Shown here: in pieces, positions 1-64,000 of the stretch | How positions within the stretch are numbered: position 1 is the first letter of the stretch | How the letters are laid out: each line of letters begins with the position of its first letter | Source: Megamerina dolium | Lineage: Eukaryota > Arthropoda > Insecta > Diptera > Megamerinidae | Assembly: GCA_963854835.1 (NCBI GenBank) | Contig: OY978526.1 | Span: 17,595,868-17,659,867, forward strand | DNA length: 64,000 nucleotides | Direction of reading: 5' to 3' | The notes under the pieces: generated by a model | What the model saw: only the letters and a program-made list of their open reading frames with translations | Told to the model about the DNA's origin: nothing | The model's database searches: none | Made by a program: the position numbers and the translations under genes

Positions 1-524
1 TATATCGTAAAGTAACAAATTTAAAGTATATCAAATGAAGCATTTCTGTTTATTTTTCGCCATACCTTTAATGTCTTTATTTGTATTTTGGCTCGGCTTT
101 ACACCTATTACTATTACAGCACAAAAAAAAAAGCTCTTAACAATACAAGCATAGCAACAATATTAGCATTAACAAATATTAGCTTGTTTGTCTCTGTCTT
201 GTCATTATTTTTCGTTTTACGTTTTGCTACTACCTTTTCCTTTCAATATTTAATGTTCGAATCGTGTTAACAATTTCACGCAAATAAATACTGGCTTAAT
301 GATATTGAAAAGCATAAAATTGATGGTTTTCTTTTAGGATTATTGCCTTGCATTTCGTAAGTACTAATTTGAGCAGATGATGTCTAAGATTACGCAACCA
401 AAAAAACATAATAAAGAAAGTCTTACTCAGCTTTATCGCTGAATACAAATACGATATGGTTTTGATACTGTTTGGTCGCATTTTGAACTGAGAAGAAAAT
501 TATGAAAACATGCTCATAATCAGT
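1..524. other. AT-rich non-coding DNA, probably amon intron 4
   Basis: I see no coding pattern here. Since amon exon 4 ends at 2513 with a good donor and no following exon is visible to the left, this stretch is inferred to lie inside amon intron 4. Confidence 0.5.
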
Positions 525-965
525 CCCTAGAGGGCTTAAATCTATGACCGAACCCTATTTAATTTTTCTTCTGTATATTTTTTTTTTTTTTTTATATATA
601 AACATATAAAATTTTCGATTTTTTTTTATATATTTCGCTTCCACATGACACATAGCTCAACGCATTAATTGTTACTGCTCACAATTTTTTATGAACATAC
701 TTGAACCCATTATTTAATCCTCTTGGAGGAAATACAATTATCCCTTATATGCACCCCTTAAGGGAGCTCCTCTACAAAAAGGATGTTTTTATAAAATTGA
801 GAGAATATATATTTTGTTCCATTAGATTATCTCAGAAACGGCTAAACTGATTTCGAATATATTTGACTGACATTAGTTTAGCTTAGTTTTCGTTTTTTTC
901 AAAACGATTTCCCTGAAATTATTTATTTATAACAATTGTGCTATAAACTTTGAGCAGAAGCAACA
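525..965. repeat. Diverged copy of a dispersed repeat also seen at 57.8-58.9 kb
   Basis: The words 'ccctagagggcttaaat', 'tctatgaccgaaccctattt', 'caccccttaagggag' and 'ttttataaaattgagagaa' have close counterparts in the same general order at 57.84-58.08 kb (for example 'tctagaggggtcc', 'tttatgaccgaccactatt', 'ttttataaaattctctcaa'). This suggests an old interspersed repeat. Ends and class were not determined. Confidence 0.4.
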
Positions 966-1310
966 TTGGATCTAAATACTTCGAGTTGTATGAAGAGAAA
1001 TCAAAGTCACCCGTCGACTTACTGTCTATCAGAAAGAAGTCATAGGTTAAATATTTTTAATCAAGCACTCCACATTGAACTAAATATTGTCTCAGGGGTG
1101 TTTTTATTTTGATGCGAGTAAAAATTTGTATCCACCTAAGTACATGCCTTTAAATTGGATATTTTTTATAAATCTCCAGTTTGATAAGCTCTTTGATTTT
1201 TTGGCAACTTTCTCTTTGGCAACACTGTTTTTGGCAGTTCAGCTGTTTTCGTGTAACATGTTACTGTCAAACATGTTCTATATGTTCTATGTTTGGTCTA
1301 TAATTTAACC

Positions 1311-2007
1311 ATGAATCCATTTACAAACGAACAAAGCTTGCATATTATTGAATTTTATTATTCAAATTCATGCTCGGTTAAGAAAGTGCATGGTGTACTT
1401 ACTTGTGTTCAGCGACGAAACTCAATTCTGGTTGAGTGGATACGTGAACAATCAAAATTGCCGTATTTGGTATGAAGAGCAGCCAGAAGCATTGCAAGAA
1501 CTGTCAATGCATCCCAAAAAATGCACTGTTTGGTATGGGCCGGTGGCATCATTGTACCGTACTTTTTCAAACACGACAAAGCCAGGCACGTCACTGTGAA
1601 TGGCGAGCGCTACCGTGCGATGATTACAAACTTTTTTTGCCCAAAATGAAAGAGCTGGACTTGGCTGACATGTGGTTTCAACAAGACGGTGCCACATGCC
1701 ATACAGCACGCAAATGGCCCAATTGAGAGGCAAGGTCGAGGCGAAGAGTTTATTTTACGTTTGGGGCCGGTAAATTGGGCGCCTAGATCGTGCGATTTAA
1801 CGCCTATAAACTATTTTTTGTGAGGCTATGTTATGGCTCATGTCTATAGTGACAAGCCCGCAACGGTTGACGTACTGGAAGCCAATATTGGAGAATGTAT
1901 TCGTGAGATACCGGCCGATATATTGGAGAGTATGACAAAATTGGACTCAGCGTATGAAACATTTGAGGCGCAGCCGTGGTCAACATTTACATCACATCAT
2001 CTTTAAA
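1311..2007 (+). mobile_element. Broken Tc1/mariner-superfamily transposase (DDE, internally deleted)
   Basis: Shifting plus-strand frames spell out a mariner-type transposase. There is a short N-terminal piece beginning MNPFTNEQSLHIIEFY at 1311. Then come the first catalytic block FSDETQFWLSGYVNNQNCR (Asp codon 1414-1416), MHPKKCTVWYG, VNGERYR, the second catalytic block MWFQQDGATCHTAR (Asp codon 1685-1687), a block resembling NWPPRSCDLTP (NWAPRSCDLTPINYFL, about 1768-1818), and a C-terminal tail ending HHL-stop at 2005-2007. At least two frame changes and one stop break the gene. The jump from the N-terminal helix directly to FSDE implies loss of most of the DNA-binding region. The position expected to carry the third catalytic acid reads Asn (LTPIN). 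It is therefore a dead, deleted copy. Terminal inverted repeats were not identified, so the limits given are those of the coding relic. Confidence 0.8.
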
Positions 2008-2512
2008 CATTGAATTATATAGATCGTTCTATCGACTTAAATAAAGATTTCATACATTTCTCTAAATTTTATGTGTTTTTTGATTAGACTACAAATAATA
2101 TAACAATAAAAAGAAATTTACAATGATTCTAAGTAGATTTGGCCAAAAAATTTTATGAATGTAAAACAATGGCTTCCATATTTTGATATTTTATTATTCA
2201 AAGTTGATTTTACTTATATATTAATTGTTTCTGGAGCAAATATAATTAGAATTATATATATCTTTATATATCATTGTTGTAATTTGATTAATTTGATCCG
2301 CCCTAAGTAACGCATTTATAAATACACTTATATATTGTATGTACCAATAATGTTCAATAAAAAGTTAGACATTTATTGTGCGCAATCATTCACATATCAG
2401 CTTTACACTATCAATTAAATATCTGCTTTAATATGCAAAAAAGTACTTCAGCACTTTAGAAAATACTCAAGTACAAACATACAAAGATTAATATATTGCA
2501 AAAAATACTTAC

Positions 2513-2550
2513 ATAATTAAATTTCAGGTCGGGATGCATATAGTCAACAC
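2513..2550 (-). CDS. amon: amontillado (prohormone convertase 2), exon 4, 38-nt microexon
   Basis: On the minus strand a tctcactgtag-like acceptor ends at 2551 and a GTAAGT donor starts at 2512. The 38 nt between them complete the Gly codon split across intron 3 and continue as VDYMHPDLKFNY, which is the subtilase sequence expected directly after the catalytic-Asp motif IMDDG of exon 3. Phases agree: exon 3 ends in phase 1, this exon supplies 2 nt plus 12 whole codons, and it ends in phase 0. Intron 3 is only 112 bp (2551-2662). The exon is too short to stand out as an open frame. In PC2 proteins the next residues begin NAEASYDF; no such exon is visible to the left in this window, so the rest of the catalytic domain, with its His and Ser, lies off the left edge. 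Confidence 0.93.
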
Positions 2551-2662
2551 CTACAGTGAGTGTATCGAGAACGAAGCGAAAATGTACAAAAAAAGAAAAA
2601 TACATTTTTCAATTAAATTCATGATCATATATTGTATTTACTCGTCGTTACTCTTTTCTTAC

Positions 2663-2933
2663 CATCATCCATAATAGCAGTGGTGACATTTTTCCCAGTT
2701 ATACCTTGATCCCATGCGGCCTGCACATTTAAATCCAATCGAACTTTACCACCATTCTGTCCTGTATTCTTTAGATACCATTGTAAAGGAAAATACGGAT
2801 CTGTTGGTTCCTCTCCGATGGTACCCTCAGCAACAAATGTCTTTTCATATTGCAGTCCATGTATGGCTGGTACGGCAGGGCGAAGACCACGTTTCACTCG
2901 TTTGAATCCAGGCTGTTGGATAGCAGTATGAAT
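2663..2933 (-). CDS. amon: amontillado (prohormone convertase 2), exon 3: end of propeptide and start of catalytic domain
   Basis: PC2 is a calcium-dependent, subtilisin-like serine protease that cleaves neuropeptide and hormone precursors at dibasic sites in the regulated secretory pathway. This 271-nt exon starts after a ctag acceptor with IHTAIQQPGF. It contains the primary propeptide cleavage site FKRVKR followed by GLRP, then EPTDPYFPLQWYLKNTGQ and RLDLNVQAAWDQGITGKNV, and ends inside IMDDG, which carries the catalytic Asp. This order and spacing match the N-terminal catalytic region of animal PC2 (QWYLINTGQ, LDLNVAEAW, IMDDG in vertebrates). The donor is G|GTAAGA at 2663/2662, and the split Gly codon is completed by exon 4. 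Intron 2 (2934-7083) is 4.15 kb and holds a mariner element and a long TA repeat. Confidence 0.95.
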
Positions 2934-3524
2934 CTAGTGTAAACAGAAGTAAAACAATGGTATTAATTATTCAAACTATACACCATTAAAATCAATAGTT
3001 TTATCATTGGAATTTTATGTGTTTTGTATTTATGCAAATCAACTTCAATGCCATGTGGGTATTCTTGTCAAATATATAAAAATAACGACATACTTTAATT
3101 ACATGCATGTATACTCGTACGTACGTATAGTATCGTATAGATCCCTAATGTATTATTTAGGACGTCTGCTTTGGTGAATTGTTACATTTTGCAATTGATG
3201 GCAACAGCTTGAAATGTTAATTCGTTTTTTCATTTATCACATTAGCTGTATCAACTTGTGACATTAAATTGTACCACAATTTTAACTTTAACCTAAGTTT
3301 TAATGCACATTGTGTCAAATGTTTCTTTTCTCTTTTGGGTTGGAAATAGGAGACAGACTTTTAAATAATAATAATTTTAATACGAATATGTTTTCATATT
3401 ATGAAAAAAAAGCATCCTAATCTATTTTATTGGAATACCATGTACCAACATATATTAAAGAAATGTTAAATAGAAAATTATTTAATGAAATTTTCAGCTA
3501 CCAATATGAAATAATTTTATCTTA

Positions 3525-4428
3525 CGAGGACGGTCCCAGAACTAGCCGACCTAACAAAGAAAACACAACAAATTTGGGAACATTTTTCTTTATTTCTCAA
3601 CATAATCTCCTTTTAGCTCTATACACCACTCCCAGCGATTTTCTACAGCTTCGATACACTGTTTATAGTATGAACTGTCTAGCTCATTAAAATAGCCATC
3701 TTCACTGTTTGCAAATCTTCTTGCAAAATAGAAAATAGTCCGAAGGAGCTAAATCTGGCGAATAAGGTGCGTACTGAAGCAATTCGAGCTTTAACTCATT
3801 GATTTTGGCCATCGCATTATCTTGATGAAACAACACTTTCTTGTTCGCCAAATGCGGCCTTTTTTCTTTAATTTCATCACTTAAACGCCGTTGATTTTTT
3901 TTTTCTTTTTGAAGATAATCAATAAAAATTATCCCAAGTGCATCCCAGACGCCATAACCTGGCCTGCAGATGGAATTGTCTTCGCCTTCTTTTCGGTCAA
4001 TATACGATATATAGCACTTTTTGAAATACCTGTAATTTCACCTAGCTCACGCACCTTCAGCTGCCGATCATCTAATACCATTTTGTGGATTTTCTTAACC
4101 GTTTCTGGTGTGGCCACCTCAATTGGTCGACCACTACGGTGTTCGTCTTGGCAGCTCGTACGACCTCGTTTAGCCTCTGCCACCCAATATGTTATGGTCG
4201 TAAACGAAGGAGCAGACTCCCGCAGAGTAGAATCTAGTTCGCCTTTAATACTCGTTGGACTGAGACCTTTAAAATGAAAGTATTGAAAAATACTAAACAA
4301 CGTGGCGCCTTAAAACTTAAAACTTAAAACATATGTTTTATAAGGTTGCCACTTTTTACCAAAATAATTTTTTTTCAAACTTCAGTCGCCATCTATTGTC
4401 AGGTTGGGTAGTTCTGGAACTGCCCTCG
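3525..4428 (-). mobile_element. Internally deleted mariner element with both terminal inverted repeats
   Basis: Both ends are visible. The left end from 3525 (CGAGGACGGTCCCAGAACTA...) and the reverse complement of the right end at 4428 (CGAGGGCAGTTCCAGAACTA...) match over about 30 bp with few differences. Each is flanked by TA (3523-3524 and 4429-4430), the mariner target duplication. The minus strand encodes a mariner transposase N-terminus from about 4278: helix-turn-helix region, then RSGRPIEVATPETVKKI and LKVRELGEITGISKSAIYRI. After LTE it jumps straight to KAKTIPSAGQVMAS, skipping the stretch that normally carries the first catalytic Asp. Further on, decayed frames still show KVLFHQDNA, APYSPDLAPSDYFLF and a C-terminal CIELKGDYVEK at about 3605. 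At 904 bp it is shorter than the usual roughly 1.3 kb. It sits in amon intron 2, in the same orientation as the gene. Confidence 0.9.
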
Positions 4429-4430
4429 TA

Positions 4431-6547
<2,117 letters not shown>

Positions 6548-6599
6548 TCGAATTAGAACTTGTTGCGAAAGTGATATCTATTACAGAATTGATATATTA

Positions 6600-6800
6600 C
6601 AAAGTAAGCGTAATCGGATATAAATCACGTCTGCCTTCCATACAAGGAGATGCTTCCGTATGTACCCTTCACCTATTTCGCATGAAAATATTGAGCTATC
6701 AAGTTTAAATTCCTCATAGCCCTCAACGCATAGTCGCCTTCAAAAATGAACGTAATCGGATAAAAACCATGCCCACCTTCCATACAAAAGAATGTCATCA
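6600..6800. repeat. Diverged pair of ~60-bp direct repeats, offset about 141 bp
   Basis: 'cgtaatcggatataaatcac' followed by 'ccttccatacaaggagatg' at about 6609-6655 recurs as 'cgtaatcggataaaaaccat' then 'ccttccatacaaaagaatg' at about 6750-6796. This is probably a fragment of an old tandemly organised repeat next to the TA tract. Class unknown. Confidence 0.55.
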
Positions 6801-7083
6801 CACTTTATGCACGAATATACATTATTTGGTACAAAAATATAATTTTGAATATATATTTTTAGACTTTTGTGCACTAAAGTATAAATCTATAGGGCCATCG
6901 ATTGGCATTGTGAATTTACATCATCAGAAGAAAATATCCAGCAAAAAGAGAAGATTATGTGAAAAACTATCTGTCTATTGATCTTTGACCTTAAGTCTTT
7001 TTCTATAAAGTTTAATAACCTTTTTCATTGCTTCTTTAATCAGTAATTTAACAGCTTATTATATAAATAAATCACCGACTTAC

Positions 7084-7191
7084 CAATGGATGACTTTTCA
7101 GTATGCGTGTATGAGGAATACTTCTTCTTGAGCGTGCATGTGGTAAAGTACGATGTTTGAAATGATACTCTTGATTATCGCTGCCTACCAA
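7084..7191 (-). CDS. amon: amontillado (prohormone convertase 2), exon 2: propeptide
   Basis: A 108-nt exon (36 codons, phase 0 at both ends) lies between a tttacag acceptor (ending 7192) and a GGTAAGT-type donor (GT at 7083-7082). It encodes LVGSDNQEYHFKHR, then LPHARSRRSIPH, then TRILKSHPL. The YHFKHR stretch and the multibasic internal site SRR|S match the second half of the PC2 propeptide, where an internal cleavage at a similar place assists release of the inhibitory propeptide. It joins in frame to exon 1 (...GFDNIGP) and exon 3 (IHTAIQQPGF...). Confidence 0.94.
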
Positions 7192-10100
7192 CTGTAAAGA
7201 AGAAAATACAATTAATTAATTTTTTGGATGAATTTCCAATCAAATTGTACATACGATATCTTTAATTATAGAGTAATAATACATTGAAAATATGTATATA
7301 AGTATTTAGTACTAGTACCATAAACAAGCAAACTAACAGCTATGTATATGAGACTATTATATGATAATAAGCATTTTCGCTTCAATACTCTGTTTTTAAT
7401 TACATTTTTCACATGGAGATGATTTCAGTATCGTTGTACAATGACATTGCCCATAAGAACTTTGATGATGACGACGACGATGATGATGATGATGATGCTG
7501 GTGTTGCTGGTGATAATTTTTGAGATGTTGAGAGCATACCAACCGATAATTAATGTTATAATTTTGTTATAATTGAGTGCCATGGTAAATGAAACAAAGC
7601 AAAATGTCGGACAAAGTGATGACAACTTTTTTTTTTTATTTGTTATTGTTGTAAGTAACAGCGCTGGTTAACTAACCTACATACTGTAAGTATGTATATG
7701 TTGAATTTACTTACTCAGCTTTGTTAAGCAAAATTCGCTGAAACTTTGAAATTGTAATACCAATACCCAAAGGGTGAACATTAAATATTGTAGATATATA
7801 CTTTCTGAACTACTTTATATAGTATATAGTATATATATTTGTTGCTCTTTGTTTTTTGATTTTCTACTGTCTGATAGGAATTGAGATAAATTACGTTTTA
7901 AATGACTCCATCGTGTATTGTATATAACGAATTAAATCGAATATAATCTTTCAAGCAACCAGTGCCTCAAATTGTTGCCACTTCTCACATTTCTTACACA
8001 TTATATCTTAAGCATCTCCAATTGCGAAAATGAACTTTACACTTTAATTTAATGTTAACGAATATCATCTAAGGGATGGTGGCAATGGAATTGAATATTA
8101 CATAGATAGATGGCTTGGTGTTGCAAATTATGTGTTTTTGACTTCACTATGCATCTGTAATTGCATAGAATTGTAATTCTCACATGTAATTTTTTGTTTG
8201 CTGTATTAGCGAAAATGTTCAAATCGCACCAAGCCACATTTATTTTACACAAAAACGCCCACAATGGCAATGGCGTGAAATTTAAGCAGTAAATGCTACG
8301 ATAGTTTTAATGTGCTCATAGCACTTGTACATATCGTACTATATATGCAGTGTACGAATATATACGCAATTTTAGCTTAGTTGGTACTTGTTTTTTATTT
8401 ATTCGCAAACTATTTTTCACTTACACTCTTGTCTATGCAAACATATGTACAAAACCACACCACTGAAATCAATTAAATTGTATTTGTGTGTGTGTGTGTG
8501 TTTGTGTGAAGGTTGCCATTTAATAGCATCAGCATTAGTAGTAGAACAAAAACAATAACAAGTTGTTTTCTCTGATTCTAATCCAATGAGAAATGTGTTG
8601 CTGCTGCTGCTGCTGCTGAGTTCTGAGTTAATTAATTCTTCGAATATCGCTACGTGATCCTTTCAAAGTGAGAGTGTATGGCATTGAAAATGAAATAAGA
8701 TACAAGTAATAATACATTTGCTTTTCCTTCCAACAAATTTTTACTTTATTCTTATTATATGTACGTATATGTACAATACTTCGCACAATGACGCCTTAAC
8801 CCTTAAAGGCTTAGTTCAATGTTGATATTTAATGTTTGCCAGCGGCAAATTATCGTTGCTTTAAAAAGTTTAATATGCAATTTTTCTCACACATTCCCAC
8901 ACCTGTACGCCTACATTGCTTCTAGTTGCACGTGTGTGGCATTACATTATTTACTGATGTTCTATTTTATTTTCTTTCCCCCCCAACTTTTCTTTATAAA
9001 GTATATTTTTAACTTTTGTCAAATTTTTGCTTTAAACAAAACACAAAACAACATTATTATCATCATCATTAGCTATAGGATTGTCAGTACTAAGCTTATG
9101 CGCATTGTAAGGTTATTATTTTTATATATATTCGTATGCCTTTGGTTTTTGTTTTCTCTTCACTGAACTTTTCTTCATTGGCTTCATGTTATTAGTACAT
9201 AGCCAGTGCTTGTTCTGAGATCAAGTAATGATGAGAGATGGCTTAATATGAAAAATATGTTAAGGGGGAAAAATTCTACGCATATTTTATATATATTATT
9301 TTTATTTCGATCAATTTTCACGTTTCGTGCTTATGTTGATTTTTCTATTTTTTATTTTTATAATTTTTTTTTTACTTTTTTATTTCACTTTAAATATTGA
9401 TTTTGCAATTGAATTTTTAAACATTTCGTCCATATTATTATGCTTTCATCGAGAGATATTTTGTGGTAGTCATTGAGTGAAAATCTCAATTCAAGTGATT
9501 CAAGCAGTAATTTTGGCAATCATAAAATATAATAGAGGGATATGCATTCATACATAATATTGAACTTCTGTTCTGCTCAAGTTCTCCCCACTTCTCTAGA
9601 TTTGAAACATCAAAGAAGTTACCAAGGTTACCATTTCACCAAAAATTTAACAAAGCGCGTAATTATTTATAGAATAAAGTGTAGTTAGTCGAATATAAGT
9701 CATAATATACCCTTCAATGTAACTGAGGAATTAATTGTTGCCCTAAACTAACCTTACCTAATATTTCTATAAATAAAACATGTTCCTACCTATATGTAAG
9801 TATGTAAAATATTTAAATAGCGTCTATTATGTCTATTCGTTTATGTGTAAAAATAAGTAATTACATTGCCAACAAAATAAAACAACCACATAAAGCAAAG
9901 GTGTACGTAAAAGTACTAAAATTAACATAAATTACAAACATTCTTATTATTCACACGCAAATATTTTATATTATACTATTTATATATTGGCGTGGCCTGA
10001 CGCCAATATCTTATAATAGAAAGTAAAATGGAGCATGATTTAAAAACACAAACTAAGGGTATTCATTCGAATACATAAAGTTGGCATTTATACGCGTGAG

Positions 10101-13100
10101 TAATTTAAAGGCGTTTGAAATTTTCTTCACAAAACAGCGACAACAAAGAAGAATCATCTGATGACTAAATATGATTTCTGACAAATCATTTTACATTTCT
10201 TTGAATCCCCTTATTATTTGTTGCGAACATTAGTTATGATATTTTTCAAAATGCGCAAATATCACAGACTCATAGAAGCAACAAGGTATTTATTTTTTGT
10301 TTGCCTTGACTGCATTGTTGTCGTCAAATTGGCGTCGCTTTATGAAATAAATATGACGATTTTTGTATATCAGAATAAACTACATATACATACATATACA
10401 TACATATATGCGTGTAACTGTGTAGTGTGTAAGATTACTTGTGCTAAAAGTACACTAATTGTGATTTCGTGTTCACATTTAATCATCAACACAACACGAA
10501 TACACAACACAAGGAAAACACAGTATGTTAAGGTATATAAGCAATGTGAGAGATAAAATGTAGATACTCGTACTATGATGAATACCAACTCTATATTAAC
10601 ATATTGATAATATACAAATTTGAACACTTCACTTTTGCTATTTAAGAAGAAATTTCACTTTATTTATATTATATTAACTGAATAGAATATAATAATAAAT
10701 ATTCGTTTAAATAAAGGATTGTATCACATTTTATTTCAACCATAATAGCAATTTTGAAAAGCACACAACATATGTTGTGTGCAGCCATCGAATCATCAAT
10801 CAGTGTAAGGAATAAATGAATGAATCAGCGAATGAATAAAATATAAGAAGTCACAACATATGCCTATGATTTGAACAATGAAACAAACAGTTGATAATAG
10901 AAAAAGTAAAGAAAATTCATTCATATTGTACATATACATACATACATACATAAAAACTTATATAAATAAAAATAGAATTTTCAAAAAGTCTTATGGGAGA
11001 TGCTACATAAATGATGATCAAAATAAGAAACACAACACAAAGGAGAAGCTAGCATAAAAATCTCCAATGTTATTTTTCATTCACAATTTTTTAATATTCT
11101 TACAAAGTGCAGGAGTACGAGTACGAGTATGAATAAGCTATGAAAAGGTATGTGAAAAATGAACGCACACGCACCACCACAATAACACATGCTGTGTGTA
11201 CGATATTGAATACATGCTTGAGCGCAAATAATCAATTTAGACCGCACTGTCGGAGGAGACAAAGATCTACATACAATAAAATTGTTCTTCCATTTTCAGT
11301 TTCTTTCTTTTTCTGCCCTCTACAGATGTGTATGCAGATGTGTGAATATGCTTTGTACATGTGCCCATCAGTTGAGTAAACAATCGAATTTATTTAATCC
11401 TCGTTCGTACATACTCGTGTACATATAAGTGTATGTACTCATATTTACATCAGTGCGGTTAAGATTTGTATGGATAATATTAAAGTTGCTCCGTTTTTCA
11501 AGTTCTGGATAAAAAAATTACAGAATTTCAATTTGTTTAGGTTTTAAAATTGAAAATTTCTGATATTTTATATGAATTTTGAGTCGGTGAAACCGAATTT
11601 ACAATTTGTTTTTGATTCGTTATAGAGATATTGTCATTTTAATGCCAAGAAGTTAGAATGTCCTATGTAATGAATTTTTAGATTTACATCCCACAATGTT
11701 TCGTTATACGACGCAATTGTTGTGCTATACTGCCAGTGAACTGCATAAATATCAAATGAATTAATGTCGAAAATATTTGATTCGTTATATGGCTTTTTGA
11801 CTTTGCTGCCAACTTTTACGGAACATATCTAGGCGGTATAGCGAGGTATATGCGTTTAGCCAAATGTACAAAAAATGAATGTGGTTTGGAAAAAAAAATA
11901 TTTTTTTTTTTCATCTAGGGACTTCAAATGTCCAAAACATGGAGCAATTCATCAAGTAAGAAAATGAGTTGTAAGGATCGAATCAATGTCGAATGAATTA
12001 ATATAGAAAATTGTTTGCAATAATTTCGAATCTTTTATATGGGTAACAATTTATTTTACAATTATTGTAAAAATTAAGAAATAACGTCGAAATTTGTTTT
12101 TTATATGAAAAAAATAATTCAACATTATTGCAAAAGTTTTCAAAATAACAATTTTTGCAAAACTAGATTTCGATATAAATGTAAAAAAAATGCTTGCAAG
12201 AATGACGAAAAAATTAATCATGCGACCTTGTTTCAATATTATTACAATAATAGCAAACAAGTGATTGCCATATTTTTAACGTTATTTCAGATAGCCGGAA
12301 AATTTTTCGGTTACATTGAATGTGGTCCAAATTTGACATAATAATTATTCAGAATAAAACGAAATCAATTACGGCAACATTACTTCATTGAAACACTCTG
12401 ATGTACTGACATATATTTATTGACTTTACTAAAAGTGATAAAGGTTAAAATTTCTCCAACTGACAATGTTGAAATATTTCACTCACATTTTGTGAAAAAT
12501 AATGCTTTAAAACTTCAAAGTTTTCTAAAATTCCAATGAAAAGCCAACATTGACAGGATGTTATATTGTAAGTATGATAAAAATATCTTCCATTTTTAAG
12601 CATAAAAAAAATAAACATGTTTATCATAAATCTATCTATGGTTTAAACAAAAAAAATTTTTCCTTTTTGTTTCTTCTCCTTTTCGTAAAGCAGAAGTAAA
12701 GTTTATATCTCAAAACCGTACAATGTCAATGTCAATCAAATGGGAAACCTTATTCATAAAATTTGAATTGGATTTTCATTTCTCTCTTTTAGGAGACTCA
12801 GAATGTTACTTAATTTTATTGGCAAATCATGACATGAAATATTTTAATATAATATTATATTGTATTTATAATATAGGTATATTGTACAGCCTGTATTGAT
12901 GTTATATACTTATTATATTTAGACATGTGGTGCAGTATGAGTACTTCACTATTATCGTATAACGTAAATGATAATATAATACCCATAATATGGGCTACTT
13001 TATTTCTAATTGAAATTTATAGGTCACTAGGTGTGCTATGCCCAGATTTTGAATATATTTAGAACTCTTAAATATTTTGTTTTTTAAACGTTTTAAATTT

Positions 13101-14351
13101 AATTCTCCTTTTATAGAAATTATTTGAACTTTAAACCTAAAAGTATGATACTTAAATACCAAAATAAATATTTTGAAATAAACACCGACATTGTGCTTGT
13201 TTCCGGAGTAGATATCCCCAGTGCGAACACGTAAGTACGTTGGATATGTTAGTAACACGCATGCACAATACTAACAACATGAATAATCAATTGACATATT
13301 CAATTTGTCACGTACATATGCTAAAGCAGCACTCATTGGTGGGCTACACTAGTAATACACTTGACCTGAAAATGACAAATAAATACAATTGCTGACATAT
13401 AAAGCTGTTTAAACGATTATAAGCAACTATTCCTCATTCCCTCTTTTTATTTTATCGCATGCGTCATAATTTTCATTGAACTGTACTTTATGCAAATGCT
13501 CGTCAGTTTAGTGACAAAATTTTATATTTATTTGTAAATTTTCAAAATTCACACCCACACATAATCTGCACGTAAATTCCCTGCTCAATGTTATAACAAC
13601 AGAAGTTGATGATAATGATAATGATAATGATAACGACTGTGGAAGGGAAATGTGATGATAGCTATGAAAAGTATGAAGTTTGTACTTCCAGAGCATCACA
13701 TTTATAGATTAACGCATGCTGTATCCATTATTATTGTGTGTTAATGTTTTTCTGAAAATTGAAAATCTCACCGAAGTTATGTGTTAAGAAGTTAAGAATG
13801 CGATAACAACATAACTAACTAGTATGTACATGTACAACAATTTTCAATTTATGCAAATTGAAATCATTAATATCAATGTGCGTGGGTATGTAATCATGGA
13901 TAACGAAATTCAAAACGTTGTATTTTACCAAATTGACAATGTGACAATATTTGATTGACATTTCTAACCAGAACAATGATGCTGAATATTCAGAATAATG
14001 CTCATGATCAAAGTTATGTTGATTATGATGATTTAACAACTCACAGTGATTATGTTCTGTATGTTCATTGAACCTTGTATGTATTTATTGCTTACTTATA
14101 TAAAAATTTAACATATTAAGTTGTGTAATACATTTTGTTTTTCACAATTCACAAATTCACAATGCTCATAAATGCTCACAAACACAATTTTTTACATTAT
14201 TTTCTAGTTAACCTTCATTTGTTTAAATCTTATTTATTTATAAAAAAAAATGAATTCACATAAAATTTTAACTAATTTCGCTTATAAATAATCATATTTC
14301 CTATACAAAATTACAATTTCTATAACAAAAATCAACAAAACTTTTTGAGTC
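7192..14351. other. Intron stretch with microsatellites only
   Basis: No gene or identifiable mobile element seen. Simple repeats include GAT/GAC triplets at about 7462-7498, TG at about 8486-8502, CTG at about 8599-8619, TACA-type repeats at about 10380-10405, and GATAAT at about 13610-13632. Several short frames here look like chance frames in AT-rich DNA. Confidence 0.55.
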
Positions 14352-15779
14352 ATGAATTTGAAATCTCGTGAGTTATATATTCCATTAATTTTCCACAACA
14401 ACATATGGATGCACGCATACAGCAGAATCCGTAGGTTCCTTACAACACACTAGATTACCTGTTTGTGGGCAATAGTTCCAAGAAACTGGACGAAACTTTG
14501 CTCTCCCAGATGCGAACACATCTGGACTGGGACGGGCAAAAGTTCGACAACGTAAAAAATAGTAACTATTGGCAGTACATACGCTTTTTCTACAAACTGC
14601 AGTGCTACAATGAGGAGAACAACTTCAAAAACTTTGCGCTCATCCCAATCAAAAAATTCGGGACGCATCACGTACGGTACGACTCGTCTCAACTGCACGC
14701 CACACTATGTAGTCTTGGTCTGTTTAAGGGTCACTGGAAGGCGTTTAAGCCTAACAGAGATGCTGAATGGCGCAAGTATTTCGAGTTCCCTGGGACCACA
14801 TCGAAAAAGTTCGGTTATTCAATGATGACGGACGGCGTCAGCATATCATTTTGCATGGATAAGACCCTGCAGGTAGCAGCAGCCACAATATCGCGGGTCA
14901 AGTGCCACAAGAAAGCTAATGATTATGCTGGGGATTTGAGTAAAATACAAAATACCGATTACGACATCAAAATCGGTCTCGATCCCGGCCTCCGTCTCAT
15001 TGTGAGGGGAACTCGGAATGGCTTGCCGCTGAAGATCTCCAATAGCAGGTACCAACACAAGGCAAGGTACCACTCAAGGAAGATGAAGCTGCAACGCTGG
15101 ACACAGACCTAGACTAGCGAAAATATCTCGGAAAAAGAACGGAAGTCGGGGCAACTGTCACCGTACTCAGCACCGTACTCAGCTGATTTTCGCCAAGCAA
15201 GAGATATTTTCACAGAGACGAGTCACGCACCTAAAGCTACAGAAATTTATATGCACTGAGAAGGCAGCACACCGCATAGATCATAGGCACCGATCTTAAA
15301 GCGACTGGATCCAATGCGTTGGTATGCATTGGATCAACCACCATCGCTGCGAACTCGCCGATGCGTGATTATATCCGAACGCCAAAGCCGAAACTGATCT
15401 CTGCGCTGAAGAGCCGCGGCGCTGACATAATGTATGTGAACGAGTTCTGGATGACGAAGTTGTGTGGGAAATACCACGCCGAGAACATCACGTACCGATC
15501 TCCACACAAGTACCAATTTTACCCAAATTGCCGTACTAGATGGAATCGGGACGTCAACGCTGGTGTGAACATCCTCTACATTGGCGAGTGCCTCATCGGG
15601 GGAATCAAGACGCACAAGAATTTCCACCGGAACAATGTAAGTTGAATCTAAAGCACTATTGAGAATTTAACATCATTAATCAGTCACTATTTCATTTCTC
15701 TTTTCAGAAAGATGAGCCCCCTGCGAAGAAGAAGAAGAAGCAACCAAGTACCACTAAGAGATGTACAGTGGTTACTTGA
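14352..15779 (+). pseudogene. Fanzor: eukaryotic TnpB-like RNA-guided nuclease gene, broken
   Basis: Fanzors are the eukaryotic relatives of the IS605/IS607 TnpB (OMEGA) nucleases, RNA-guided DNA endonucleases usually carried by transposons. A 215-codon plus-strand frame (14465-15109) contains the RuvC-I motif DIKIGLDPGLRLIVRGTR (Asp codon at 14981). A second frame (15319-15636) contains TIAANSPMRDYIRTP, the RuvC-II segment MYVNEFWMTKLCGKYH (Glu codon 15442), a remnant zinc-finger segment and the RuvC-III segment CRTRWNRDVNAGVNIL (Asp codon 15550). A 71-bp intron (15637-15707) joins in phase to KDEPPAKKKKKQPSTTKR and a stop at 15777-15779. An N-terminal piece in another frame (14352-14450, containing IWMHAYSRIRRFL) runs into TAG at 14451, so a 1-2 nt shift separates it from the main frame. 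After TAG at 15110, about 200 bp contain stops in all frames, including a tandem ccgtactcag duplication. The zinc finger shows CGKY and YPNC where families of this kind have two CxxC pairs. The segment is richer in G and C than the surrounding intron, as expected of inserted coding DNA. It lies opposite to amon. Total length about 450 codons. Confidence 0.85.
15637..15707 (+). other. Spliceosomal intron within the Fanzor relic
   Basis: AAT|GTAAGT donor at 15636/15637, a pyrimidine-rich stretch and TTTTCAG|AAA acceptor at 15707/15708. Removing 71 bp keeps the frame (phase 0) and adds 23 codons, of which PPAKKKKKQPSTTKR looks like a classical nuclear localisation signal. Read-through without splicing ends after two codons past the exon (VS-stop). 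Confidence 0.8.
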
Positions 15780-15811
15780 CCCTCTTCATCCATTTTATGG
15801 GGGTTAAACCT

Positions 15812-15963
15812 AGTTCCCATACAAAGTGTTTATGTTTTTTTTTAACAAAAATAAACAAATTTGTAAGAAAAGTACATTAACTATTCGAAACATGATTCTA
15901 AAATCTCAAATATCTTATTTTTCCATCAAAATAGTGCTACATACCAAATTTTGTATGGGGACT
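15812..15963 (+). other. 3' flank of Fanzor relic: poly(A) signal and inverted repeat
   Basis: AATAAA at 15850-15855 lies 71 bp after the Fanzor stop and is a plausible polyadenylation signal. 'agttcccatacaaa' (15812-15825) and 'tttgtatggggact' (15950-15963) form a 14-bp inverted repeat with one mismatch, enclosing the signal. It could be a transposon end, a hairpin, or chance. In OMEGA systems the guide RNA is encoded next to the nuclease gene, but no guide can be asserted here. Confidence 0.35.
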
Positions 15964-16315
15964 ACATTTGAAGTTATACAAATTTTGGGTAAAGTAATAT
16001 TATAACAAATAAGATGCACAAAATGAAAATTAGTTAATCAAATCACCTCCTTAACAAATGCAGAGTAGTAATATTGATATTTAATGATATTCATCAGAAA
16101 TATTTTATTAAATATTACTAATACCATATACTCTTGTACAATATCTTCAATACGCATAGACCAAAATCAAATTAAATGTTCATCTAATAAATCTCTGTAT
16201 TCCCATTTGCATGATTTCAAGAGCTTGCTCATTATTTATTGTAATTTCACAGCTGCTTCATTTTCTTCATCACAGCACAAACGTAAGAAAAATTGCAAAA
16301 AATGAATGATAAAAA

Positions 16316-17264
16316 TCTCCTTACAGTCGGCTGGGGCCGACCAAATTATACCCTGCATATGTAGATATATATATATATATATAAAGTTTACTCGAATATC
16401 CATCTCTTTTTTTTATTTCCACTTTTTGAAAAACAATTTTTGCATATACTACTAATTTACACCCGAAATATGGTTGACTTTGACGAAGTACTTTCTATGT
16501 TATGAGAGTTCTAAAAGGGATAATTTAAAGGAGGTTTTTAAGATAATTCCGAGACTTAGTATGGGAGCTATATAAAAAGTTGGCGTGGTTTACCTCTTTC
16601 TTGTAAATCCAAAAAATTTTTCAATATTAATCCACACCTACGTCCTACGCTTAATAGTTCGTACGTTATAGTGGTTTAAATTTTTAGCCCCATTAAGAAG
16701 TGGGGGTGGCATGTTGATTTTTTGCCAGATTATGTACAACTACCATATTAACCTAAGTATTAATTATGATTGTTCTAGACAGAAGATTGCAGAAGAGAGC
16801 TACGCTAAAAAGTAAGCGGTGCTCAACCACTTTTGGCGAGGTTATATGGTAGTATAATATAAGTCTATGTATAAAATATTGTTGTCCCAAGTGGTATATT
16901 ATGTGAGTTATAGCAAGTTAAAGATTTTGAAAATTTCGAGGTTAGTCGCTTTGAATGCTTGGTGTGGGCGTGGTTATTGACCGATCATGCCCAATATCAA
17001 TCCCCTCCGTACCCTTGGATCATAGATTACTTATGCCAAATTTCATCGAAATAGCTCAATATTTACTCAAGTTATCGTGCGAACCAGCCAGGTGACAGAC
17101 AGACGGACGGACGGACGGACGGACGGACATCGTGAAATCGAAAATTTAATCGACGCTGATCAAGAATATATATCTATGTCTATATCTCCGGAGATTCCTT
17201 CAAGTGGACACAAACATCTGACCGAAATGAATATACCATGCATATTGCATTATGCAGGGTATAA
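16316..17264 (+). mobile_element. Unclassified repeat element, short copy (A)
   Basis: Starts near ctccttacagtcggctgggg, a perfect short hairpin (GTCGGC-tggg-GCCGAC), followed by TATACCCTGCATA (16348-16360). It ends with the inverse TATGCAGGGTATA (17251-17263). An internal landmark is a (GGAC)n run near 17100-17127 following gacagacaga. The same components occur in reverse order and orientation at 25508-28356, so the two form one family. There is no transposase. The class is unknown: the short inverted ends suggest a DNA transposon derivative, the one-sided hairpin recalls Helitron 3' ends, but no CTRR terminus is seen. Confidence 0.7.
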
Positions 17265-18904
17265 TAATGATAATGAGAGATGAATTAATACATATGGTGA
17301 AGTACACCAGTACGTAGGCAGGAAAATAATCAAGTTAAGAGGATCAGATAAGACAAAAACCTATACCATTGGGACATTCAGCATGGCAGCGGGAACAACC
17401 AAAATAACAATCTCATCACATATGTCTTGTCCTTTACCATTGTCATCGGTTGTTAAGTGACAGCAATGAATGTATGGCGGTAGCGTCGTAATGATGGCAA
17501 TATATATGTGTATATTTTTTTGCTATTAGAATCTATTTTGAGTTGCTAAAAGAAAATATCAACACACATGCACACACACATGATATAATGTTATTTGACA
17601 GTGGCAACATGATGAATGTGATAATGTACCAGCCAAAATATGACAACGACAGATATATAAGTATCATATGAGTATATGTAATAAGCAAGTGTCGCATACT
17701 TTAATCTAAATTTGTATACATGTATTTACACATATGCAGCAAGTTGTCCTTATCTTTATAACATACGAAGCAATGTCTAACCTGCCTGTAAATATATTTT
17801 TAAACTAATTACATCAATGTTATATTTTCCATTAAATCATTTCACGAAAAATTATTTATGCTTTTGCATCCTCCATGAAAATTTCCTTCGTCTTGCACTC
17901 TTCGATCATTGCCACTTTGCTCTCTTATCGTCATGACTTTAGTGGTTGTTAGCTAAGCTCTGCATGTGTTCTTAACAATAATAATTGATGCAGATTATCG
18001 TGGGTGTTGCTGATATGTTGTCGTCGTCGTCGCCTCTGAAGATATGCTCTACTAATTTGGTTTTACTTTGCAAAACATTAACTTGAATGTGCGGGTGTAC
18101 TATGATCCATATTAGAATGTCTAATATGCTCATATGTTTCTTTTTCTTTTTTGTGTGTTTTCTTCAATATTCACTGTTGTTATTATTCTACTTAGCTTTT
18201 TGCTACATTTAAATATGCACGCGTGTGCATGTTGTCTGATTTTGACGCTATATCCCGCTATGAAATATAACACAATGTCGTGACAAACACCAAGCACCAA
18301 CACTAACGTTATTAACGTCAAGAACTTATGGATTATGCATGTATAATACATAAATACATCAGGCACTTATTTGCACATACAATATATATATATATATATA
18401 TATATGAATTCGTATATATGCATATGTATAATATATATTTTCAAAAGTCCCATATATCAACTATTGTATATACGCACGAATACTTCTATACATCATTTCT
18501 TTATACTTCATCTTGATTTTTTTTTTTTTTTTTTTGTCACACTTTTCAGTTGTGGGTGTATTCTTACGCATATACATATACACTTATACATACTTGAGTT
18601 CGTCGCATATTCATATGTAACATATGTACGTGTATGAGTATGAAGAATAATGCAAAAATTATACTATAATCAAAATAATGTATATTACATATACATACAA
18701 GTATATGTGTAAGTATGTACAGTATGTTTGTATATAGGTAAGTGGATAAAATTGCTTGCATTAGGAAGTCGCTCATTTTACTGCATTGAAAGCTTTATCT
18801 TCATACTGTAATTAATTTATGAGAATATACACGCCCATACATATGTATAAAGATTAGAGTGGATTAAAAAAAAACTCATGTTGCCCATGGAGCATAACAT
18901 CTTT
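17265..18904. other. Intron stretch, nothing identified
   Basis: AT-rich with short TA and TAC/CATA runs (18382-18405, 18540-18720) and a poly-T tract at about 18518-18535. No gene or mobile element recognised. Confidence 0.5.
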
Positions 18905-18980
18905 CCTGTCTGGAAGCAGCTCATAGTAGTTTATTTCTTTCCAGCCGCATCATATGCACAACAAAACCATATTTTTAGTA
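18905..18980 (-). mobile_element. Small mariner transposase fragment
   Basis: The minus strand reads VLLCI-stop-CGWKEINYYELLPDR across this interval. It aligns with VLLCVWWDWQGIIYYELFPYGQ of the better preserved mariner at 33.7 kb. Only this piece around the block before the second catalytic Asp is recognisable. Confidence 0.6.
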
Positions 18981-19733
18981 CCAAACGCGCCAATCATTAA
19001 TGAATTCCTTTTACCCCAAAGCACTTAATAACCTAATTTTCCGTCTTGGAAAAATTAATATATATAAAACTAAAGAAATTGGCTCAAAATTCATATAGAT
19101 TATCAAAACAATTCGTATTTGAAGTATGTCAGTACCATTTTAGACGAATATTGCCTCTATTGCAGATTAAAGCGCATTGAATTCCCTCTTTATTTTTATA
19201 TTATGGCTCAATTAGACTAAGCCAGACTATATACCCTAAACTTAAACATCTGAGCAACCTTAATTTTATCTATGCAAATTTGAACCACACTACCAAGAAT
19301 AAAATATAAGTAATATGTTTACAAATTTCAATACAATTTAATTTAAATAAATGTTTTCTATTTTTATTTTTTAACAGATTCAAAAGACATCATGTGGAAT
19401 TTAGTAGGTGTCATCTTCCTGCTTCTGACATATACTTTTAAACAAAGCCATCTATGCAAATGTTGATAAACACCAGGTTTATCGTTCTAGTAGTAATTAA
19501 CTCATCAGTTCAGTATATGAATGAGAAAATATGAATACCGATGTAAACTTATAGCTTACTCTTTTGACTCCTTACTTCATCGGCTGTAGTTAGCCCCTGT
19601 TGTTTATTTATGTTTGGTTTAACAAAAAAAAATATAGAGCACGCCTATCAGATTTTTCAAATATGAAGAACTGAAAGAGAAATTCCAAGATTTGTTGAAA
19701 CTCTTGATCACAATTAAGCCTTGTGTATGAATA

Positions 19734-20345
19734 ACACCATCCAACACATGCTTGCACACATGACTAAGACTTATATATTCTAAAAGAATTGATAAAAAAA
19801 AAGATACACGTGTCTGGCAGTGTTTTTAAATCAATTCGTTAAATGTGACACAAGCAGATTTTAACGGCTTGGTTTGCAATGCCCAAATTTCGAAAGTCAC
19901 AACAGAAATAGTTGACTTCCGTTTGAAACAATGAAATTTGGTTGCTGATGATTTCAAAATAATGTCAGATCGAAAAGGCATTTACATATATGAAGATGAT
20001 GCATTGTTTGAAGAGACCGGACATCCCCTTGTTTCACAGAATTGGCAGCTTTTTATAGACTCATCTGTAAATAGTCTAAATATTGACTACACCACAAATA
20101 TGCCCGAAAATTACGAAAATATGAAAACAATACTCAATGTAAATAATTACCGTCGGTATGAGTGGAAAATAATATATGTTGATATTAAAATGTGGTTGAA
20201 AAGTAACTGAAAAAGTGTTTGAAATCAAAAGCCAAGTTTACACTGGAATAGAATATTAACATTTTTGACTCCATTTTGATTTTATTAAATAATTTTGTTT
20301 TTTTTTTTACTTTTAAAAAGTCGTATGAGTAATATTTAACAAATT
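19734..20345 (+). repeat. Relic sharing an end with the 33.3-kb and 39.6-kb elements
   Basis: Begins TA|ACACCATCCAACACATG then 'gcacacatgactaagac' and 'tatatattctaaaag', matching the left ends at 33307 and 39637. The following 'acgtgtctggcagtg' also has counterparts there. Near the right limit, 'gtcgtatgagtaatat' (about 20321) is shared with about 22181 and, more loosely, with about 34419. The right terminus is not clear. Confidence 0.5.
19938..20210 (+). pseudogene. Fragment of an uncharacterised transposon-like protein family (LFIDSS type)
   Basis: A 90-codon frame contains LFEETGHPLVSQNWQLFIDSS, then LNVNNYRRYEWKIIYVDIKMWLK. It resembles part of a repetitive invertebrate protein family with a consensus like EWRLFIDSSKRSLK ... 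KYENIK ... HNW-ICGDLK. That match is from memory and of moderate strength. The first codon of the frame is not a true ATG, the frame ends soon after the homologous part, and nothing recognisable follows. It is therefore best read as an old fragment inside the repeat that starts at 19734. Confidence 0.45.
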
Positions 20346-23300
20346 TTAACGAGACAAATACGGTTGATTTGGAGTCGATTGCCCCGGCAACTTTCTCAGA
20401 ACTTAGCGCAAAGTATGAGCCGGAGGTTTGAGGCCATAATAGTGAATGGCGGAGATTATACATATTATTAAAAATATTGTATACAATAAATATCATAAAC
20501 GTATAAAATGTTCTTTATTTCTATCGGTCAGACTGTAAAATACATGCTCATGTCTGTGCTGTTATGCTCATCTGAGCAATCAATTGAATTCAAACACAAA
20601 GCGCACACATATATTTCAGTTTGTTTTATGTCATGTGAAAAAAAACTAAATGATTATAGATATTTTTCGTTTCCAGTTTGTACACAATGAAAAACAAGAG
20701 CCTTTATGAAATCCTTGTTGACGAAAAACCACCGTTGATCACGGTATGCATGTTCATGCTCATAACGATGCACATACACACAGCACATATATGAGCATGT
20801 GTTTTTTTATATCAAACAGCACACGCACAAGCTGTGTGCAAGTTTTATTTTGTGTTAACGCACGACTCATGTGTGCCAGCAGTATGTTTAGTTAAAATTC
20901 ATTTCTCGCACATGTGTGCACTGAGCATATGTTAGCCAAACAAATCAAATGGAATACATCGCAGACTATTGTGTATTGTAAATTGAAGTAAAAACCTATA
21001 TATTATTCATTACTATTTTAATACACAATAAATATTTATAAATTATGGCCAAAAAGTGTTACCAATACAATAATCCTCTCTAAATCATTCTACTATTTTC
21101 ATAATAACAACAATAGTGAAAGGTTATCGCTCATTGCTGTAGAAAACCAAAACTTTATTATGTTAACCTTTATCCTTCTACATAATGACAATCAATAAAA
21201 AAGAATAAGAAAATAAATATATTCTATATCGTGTACAAAAATCAAAATCGTAAAAATATGAAAAAGAAATTTTAATCATAATATAATATAATTTAAATGT
21301 GAATAAGTTTTATGAATAACAATATATATTGATGTTGATTTTACAATTCCTGTTTATTTGCCATCTGCTGCTGATTTCATTTACTCAGGCGACTGGCATC
21401 AACAACTACTCTCGATATTACGATTGTTATTGTTCAATTTCACTTCTATAGCAACGGCTATGGCTGTTGCTGTCGTCAAAAATCATAAAACCAACAAATT
21501 TCTATCATAAATCGATTTATTGAAATACTGTACTGTGCTTTCGTCATTAAAATTTGCTACTGTTGTGCCATAAATGAGCATATGGTCGATATTACCACAA
21601 CATATTTATCGTAAGTCGTTTGCTGATAATGAAATGTACAATACTAACGCTCCCACGCTCTACTGCTACCGTTCGGTTTTCATTATAATTAAAGGGCGTT
21701 AGTACAATATTCACAATGAATAGAAGAAACACAAATACCAATACCATAAATAATGCATGCATACGCACAAAAAAAAAGCAAGCATATATGTAATGGCTTA
21801 TAAATGTGCGTTGATAGCTGAATAACTACAATTTGCAACTTTCGTTTGACGTAACATATAGTAACCAAGACGTAATCATTACTCGTACATGTGTTTATAT
21901 ATACTATATAATAAAAATATAATGATATTCATAAGTAAATCGCTGTCGATTTATTTATTATACATACATTAAATTATTTATAATATAATACTTATGTAAC
22001 CATTAATATTAGACAATTTTTATAAATTATTCTATATATAATTTATTGACACATATAATGCATATAGGCTAGAGTATATGATTTTAAGTGCGTACTTGTA
22101 TTCACTAAGTGTAGCTTTTGTTGTTAATTCCATCAATGTTATCACGATTTAACGATTTATATTTAACAAATGTGCCACGTGTCGTATGAGTAATATGAAT
22201 TTCTAATAAATGATATTAATTTCATTTTGCAAATATTTTTCAACAAACTTCTGTCATTAAATTCTACTGTTATAATAGATACAATAGATGCATATCAACA
22301 ATAAATTTAATTATTTAATTTTTTTGTTTTTTATAACTTTTGCTCAAAGGAGCACACAAATGCATATTTGTACATTTCACCAGAGCACTTTTAGTTGTTC
22401 GCATCTCTTTTTCTCTCTCTCTCTCTTTCACACACATATAATTTTTATCTCTCTTTTTCTATCTCTATTTAAATGCCAGCGTGTCAATGTCATTTTATAT
22501 ATAATTACATGTGCCAGTGTGCCAAATACCAAAGAGCCTTAAACGATTACAATAAAAGAGCACTAATGCATACATACTCGTATTTACATAAATGCAAATG
22601 TTAACATATATTTTGTTACATTTATTTTTGTTATTTTATAATATGTAAAAATTCTTTTTTATTTTCATTTTCTTTGTAGGGCAACAATTATCTGCACTGA
22701 CCTAGAAGATGATTATATTATACATTGGGGCAGCTATGTACATATAGTATGCAGCATATGAAATGCCGCAAGTTAGTTTGAAAATATAAATTATTAAATT
22801 TTCGTAAGGAAGCAAAAAGAATAAAAAATGTTCATACACAAACACAACTCTACATACATACCATGTATATGTGCATGCATTGACACTGATACACTAAACA
22901 TAAGAAGTATATTAAACGGAAAAGAAACTTAGAATTTCGCACCTGTGCCTATCATTTTGAACATTTGTAGTTGTGATTTTATATGCTTAAAGTATGCATA
23001 CAAGTGTGCAGACATGTATGTGTACATTTGTACTTTTGTGAGTTTCAGACGTCAATTGGGATTGTTTGTTAATAGTTTTATTTTCAATTAAATGTTAACA
23101 ACATCATTACATAAAAGTTGCTATTATATTCATTACGTGTTAAATATTATATGATAATAATAATGGCAAAATGTATATAAATGTATGTATAATATAATAG
23201 GACAGACTAAATCGTTTATTATATTTGAGTTTTATGATGATCATTTGAATCTTTTCACAAAAACACTTCTGAGAATCATTAAGTACGTAGGTTTTTCTAT

Positions 23301-25507
23301 ATTCAAATATTCTGTAGATAAGTTAAACATATGTATGACTATTTACTTTGATGGTAGTGAGTTTTTATTGAATTTTGGACTTCAATATGTTTAGTTACAT
23401 ATTTCATTGCATAGCAACAACACTGAATTCGATATTCTCAATTGCTAATCAAATGTAATTAAATTCAACAACATTACACAATTCAATTCATAAATATCTT
23501 CATAAAAAACTTTGAAATTGAAGTAAATATCTCTCAAAGACTTTTCACCATATGACATTTCATTATTATTATTATTATTATTATTATGCAATATAAGCCA
23601 ATTTAATTTCATTCTTACAAAGAGCATAATACTAATACAAATTCCATCATTCTCTTACTTATGCTGTGTAATAAAGAAAAAAAAAACAAGCCAATTGAAA
23701 CCATTCAAAACACCAACATACCAACATTTATGTGCTTGTATAGGCACGCTGATATTATGTGCAAAAATGAAGGAAATGAAGAAGGCAACTGTCATTTTTA
23801 AAAACGAATCCCTGCCATTAAATATGATACTAATAAAATGCAAATTTATATCAATACCAATACCATCATTTGAATATGCTGATTTAGTTACGATATATGT
23901 ATTTTTAAATCGATGAAATTCAAATCTGTTTTAAATAGAAAATTATTGAAACGTCTGCGGCAGACCCCATAACATCATCAACATCATCAACATCATCAAC
24001 ATCATAATCATCATCATCAGTAATACCATCGTAAATATAATTATTGTAATCCTTATAAGAGTAGCAATTTATTTTTCTCTTTTAAAATTTCGGTATGTGA
24101 CTACAAAATGGTGTTGATTTAATGCATAAAATTGTGACGTTTTTATCACTGAAACATAAATAGTCCACTGTATAAGCAACATTGACATTTACCACTGCTG
24201 GAGCTATAGAGGGCTCTTTTACTCTATTTACTATTATAATTCATTTTTCTTATATTTGATGTTTTCGATATTTTATCGAAATAAATTTTGTTTTTTTTTT
24301 TAAATTTAAATTTTTGAATGCAACAAAGTCTTTCAATTTGAAATAAAAAACCTAAAACGGACAATCCCTTTAAACGCAACCTTTTATGAGCGTCACCACA
24401 ACTAAAATACCGCAATAACTAAATAAATCCAGGCAATATACACACTAAATCACCATTCAACAATATTAACCTGAAAAAAAAATTCAAATGCTCATGCAAA
24501 GTGTACGACGTTGGTGGTGAGAATAAATGAAATTTAATTTTTTTTTTTTTTCATTTAAATTTCATTTAAATAAAAGAGGAGAGAGAGCGAAAAGACAAAG
24601 AAAAACTCGAAAAACCAACTAAAGTGAAATAATGAAAAATGCAAATCAACCTCCTTCACACAGAAAACTTCTGATTTTCTTTCTACCGCTCCTCTACCTC
24701 TTTTTCTCTCTCTCTCTCTACTCTTCTTCTTGCTCCATGTGCACATACGTACATAATACAATCTAAAATTAAACTAAATACAACCAACGGCAGCAGAAAC
24801 GTTACCAACACCAATGCATGTGAAACTGAAAGTAATAACAATGCGCGTTGTTTGAATGAATAAAAAGGCTCATTGAAGGACTTACTGATGTTTATTACTG
24901 TTCTTCTACAAATCGTCGGTTTTTTTTTCTGTTTTTTTTTTTTGTTTATGTTAGTTGTTAGCTAACACTAACGCTACCACATCTTGTTGATTTTGGTTTA
25001 TCCATATCATTTGACTACACTTTCTTAAAAAGCTATTTATATGCCGTGCACCTATTTGCATACTTATATACATTTGAAATGTATATGGTATAACTATGTG
25101 TAGGTATGTGAAGACGTGTATAGCATTTGAGTAATATAACATCATGGTACATTTAGAATTTTTGTGTTACCTTTTCATCGTCACTTTTACGTGCGTTTAT
25201 GCACCATATGTTGAGAAAAAAAGAAACACTTAATAATATAGTTCGTTATATATAGCATTACCAACAATTTTATAGTTGCAATTTGACAAATTTCCACTCA
25301 ATGATGAATGATTTTTATTTTTTTACTGTTTTATTTACAGGTAAGTACCTACATATTGTTATTGTTGACAAATTGTGGTTCAACAAATATTCAAGGAAAA
25401 CCATATAGTGTTTATATTGCCAGCATACAAAATTTTGTAAATGTAATTTTAAACTTTGTTCAACTAAATAATTAATAATAGCTGCGAACAAATTAATTTT
25501 TGTTTTT
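20346..25507. other. Intron stretch, microsatellites only
   Basis: No gene recognised. The interval 20530-20940 is rich in atgagcat, tgtgtgc and similar alternating purine-pyrimidine words. Simple repeats: TC at about 22405-22462, ATT at 23562-23586, ATC/AAC triplets at 23969-24021, TC at about 24700-24732. One word, 'gtcgtatgagtaatatgaat', at about 22181 is shared with the 19.7-kb and 33.3-kb repeats. Confidence 0.5.
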
Positions 25508-28356
25508 ATACCCTGCATAATGCAATATGCATGTTATATTCATTTCGGTCAGATGTTTGTGTCCACTTGAAGGAATCTCCGGAGATATAGACATGGATAT
25601 ATATTCGTGATCAGCGTCGATTAAATTTTCGATTTAACGATGTCCGTCCGTCCGTCCGTCCATCCGTCCGTCTGTCTGTCACCTGGCTGGTTCGCACGAT
25701 AACTTGAGTAAATATTGAGCTATTTCGATGAAATTTGGCACAAGTAACCTATGATCCAAGGGTACGGAGGGGATTGATATTGGGCATGATCGGTCAATAA
25801 CCACGCCCACACCAAGCATTCAAAGCGACTAACCTCGAAATTTTCAAAATCTTTAACTTGCTATAACTCACATAATATACAACTTGGGACAACAATATTT
25901 GGCACATAGACTTATATTATACTACCATATAACCTCGCCAAAAGTGGTTGAGCCACGCCTACTTTTTAGTAGGCGTGGCTCAACCATACAAAGTGTCTGT
26001 ACTTTATTTAAATTGAAACTGCTGTAACTTCTACAATCTTCTGTCCAGAATAACCATAAATGACACTCAGATTAACATGGTAGTCGGAAATAATACGGCA
26101 GAAAATCAGTGTGCCACGCCCACTCCTTTTTGGGTCTCCCATACAAAGTTGCGGAAATTAAACAAAATGTTACCGATTATAACTTGCAAACTATTCAGCG
26201 TAGAATAACGAGATTTAAGGTGTGGATTAGTATTATACGAGCCACTAGGCTCACAGAAAATGGGCGCATCACGCCCACTGTTTATCGTAGCCCCCATACA
26301 AATTTTAAATTGAAACAGCTGTAACTTCGGCAATCTCCTGTCTAAAATAACCATAATTGACACTTAGATTAATATCGTAGTCGGAAATAATCTGGCAGAA
26401 AATCAGTGTGCCACGCCCACTCCTTCATGAGTCTCCCATACAAAGTCAAGGGAATTAAACTAAAACTTTTAAGCTCCATAACTTACAAAATATTTAGCGT
26501 AGTACAACGAGATTTAAGGTATGGATTAGTATTGTACGAGCAACTAGGCTCACAGAAAATGGGCGCACCACGCCCACTGTTTATCGTAGCCCCCATACAA
26601 ATTTTAAATTGAAACAGCTGTAACTTCTACAATCTTCTGTCCAGAATAACCATAATTGACACTTAGATTAACATGGTAGTCGGAAATAATATGGCAGAAA
26701 ATCAGTGTGCAACGCCCACTCTTTTTTGGGTCTCCCATACAAAGTTGCGGAAATTAAAAAAATGTTACCGGTTATAACTTGAAAACTATTCAGCGTAGAA
26801 TAACGAGATTTAAGGTGTGAATTAGTATTGTACGAGCAACTAGGCTCACAAAAAATGGGCGCACCACGCCCACTGTTTATCGTAGCCCCCATACAAATTT
26901 TAAATTGAAACAGCTGTAACTTCTGCAATCTTCTGCCTAAAATAACCATAATTGACACTTATATTAATATCGTAGTCGGCAAAAATCTGGCAGAAAATCA
27001 GTGTGCCACGCCCACTCCTTCATGAGTCTCCCATACAAAGTCAAGGGAATTAAACTGAAACTTTTAAGCTTCATAACTTACAAACCATTTAGCGTAGGAC
27101 AACGAGATTTAAGGTATGGAATAGTATTGTACGAGCAACTAGACTCACTTGAAACGGGCGCACCACGCCCACTGTTTATCGTAGCCCCCATACAAATTTT
27201 AAATTGAAACAGCTGTAACTTCTACAATCTTCTGTCCAGAATAACCATAATTGACACTTAGATTAACATGGTAGTCGGAAATAATATGGCAGAAAATCAG
27301 TGTGCCACGCCCACTCTTTTTTGGGTCTCCCATACAAAGTTGCGGAAATTAAAAAAATGTTACCGGTTATAACTTGAAAACTATTCAGCGTAGAATAACG
27401 AGATTTAAGGTGTGAATTAGTATTGTACGAGCAACTAGGCTCACAAAAAATGGGCGCACCACGCCCACTGTTTATCGTAGCCCCCATACAAATTTTAAAT
27501 TGAAACAGCTGTAACTTCTGCAATCTTCTGCCTAAAATAACCATAATTGACACTTATATTAATATCGTAGTCGGAAATAAACTGGCAGAAAATCAGTGTA
27601 CCACGCCCACTCCTTCATAGGTCTCCCATAAAAGTCGAGGGAATTAGACTAAAACTTTTAAGCTCCATAACTTACAAACCATTTAGCGTAGGACAACGAG
27701 ATTTAAGGTATGGAATAGTATTGTACGAGCAGATAGGGTCATAGGAAATGGGCGCGCCATGCCCACTGTTTATTGCAGCCCCCATACAAAATGACTGAAA
27801 TTCTTTTAAATTTAAACAGCTGTAACTTCGGCAATCTCCTGCCTAAAATAACCATAATTGACACTTAGATTAATATCGTAGTCGGAAATAATCTGGCAGA
27901 AAATCAGTGTACCACGCCCACTCCTTCATAGGTCTCCCATACAAAGTCGAGGGAATTAGACTAAAACTTTTAAGCTCCATAACTTACAAACCATTTAGCG
28001 TAGGACAACCAAATTTAAGGTGTGGATTGATATTGAAAAATTAATTAGATATACCAGAAAGAGATACATCACGCCCACTTTTTATATATCTTCCGTATAA
28101 AGTCTCGGATTTATCTCAAACATTAAAACACCCATAACTTACTAATTAATACGCCTAGGTCAACCCATTGCAACTTATGTAGTTTAGTATTATAGGCAAA
28201 AATTAATCCTCCAAAATTGGTGAGGTACGCCTGCTTCTTAATGTAGGTCCTATACCAAGTAGTGGAAGAAAAGGATGGATATACGAGCAAACTTTTTATA
28301 TATATCTCTACATATGCAGGGTATAATTTGGTCGGCCCCAGCCGACTGTAAGGAGA
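25508..28356 (-). mobile_element. Unclassified repeat element, expanded copy (B), opposite orientation to copy A
   Basis: Reads as the reverse complement of the 16.3-17.3 kb element: TATACCCTGCATAATGC at the left, (GTCC)n near 25637-25676, then 'cctggctggttcgcacgat', and on the right gcagggtataatttggtcgg followed by the hairpin GTCGGC-ccca-GCCGAC and tgtaaggag. Copy A is about 950 bp and this one about 2.85 kb. The difference is mostly the internal tandem array at about 26.1-28.0 kb. Confidence 0.8.
26101..28020. repeat. Tandem array of ~298-bp units in a 595-bp higher-order pattern
   Basis: The word (c)cacgcccactc recurs at about 26114, 26411, 26710, 27006, 27305, 27601 and 27912, spaced 296-311 bp. 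Units alternate between a form with 'tttttgggtctcccatacaaa' features and one with 'ttcatgagtctcccataca' features, so the true period is about 595 bp. The 26.67-26.96 kb segment is nearly identical to 27.26-27.55 kb, with 96-codon chance frames differing at one residue. Each 298-bp unit also contains a second related block (gcaccacgcccactg ... gcccccatacaaat), pointing to an older roughly 150-bp monomer. There is no sign of coding selection. Confidence 0.9.
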
Positions 28357-29983
28357 TTTTTTTTTTTCTTTTTGTGTGAAATATTACCTGCAAATATAAA
28401 AGTTTAAAATGATGTCAAGGAAAATGAAGCGAATACAATAGTTGGGTGAACTATTAAATGGATACGAATAGAAAAATACGTGCATTGGATCGATAATACC
28501 GAAAATTCATATTCGTATAGAATTTACGAATTGTTCAAGGTGTAGCTATGTGCTCCTTACACGTGCCAGTCAAAGAACTGGATACAAGAAAACGAAATTA
28601 AATCTGAAACGCAGTTTTTTGGACTTTCTGGAAATTCTAGTGTGTACTTGTTAAAATATATACATTTTACCGTGTATTTATTAGCTCTACATATTCTTGA
28701 GATTTTTAAAACTAAGAGTAGGATAGCTTTACTAACACAATTATTAACGTTTGAACTAGCAAGCTAGTTTAGTGTTATTCTTACAGTGATCCTTAATTGA
28801 AAAACAAATTTTACATTTCAAGCTTAATTTGATGAAAATCGACTTAGTTAGGCTACAAAATTAAACTCCATCTGCAATAGCAATCGGCAATATCAATTGT
28901 ACCAACCAACACAAGAAATCGTACGATTAATTCAATTTCCTTTGGCGATGAGACTTTATACGAAGCACTTCGATGTGTGATCGCGTAATCTGTTTTCCTA
29001 GAGAGCGCCATTGCACTCCCAGAAGGTTAAAATGCAAATGCTTGCTTCTATAAGGATTTCATAATGCTTCTATAAGGATTCCATAATGCTTTCGCATGGC
29101 AGTTTGAATCACTCGTTATAAAAACGTTTCCAGTTGGCCTTTAGAAAAAAGAAATCCAAAATTGTTATACCACTTTGAGAGAAAAAACTTTATCAGGCAG
29201 GCTAAGCTACTGGAGGGGAATGATTTAGTGAAGCCACGATTTGCTATTGGCATTTAGACAAAAGAAACAAAAGTTTTATAGCAGTTTTCTTATAGAAAAC
29301 TTTGCCACTTTTATAGTCGTAAAAATAGCTTAGAGAATAATAATTTCTCAGTCAAAATTACTTTGATAAAACCTGTACGAAGCAAAAATCGAAATGAAAA
29401 TAGCTTCTATAGGCACTTTTAGAAGTACAATGAGTTACATGGGTATTGAGTATACGATACAAGTGGTTTCACGACGTCCGTCCAAAAGCTCTGAGAAAAT
29501 TTTATAGAAATTTTTACTCTTAAACCTCTATAAAGCTTGAGGCTTTTTTTCTATAAGCTATACGAAAATTATATTGGAACGATTGTGTCGAACTTCCATA
29601 ATGAAGCTCTATGGAAATCTTATCAAATGAAGAATAAACTTTTTAACAGCAATGACTTTCGTTCAGAAACGCTAAGTAAGCTTTAACAGAGTTTTTCCTC
29701 TCAAACCTCTATGTGGAACTTTTATTGGAACGACTGCTTCGAACTTCCATGCCGAAGGCATTATAGAAACCTTATCAATGCAATGCAATTTACTTTACTA
29801 TCCGAGTACAATTATAAATTGTTACTAGGACATTTAATCCGATTAAACATATAATATTTTACGACAAAAACACTCTAAAGTAATATTTTGCTGTTGGTAG
29901 AATATGCAGCACTTGCCTGCGTGACTGTAAAAATCACATTCTAGAGTGTTTTCCGACATATTTACTACTTCTATAAATTTATG
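28357..29983. other. Intron stretch with internal diverged duplications
   Basis: 'tattggaacgattgtgtcga' to 'atggaaatcttatcaa' (29573-29627) recurs as 'tattggaacgactgcttcga' to 'atagaaaccttatcaa' (29723-29778). 'gcttctataaggattccataatg' is tandemly doubled near 29044-29090. It is probably part of an unclassified old repeat. No coding sequence seen. Confidence 0.5.
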
Positions 29984-30342
29984 GGTGCCGTAGCTCAGTG
30001 GTTAGTATGTTCGCCTTCTGATATGTAGGTCGTGGTTCAATCCCCGGCTGATGCATAACAAATTTAATATCGATAAGATTTTTCTTTCGAATGGTGCCCA
30101 CCTGTCGGCAAGCAATTGGCAATTCTTCCGACAGTAACAACTTGCCATGAAAAAGCTTCTTAAAGAACTCTGTGACAATGCTCAGAAAAAGTGACGTCAC
30201 AAGTGTTCTGCCGTTCGGAACCGGCTAAAATAAGTAGGTCCCTTCTAATACTGTCCAAATTTAAGACGCACAACGGTAATGGAAGAGAAGCTCGGCCAAT
30301 GAGCCCTTTGGGGCTTTAAGTGCCACATATTTATTTATTTTT
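29984..30342 (+). mobile_element. tRNA-derived SINE, full copy with 12-bp target-site duplication
   Basis: The 5' end resembles a tRNA and holds both internal RNA polymerase III promoter boxes: TAGCTCAGTGG (A box, 29991-30001) and GGTTCAATCCC (B box, about 30033-30043). A roughly 260-bp tRNA-unrelated body follows, ending in an ATTT-rich tail. The 12-bp sequence TATAAATTTATG occurs exactly at 29972-29983 and 30343-30354, a target-site duplication that marks both ends and indicates LINE-assisted retrotransposition. A second, older copy is at 56.65 kb. The head is not a functional tRNA gene, as the fold is degenerate and it continues into the SINE body. Confidence 0.9.
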
Positions 30343-30354
30343 TATAAATTTATG

Positions 30355-33306
30355 AGTGACAATATTTGTGTTCTGGATTTTCTGGAATTATAAATTACCA
30401 ACCCAAATTACGTTTGCTGAAATATAATGCCTTGGAAATGTTTACCTTTTTTAATATGCAAGCTTGTCCATAATCTTACCTTATCTAATTTTGAATTTTC
30501 ATAGTTCAATCTAATTTAGTTTAGTAATAAATTTTAACAAAACTAAAAAAAAACACCATTTAATTTTTTATACTTTGTCACAAATCTTTTTTAAATATAC
30601 AAACATTTTGTTGAATATGAATTGACTTAAAAGGCCACTGCGCATTCTATTCCACTTATCATGCTATGTATACAGAAACAACATTTAACTATTCCAATGA
30701 CAGAATGCTTTTTTCAACCCTCTCCAAAATGTCCCTTCTTATTGTAAACATCAGGAAAATATTAGTGTGAATGTATGTGTTGAATCTAATTACAAAATCA
30801 CAATAGTTAACATGAATTTGACATGTTGTGATTGATGATGGCGCAACACCTACTACATGTGTTCTTGTGAAACAACATCACAGTGTTGTTCACCGTTTAT
30901 TTGCCAAGTATTTGCCTCATTTTCATGCTCTACAGCATGCTACAATTACAGACAGTTTTTAAACAATGTTTATAGAATAAAAATTCATTGTAAATTTAAA
31001 ATTTTTTGTTTTTTTGCTCTAAAATTCCATAATATAATTTATTTCCACCACATTAAGGAAGGTCGTCGCGTCATTTTAAAAACATTTCGTTTTTGTTGGA
31101 TTTAATATAAACCAAAAATAATAATAATACATGATGAAATTACGATTACTTATATTTTCATATCTATTTCCGTATTTTTGCGAAAAATAATTGCTTTGTT
31201 TCGTAGGAATTGCGTTTCATTTAGTATTGTAAAAGTTATTGAAAGGTTTCACTTCTCAAATCTTTCCTCTCAATATTATGAAAATAAGTGCACACTTATA
31301 AGAAAAATTAAAACACCCTCAAAGTGTTGACATCAAAAATTTAAAAATTAGCATTATTTATTTATGTACATTATTATATTTAAGTAAAAACAAACACACC
31401 TACATGCTCTATATAAATACCTTCAAGGTGGACACAATTTGCATAAATTCTATTAATACTACGCACATGCGAGTTTTGCACCCATCCACCATCAACAACA
31501 ACAACTACTAACTTATCATCTTGGTGCGGTTTACGTGTGGTAAGTACATAGTATAATTTAATAGTCTTGTTTTTGTTTACTTGACTCGCAAAATTATTAT
31601 TTTTTTTTTTCTTTATTATGTTTTCTTACTTTTAAATAAAAAGGTGGAAAACACAGAAGAAGGCAAGAAAATTACAATGCAGAAAAATGTTTTCCTACAC
31701 TTTTATGCAAGGCGATAATAACCGCTTTCAATTTGTTACAACCAATTGAAAGGCGACTATTACCGCGTGTCATATAAACGTAACAATTCCGGCTCATCAT
31801 GTGGAAATAGGTTATAATAAAAGTGATTATAGCTAACCAATCGTGCTCGTAACAATAAAGCCATACCAATTCTTCCACCACCGCCACATTCCTCTGTCAA
31901 TCACCAAGATATTCGTGAACTTTAAATGCAAAAAAAAAAAAAACAATCCAAAAGAATGAAAATAATGCGTAGTTAGCATTTTTAGTTACGGCAGAATGCT
32001 GTATAGCAAGATGTAAACATATGGAATGGGATTTATTTGCGCTCGTGCATGACGAATGAAACTTACAATAAACTGAATTCAATTATGAATTATCGTAAAA
32101 ATATAATTTAATAAAGTAGTTCATTGTTCTTACAACTCTTATGAAATTGAAAAAGTTGATAAAACATAAAAAAGTGGGTGAATATAATAGCTTTCTCTAT
32201 GAATCAATCTCTGATCAAACTACTGGAAAGCATTTATGCTCGATTATAATTGTTTTTTATATCTCAAAGACTGTATGCCTTCCGCATGAAAAGTGTAAAA
32301 ATGTTCCGCAAAAAAAATTTTTGAACTTTATTATTTCATTACATGATTTTGTTGCATCTTGAAACAATATTGGAAATTTAATGAATAATTTTTCAACGAC
32401 GAATATATGTTTTTTGTTATTTATGAGAAATAATCCAATCAAAAATATATGTTATAATGGGAAATTAAACAAGAAAAATGAAAAATTATCATCAAAAATG
32501 GTTTCATTTTATGCAAAATTTAAATTTAAATTGAATTTTCAAAAATGCAAATATGTATATATTATTAGGAAGGAACAAACGAATTGCTTTTCATATAAAA
32601 ATATGTAATAATAATATACATATAGTCATGCATATAATCACTAATATTATCTATCGTGAGATCAAAAATATATGCATACATGTAGTACACAGCAAAACAT
32701 ATACACACACAAGTAAGACCTTGTTATCCTTTGAAGTTGCATAATATACGTATTAAGTGAAAGTAACACGGCAACGAACATTTCAAAGAAAGTTATGTGT
32801 GATAAAATAAACACCTAACTTGTATAAGTAAACACATTTAAATAGACACGTGTACACTCACACAAATATACATATATATATTTATAATGAAATATCTCTA
32901 AAAATGCTATCATTCATTGTTGATGAAATTGTTATACGTATAAAGTTACTACAGTCCAGCAGTGAATATATAATATTTATCTGCACACAGTATTTTGTAC
33001 AAAACTCATATATACGAGCAACATTGAATAGATTCATGGAATAAACTACACATGAATATAAAATATTATATGGCTTTAGTATACTCGTATATATTCGTAT
33101 TAATAACATTTACTATGTACTCAAGATATGTAAAATATTGGTTATTCGTAAGTGAAGGCGAATAACATATAAAATATTCAAATTTACTCAAATTTATTGA
33201 CCATTTAAGCATGAAATTTATAGGGCCAATTCACAGCAACTGCCAATGAGTGCAATCAATCGCACTCTTGTCATTGGGTACATACAAGAGATTCATGGAA
33301 CCTTTA
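30355..33306. other. Intron stretch, nothing identified
   Basis: AT-rich intron DNA. Several short frames with low-complexity Lys/Asn/Ile content are not supported as genes. Confidence 0.5.
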
Positions 33307-34570
33307 ACACCGTCCGACACACATGTTTCAACACTTGAGCAAGACTTATGCAAGTATATATTCTAAATGTAGAGCTCAAAACAAGATACCCGTATCTGGC
33401 CGGCGAATTTTTCACCAGCAAAATCATTCGCCATGGACAGGAACAGGTAGGTATAAGGTGGATGCATAAGAACCTCCCAACCAAGCTTCCGGAGCTTCTG
33501 GCGAGTCACTATCGATGTGTGTGGTCTGGAGTTGTCCTGATGAGACACAATTCCTCTCCTATTGGCCAAAGCTAGCCGCTTCTGGGCGATTGCTTCTTTC
33601 AGATGGTCCAATTGTTGACAGTACAGGTCCGAATTAAGAGTTTGGCCGTAGGGGAACAGCTCATAGTAGATGATTCCCTGCCAATCCCACCAAACACATA
33701 GCAAAACCTTCCTGACCGTCAATCCTAGCTTGGTCACCGTTTGCGCCGGCTCACCGCAATTAGACCAAGACCGTTTTCACTAGACGTTGTCGTAAGTGTC
33801 CCACTTTTCATCACCAGTAACCATCCGCTTCAGAAATGGATCGATTTTGTTGCCATTCAGCAGAAATTCACAGATGGAAATTCGGTCCATGAGGTTTTTT
33901 TGCGTTAACTCGTGTGACACCCATACATCAAGCTTCTTTTTGTATCCAGCCTTATTTATATGGATCCAAACAGTTTTTTGTGTTTAGCTCCTGGGCAATA
34001 GAAACAGTGCTTACATGACGACCAGACTCGACGATTTCCATAATTTCCTAATATTTTCGACAATTGGCCTTAAAGAGCGTGGTGCATCTTTGACAACAAA
34101 ATTACCGGAACGACATCAAAATATCAGGACACATTTCCAGCCGTCTGGTTTGCGTTTTCGCCTTTATCGAAGAAAAACTGTAAAATATGGCGTATTTTCT
34201 CTTTACTGGTGTTCATCTTTGACGCAAGCTCAAACAATACTGAGTCAAGCAATCACAAAACTGCCTGAAAAGTTTATTTAGTACGAAATCCAATCTTTCT
34301 AACGCCATCTAGAACCGCCGTAACCCGATCGCACTTATACAACCCGAGATACAGATTACTAAATCCATCTAATGGAAAAATAATGGATTTACTACACCTG
34401 ATATAAATATGATGTACGACGTATGAGTAACATAAATTTTCAATAAATTTGGGTCTAAGAAATGTAACGAATTATTCTATAAAATTTTTTGTTTTTTTTT
34501 TTTGTCCTACTTTCAGAATATACTGGGCTTGCTCATGTATCCACGTTAAGTTGAATTTTGTTGGTTAATG
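33307..34570. mobile_element. TIR element with a mariner inside (nested)
   Basis: The left end, TA|ACACCGTCCGACACA then 'gagcaagact', matches the ends at 19734 and 39637. The right end near 34525-34570 ('gcttgctcatgtatcca', 'gaattttgttgg') matches the right end of the 39.6-kb element. The approximately 1 kb in between is largely a separate mariner. The boundaries are less certain on the right. Confidence 0.55.
33390..34402 (-). mobile_element. Truncated mariner transposase relic
   Basis: The minus strand of 33363-33737 reads VRKVLLCVWWDWQGIIYYEL, YGQTLNSDLYCQQLDHLKEA, LANRRGIVSHQDNSRPHTS and KLRKLGWEVLMHPPY, a mariner catalytic core with the second catalytic Asp (HQDN). The usual PPYSPDLAPSDYHLF block is deleted: PPY jumps to TYLFLSMANDFAGEKFA, removing the third Asp. 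N-terminal fragments continue to about 34.3 kb with stops. The upstream terminal repeat is visible as 'ggatttactacacctga' followed by TA at about 34386-34404. The downstream terminal repeat is missing where the sequence switches to the flanking element near 33400. Confidence 0.85.
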
Positions 34571-35721
34571 CAATATATACATCGGTATAACTTTAGTAGA
34601 AATTTTGTTCGTAAATTCACTCTTAACATTAACTCTCCTACTATTCCCACTTTTTTCAATAAGTCGATTCCGACATTTTAAGCTTTTGATACTTCAAGGT
34701 TGACCTTCATTAAATTTGTATTTTCATCTTAAAAATTGTTTTCACAATCTCTTTAGTGATAAGGGTAAAAAATGTTGTCCGTAAATTTAGTATTTTTAAG
34801 CAGTTCAGCCATTTCCTGCTAACATATTTTCCCTTACTATATAATTCTACGTGTCAACCATGCTTTTCCATAAAATTTCACAATAGCGAACAGAAAATAT
34901 AGGAAATTTTTATGTTTTATATTTTAGTGATTATTACTTTTTATTTATATATTTTCTTGTACTTATCAACTCTTAAAAAATCATTGTTGCATTAAAAGTT
35001 TTATTTAACTTGGAAAATTTATTTGAAAGGTTTTTTGTTTTTTCTGTGCATACCACACAGATAAAAGACAATATTTTCAGCTTATCTATATGCAACTTGT
35101 GCATAATCACCACAAGTTATATAAAGGAAAATTCAAAATTCAAAGATAGACTTTTTTTTTACAAAGGAGAGAGCAGGTGCTACTTTTTACTTTAGAGAAA
35201 CATTCTATAAGCGCATAATAAACACAGAACAAAACAAATATGTGTAAGCATTTAAAAAGTATTACATACATATATACGGATATATATGTTCATTGGATTT
35301 TAAACTTGAAGAGGCCTTTGTCTCCCAAAGCACTTGTTGTATATATTTATTTTTTTTGCTTATTTGTTTTTTTCTTACAGCTATTTAAATATGCTTTTAC
35401 AGATTACAGGATGCAATTCTACATATACATAGAGTAAGTAGATAAGCACCATAGCAATATATTGTTTATATGTATGTATGCATTCTGGATAAGAATAACA
35501 GTAAAAAGGAAAAAAAAGTATGTAAACGAGAGTGTATGTTGATTACAGAGAAAGAGGTTTAATTTATCGCTTAAATGTTTTTAATCAGCTTAAAACGATC
35601 AACCAGCACTTGGTTATGCCATCCATTTATCCTATTGTTATTGTGACAATTTCATACGCGTGCACGTTTTTTTCTGACTCATACACACAAGGGTGTGTAT
35701 ACAAAATCATGTATACGTAAC

Positions 35722-35757
<36 letters not shown>

Positions 35758-36760
35758 ATTTTCATTTTTATTATAACACTTAAATTTATACACACACACA
35801 TACAATTTACCTGCAATCGCAGTATCGAGCCTACTTGTATTTAAATATACACACAAATTATATATAATCCATACATTCACACAAGTATTAATGGATTGTT
35901 TTATGGACAATAAAATTTTTATACCATATGTACATATTTGCACACATTTATATAAAATGTTATACAAAAATTTGTAAAACCAAAATAAAAGCTGTAATAA
36001 GAAGTTCAAAGTAACCATATGTTATACAATACCTCCTTAAATGAGCTTCAGTCAAAAACACACATCACAGTACGAGTATATGTGTATGATATCGATTGAC
36101 GACGTAATCTTCATACGTACTTCTGATGGTGGGTGTTATGGGAATTTTGATATTATTAACAAGCAACAGATTGTATTGCCCCTTCCGTTCTCTAATATTT
36201 TGCTGTTGTTGTGCCATTAAATCAAAATTGTTAAGTTCAGAATATTGTAAGTATTTGAGCAATTATGTTGAATTATTTTCATAGAATATTCTAATGAAAT
36301 ATATGAGTAGGTGTATACGTGACAGATTACTAGAATTATGTGGTGGATATTTTTGTTGCTTTTTGTTTTTTGTATTTTTGTTTATCATGTAACGTACATA
36401 TAAAACAAAATTCTCATAAAAGTTAATAATTATTTCATAAATTAATCATATGTGTCATAAATATTTATTGGAAATGTTTTTACAGTGAAATTATGATTAT
36501 TGGATTTAATAGAATTGTAGGAGTTTTGGCTAATTAATCAGTAGGCGTATATGCATACATTTATATTACACATCATATGTATAAGGATTTATAAATTATT
36601 TTTATTTTGCAAAAGACTCCATTCTTTCTAGCTATATCGAATAATTAATTCTTTTCGTACTGTCGTCTTTATTTTGAGTGAAGAATTTTTTTTTGCGATT
36701 CATGGAAAATAAATCTTAGTAATTCGAAAGTTTAACTTTGGAAATAGCAAAATAAAAACA
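34571..36760. other. Intron stretch, nothing identified
   Basis: AT-rich. Contains an AAT triplet run at about 35726-35756. No gene or mobile element recognised. Confidence 0.5.
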
Positions 36761-37640
36761 CTGATATGCTCTTCTGCGAAAACATACATTCTAAAATGTA
36801 CATTTGTGCTTTTGCATTAGAAGTGGGAGTATTTTTCAACCAAATTTTGCTTGTTTGCAAACATTTCTATTCAATAGTAAATGTCTATACCAGTTTCTGT
36901 TACATAGCTTTGTATTTTCGTGTTGAAAAGTGCAAAAACATACATACGAACATTTACATTAGTATGGGAGTTCGGTGTAATTTTAATCCAATTACGCCCA
37001 CTGTGAAACTTGTTAATTAATATGTAAATATAATTTCATGTGCCAAGTTGCAGTTTGATAACTTTATGTTTTCGTGCAGAAAGTATGAAAATATTCATTT
37101 GAAATGATAGGTAGGCGTGGTGTACATCTGACGACGCCCATTCTGAAACTTGTTTATTATAACGTAAATATAATTATATTTGCCAAGTTTCAGTACGATA
37201 ATTTTATTTTTTTCGTGCAGAAATTTTATTATTTTATAACGTAAATATAATTATATTTGCCAAGTTTCAGTACGATAATTTTATTTTTTTCGTGCAGAAA
37301 ATGTGAAAATATACATTTGAAAACCTACTTTTGTATGGTAGGTAGGCGTGGTGTACATCTGACGACGCCCATTCTGAAACTTGTTCATTATAACGTAAAT
37401 ATAATTATATTTGCCAAGTTTCAGTACGAGAATTTTATTTTTTTCGTGCAGAAAATGTGAAAATATACATTTGAAAACATACTTTTGTATGATAATGCTC
37501 ATTTTTAAACACATCCATGCATTAGTAAATAAAATCGTATGTATCAAGTTTCAACATGTTAGCTTGATATTTTCATGCATATAATATGAAAACATACATT
37601 CGTTTGTATGGGAGATAGGTGTGATTTTTATCCTATTCAA
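36761..37640. repeat. Diverged minisatellite, units about 140-160 bp
   Basis: Blocks of 'ttgccaagtttcagtacgat' followed by 'ttttcgtgcagaaa', 'gaaaatatacatttgaaaac' and 'aggcgtggtgtacatctgac' recur at about 37039 (diverged), 37178, 37258 and 37417. Spacings are about 139, 80 (a shortened unit) and 159 bp. More decayed units extend left to about 36780 and right to about 37640. Confidence 0.8.
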
Positions 37641-37791
37641 CTCATTTTCGAATATGTGCGTTCATTATGAAAGCTAACCTAGTTTTTGAGTTTTTATGGC
37701 CATATAGTTTTGTGTTTTTTAATTTGAATAGCATTGGAAGCGATTTACTTCTAACATATTAGTCGAATTGAAATATTGCTGTTGTTCTCTC

Positions 37792-37836
<45 letters not shown>

Positions 37837-39636
37837 TTTAAATTTTTTGAATGCTTTTAAATAAATTATAAAAGTGCTCAACATATAGTAATGGATATTT
37901 ATTTGAATATCTTTATAAATATTTGTAAATGTTGAATATTCCTCGGCCTACACATGTTCAACATGAATTTAATATAAAATTCTTTATCACTAACTACGCA
38001 TTTCTTGGACAAAGTGCCATGCTATTTAAATAAATACAATATGATATTTTCAATTAAAATGAACAGTTCAGTACAGATACACAGAATTTTCTTTATGATA
38101 TATAAGTTTATTTACTATAGAATTTATGATTAAAGTAAACAGAAATCCGTCCAAGTGTGCCACAAAAAAAAAACGTATTTCTGTAATTATGCAAGTAATC
38201 TTTCTCTGACAACATTTTTCTAATGCCCATGGCATTTTACCTTCTATTTCTTTTACGTCTCATTTTCATCATTATTTTGCTACATTAAATTTCATAATTA
38301 ATGCTGTATTTAAAGATAAATGTATAAACTACTGTTGCTAACTGCTGCTATATGCATATTAAGTCCATAAGGAAAAGAGAATGAACCATATCGCATCATA
38401 TCAATGTCGCTGCCACTGGCTGGTATTTATCAGTATAGAAAAAGAAAATAGCGAATAACATAACCATTTTCATACTAAGAAAAATTAAACTTTTTTAATT
38501 AATATTTTCAATTCGAGACATGTTCACAGTATACATAAATATAATAGCATCATGGCAGACATTCGTACATAATTTTTGCAATTTCAGTATAAAAAAATAT
38601 AAGTAACAAATGAAATAATAATGGGAACATATGTATAAAGTCTATATAATTGATGATAAAAATATGAATTCTATTGTACACTCATACAAAGTAAATGCAT
38701 AAAGAGAATAAAAATGTAAGTATATAAATAATATGGATAACTTTTAAAAACATAAATGTCAGAATTGTAATACATTTGCCTTTGACATTTTCCACTCATA
38801 CAATACACACACATTCATAAAGTATAAGTATTCGTACACATGCCGCAAACGACACTTTCATTCTTAGTTGCTGCTGCTACTTCAGCGGCAGCAGCAGCAG
38901 CAACAACAACAACAACACCACCATCAGGTCATATTGTGTATAAAATATATATTTCACATTTAATTAAAAATACGAAAAACAAGGGAATGAATAATAAATG
39001 TAAGAAAATCTTGAAAGAAACTTGAAACTGCCATTGCAATACAAGCGCATTGCCATATTCAATAGTGTAAGTAGATATCCTAGATATACTTGTGTAGAAA
39101 CAGTATTAAGGATATAGAATACGAACAGATTACAATTTATTGTTGATGCCTTTAGCAATAATATCTGTAACAATAACAACAACAACAATTACAGCAATAA
39201 AAATAATAACAATAGGACGACGACACACTGTGTAATAATGTGACACACAAGCCACTAACACTATTCAAGGTTAACAAACACATGTACGCACGCACACAAT
39301 CCCATCGTATGCGATTCGATTGGAAATGAAATGAAACGAGTTCATATTAGTGATGGAGTGGGAGAGAAAAAAAGGATGAGAACGCGCGATAGTGATGATG
39401 TAGAAAATGTGCAATGGCGTCAAAGTAATGCGCTATTCGCCAACATCTTCTTGATAACGGATATCAGCGTGCTAACAGAGAACAGTAGCAAAAACATTAT
39501 TACAACTTCAAACAGTGATTCGATTCTATGCATCGAGGCAATAAAATTTGGTAAAGCGCTCATATTTCTATGAACAATTTCATGCACAAATAAATTTTAG
39601 TTCAAAGATTTCAAATTTTTAACAAGTTTAGTTATA
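37641..39636. other. Intron stretch with microsatellites
   Basis: CT run at about 37786-37834 and CAG/CAA triplets at about 38885-38920. No gene recognised. Confidence 0.5.
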
Positions 39637-39976
39637 ATATCATCTGACACATGTTTGCACACATGAGCAAGACCTATATATTCTGAAAGTAAGGTTAAAA
39701 AACGATCTTCGTGTCTCGCCGTTTTTCCACATTAATTCGTTCACGTGTTTTACATGTTTTTTTATTATTATTATTTTTTTTAATAAAAATTTCCTTTTGA
39801 GCCAAAAATGTAATTATTCCAATGTAAAATTGCCTTCTGAATTTAAAAAACGTAAAATAAATTGATTTACAAAACAGTACAAACACGAGTTTCTTTTCTT
39901 AGCTCTACTTTTAGAATACTCGTATATAGAACTTGCTCATGTATGCACACAAAAGTTTGATTTTGTCGGACGGTGT
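39637..39976. mobile_element. MITE-like element, ~340 bp
   Basis: The left end carries 'ctgacacatgtttgcacaca' then 'gagcaagac' and 'tatattctgaaag'. The right end, reversed, reads ACACCGTCCGACAAAATCAA ... TGTGTGCATACATGAGCAAG ... TATTCTAAAAG. This gives terminal inverted repeats of about 75 bp with indels. It shares ends with the elements at 19734 and 33307. No coding capacity. Confidence 0.65.
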
Positions 39977-42008
39977 AATAAACATTTCATTGCAATTTTT
40001 TAAGTAATTCATTAGGATTGATTACTTTACTTTTCAATAAGGGATAGTGGCTTCGAAAATTTGAAACAAAACTTGAAATAAACACATTTGCTAGATTTCG
40101 TCTTCCAGAAGTCGCAAATATTCAGTTTTCTTATTTTCACGAATTTTGAGATTAGAAAGTAATATGTAAAAAACATATTTAAGTGAATTAAAATAAAAGT
40201 GAAGCACAGGCTTGGAAATATAATATAAAAAAATAAAATATCGTCAAAATGGTCACATCTGGGATATTGTCGCCTTGTTTCAGTTTAATTATTATTGAGG
40301 CAATTGTTTATCTTGATTGAACGATTTTTAAGCTTTCGCATCGTAAAATATACACCGTTTTGATAAGAAATTTTCCACGACTCTACGTCACAAATGGATA
40401 TATGACATTTCATGAAGCCTCACTTCCTAACCTAAAATTTGGACACCTATTACTTAAATATCGAAGCACTTTAGAATTTTCTGCTTTTGAGCTCGTGCTA
40501 CTCGTACTTTAATTAGTTCTAAATGCAAATTTTTAACCAACTTTGTGCCTTAATATTCAGTTCTTTCAGTTTTCTGAAAGAACTTTCTTTTTCAATTCGA
40601 TTTTTGTTATTAACAATATGCATTTTTTAGTTATATCTATTTGAAGAATCACTGTGCGTCGCGTATATCGAAAGTTATGAAAAGTGGAGGTATGTGTACA
40701 GTACACATGTGTATATACTGAAGTTATATAATAATATCTACAATATAACAATAATCATAATCATCATCGTCATGTAACAGAAGCAATTATGTGGATATAC
40801 ATATTCTATATATGCAGATATCGGTATACATGCATATTCATATCGGATATGTCTACATTTGTATAATATATACTTTACACACGAGTACATGTATATGACA
40901 GATATGATTATATAATTTAATATTATGAATTATTGAATTATTATTATTACTGAGTTTTTTTTTTCTACTCCTTATTTTCGTGCAGAACAACAATAAAAGT
41001 TTTTATTGATTTACGCATTAAACAATAGTAACAATCAAAAATATGTTGAACTAACGCTTAACTTTCGACACAGTTCCGCTTGACTCATCATTTGGAATAT
41101 TCACTAATTTACAACGCCATTATATAGTTAGAAGGTTTTAATAGGAAAACGATAACAAAAAGAAATATTTATTGTATGAACCCACTCGTAATCATTTCTT
41201 TTTCCTCTTCTAGTCTCTACCTATGTACCCTTATGCAATATGTAAGTATATAAATTAGGATGGATGAAGCAAAATTTTAACAAAATAGCTTAGCGAAAAC
41301 TTATTTTAGTATTTGCAAATATTTTTTTGCAAAAATAGAAAATTATACCCATTTGGAATCGCCTAGTCTTTTAGATTTTACAAAAGTATCAATTTTTTAA
41401 GGATGCTTTGTTAGGAGTGCAGATAAGACGAGAAGTATATGTACATATTCGGAGAAAATACTGATGAGTAAAAATTTCGGTCGGTCATACATTTGACTGC
41501 TATATGTCGATATGTCGATTTTCAGTTGTATTCACATTCATTTTATAAAAGATGTCAATATGAAGATTAAATATGTTTGAAAAAAATCTTTGAAAGGAAA
41601 AATTAATGGCAGTCATTACACAAATTTAATTTTACAATTTAATTTTCAACTAGAAGAATCAATTTGACGTTTTCCTCAAATTTGCATCCTTGGGGGAAAA
41701 ATGCTGGAAATTATGTAAATTTTATAATTTCACCTAAACCAGGACAATTAAAAAAGTAAGCCACCTTAATATAAATACTATTTCATTGCACCTACATACA
41801 GATATATACAAGTATATTCGTCTTTCGTCGTGATAGATAGATAGATAGATAGATAGAATGAAAGCAATCATAACAACATATACATCGTTTTGCTACCTAC
41901 AATAAATAAAATTGATCACTTTGTAATACATATGTGTAGTAAATTTTCTCAATGATTTCTCATCTTACCCAACAAAATGCGTGGGCGTATATGTATCTGT
42001 ATACATAT
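39977..42008. other. Intron stretch, nothing identified
   Basis: AT-rich. ATAG tetranucleotide run at about 41834-41858. No gene recognised. Confidence 0.5.
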
Positions 42009-42254
42009 CGCTCATTTGCTGCAAGACCGGCATAAGTCAAAAAAATCGATTTTCCATAAAACGCGTTAGAAGTTTTCAACTGACTCCAACCGTACACGGA
42101 AAACACGGAAAAAATTCTCTTCTCAAGCGGAGCATATAAGAGGTATTCATATGAATTTTTCACTCAACATGAAGTATGATATAACGAACAATTCTGCAGC
42201 ATTAACTCAAAAATCACGTTTTTTGATTTATGCCGGTCTTGCAGCAAATGAGCG
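42009..42254. mobile_element. MITE, 246 bp, with ~38-bp terminal inverted repeats
   Basis: The left end, CGCTCATTTGCTGCAAGACC followed by GGCATAAGTCAAAAAA, is mirrored by the right end, ttttttgatttatgccgg followed by tcttgcagcaaatgagcg, with only one or two mismatches. Flanks are AT/TA-rich (...tacatat / atatata...), compatible with a TA-type target duplication, but the exact duplication is ambiguous. No open frame inside. Confidence 0.85.
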
Positions 42255-45200
42255 ATATATATATGTATATACAGGAAAAATGTTGAAATGGTACTATATA
42301 GTTTATTAAACTAACTAACTAACTAACTACTAACTATGGTTTATGTAAACCATTTCTATATAGTTTAGAAATGGTTTACTGTTTGACCAATGAGTGTAGA
42401 GTTTTTCTTAATATCTTTTGTAAACGGGTAAAAAATCTATTTTTCACGTTTTAACTTTTTTATAAACTTAAACTTATCAAAATACTGTTATGTTTCAAAA
42501 ATTGATTAAAAAGAAGAATTTCATGAAAAAACTTTTATTTTTATTTTTCATAAATACAATACTACACCAACTTTATACAAATTTCCCTTTTCTGCACCCG
42601 AAAATGCCCTCTAAGAATGATTTCAAAAATAAAGTAAAAAAAAAACCCAAGAGAAGTAGTACAACAATTTAACCCTTAAGTTGATCCCATATTAAATTAC
42701 ATATGGGTCGTTTATGTGTCTTTGTATTTATATTTATTGTACAGCCTTTAGGAGACATCTATTGTCAAAAATATAACACAAAAAACATAAAATGCATATA
42801 CAATTTATACATTGAACCAAAATCTCAGGTGTAAAATTGAAACAAAATAACGAAAATGTAAGAATCTTTTTTTAAAAAATTGTGTCAAAATTCACAGCTA
42901 CTGTTGGTAAACGTTTTTATTTATTTTTATTTTATAATTTTTATTTTTTTTCCTATGTTATTTATTTCAGTTGTTCTGAACATAGTGAGTAAGCTTCTTA
43001 AAATCGATGTGACTAAATCAAATTGTTTGCTCCACTAATACCAATAGCAGATATTGATACGAATGAACATTGAGATTTATTTGAACATTTATTTTTTGCT
43101 AGCATTCATGTAAAGCCGATTTAAAAGCAGATTTTATATCTAAATTTACGGAAATGCACATATTTTTGCAATAATATGAAAACATCAAATTTTGCATCAT
43201 TTTGTTTGGAAAATAGTGCAAAAATACTTATAATAATCTCGAAAATTAAAATCCTCACATTTTTTTTGTTCGACATTATTTCAATTTCAAAAATAATGAC
43301 GCAAAATATATGTGGAAAGAGATTTTCAACATTTTTGCACTGAATAATTTAATGTCCTCTACTTTTTGGGTTTACTTCAATTCTTTTGGCAATAATGTTG
43401 TAAAAAGTGATCAAAAGTTTTAGACATAAATTCATTCGACCCTAATTCAAGAAACTAACAATACTCATAAATATGCAATAGGGTCAGACACTAGTTATCA
43501 TGGAAAAAAAATATATCCTTTTACTGGAAATGTACTTCGATCTGTCGCAGTAAAAGAGAAAAAAAAAATTTTAAATGTCCATATTTTATTTGGCAGGAAA
43601 ACAATTGGAATATTGATTTTACACTGATGGTACATTTATGTCAATACAAACATTACTATACATATATGTATATTTACTTTTTCTTATGCTCACCGATTTC
43701 TGTTTTTATTTTCTACAAAATACACAAAATAAAATCACAGAGAAATGTTGATAAATAAACTTTGCTCACATTGTTCTTTGAAAACTTGATATTTTCATTT
43801 ATTTATTGAATTTTCCATTGTATGCTATAACATACTGACTGAAGTATGTGAGAATGAAAGCAATCATAACAACAAGAATAATATGTACAGAAATAGAATG
43901 CTGGTAGTATGAGGCTAAATACATAATGAATATAATAAAAAGCTAATAATTATCAACATCACCATCACCATCAACATTATTATCGTTAACATTTCTTTGT
44001 TTTTTTTTTTTTTCTTTTCATCCACTCAATTATATTTGTCGTCTGCCATATACTTGATTGCTTATTTTCCCTTTTCAGAATATAAAATGATTCTTTAACT
44101 TTGCCATGCGTAAAAAGGGTTTACTTTAATTGAGAAGTCTTTCTCTGTTTTATATTTTTTACACTTGCCGAAAATTGCTTTTTTATTCGAAAATGGCTTT
44201 GTTATTCGAAAAGTTCTTTAAACACAATTTTTTTAAATAATGACTGAAAATTTAAATTTATATATATTTGAATGCTTTGCCATTATTCTTTCTATGATTT
44301 TTTTTTTTCTCCAGTTGAGAAAAATGAGAATATACAACGAAGGATAAAAATTAATTTGCCTAAGATTTTTTTAATTTTTTTTCCCGCTGTCTATTTATTG
44401 TTGCCTTCAAACAGGAAAAATGGCTAATGAAAATATATATATGATAGATCTAGTTAGAGGAAAAAGTATACAAATAGTTAGTAAAATGAAACTGTAGCAA
44501 AAGAGATATAGTACAAAAAACAGAAAAAAAAGAAAACAAGAACAATTTCGTTGAAATTTAATTGAATACAATATGTACTATTTAAAAATAAACCAAAGAA
44601 TTCTAATTAATGGAGGCGATAATGATGGTGGCGGGCAAATACGAAAATTGGAAAGCAAACAAACCAAGTAATGAATTTTATCAATGTGATGACAATAATG
44701 ATGCTCTCAAAATAAAGTGAGATGATGATGTTTTTAGATATTTTTCGTTTTTCTTTTGCGCCAACAATAAATAGCGCAATTAATTATGACGCTTTTAGAA
44801 TATTTATGGAAACATTTTCATTTTGAAAAATTTTTTGCAAAAAATTTTTGTAAAAGTAGAAAATATGCGAACAAAAAAAAGTTACCAATTTAAGGCTTTC
44901 TTGACAAAAAATCGAAATATTTTTATTTAACCAAAACCCAGAAAAATAGTCACTTGAAAAAAAAAAAAAAGAAAAAATTATTATAAGTATCTTTGAGGTC
45001 GCTGAATTTAAAACCAGAGTTCGTTTGATTCGTTCTGGTTGCGTTTCATCACTAAAATAAGAAAGAAAAAAAAATAATATACAACATTGATTTAAATAAA
45101 AACAAGCTGATAAGCTTATAATTTTAATTACAAGTTTCAGTTTGTAAAGTGAAAAAAAAAATATTCACTCAAATAATTCGTTAATTCCTTAATTCTCCTT

Positions 45201-46912
45201 CGTTAAGGCCCTAACATTAAATAAATTATGAAACCTTTATCAAAAACCCCAGAATCATCCTTGTTATTTTTTGCTCTTTACCATTTTTCCGGAAAACACT
45301 TACTCCTCCCATTGGTTGAACACCTCCACAAAATTGAAATTCTTATAAATTTCACTTCCACCGCTCCCAAATTGCCACTAGAGGGGAAAATATATAACCA
45401 ATCACAATTACTTTTCCCTGTTTAACATTTTTGCTGAAAATACATAGTCTCAATTTTTACTCCTTAGAAAAGCTTCAATACAAAATTAACTACAAATCAC
45501 ATCATAATTATCTAGGAATGGGCCGTAGAGCTGTGAGATGTTCCCCATTTAATACTTCTGCCTCAACATTCTCCTGTCGAGAAAGACCCGTTCAAATTTA
45601 CAAGTATTCATCATCATCATTGTCATATTTTAATTTCATCTTATATCAAAATAAGACAAATGTAAAAGTAAAGAATAAGATGTCACATCATAAATGTGAT
45701 ATGTACATATATATGTACATACATAAGTGATAATAATAATCTATGGGTATCAAAAATATAATTTTATGTTATTAGTGGTTAGATATTTTAACCCTTAGAT
45801 TATGAATAACATAAGAGTATTTAGACATATCCACAATGAGAACGTAGATTTTTGAATGAATTTGCGGTTAAAGATATTCTCTATGCTAGTGCCTATGAGA
45901 ATTTCGTATCAAATCACATTCATATTTATAAATGAAGTACCATTATATGTATGTTACGCTTAAGCCGATTTATATTTTTAATGCATAACAATTTATCATC
46001 GCAATTCCGCGTTACATTCAAAACAATATTTTAAGGTTTAAAGTCATATTTTAGCTTCATATGACAATAATTTTAGTTTAAGAGTTCTGTTGTTTTCACA
46101 TTGGTAAGAATAATAATTGTATTAAATTACACTCATCTGATAATAAATGTATTGTATTTACATAAATATGTAAACACAACATTAATTAATGAATACGAAA
46201 TGAAAGGTGAATCAACTTTAATGACACCCAACCCACTCATCTGGAGTATTTGGCATATTGTTCAAATGAACTTGTCATTTAAGCTATTGGATTGAAAGTG
46301 TCATGCTACATAAAGTAACTAAAGATCGGAAACAGCGAGTTAATAAGTTTATTTTTAAACCAACAAACATCGAAATGTTATAACGCTCTTGTTGCCACAT
46401 ATTGTCGATGTGTTGTTCACAATTCACCACCCAAGCTAAATTACTAAGTAAATCGAAAAAGGCCTAAAATTAAGGATGTGAAATAGATGGTCCGTTCATA
46501 AATAAAAATAATAAAAGAAAATGCATGAAAATGAAGACGCCCCAAAATGTGCTATGACATTTTTTCATTTTATTTTGCATATTATATATGTGTAAACAGC
46601 CAAAGAAACGGGCAAAAGTTATTTAAATGCAAAACAAGTTTTTTTTGTTTTCCTTTTTTTTTTTCTTTCTTTTTTTGTTTTTTGCTGTTTCTCTCCTTTT
46701 TCGAATTAATTTTATTCTTCCCTCTGTATTGTTGTATTAAATACAAAATGCTGGGTGTACCCATTGGAAAATTGTGTGCTGTGTCAGCTTTTTGTAGTCG
46801 AATTTAAATCATCCTAATAGGTAGGGCTTTTAGATTAAATCGTTGTATCGTTCACTTACTGAGCAAAAACGTGTGATCGTCGACGAAATACTGGTTCACA
46901 AAATCTCTAATA
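42255..46912. other. Intron stretch, nothing identified
   Basis: Contains a CTAA tetranucleotide run at about 42301-42328 and many homopolymer A and T tracts. Frames at 45228-45730 do not resemble known proteins and lack gene structure. Confidence 0.5.
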
Positions 46913-47435
46913 GCCTAGACAGACGGCAGCCTAATTCCGGATTACCGAGTTAATTCGAATTAACTCGGGCATTAACTGCAGCTAATCCGCATAAACTCTA
47001 TGAGTTAATTCTCAAATAAAAGAGGATTAGGGCAATTTACGATGGCAACACTGCTGAAAATTGTCTATTGTGAATTTTTCTCGATCCATTTTACAAAATA
47101 TTAGGTGTGTTCGCTAACAAATAACTTTCAACAATTGTTTACAGTATTCAACATGAAAAGTGTTGGCGAACAAATAAATCCAGCTGTCAATTATGAACGG
47201 TGAATGTCAATTTACAAGTTTCTGATAGTTTTCAGTTCACGTACTTCTTGTAGATCTTCTCATATCGAGAGTGATAGATGACAGAAATTGATAGTGATAG
47301 TAATGTAAGTGGACAGACCTAATAAAACAGCAATCAGTCGTTTAGTTAATCCGCAATACTGCCGTCTGTCAGGTTATTATTTTATTCGGATTAAGTGCGC
47401 CGGTAATCCGGAATTAGGCTGCCGTCTGTCTAGGC
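46913..47435. mobile_element. MITE, 523 bp, with ~35-bp inverted repeats and TA duplication
   Basis: The left GCCTAGACAGACGGCAGCCT followed by AATTCCGGATTACCG is matched exactly by the inverted right end (cggtaatccggaatt then aggctgccgtctgtctaggc). TA flanks both sides (46911-46912, 47436-47437). Just inside the left end is a second perfect palindrome (ccgagttaatt/aattaactcgg), and gccgtctgtc recurs internally at about 47370. There is no open frame of note, so it is a non-autonomous DNA transposon. The superfamily is not assigned. Confidence 0.9.
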
Positions 47436-47437
47436 TA

Positions 47438-48071
47438 TAACAGAATAAACTTTGAAATTTTTGAGTGTCTTCTACTCAAATATGTGATTTTCCAAAAAAT
47501 GTTTGGGTCATATGGATATTCGGTAAATGACCATTTGCATTTGGTTGTCTGCTGTATTGATTTATATTATTTTATACGCAGTGACATGTACCGGATTAAT
47601 GCGCTAAAACACACAAAAAAAAATTGGTAAAATTCCAATTTCAAGTTCCAAAGGGGCTTCTAATATGTAGACGTCAAATTTTTGAGTTATTATTATGGAA
47701 TTATAGAGTTCAACCTTAAGCAGTAATAAAATCCAACTCATCGAACACTTCTAGTTTAATTTTAACGAGTTTTTTGGAAACGAGTTTTCTGATCGTTGTT
47801 GCAAAAAAAGTGATCCAAGTCATTTTTTGTCGTCCTCACTTGAAGTAAATATTTTCCCATCTAAATAATTTTTGGTGAAACCAGATCAAATGATTATGCC
47901 AAGGGTTCTGATCTTGAAAATATGTGGAATTTAGTATTAGACACCATTCACGCGGTAAAAGTTTTTTAGCGAGTAGCCAATCTTGTTCGAGGCCACGCAT
48001 TTCTATTTATCAATTCTGATCATTTCTGTTTAAGTGACTCATACCATTTATCCAGCTGACGACAGTACACC
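47438..48071. other. Intron stretch, nothing identified
   Basis: No gene, RNA or mobile element recognised. Confidence 0.5.
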
Positions 48072-48316
48072 TTAGAAGCGTTAACTTCACACCCTACACC
48101 TTAGCGTCATATAGTCCGGCAGAAGCTATAAAAGAAAGACGATTCCCTTGGAATCCCTTTCTTTTATAGCTAAGGGAATCGTCTTTCTTTTATAGCTTCT
48201 GCCGGACTATATGACGCTTCTAAGGTGCGGTTAGAAGCGTTAACTTCACACCCTACACCTTAGCGTCATATAGTCCGGCAGAAGCTATAAAAGAAAGACG
48301 ATTCCCTTGGAATCCC
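48072..48316. repeat. Direct-inverted-direct 86-bp repeat (hairpin-forming)
   Basis: The 86 bp starting ttagaagcgttaacttcaca and ending ttcccttggaatccc occur at 48072-48157 and again, apparently identical, at 48231-48316. Between them, about 48171-48228 is the reverse complement of the middle part of the same unit (aagggaatcgtctttctttt through gcttctaaggtg). Either direct copy can pair with the inverted one to make a stem of more than 50 bp. No coding sense. Confidence 0.95.
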
Positions 48317-48875
48317 ACTAAAAATATAATATTGCCATGTTTCGATGAATATCCTCTTTCGAAGTGCTTTAAGATGTTTAATGTTTTTTACTTCATAATC
48401 TCTTGCAAAACGAATGAAAGTACTAAGGAAAATATTTGGCTGACTGAAACTAAAAGATGCTACATATCACAGTATCAGATATGATGCTAAACTTGAGAAC
48501 CTCATCGAGAGCAAAAAATGTGGTAAGATTCAGTGCGAAGGAAAAGAGGTTCGGATAAAAAGAAAAGATGGCAGAGAGAAGCCGAAGGGACGACTTAAAA
48601 AAAAGATGATAGATAGATCGAAGCCGCAGTCTGTCATACTATGGAAGTAGATGAAGAAGAACAAGATCAATGACAATTCACTTAATTTTATTCTGCAAAA
48701 ACATATGGAATCCATGTATGTCAAGTTTTGAAATTGAAGCAAGGCGTTTCAAGTGTTCATGAACGATTTAAACTCTTAGAGACTTTACGATTTTCATCAA
48801 TCAGTGTCAATATTATGCCTTCATCAGATAAAAATTCCCGGAAGAAACATAATTGTTTGAAACTTCAAGACTCAC
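48317..48875. other. Intron stretch, nothing identified
   Basis: No recognised gene. The word 'agatggcagagagaagccgaag' lies in a moderately purine-rich interval that could be an old retroelement fragment, but there is too little to call. Confidence 0.4.
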
Positions 48876-49640
48876 TTCACTTACTTATGTGGCCATAACA
48901 ACCGAATATCGATTTAGGCCGAAAATAACATGCTTCGCCAGCCATCTCTGTTCTTCGCTAGCTGGCGCCAGTTAGAAATTCCAAGCGCCGTCAGGTTCTC
49001 CAGTACTTGGTCTTTCCACCGGAGGTTTGGTCTTCCTCTTTTGCGTCGTCCTCCAGCGGGTTCCGAATATAACACCTTCTTAGCTGGAGCGTGTTCTTCC
49101 ATTCGCTCGACATGACCTAGCCAGCGCAGCCGCTGGATTTTGATGCGCTTTACTATGTCAATATCGGCATACAGCTCGTACAGCTCATGGTTGTACCTTA
49201 TTCGGTACTCGCCACCAACGCAAATAGGTCCAAAGATCCTGCGTAGGACTTTTCTCTCGAAAACCCCAAGTATTCGCTCATCCGAGGTGGAAATTGTCCA
49301 GGCTTCAGCGCCATATGTTAGGACAGGCATGATGAGAGACTTGTAGAGTGTAGTTTTCGTTCTTCGAGAGAGGGCTCGACTTCTCAATTGCTTACTCAGC
49401 CCAAAGTAACACCTGTTAGCAAGAGTTATCCTACGCATGATCTCCAAGCTGACGTCATTACTGCTGTTAATGCTGGTTCCAAGATAGACAAAGTCCCTTA
49501 CTACTTCAAAAGCGTAGTTGTCAACAGTGACGTGCTGTCCAAGACGCCGGGACTCTTTGTTTGTTGACACTAGATACTTCGTCTTGCCCTCGTTCACCGT
49601 GAGACCCATCCGACGCGACTCTCTTTCCAACTCTTTCCAA
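48876..49640 (-). mobile_element. 5'-truncated non-LTR retrotransposon (LINE), copy 1
   Basis: The minus strand holds a 238-codon open frame (49630-48917) encoding the C-terminal end of a LINE reverse-transcriptase protein: LTVNEGKTKYLVS, VRDFVYLGTSIN, MPVLTYGAEAWTIS, ERKVLRRIFGPI, then RWLGHVERMEEHAPAKK and RKRGRPNLRWKDQV. These are standard in LINE ORF2 C-termini. The catalytic YADD part is missing because the copy starts downstream of it, the usual outcome of incomplete target-primed reverse transcription. The 3' end shows the short tail TAAGTAAGTG, matching copy 2 (TAAGTAAGTAAG). It lies in amon intron 1, same strand as amon. The intact frame suggests a fairly young insertion. Confidence 0.93.
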
Positions 49641-50500
49641 CTTCAAGACTATCAAGACTATTTTGTTTATAGATGTTTATCTTTTGTGAGGAATTTCTTC
49701 AAGAAATTCAAGCATGAACGACAAGCTATGTGATTCAGTAGACCCCGTTCCTCTATACCAGTCGTAGAAATACTTATTTGGATATGAAAACATGTTTTTT
49801 GAGAAATGAATATCATTGGATAACAGCAAGATGTACCACATTCGTTCTTTATGAAATGTCTACTTCCAGTGCTGGTCAGGATCTTTCAAATCAATGTTGC
49901 AATGTTAAAATAATAAAAGTATTTGTTATTCAACATAAAACTAGCAGGAATTTTAAATGACAATTAGTCAACTTTCCTGCTGGGTAAATAAGTTTATACT
50001 ACCGTATACACTCACATACTACACAGCCAATGATAATAATAATAATAATAGTAGCAACAACAACAAAAAATACAATATCCAGATTTGGGAATTCCTATGG
50101 CTCTAGAGTTGTTCACCATATACAAAATCTCTAAATTTCATTATTGTTTACTTTTTAGGGGTTCTTCCTTCGTTCGTTCCTACATGATTCGTAGAGTATG
50201 ATTTCTAGAGAGGGTTAAACAGACATATTATTTATGTTGCAACTGATGATGCTACTACGTTGACGTCAACGACGGCAACGACGTTAAAAATAATTGATTT
50301 TTCCCACATGACGCTTAACAGTATTTGACAGGCGGCGACTGAGTAGAAGAAATATTGGGATATGTAAATACAGCTATAAAAATAAGTGTGTATATTTATA
50401 GATGTTTGTTTTTTGTTTTTAACAAAAGTTATCCGTATTATGACATATACACAAGCACACATGTGGATTAAAACATCGATTTATTTATTGTAATACTTAC
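49641..50500. other. Intron 1, gene-proximal part
   Basis: AT-rich with an AAT run near 50034-50052. No gene recognised. Ends at the exon 1 donor. Confidence 0.5.
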
Positions 50501-50758
50501 AGGACCAATGTTGTCAAAACCATATTTGGCAGCTACTGTATGAGCGAAATCATTGTCGACGCTGCGTTTAAAACGGACCAAAAATGAACTGGTAAATACA
50601 TCATTACCGGCCATTCGTACACCATGTTCATGACCAGTTACTGTGCTGGGTAGCACACTAATTGCAAGGATCAGAACACATAAAGTACCAAACACATAGA
50701 CAAGCAGACTCCAGCAATTTGGATAGTGGCGTTGGCGCCCCCATGATGCAAAAATCAT
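50501..50758 (-). CDS. amon: amontillado (prohormone convertase 2), exon 1: signal peptide and start of propeptide
   Basis: 258 nt, 86 codons, ending GGT CCT|GTAAGT in phase 0. I place the start at the ATG at 50758-50756 (MIFASWGRQRHYPNCW...), because upstream in-frame codons contain no other ATG before a stop at 50806-50804. A strong hydrophobic run (WSLLVYVFGTLCVLILAIS) forms the signal peptide. Then come FTSSFLVRFKRSVDNDFAHT and VAAKYGFDNIGP, the first half of a convertase propeptide. It joins in frame to LVGSDNQEYHFKHR in exon 2. Exons 1-4 together give 225 uninterrupted codons. Promoter and 5' untranslated exons, if any, lie at higher coordinates and cannot be placed. Confidence 0.93.
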
Positions 50759-53700
50759 TGCACGCCTCAACAATATTGCCTCTCTGAGAGTTTGTGTGAT
50801 TTTTCACTTAATATTTCGATTACTTTTTATGTGATTTATTGTGGGTTTTTTTAATGAGTTTATAGAATTATGAGAATATTTTCATCCCAATGTATTCGTA
50901 TTTTTTAAGAATTTTTTTTTTTTATAGTACGTAAGCAACACTTTTGTATCTGCGGTAGGTGAGTGTGTGTGTTCTCAAAATTTGACACTTGCCAAAAATG
51001 AACTTGAATATGAATGAATTGTTTTGTATTATATAGGTGAGAAATTTTTATACACTCATCAACATTACCACTTTTACCACTATACACACAACACATACAC
51101 ACATACACTTTAAATTGTGTGAATATGCGCCACGAATAATCAAAAATTAATAATTTGTTTGTTCAACACACCCGTAAAGTAGGCAATAAATTGTAATATT
51201 GTTGAAAGTTCAATTTCAAGTACACACAAAGTCTCTGTTTTCATTTATTATTCACTTTTGTTTGCTTGCTTTTTTCGCTTCTTGCAATTAATTGTTGGCT
51301 TTTAGTACAACAATAATTTCTTTCCTCGTTCAATGCAAATATATACATGCATGCATGTATGTATGTATGTAGATATCTACTTAATAGTTTTTTAATATTT
51401 ATATGTGTAAGTATGAGTATTTTCTTACTTATTCCGTCAACTTGTACTTAACAGTTACGCTTACCGAGTAAAACTGCTCTTATTCGTCAATGGACGCCAT
51501 TATGAATATAGACGGGGAAAAAAAAATCTACTATCTGTTTATGTAGATTAGAAGCAGGAACCTGCAAAGTAGTAATGAATTAAAAAAAAATCAAAAAAAG
51601 CTATACCGACGACATCTGCAAATGTAGAAAGCTTTCATATCATAAAAGCTATCTGGCTTGACATACGGCTGTTTACCCCCACTTGTTGTATGGGTTCTGC
51701 ATATACGTACATAGATATGTATGAACATGTGTAAGTATGACGAACGTATCATATGCTTGGCGCAATTTCTTTTTTGTTTTTTCGTATTTTGTTTTGACAA
51801 ACCTCCAATAACTTTACATACAATACTTATAAAAATTGTATGCATGGATGCGCGTGCTCTTCTCACAACAACTTTTGTATAGTTATGGTAGGTGGCGCTC
51901 TAATAGCATGGCGTCCTACTGTGTATGCAGTAATTTCACTATATTACTGTTGTTGTTGTTGTGAATTTGTTAGGCATCCGCACGATAAAAGTCGGCATTA
52001 GTCAAACAGCCGTTTTGGATTTACTTATTCTTGCTGCTGCTACTGCTGCTGTTGTTGTTGTTGTTGTTGTTGCTTACAGACGTCACTAATTTTAACGATT
52101 GTTCATTTTATTCTAGTCGTTGCCAATGTCGGTGTCGGTGTCGGCGTCAGTGTGTAGTCGAATTTCTTATGAATGTTTATCAACAACAATACATTTGTAA
52201 TTTGCTTCAAGTTTTTTTAATTCAATTTTTTTTCTACTTTGCGCGCATCATTTTGCGTTGATTTCTTCATTGTTTTTTCTGCATTTCCTCTCTCTCTCTC
52301 CCTCCTTTACTCCCACTCTCTCTGTCTCTCTCTATCTCTTACTCAAATATTTTATAATTTCAATTGTTTGTGTGTGTGTCTCCGTACTCGTTGTTTTTAC
52401 GGATGTTAAGTCGTTTATTGTAGCAAAATCATTTGCGAGTCAAAACATTCGCTTATGTAGCGATACATATGTGAATGTACATACCAGCCATGTGCTCTTA
52501 TGAGACCATGCGATTGGCTTCTGTTCAATTTGAAAACATATGGTAGCCTATTTTTGAAAATAACCCCAACCTTTGGTAGGGATTCTAACTATTTTGCTAA
52601 AGGACATAATTTTAAAAGTTTTCCTCGAAATTTTTAATCCTTAGTGATGACCTACAAAAATTTGGGAGTTTGGAAATGTAAAATAAGAAATTTTGTTGGA
52701 AATCGAGACCTTTATAGACTAAAGTTATGATATTTACATAACAGCTGTTCGAATTGTAGCATGTAGCATGTGGCTTTCTAGTATTTAATATCAAACATAC
52801 TAACTAATAGAAATGATTTGACAATTTGATTGAAGAAGAGGTCCTTTCTCCGTAACTATAGAACTCCGTAACTATGGACCTTTGCACACGGAAATATAAA
52901 TTGCTCGACGCTGAAATAAGAACGGAAAAATCAATACCTGTGCTATACTCGGTTAAGAGGTCTGTTAACAAGGAGATACAGAATAAAGCCCAGCATGGCC
53001 TGATGGCTATACAAAGCGGTCATAAAACCAATACTTGTCTGCTATGTTGGAATCTAGTCAATATCAATCTATAAAAAACTTTACAGTTACCTTCTGTACG
53101 ATAAAAATACGATTAACAGCTTTCCTATGCATAATAAGTGCTGCAGGCTCAACCAGTCCTATAAACTCTATATTACATTACATCATCTGCTCCTCGTCAT
53201 AGAACTTTATTTGCATTAACATTGCATAAATATCAGTCACGCTACACATCCATGGGTTCGAACCGAATACGATCACTCAAAAATCCTAGGACAATGCACC
53301 CATAATATCAAAAAACACTGAATCCGACAAGTTCACTACGCACTTATCTTATAGAAAAGAGTGGATTCTCTTCGATGCTGAAAGAGACCATTCATTGTTT
53401 ATGAAAACGGACGGATATACGCTGGATGGAAAAATAGAATCATTACAGTAATTACCTTTTCACTATCAGACAATGTCGATTATCTCTTAAAGAGACAGTG
53501 GCGCATACAATATGCATACATTATTTAGATGCCTCGGCACAGTGATATTTTAGGGATCAATGACATCAGCGAGTTATCGCTGGAGTCGTACGGAGCAAAA
53601 TTTTGATAATCTAGCACAGCAAAATTACTGTTGGATCATTTAAAGCATTTGTTCCCAAGGATGCAAAAAAGCGGTCCAGATTTTGGCATTATAAAAGCAT

Positions 53701-54880
53701 AAATTTTGTGATCGAGTCCCCTATAAGGAGAGATAGCAAGTGAGTATGTTTGAAGGGAATGTTGATGGCAACAAAATTATGGGGGTGGGAAAATTTAATA
53801 ATATTTAATATTTTATTTAATATTTAATATTTAATATTTAATTTAATATTTATCGAATATCGATCTAGAAGTTAGTCCTTAGTGTCTATGGGATTATTAG
53901 TCTTTTTCAGGGAACCACCCTAAGGGGCGAAGATAGAAGCTAACATATGTATGATTGAAGGAAATGTTGGAAAGGAAAAATGTATAAAGATTAGTCATCC
54001 AGAAGCCATTCCATTTGAACGTTGTTCTCAAAAACTAGTGCTTCCTCGAAAACAGTGCTTGAATTTATTCATATTTTTTAACTTGCGCTGTGTCATACCA
54101 TTTAATAATATAATCCACCTTAAGCTAAATGATACAGTTTTTCTCTCTTAAGGATGTACTATTCTAGGCGAATCCAAAACATTAATTTTGTATTGCTTTC
54201 TTTGAAACCATAGCTTGAAATGATTAAAATTGTATATTTTTCGCTGATCCATGTTGTTTAAAAATTTGTCGCACCTTAAGGTAAGACATATATATCACTC
54301 ATATAATTTATCAAGCAATGCATATCTTTCATTACCCGTTCTCAATACATGAGCTAAACCATACAACCACACTGCCATAATCAAAACAATAATAACAACA
54401 GGAAATAATTCTCATAATGCTCGAAATAACAAATTCATTTTATGAAATTCTATCCAAAGGATAGAGTAATAGATAGAGTAATAAATTCAAGCAGCGTACA
54501 GGCAATTATATTAATAAATTGACAATAAGATACAATTTGGTATGATTTGTTTTCTACAACAATTTCTCTTAAAATGAACATTTTCCAAGAATGAAAGTGA
54601 TTAATAAAGACATTAAAATTTAAAATATAGGTAAATACAATATATATAAAAAGCTCGATTCTTCGACGACCCAAACAACAAACATTTTTGCTTTCCACTA
54701 TTACAGCGGTCAGGGGATTTTTTGATATTTGGAGGGGTCTCCTTTAATTGTTTTATTAGGAATATTGCGAGCCATTTATGATATACATACATATTTTTAG
54801 CAAAATCTTAACCTAAAAGGATTTGCAAGAGCAACAAATGTTTAGACTTTTATAACGAATAACTTACTTACTTATGTGGC
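50759..54880. other. amon 5' region and upstream DNA, no gene seen
   Basis: The amon 5' untranslated region must begin here. No TATA box or initiator can be assigned with confidence. TTG triplets at about 52046-52073 and TC runs at about 52288-52340 are microsatellites. The 53.79-53.85 kb interval is a run of 'aatattt' words. Short frames at 51591-51866, 52874-53074 and 53951-54151 show no recognisable domains. Confidence 0.5.
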
Positions 54881-55995
54881 CATAACCACCGAATATCGAT
54901 TTAGGCCGAAAATAACATGCTTCGCCAGCCAACTCTGTTCTTCGCTAGCTGGCGCCAGTTAGAAATTCCAAGCGCCGTCAGGTTCTCCAGTACATGGTCT
55001 TTCCACATGGTCTTTCCACCGGTCTTCCTCTTTTGTGTCGTCCTCCAGCGGGTTCCGAATATAACACCAGCGCAGCCGCTGGAATTTGATACGCTTTACT
55101 ATGTCAATATCGGCTCGTATAGCTCATGGTTGTACCTTATTCGGTACTCGCCACCAACGCAAATAGGTCCAAAGATCTTGCGTAGGACTTTTCTCTCGAA
55201 AACTCCAAGCATTCGCTCATCCGAGGTGGAAATTGTCCAGGCTTCAGCGCCATATGTTAGGACAGGCATGATGAGAGACTTGTAGAGTGTAGTTTTCGTT
55301 CTTCGAGAGAGGGCTCGACTTCTCAATTGCTTACTCAGCCCAAAGTAACACCTGTTAGCATGAGTTATCCTACACATGATCTCCAAGCTGACGTCATTAC
55401 TGCTGTTAATGCTGGTTCCAAGATAGACAAAGTCCCTTACTACTTCAAAAGCGTAGTTGTCAATAGGGACTTTTTGTTTGTTGACACTTGCCCTCGTTCA
55501 CCGTAAGACCCATCCGACACGACTCTATTTCCAACTGCTCGCGTGTTCATGACGATTATGTCAATATCGTCGGCATACGCTAACAGCATGACACTTTTGT
55601 TAAAGATAGTGCCATTATGTCGTAGATCAGCAGCTCGTATTATTTTCTCCATAATAAGATTGAAGAAGTCGCACGATAACGAATCACCTTGTCTGAAACC
55701 CCGTTCGGTACTAAACGGTGCGGAGAGGTCCTTCCCAATCTTCACTGCACAATGGGAGTTATGCAGTGTCATTCTACAAAGTCGAATGAGCTTTGGAGGA
55801 ATACCGAACTCAGACATTGTTGCGTAGAGGTAATCCCTTACCGGACTGTCGAAAGCGGCTTTATAATCAACAAATAGGTGGTGTGTGTCGATCTGTTTTT
55901 CTTGGGCCTTCTCCAGGATTTGGCGCAGTGTGAAAATCTGGTCGATGGTGGATTTACCAGGTCTGAAGCCACACTGATAAGGTCCTATCAGATTG
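54881..55995 (-). mobile_element. 5'-truncated and rearranged LINE, copy 2
   Basis: Same family and strand as the copy at 48.9 kb. It extends further upstream, covering the reverse-transcriptase core: CGFRPGKSTIDQIF and IDTHHLFVDYKAAFDS near 55.85-55.97 kb, MSEFGIPPKLIRLC, STERGFRQGDSLSCDFFNL, and the catalytic YADD (55566-55577) in LLAYADDIDII. Downstream, a deletion fuses NTRAVGNRV to the ESRRMGLT region, and smaller deletions remove parts of the C-terminal domain. The 3' tail is TAAGTAAGTAAG at about 54864-54877, next to 'ttattcg'. Non-functional. Confidence 0.92.
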
Positions 55996-56651
55996 CTAAC
56001 GAGTAAACCGCCATTAAAAAATTAAACGCTTTCAACGTGTATTCATCATACCGTAAATTACCCCACTCAAAAGTATAACTACCATTTACCATATGCTCAT
56101 ACACATCACAACACAAAATATACTCCAATACTCCATATATACAATATAAGTAGATAAGTGGAAAGAAATGTAACAAAAGGAAACAAAAATCTGCTTATAC
56201 GAGTATACATACGAGTATGTATAAACATACATATGTATATATATGTATGGAATTTATGACGTCAAATGAATGAAAGCCATAAAACGAACAGCCCCAATTA
56301 CACAAACGGTATTTGCTAAAGTAGAATGTACTTGAATAACCACAAAATCAGGCGAAATGAAGCCATTATGTATCTATGTATATAAATCGTTGATGCTCAG
56401 CAATATACATACATACTCAGACATACTAGCAGTGTATGCATGAATATGAACCATATATATGTACGAGTATATTTGATAATGGGAATATTGTACGTATTTA
56501 CATATAAAAGCGATTTACATTAAGATTGTGGAAAATGTAGAATTAAAGGAATTAATTTATTACACATTTGTGTGGTATTTATTACGCTTCTTGCAATCCA
56601 AAGTCACGGAAGCATATTCATTGATGCCATGACTATGGCATCATGGCTTTG
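55996..56651. other. Intergenic stretch, nothing identified
   Basis: AT-rich with TACA/TATG runs. No gene recognised. Confidence 0.5.
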
Positions 56652-56987
56652 TATGGCATCTCAGTGGTTTGTGGATTGGTCTTCTGATCTGTAGATTGTG
56701 GGTTCAATCTCCGACTGAAGCATAACAAATGTAATATTGAAAAGATTTTTCTTTCGAAAGGTACCCATCTGTCAGCAAGCAATTGGCAATTCTTCCGACA
56801 GTAACAATTTGCCATGGAAAAGCTTCTAATAGAACTCTGTGACAAAGCTTCGAAAAAGTGATGTCACAAGGGTTCTACCGTTGGGAAGCTGCTAATGTAA
56901 GTAGCACTTTTCTAATGCTATCCAAATTTAAAACACACAACAATACTGGAAAAGAACTTCGGTGGTATAAGAATGGGCCTAAGTGTG
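56652..56987 (+). mobile_element. tRNA-derived SINE, second diverged copy
   Basis: Aligns with the SINE at 29984 along most of its length. Shared words include 'cttctgat.tgtag', 'agatttttctttcgaa', 'agcaagcaattggcaattct', 'tccgacagtaacaa', 'gaactctgtgacaa' and 'agtgatgtcacaag'. The B box is mutated (GGTTCAATCTCC) and the A box is damaged (GCATCTCAGTGG). The end runs into GA repeats. No clear target-site duplication, consistent with greater age. Confidence 0.88.
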
Positions 56988-57830
56988 TCCTCTCAGAGAG
57001 AGAGAAAGAGAGAGAGCAAAGCCATAATAACCTAACCGAACCTAACCTGAGCTAAAGACAACTTATGTTATGGCAGTTTAAACATACAACAAATTTTGGG
57101 ATTTTGTATTGGAGCTTTATTCAATAGTAAGCATGACTTGCTATTTTTCGCTATGGTTTTATCTCTTCAAAACCACGCACATGTCAGATATGGTTGTCCT
57201 AGATAAAAGGCCATGTAAATTATAACGGATTAAATTTTTTTATATTTCACGGCTTTGTTTTGAAGCTACGTTAAACAATGGGCATGGTTTCTTCACTACT
57301 TGTAAATTTAGTTACTCATATCCAAACCTTAAATGTAAGTCTGAAATAAGGAAAATTTACAACTACCAAAAAAACAAATATTTTGCGATTTTATTTCCAT
57401 GAGATATATTTAAGCAAATAGTCTAGAACATGTAAAATTATAATGGATTAATAATTATTAATACATCACCGTAAACATATTTATTGCTTTAAAATTACCT
57501 GTAAACCTTACAAGCCGTGCCCACATTGAAGTTCGCCATGTTGTTTGTGCTTACGTTTTGTTCAATGTCTTCCATAGTTTATTTCTTTAATTCTTCTAAT
57601 TGTTTTAAATTTGGGTAGTTCTTAATTCTTGCAACTGCTAATTCGGTTTTTCAACTACCCATTTTCGGTTTGAATACTCTTTATTTCGGGCTCTGCCTTA
57701 AATAATGTTGCGCTACACTGGGAACTTCGTTAAAGCGTTTAAAATGTTTGTAATTTCCGCAACTTTGTATGGTACATACATTAAGAAGTGGTCGTGGCTC
57801 ACAAACCTGTATTCAATATTTAAACATAAA
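56988..57830. other. Intergenic stretch, nothing identified
   Basis: Begins with a GA/AG run (56995-57018). No gene recognised. Confidence 0.5.
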
Positions 57831-57834
57831 AGCT

Positions 57835-58867
57835 TGTCTCTAGAGGGGTCCATTGACCAAAGAGGTATGATCGACCCCTATTAAGTTTCTCTCCTCTAGA
57901 TTTTTCTGAAATATAATTTCACCCTATATCTCCACACCTTATAGGCAATACCTTACAAAATGCATGTTTTATAAAATTCTCTCAATTCGCCCCCGGTAGT
58001 CGACTCGAAAGATGTAAAATTTATGACCGACCACTATTAATTTTCTTTCCCGGATATTTTCTTATAACATACCTCACCCCCTCTAGAGTCGTATTTGACG
58101 TTTAAATAATAAGAAAAGTGATAAAATCCCACTCTCTCGCAACTTTATGGCTCATGAATGAGCTCTCAAATTTTATCAATCAGAACGAAACTTCTTATTT
58201 TGCAGTATTGTATCAAATCGAATATTTCTAACCTGAGGTAACTAGAAAAAAATATTCTGAGCAAAAATGCTTGGATCTAAAATGTTACATATTTTTGTTC
58301 TAAAATTCATTTTCAAACGACATTTGAATTTGGACTTTCCGAAAATATCATATCAATATGTATAAATGTATGTATGTAGATGTGTATACGTATGTATTTA
58401 AATATGTACAATATATGTTTTGTAAAATTCTCTCAATTCGCCCCCGGTAGTCGACTCGAAAGATGTAAAATTTATGACCGACCACTATTAATTTTCTTTC
58501 CCGGATATTTTCTCATAACATACCTCACCCCCTCTAGAGTCGTATTTGACGTTTAAATAATAAGAAAAGTGATAAAATCCCACTCTCTCGCAACTTTATG
58601 GCTCATGAATGAGCTCTCAAATTTTATCAATCAGAACGAAACTTCCTATTTTGCAGTATTGTATCAAATCGAATATTTCTAACCTGAGGTAACTAGAAAA
58701 AAATATTCTGAGCAAAAATGCTTGGATCTAAAATGTTACATATTTTTGTTCTAAAATTCATTTTCAAACGACATTTGAATTTGGACTTTCCGAAAATATC
58801 ATATCAATATGTATAAATGTATGTATGTAGATGTGTATACGTATGTATTTAAATATGTACAATATAT
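57835..58867. repeat. Dispersed repeat with a 451-bp near-identical tandem duplication
   Basis: 57966-58416 is repeated directly as 58417-58867 with only a few substitutions (for example 'ttttcttataac' against 'ttttctcataac' and 'acttcttattt' against 'acttcctattt'). The junctions share the short word atgttt. The start of the region (57835-57965) and part of the unit belong to the family that also has a relic at 525-965. No coding content. Confidence 0.93.
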
Positions 58868-60582
58868 GTATATACATGATGGTACAATAAAATATAAAGA
58901 TTCACAAATGTGAAAAATCAACTTAATAAATATGAATGTGTAGTATAGAATCATCCATATACTCGTATCCATGTGTACATATGTATGTAATATATGTATA
59001 GTGTACAGTTTTTGTGTTTCTTCTACTGTTGTTTTTGCCTTCTTCTTTTTTCGTAAGAGTATACTGAATGATCTCTGACATTTCACAAAGTATTTTATAG
59101 ATAGACATACGTTATAATACAATTAATGATTTACTACACAAATCAACAATTTTAGTTGATAATTTTTATTAATTCAAAAATAATTGCAATAATAATAAAG
59201 AAATAATAACAATAGTTATAAAACAAATACAATAAGAGCGTGAAACATCTACTTTATTGAAATTATTCGATATATGTAAGGGCATGCATCCATCGATATA
59301 ATTTTCACATACATACATTCATATATACGTTCCCAGAGAATTATAAAATGAGTTCAAAGAAGAAAGAACAAGAATAAATAATATCAATCTAAACATGATT
59401 AATGTAAAAACCGCAAATTTTTAAAACAAAATTCAACAATTATAGAGATCACATTCATCATCATTATATAAATCCAAACATGATTAATGTAAAAACTGCA
59501 AATTTTTAAAACAAAATTCAACAATTATAAAGATAAAGCCGCAATAACAGTGTGACTTCAAAAAAATCACAAGAATAATTGGTCAAAATTATCTTATTGT
59601 TATCATATTGAGAATTATCTCAATTTTTTTAATAATAAATATCATTATCATCATCATCATCTTCTTCATAAAGAGGGCTACCATCATTAATACCAATATT
59701 AGAAAAGGCATTATCATCATAACTATGATCATTATCACTACCAATATTAGTAACTACATGCTCAGTATAACTATTATCATTATCAATATAAATATTAGTA
59801 GCCACATCATCATCATCATCACCATCATTATTGTCGTCACTACTTGATGCTCCGTCAATTGCACAAGAATTTCTCCGAAACCCAATACTGTTGAATGATA
59901 TCATTCTATTTTCTTCTTCTTTTTTTCGTACAATATTTTTTACTATTTTCTTTGATAATTCCTTAAACGACTTGAATGAATCGAAAGCTGCAAGAAGAAT
60001 ACTATTTTATTATACACATAAATAGTTCGAATTTAAATGTGTAAATTATTTTGATTTTTATTAATTGTATTGTTGTTTAAAAATTATTTAAACAAATGTG
60101 AAAAATCAACTTAACAAATATGAATGAATAGTATAGAATCATCCATATACTCGTATCCATTTGTACATATGTATGTAATATATGTACAGTATATATATAT
60201 GTATTTTGTTTGTTTGTTTGTTTGTTTGTATTTAGATTTTATTATATACTATATCTAAACGAATAAACATTTTAATAAAAAAAAAATACGAAATTCAAAG
60301 TAATACTTTTTTAAAATTTGCTTCATTCTACTTAATTGTGAATATTAACAATGACTTTTAACAATTAAATACACTTGATTGGTGTTGAATGTAATATAAA
60401 TTATATTAAAATCTAAAATGATGTAACCAAATTAGTATTTTATAATATACACTTCACATATATATATTTATAAATCTATAGTATAAAAGAGAAACTAACA
60501 AAAAATTGTATTCTCCTATCAAGAATTGTAGCATCTACCACCAATATGTCGTCGCCAAAAGCATAGTACAACCTCACACAAC
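58868..60582. other. Intergenic stretch with small duplications and triplet repeats
   Basis: 'aatgtgaaaaatcaacttaa' through 'gtacatatgtatgtaatata' at about 58907-58995 recurs at about 60090-60183. An 85-bp tandem pair ('aaacatgattaatgtaaaaa' ...) starts at 59391 and 59476. 59641-59850 is rich in ATC/ATT triplets, which generate chance Ile/Thr and Asp/Asn frames on the two strands. A GTTT run lies at about 60205-60228. The downstream end of the 62.1-kb gene, including its 3' untranslated region, falls at the right side. Confidence 0.6.
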
Positions 60583-60614
60583 TCATTTTCTCAAACGTAA
60601 CTGACGCCGACGAT
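60583..60614 (-). CDS. Probable last exon of the unrecognised coiled-coil gene
   Basis: A CAACAG acceptor ends at 60615. The next 2 nt complete the codon split at the exon 2 donor, giving Tyr, then RRRQLRLRK and a stop (TGA 60585-60583). The intron would be 131 bp (60615-60745) with a T-rich 3' part. An alternative acceptor (gtgtag, near 60676) would instead give a tail of about 65 residues beginning VIEYLGG, ending at the stop just left of 60476. The short basic tail seems the simpler reading, but transcript data would be needed to choose. Confidence 0.5.
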
Positions 60615-60745
60615 CTGTTGTCACATAAAATTTGTGAAAAATATATAAAGTTATTATTACCACCTAAATATTCAATAACGCCTACACCATATAAACAAAA
60701 ATCAGATATTTTCCTTTCAAAATCACAAGAACAAAAAATACTTAC

Positions 60746-61954
60746 AACTCGTCGAATCGGATGAATATTCCATCGAATGTGTGCTGGCATGTCGTTTCAT
60801 TGTGCCATTATTATCACGTTTATCATTATTGAGTGTTGTAGTTGCACCACTGCTACCACTGGACAACTTCGTAAGCGCTATCGTCCGTTTCGGTGTTCCT
60901 TCAGCGGTCATTTTCGTAGTCGTCGTCGTCATAGTCGGCGTTCTATTGGTGGGCATCGATTTATGGCGCTGTAATGGTGTGCGAGATTTTTTATTTTGTG
61001 TTGCCTGTTGAATAACATCATCGAGTGATAGGAACCAATCATCAGGTGTTTCATCTTCCAGAAACTTCATATACAATGACGACCGTTTCTCCTTCGAAGA
61101 TGATGATTTGGGTGTAGCAAGTACAGGCGCTGTAGCAGATAGTTCTACATTAAACTCCACTTCGCGTGGCTTTGATGGCATTTGTGTCAACTCAACAATT
61201 TTAGATTCCACCTCTTGCGTTGCTTCAATTAGCATATCATCAGAGATTGAATCATTGAAGAAATCATTAATTGCTTCACCAATTTTAGATGTTGCCACAT
61301 TCGTTTTTATATCAAGCGATTCAACATTTAAAGTATTTTGTACAATATCTGGACTACATACTCGAACTTTCCTAGAGCTGCATGGTGGAGTTGTGATATT
61401 CTCGTTGTTTACAGCCACCTCAAGTGGTTTTTGCGGTTTGTCAGTGACTCTCAATTGTTCCTCCAATTTGGCACAACGCTCTTTAAGCATTAAATTGGCA
61501 CGCGCTCTTTGTGCTCGTCGTATCTCCTGTACTACAGCTTTACGCTGTTCTTCACGACGTATGTCATAAGATAAACTACGTGGACGCACAGCGGTTGCCA
61601 TTTCTGTGCTGCTCGATCCAGCCGAAGCAAAGCTGCTATCCGCTGCATATGCAGAATCTGGTGTCACATTCGATTGTTGATCACGGGCGACCACTTCGCT
61701 GCGCTGTCCCCATCGCCAACCAACCTCTGGACTTTCAACAGACAATGTCTGTGAATGTAACCCACTAGGTGAGAAGCTTCTGTCGAAGACCTTGGGTGAA
61801 TATTCAATACTGTCGTCCAAACTTAATTTTTTTTGTGGTGGGCTACACTCAATACCAACATCGGAGAATACAGAAGCGCCAGAAGATGTACGCGGCATAT
61901 CACCACCTTTAGATTTGTTATGGGCGTTCAAACACAATCGACTGCGAGGAGATC
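60746..61954 (-). CDS. Unrecognised Ser/Thr-rich protein with one coiled coil, main exon 2
   Basis: A 1209-nt exon on the minus strand between a TTATAG acceptor (61955) and a T|GTAAGT donor (60745). Phases fit exon 1 (one nucleotide carried in) and exon 3 (one carried out). The protein is predicted mostly disordered, with many Ser-Pro and Thr-Pro sites (ECSPPQKKLS, EYSPKVFDRSFSPSG, VESPEVGWRWGQ). A charged helical stretch, RREEQRKAVVQEIRRAQRAR through CAKLEEQLR (about residues 145-181), looks like a coiled coil. Two acidic amphipathic motifs follow: INDFFNDSISDDMLIEATQE (about 241-260) and FLEDETPDDWFLSLDDVIQQ (about 310-329). After that come Thr- and Ser-rich basic sequences and TMKRHASTHSMEYSSDSTS. 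The acidic motifs recall short protein-binding helices of DNA-damage or centrosome proteins, but that is only an impression. The long uninterrupted reading frame and correct splicing support a real gene. Confidence 0.85.
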
Positions 61955-62047
61955 CTATAAATTATTTAAAATTTAACGTTTAGCACTTCAAAAATTAAAA
62001 TCCGCGCAAACACTTTCTCCGCGAATAGAAAATGATTGATTACTTAC

Positions 62048-62084
62048 TCCTTAAGCCATTGCTATTTTTATTATCTTTTTCCAT
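62048..62084 (-). CDS. Unrecognised coiled-coil gene, exon 1
   Basis: ATG at 62084 opens MEKDNKNSNGLR and splits an Arg codon at A|GTAAGT (62048/62047). The 93-bp intron (61955-62047) joins to exon 2, which continues SPRSRLCLNAHNKSKGGDMP. This supplies an ATG start for a frame that otherwise has none near its 5' end. The predicted full protein is about 425 residues. The region upstream (62085-62260) would be 5' untranslated DNA or promoter. Confidence 0.8.
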
Positions 62085-63919
62085 TATAAATCTATTTCAA
62101 GGCAAATAAGTGCAAATTATTGCATAGTTTAACTATTATAATCCAAAAAAAAAAAGATTTTGAACAAGCCGCGGCAATCAAGATTCGACTATGGTAAAAC
62201 GTCAAATAGAATGTTAAACTAACTACTGACAGCTGTAAGACACTATAAGAGAAACCACTTTTGCAGTTGAAAATATGGCAACTATTTTCTTTTAATTCAA
62301 TTGAAATTAAAATTAGTAAAAATTACTTACAATCTTTTTACCTGATTCGAAAATTACTTTTATTTTTAGTCAAAATTAACTTTCAATTTAAATTTAGTAA
62401 CGACTTTTCAACAGATTTGTCAAATAAGTCGATACTTTTTTGTAAGTTCGAACTTAATGTGTTTGCTTCAATGCAGCTAAAGTTTGTTCAATTTAAAATT
62501 CAATTTAATGTGAATTTCTATATCAAAATTGTTGTATTTAAAAAAAATGTGTTGACCCATATATCCAGCACTACGACCTATTAGATCTTTGTACTATATC
62601 TCTGTACTTATAAATATTTACTGGAGGGAAATGTCATTTATTATTATTATTAAGGCTATGAAGCACTGCGACCCGAAGATCTTTTGTCCAGAAAAATAAC
62701 ATACCATTCTCAAAGCATACAACTGAATATCAATTATGACTACAAATATAAATTAAATCAAGTCTGTTTTAAAAACTAACCGGCAGTTTTTGAGTACGTA
62801 AATTTACGTAAACACAGTTTAAATTTAAACTTATTTTAAACCGCAGCAAGAAAAGATTTAGTGGAGTGCAAAAACAGACAGCTGGACAACTGATAGGTTA
62901 AACTTAGTTTAATCCAGCTAAATTCGGCATTTAAACTTAATTTGAACGTTTAAATTCGACTGACAAACTGCAAATTGAGTTTAAACTTAGTTTAAACGAC
63001 AAATAGAGTTAAACTCGTACTGATATACTGACCCTAAGCATCTATGCCGTTTTATTAACACAAACTTACCACGCTGGCGAATAAAATGCGACATATATTC
63101 ATATGGTTAAAAAAATTATGTACCATACGTTCAAATATATTTTTAACCTTAATTTCTAGCGTTATTGGTATGTGATTGAATTATTAATTTTCAATAAGAC
63201 GTTTTCTTCCTTATATTTATTTTCACCAACAGCATTTGACGATTGAACGAATATTTTTTTTTTGTGCTACAAAACGGAAGATGTATTGCAAGTTGTCTAA
63301 ATCTGGAACTTTCGAAGAAGAATATTTGCTCTTTGTGAATACAGAAGATAGACCTATTTTTTAAATATTGTATAAAAAATATCATTGTCTATAAGGAACA
63401 GATCGCAAACATCACTATATTTTACATTTTACTATATCCACAGTCCAATATTTCAATTATAAAACTGGTGCTTTTTATATTTAAAGTACGACGTAACACA
63501 TTACGTTTCATTATGTTGCGTTCTCTTCAAATTTCAACTAATACAACCCTTCAGATGGGTTCTAGTGCTGTATAATTTGATGTAAGCAACTCTGATGGTT
63601 AAAATGATTTGGACCAATCAGAAAACGCCATTTGGTTATTGCTCTCTGGATCTGAGCTGTGGAGAAGAAATATTTACTTCTGCTGCAGCGCAGTATCATT
63701 TTCACTGTCGACGGCCAAATTTATTTGATGGCGGTGTTTTCCAAATATTAAACAAGAATTGTGGATTCATTTTGCAATTAGACGTTGGTGGTGAAAAATT
63801 AGCGTAGTCGGGAAAGCTCCACAAATAGTTGCAAACGTGACGATTTGATCAGAGAATAATAATTATTGCTTTTTTTGTGCAATTAGTAATTAATTTAAGT
63901 GAAATTACAGTGCGGCACA
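62085..63919. other. Intergenic region between two divergent genes
   Basis: Should contain both promoters. No TATA or initiator is assigned. 62781-63030 holds a palindromic repeat (listed separately). A frame at 63595-63807 has no recognisable content and no splice signal linking it to the downstream gene; it may be untranslated leader. Confidence 0.5.
62781..63030. repeat. Palindrome-rich element, possible degenerate MITE
   Basis: Clustered words of the type gtttaaacttagtttaaac, ttaaacttagtttaatcc and gtttaaatttaaactta occur within 250 bp. The outer parts are weakly inverted: 'cagtttttgagtacg' at the left against 'cgtact...atactg' at the right. It may be an old foldback or MITE element. Evidence is limited. 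Confidence 0.4.
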
Positions 63920-63959
63920 ATGAAGTACTTTGTGCTGATTGGAATTCTCCTATTAGCAG
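63920..63959 (+). CDS. First coding exon of a secreted-protein gene (partial, runs off window)
   Basis: CACA ATG at 63920 fits the fly start-site preference. The 40 nt encode MKYFVLIGILLLA, a short basic start and hydrophobic core typical of a signal peptide. They end in phase 1 at G|GTTAGT (63959/63960). Continuing without splicing hits TAG one codon later, which supports the donor. The rest of the gene is outside the window, so the product cannot be named. Confidence 0.7.
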
Positions 63960-64000
63960 GTTAGTTTTAATTTAACCGGTCTCTTTTTATTTTAATATTT

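Follow-up and report, generated by a model that had tools for sequence, protein, structure and literature searches.

We report that the window, the whole 64,000-nucleotide stretch of fly DNA analysed here, carries an inactivated copy of a Fanzor1 gene, which encodes no full-length protein and is the fossil of one insertion; Fanzors are the eukaryotic relatives of TnpB, an RNA-guided DNA nuclease of bacteria. Very probably, this relic lies in an intron of an amon-like, hormone-processing gene and belongs to a mobile family that has been under selection in its history, whose intact members would encode a nuclease guided by the sequence flanking each insertion. The features discussed below are collected in Table 1.

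The relic retains the family gene from approximately residue 121 of the intact product onward and stops close to the family 3' end. DNA homology to an intact copy from the same genome covers positions 14387-14442 and 14440-15805. Since this match begins only at about residue 121, the relic is truncated at its 5' end, and since it begins at 14387, the start at 14352 given in a previous sequence-only reading lies slightly too far to the left. The end given there, 15779, falls exactly on the stop codon of exon 2, while the intron and exon 2 themselves were missing from that account. Compared with intact frames, exon 1 has also suffered a deletion and a small duplication around 15158-15200. The three RuvC motifs were found where they had been described, in the right order and in frames of the forward strand. 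The claim that the catalytic acids survive holds insofar as Asp, Glu, and Asp are all present; it needs the qualification that two of the four zinc-ribbon cysteines, the second (15472-15474) and the third (15520-15522), are replaced by tyrosine, with the first and fourth retained, and that the [TS][TS] pair preceding the zinc ribbon in intact copies reads MT. Where 18 intact copies show no variation, changes private to the relic number 14, 17, and 26 at codon positions 1, 2, and 3, respectively (358 codons), a pattern that is relaxed but not wholly neutral. The smallest dS between the relic and an intact copy was 0.288 (L002 and L003).

Table 1. Features of the Fanzor1 relic and of the amon-like host gene in the window
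Feature	Position	Strand	Basis or remark
Fanzor1 relic, 5'-truncated and frame-broken	14387..15809	+	blastn and tblastn against intact copy; Pfam PF07282
Exon 1 remains, four pieces	14388..15636	+	frame changes near 14441, 15160, and 15279; in-frame TAG at 15110-15112
RuvC-I motif IGLDPG	14972..14989	+	Asp codon 14981-14983; G-L-D-P-G invariant in A1 (intact copies)
RuvC-II motif VNEF	15436..15447	+	Glu codon 15442-15444
Zinc-ribbon cysteines	15463..15531	+	compared with C502, C505, C521, and C524 of A1
RuvC-III motif WNRDVNAG	15541..15564	+	Asp codon 15550-15552
Fanzor-gene intron (GT-AG), 71 bp	15637..15707	+	splice motifs kept across 3' tails
Exon 2, encoding the lysine-rich C-terminus KDEPPAKKKKKQPSTTKRCTVVT, with stop codon	15708..15779	+	sequence
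Degenerate equivalent of the putative omega RNA scaffold	15748..15809	+	comparison with family ends
Frame with catalytic-domain-like stretch GVDYMHPDLKFNY, amon-like gene	2459..2608	-	presumptive motif
Next recognised exon, amon-like gene, second part of pro-domain	7075..7215	-	joined score
amon (PC2)-like first coding exon (within this frame)	50468..50803	-	PF16470 alone 20.5 bits, below cut-off of 25.5

The family gene consists of two exons and encodes about 560 amino acids plus a lysine-rich tail; most Fanzor1s are given as 600-700 amino acids in the available part of PMC11423790. Among 22 distinct 3' tails, including that of the window, the splice motif GTAAGT is retained in 21 and TTTCAG in all 22; across the family, the intron measures 67-82 nucleotides. 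In intact copies, exon 2 codes for the lysine-rich tail, for example, DEPPAKKKRKTPSATKS, which looks like a nuclear localisation signal and may act as one.

Assignment to Fanzor1 draws on searches with the relic frames and on predicted structure. On its own, the N-terminal frame of the relic had no Pfam match, and frame 15280-15645 exceeded the Pfam cut-off for PF07282, Cas12f1-like_TNB (27.1 bits; cut-off 26.3). Prokaryotic TnpB was tried as a candidate for the C-terminal frame and rejected, since it scored no more than 16.9 bits with the NCBIfam guided_TnpB model, whose cut-off is 100. The chained frames matched 20 database proteins at E <= 0.001, far beyond chance, the best of them at 2e-113 (48% identity, 98% query coverage), and 8 of the 20 matches had E values of 3.2e-105 or better (46-50% identity, 469-550 amino acids). 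Single-sequence searches of the PDB remained nearly empty, with nothing found for the N-terminal frame and a best E value of 0.02 (LaTranC) for the C-terminal frame, so that a profile search was needed. This search placed SpuFz1 first (4e-16), followed by Fanzor2 (4.5e-7) and LaTranC (6.7e-7), both slightly ahead of GtFz1 (3e-6), and then TnpB (0.12); PpFz1 was absent from its 13 matches. In two comparisons of the predicted structure, all three solved Fanzor1s, SpuFz1 of Spizellomyces punctatus (8gkh, 9ceu-9cez), PpFz1 of Parasitella parasitica (9cf0, 9cf1), and GtFz1 of Guillardia theta (9cer), ranked first at 14-20% identity; unlike these, the fly family resides in an animal host and its protein is shorter. 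The Fanzor1 motif given in the available part of PMC3627910, RuvC D/E/D together with D-X(125,275)-[TS]-[TS]-X-X-[C4 zinc finger]-X(5,50)-RD, is present in the intact copy L016 (D331, T498-T499, C502/C505/C521/C524, R530-D531). Despite its D/E/D, the relic departs from this motif because it has MT for [TS][TS] and only two of the four cysteines. In sequence and fold, the solved Fanzor1s are closer to the family than TnpB, Fanzor2, or Cas12 are. The Fanzor identity proposed from the sequence alone was thus borne out by the Pfam profile, by the database and PDB profile searches, in the latter of which a Fanzor1 came top while NCBIfam TnpB stayed far below its cut-off, and by a structure prediction for which Fanzor1 led both structure comparisons.

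The relic likely lies antisense within an intron of approximately 43 kb (7.2-50.5 kb), which is amon intron 1 provided that no small exon was overlooked. The two pro-domain exons and the catalytic-domain-like exon near 2.5 kb agree with the earlier placement in this intron, and, when joined, the two former scored 52.8 bits for the S8 pro-domain PF16470 (cut-off 25.5). The gene name amon/PC2, adopted from the earlier reading, and the catalytic-domain motif are both presumptive. A 412-amino-acid frame elsewhere in the window had 25 protein matches, 18 of them with an organism name; judged from these names, we take all 18 to be schizophoran flies (the lineage of Rhagoletis zephyria was looked up). 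This neighbouring gene points to a schizophoran fly as the host.

Other repeats are scattered over the window. On the forward strand, a repeat at 16340-17270 runs from near ATTATACCCTGCATA to near ATGCAGGGTATAATAATG, contains a GGAC microsatellite, and presumably resembles interspersed elements common in flies. On the reverse strand, Mariner-type transposase relics were observed at 33363-33776 (PF01359, 78.3 bits) and, by eye, at 3702-4309, where an HTH_32 match remained below the cut-off. Fragments resembling non-LTR reverse transcriptase were noted by eye on the same strand at 48914-49642 (no Pfam match) and 55099-56021.

In the 500.5 Mb of genome searched, matches numbered at least 157 for the N-terminal query (E <= 10) and at least 151 for the C-terminal query (E <= 0.001), counted as matched stretches and not as copies. 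Among the matches listed, at least 27 stop-free frames of 568-569 amino acids were found, composed of exon 1 and a few residues preceding the start, in agreement with the earlier expectation of intact relatives at other genomic sites. These 27 frames do not equal 27 independent complete elements, since many of them are clustered and the 3' end is missing from one or more, among them L039. Copies are present on five contigs. They are dense at C5:51.8-60.5 Mb and C2:5.7-6.8 Mb, with many near-identical sets, and these regions possibly represent local bursts or segmental duplications. Among 18 distinct intact coding sequences, the summed dN/dS was 0.18, with a median of 0.20 and a range of 0.11-0.38 over 142 pairs with dS > 0.03 (11 of 153 pairs were dropped for low dS), the sample comprising intact frames only and the pairs being non-independent through common branches. 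Judged by these coding sequences, purifying selection acted in the history of the family; because only intact frames were used and the pairs share branches, the ratio speaks to past selection and not to present activity.

A 33-base motif marks the 3' end of the family, with 131 occurrences at up to 3 mismatches and none in the reversed control. By pairwise alignment or a stricter search, it was also recovered in seven of eight old copies and only weakly in the eighth, L044 (score 32). Beyond the motif, many copies carry a subfamily-specific palindrome, followed by unrelated flank. Inspection by eye of 34 distinct insertions found this palindrome clean or near-clean in 23, damaged in 4, and absent from 7, including the window, the clean ones comprising three arm types and one variant. 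Palindromes of 7-14 bp mostly lay beyond what shuffling produced (0-5 of 200; 17 of 200 for L023), whereas the common 5-bp palindromes did not (16-93 of 200). In near-identical pairs (97.7-99.8%), the match ended within a base of the end of the terminal palindrome in five of eight cases and inside it in three. Three copies located within 35 kb of one chromosome are 99.5-99.8% identical and differ in their right flanks (their left ends were not seen), and because of this, some copies likely moved recently. As indicated by the 131 3' motifs and by all eight pairs parting at or within the palindrome, the family is carried by a eukaryotic mobile element. The earlier statement that such genes are spread by transposons gains support from these common 3' ends with differing flanks, although our searches found neither the carrier transposon nor its transposase.

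Left ends were scarcer than the 131 right ends (36 of one type, 3 of another) and, where the two could be paired by position, lay 1.7-13.7 kb away. At five left ends inspected by eye (L029, L015, L025, L038, and L022), few full-length copies being readable on both sides, we saw no convincing target-site duplications, no clear terminal repeats, and neither the 13-bp terminal inverted repeats nor the TTAN duplications that the available text of PMC3627910 describes for insect-virus Fanzor1 elements. The left ends of L029 and L015 differ from those of L025 and L038, the former two showing only a short TTTAAAC similarity. When flanks were used as repeats in a search for empty sites, none of 14 right flanks gave, among the loci examined, a repeat extending to the junction; those of L028 and L023 match repeats farther out from it. 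The 5' part of long members (L029 with L041, C2:84.81-84.83 Mb) contains a tandem repeat with a period of 191 bp and no large transposase frame. A repeat in the window at 46907-47438 shares 91.6% identity, over 452 alignment columns, with a segment of the extended 5' part of the Fanzor element at L029, which also contains an inverted partner.

The last 74-89 nucleotides of four subfamily ends are predicted to fold into three successive stems (z of -6.35 to -7.86), and 0 of 200 shuffles folded as well. Stem 1 has the same sequence whether it forms part of the coding tail, as in some subfamilies, or follows the stop codon, as in another; stem 2 begins at the TGA, and stem 3 is the terminal palindrome. 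In the window, stem 1 is kept, with one compensated pair, stem 2 is partly broken, and the terminal palindrome is unrecognisable. Pairing was assessed in 15 of 17 distinct tails, two with a shortened or partly deleted stem 2 being omitted, and 92.2% of cells in stems 1 and 2 pair, versus 33-54% with the partners slid. Two pairs are compensated, a number equalled in 18 of 500 column shuffles, and the observed values were reached in 56 of 500 shuffles for the percentage paired, in 60 of 500 for the covariation score, and in 496 of 500 for further pair types. For a candidate omega RNA, the folding case is strong and the covariation case weak. Rfam yielded no match within L029 (9.9 kb with the intact element). 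Since the available part of PMC10711439 reports, for insect-virus Fanzor1s, reRNAs with three stems at the 3' end that reach the element edge and continue into the flank, a guide encoded in the flank would be the natural reading of the three-stem end described here.

The same stems may instead be DNA hairpins serving a single-strand transposase of Helitron2- or IS200-like type, with the Fanzor using another RNA or being idle, an explanation that we consider unlikely, though with an appreciable share of the probability. Such hairpins would yield the same folds, and the terminal palindrome varies among subfamilies yet stays palindromic. The large excess of 3' ends (131) over 5' ends (36 and 3) is also as in the Fanzor1-bearing Helitron2 families of Bao and Jurka, in which 3' ends outnumber 5' ends according to the available part of PMC3627910. 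Moreover, the genome contains 33 Rep-domain matches and, at L043 (C1:110468030-110468572), a stop-free Helitron Rep-helicase frame of 1,120 amino acids. However, L043, the one Rep-helicase locus compared, has no ends in common with the element and gave only chance-level matches, the sequence of stem 1 is kept whether it is coding or follows the stop codon, and three stems at the element edge have the look of the insect-virus reRNAs (PMC10711439, available part). The two roles can coexist.

Far less probable is an origin of the relic as an integrated piece of an insect DNA virus of nudivirus or baculovirus type. The best viral match to the predicted fold, the Tipula oleracea nudivirus "transposase" A0A0B4VG12 (32% identity, TM 0.80/0.71), is a viral gene, and Fanzor1s are known from insect viruses, as stated in the accessible portion of PMC3627910. 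Against this stand at least 131 dispersed 3' ends, common termini with unrelated flanks, and a spliceosomal intron; two scans of viral contigs returned no relative, and no viral neighbours were noticed in passing in the loci examined. An ancient viral origin of the family could still be accommodated. That the gene encodes some other RuvC-fold nuclease, or is a bacterial TnpB or Cas12f-like gene acquired recently or present as a contaminant, is hardly credible, given that Pfam and NCBIfam label the domain by Cas12f and TnpB but the NCBIfam TnpB score is far too low, the solved Fanzor1s clearly lead the PDB profile search and both structure comparisons, and the conserved GT-AG intron, the copies on five contigs, and the insect-gene context speak against contamination.

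In the flank-guided mechanism that we favor, the protein would enter the nucleus by means of its basic tail and bind an RNA derived from the last 75-90 nucleotides of the element, in which the third of three stems closes the element. Host sequence from the flank, joined to this RNA, would serve as the guide. The nuclease would then cut DNA matching the flank, for example, a site vacated by excision or an allele that lacks the insertion, and repair of the cut would copy the element back, with transposition itself needing another enzyme. For TnpB, it was proposed that cutting and repair copy the element back.

Like the Fanzor1 elements of insect viruses (ascoviruses, granuloviruses, and nucleopolyhedroviruses; SfAV), as far as the available texts describe them, the fly element has Fanzor1 as its sole gene and a three-stem 3' RNA, here a candidate; it differs from them in that neither terminal inverted repeats nor TTAN duplications were seen at the left ends read and in that its copies are far more numerous. 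Similarities to the Chlamydomonas Helitron2 elements CRe-1, 2, and 3 with Fanzor1 comprise more 3' than 5' ends, 5' truncation, and internal deletions. The 3' hairpin and the excess of 3' over 5' ends thus match Helitron2, whereas the asymmetric terminal inverted repeats, 5' hairpin, and Helitron partner described for CRe-1, 2, and 3 in the accessible text are not established in the fly family. Families MDe-1 to MDe-13 of the Hessian fly, Mayetiola destructor, likewise place Fanzor1 in a fly genome, and this species was the sole insect with Fanzors in the 2013 survey, according to the available part of PMC3627910. The present host differs in being schizophoran, as judged by the neighbouring gene. 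The Hessian fly is a lower fly.

As an intronic fossil, the relic itself is of little consequence, and the interest lies in the family outside the window. Fungi, algae, and viruses are the sources of the Fanzors that have been solved and tested biochemically in the literature consulted, as far as available. Our literature coverage, which is incomplete and no proof of absence, turned up no report of Fanzors from schizophoran flies. The family adds a dipteran branch and a nudivirus fold match to the question of Fanzor passage between viruses and animals. It is tempting, if still tentative, to see in it a living Fanzor1/omega-RNA system of a higher fly, with tens of copies, a selected nuclear nuclease, a guide of its own from the flank of each insertion, a replaceable palindrome as the last stem, and spread or retention by cutting of empty sites. 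A fly with 27 full-length frames, purifying selection, signs of recent movement, and candidate flank guides would allow what a Fanzor does for its element to be tested in the live animal and, if this reading is true, would open the natural role of these nucleases to genetic tests.
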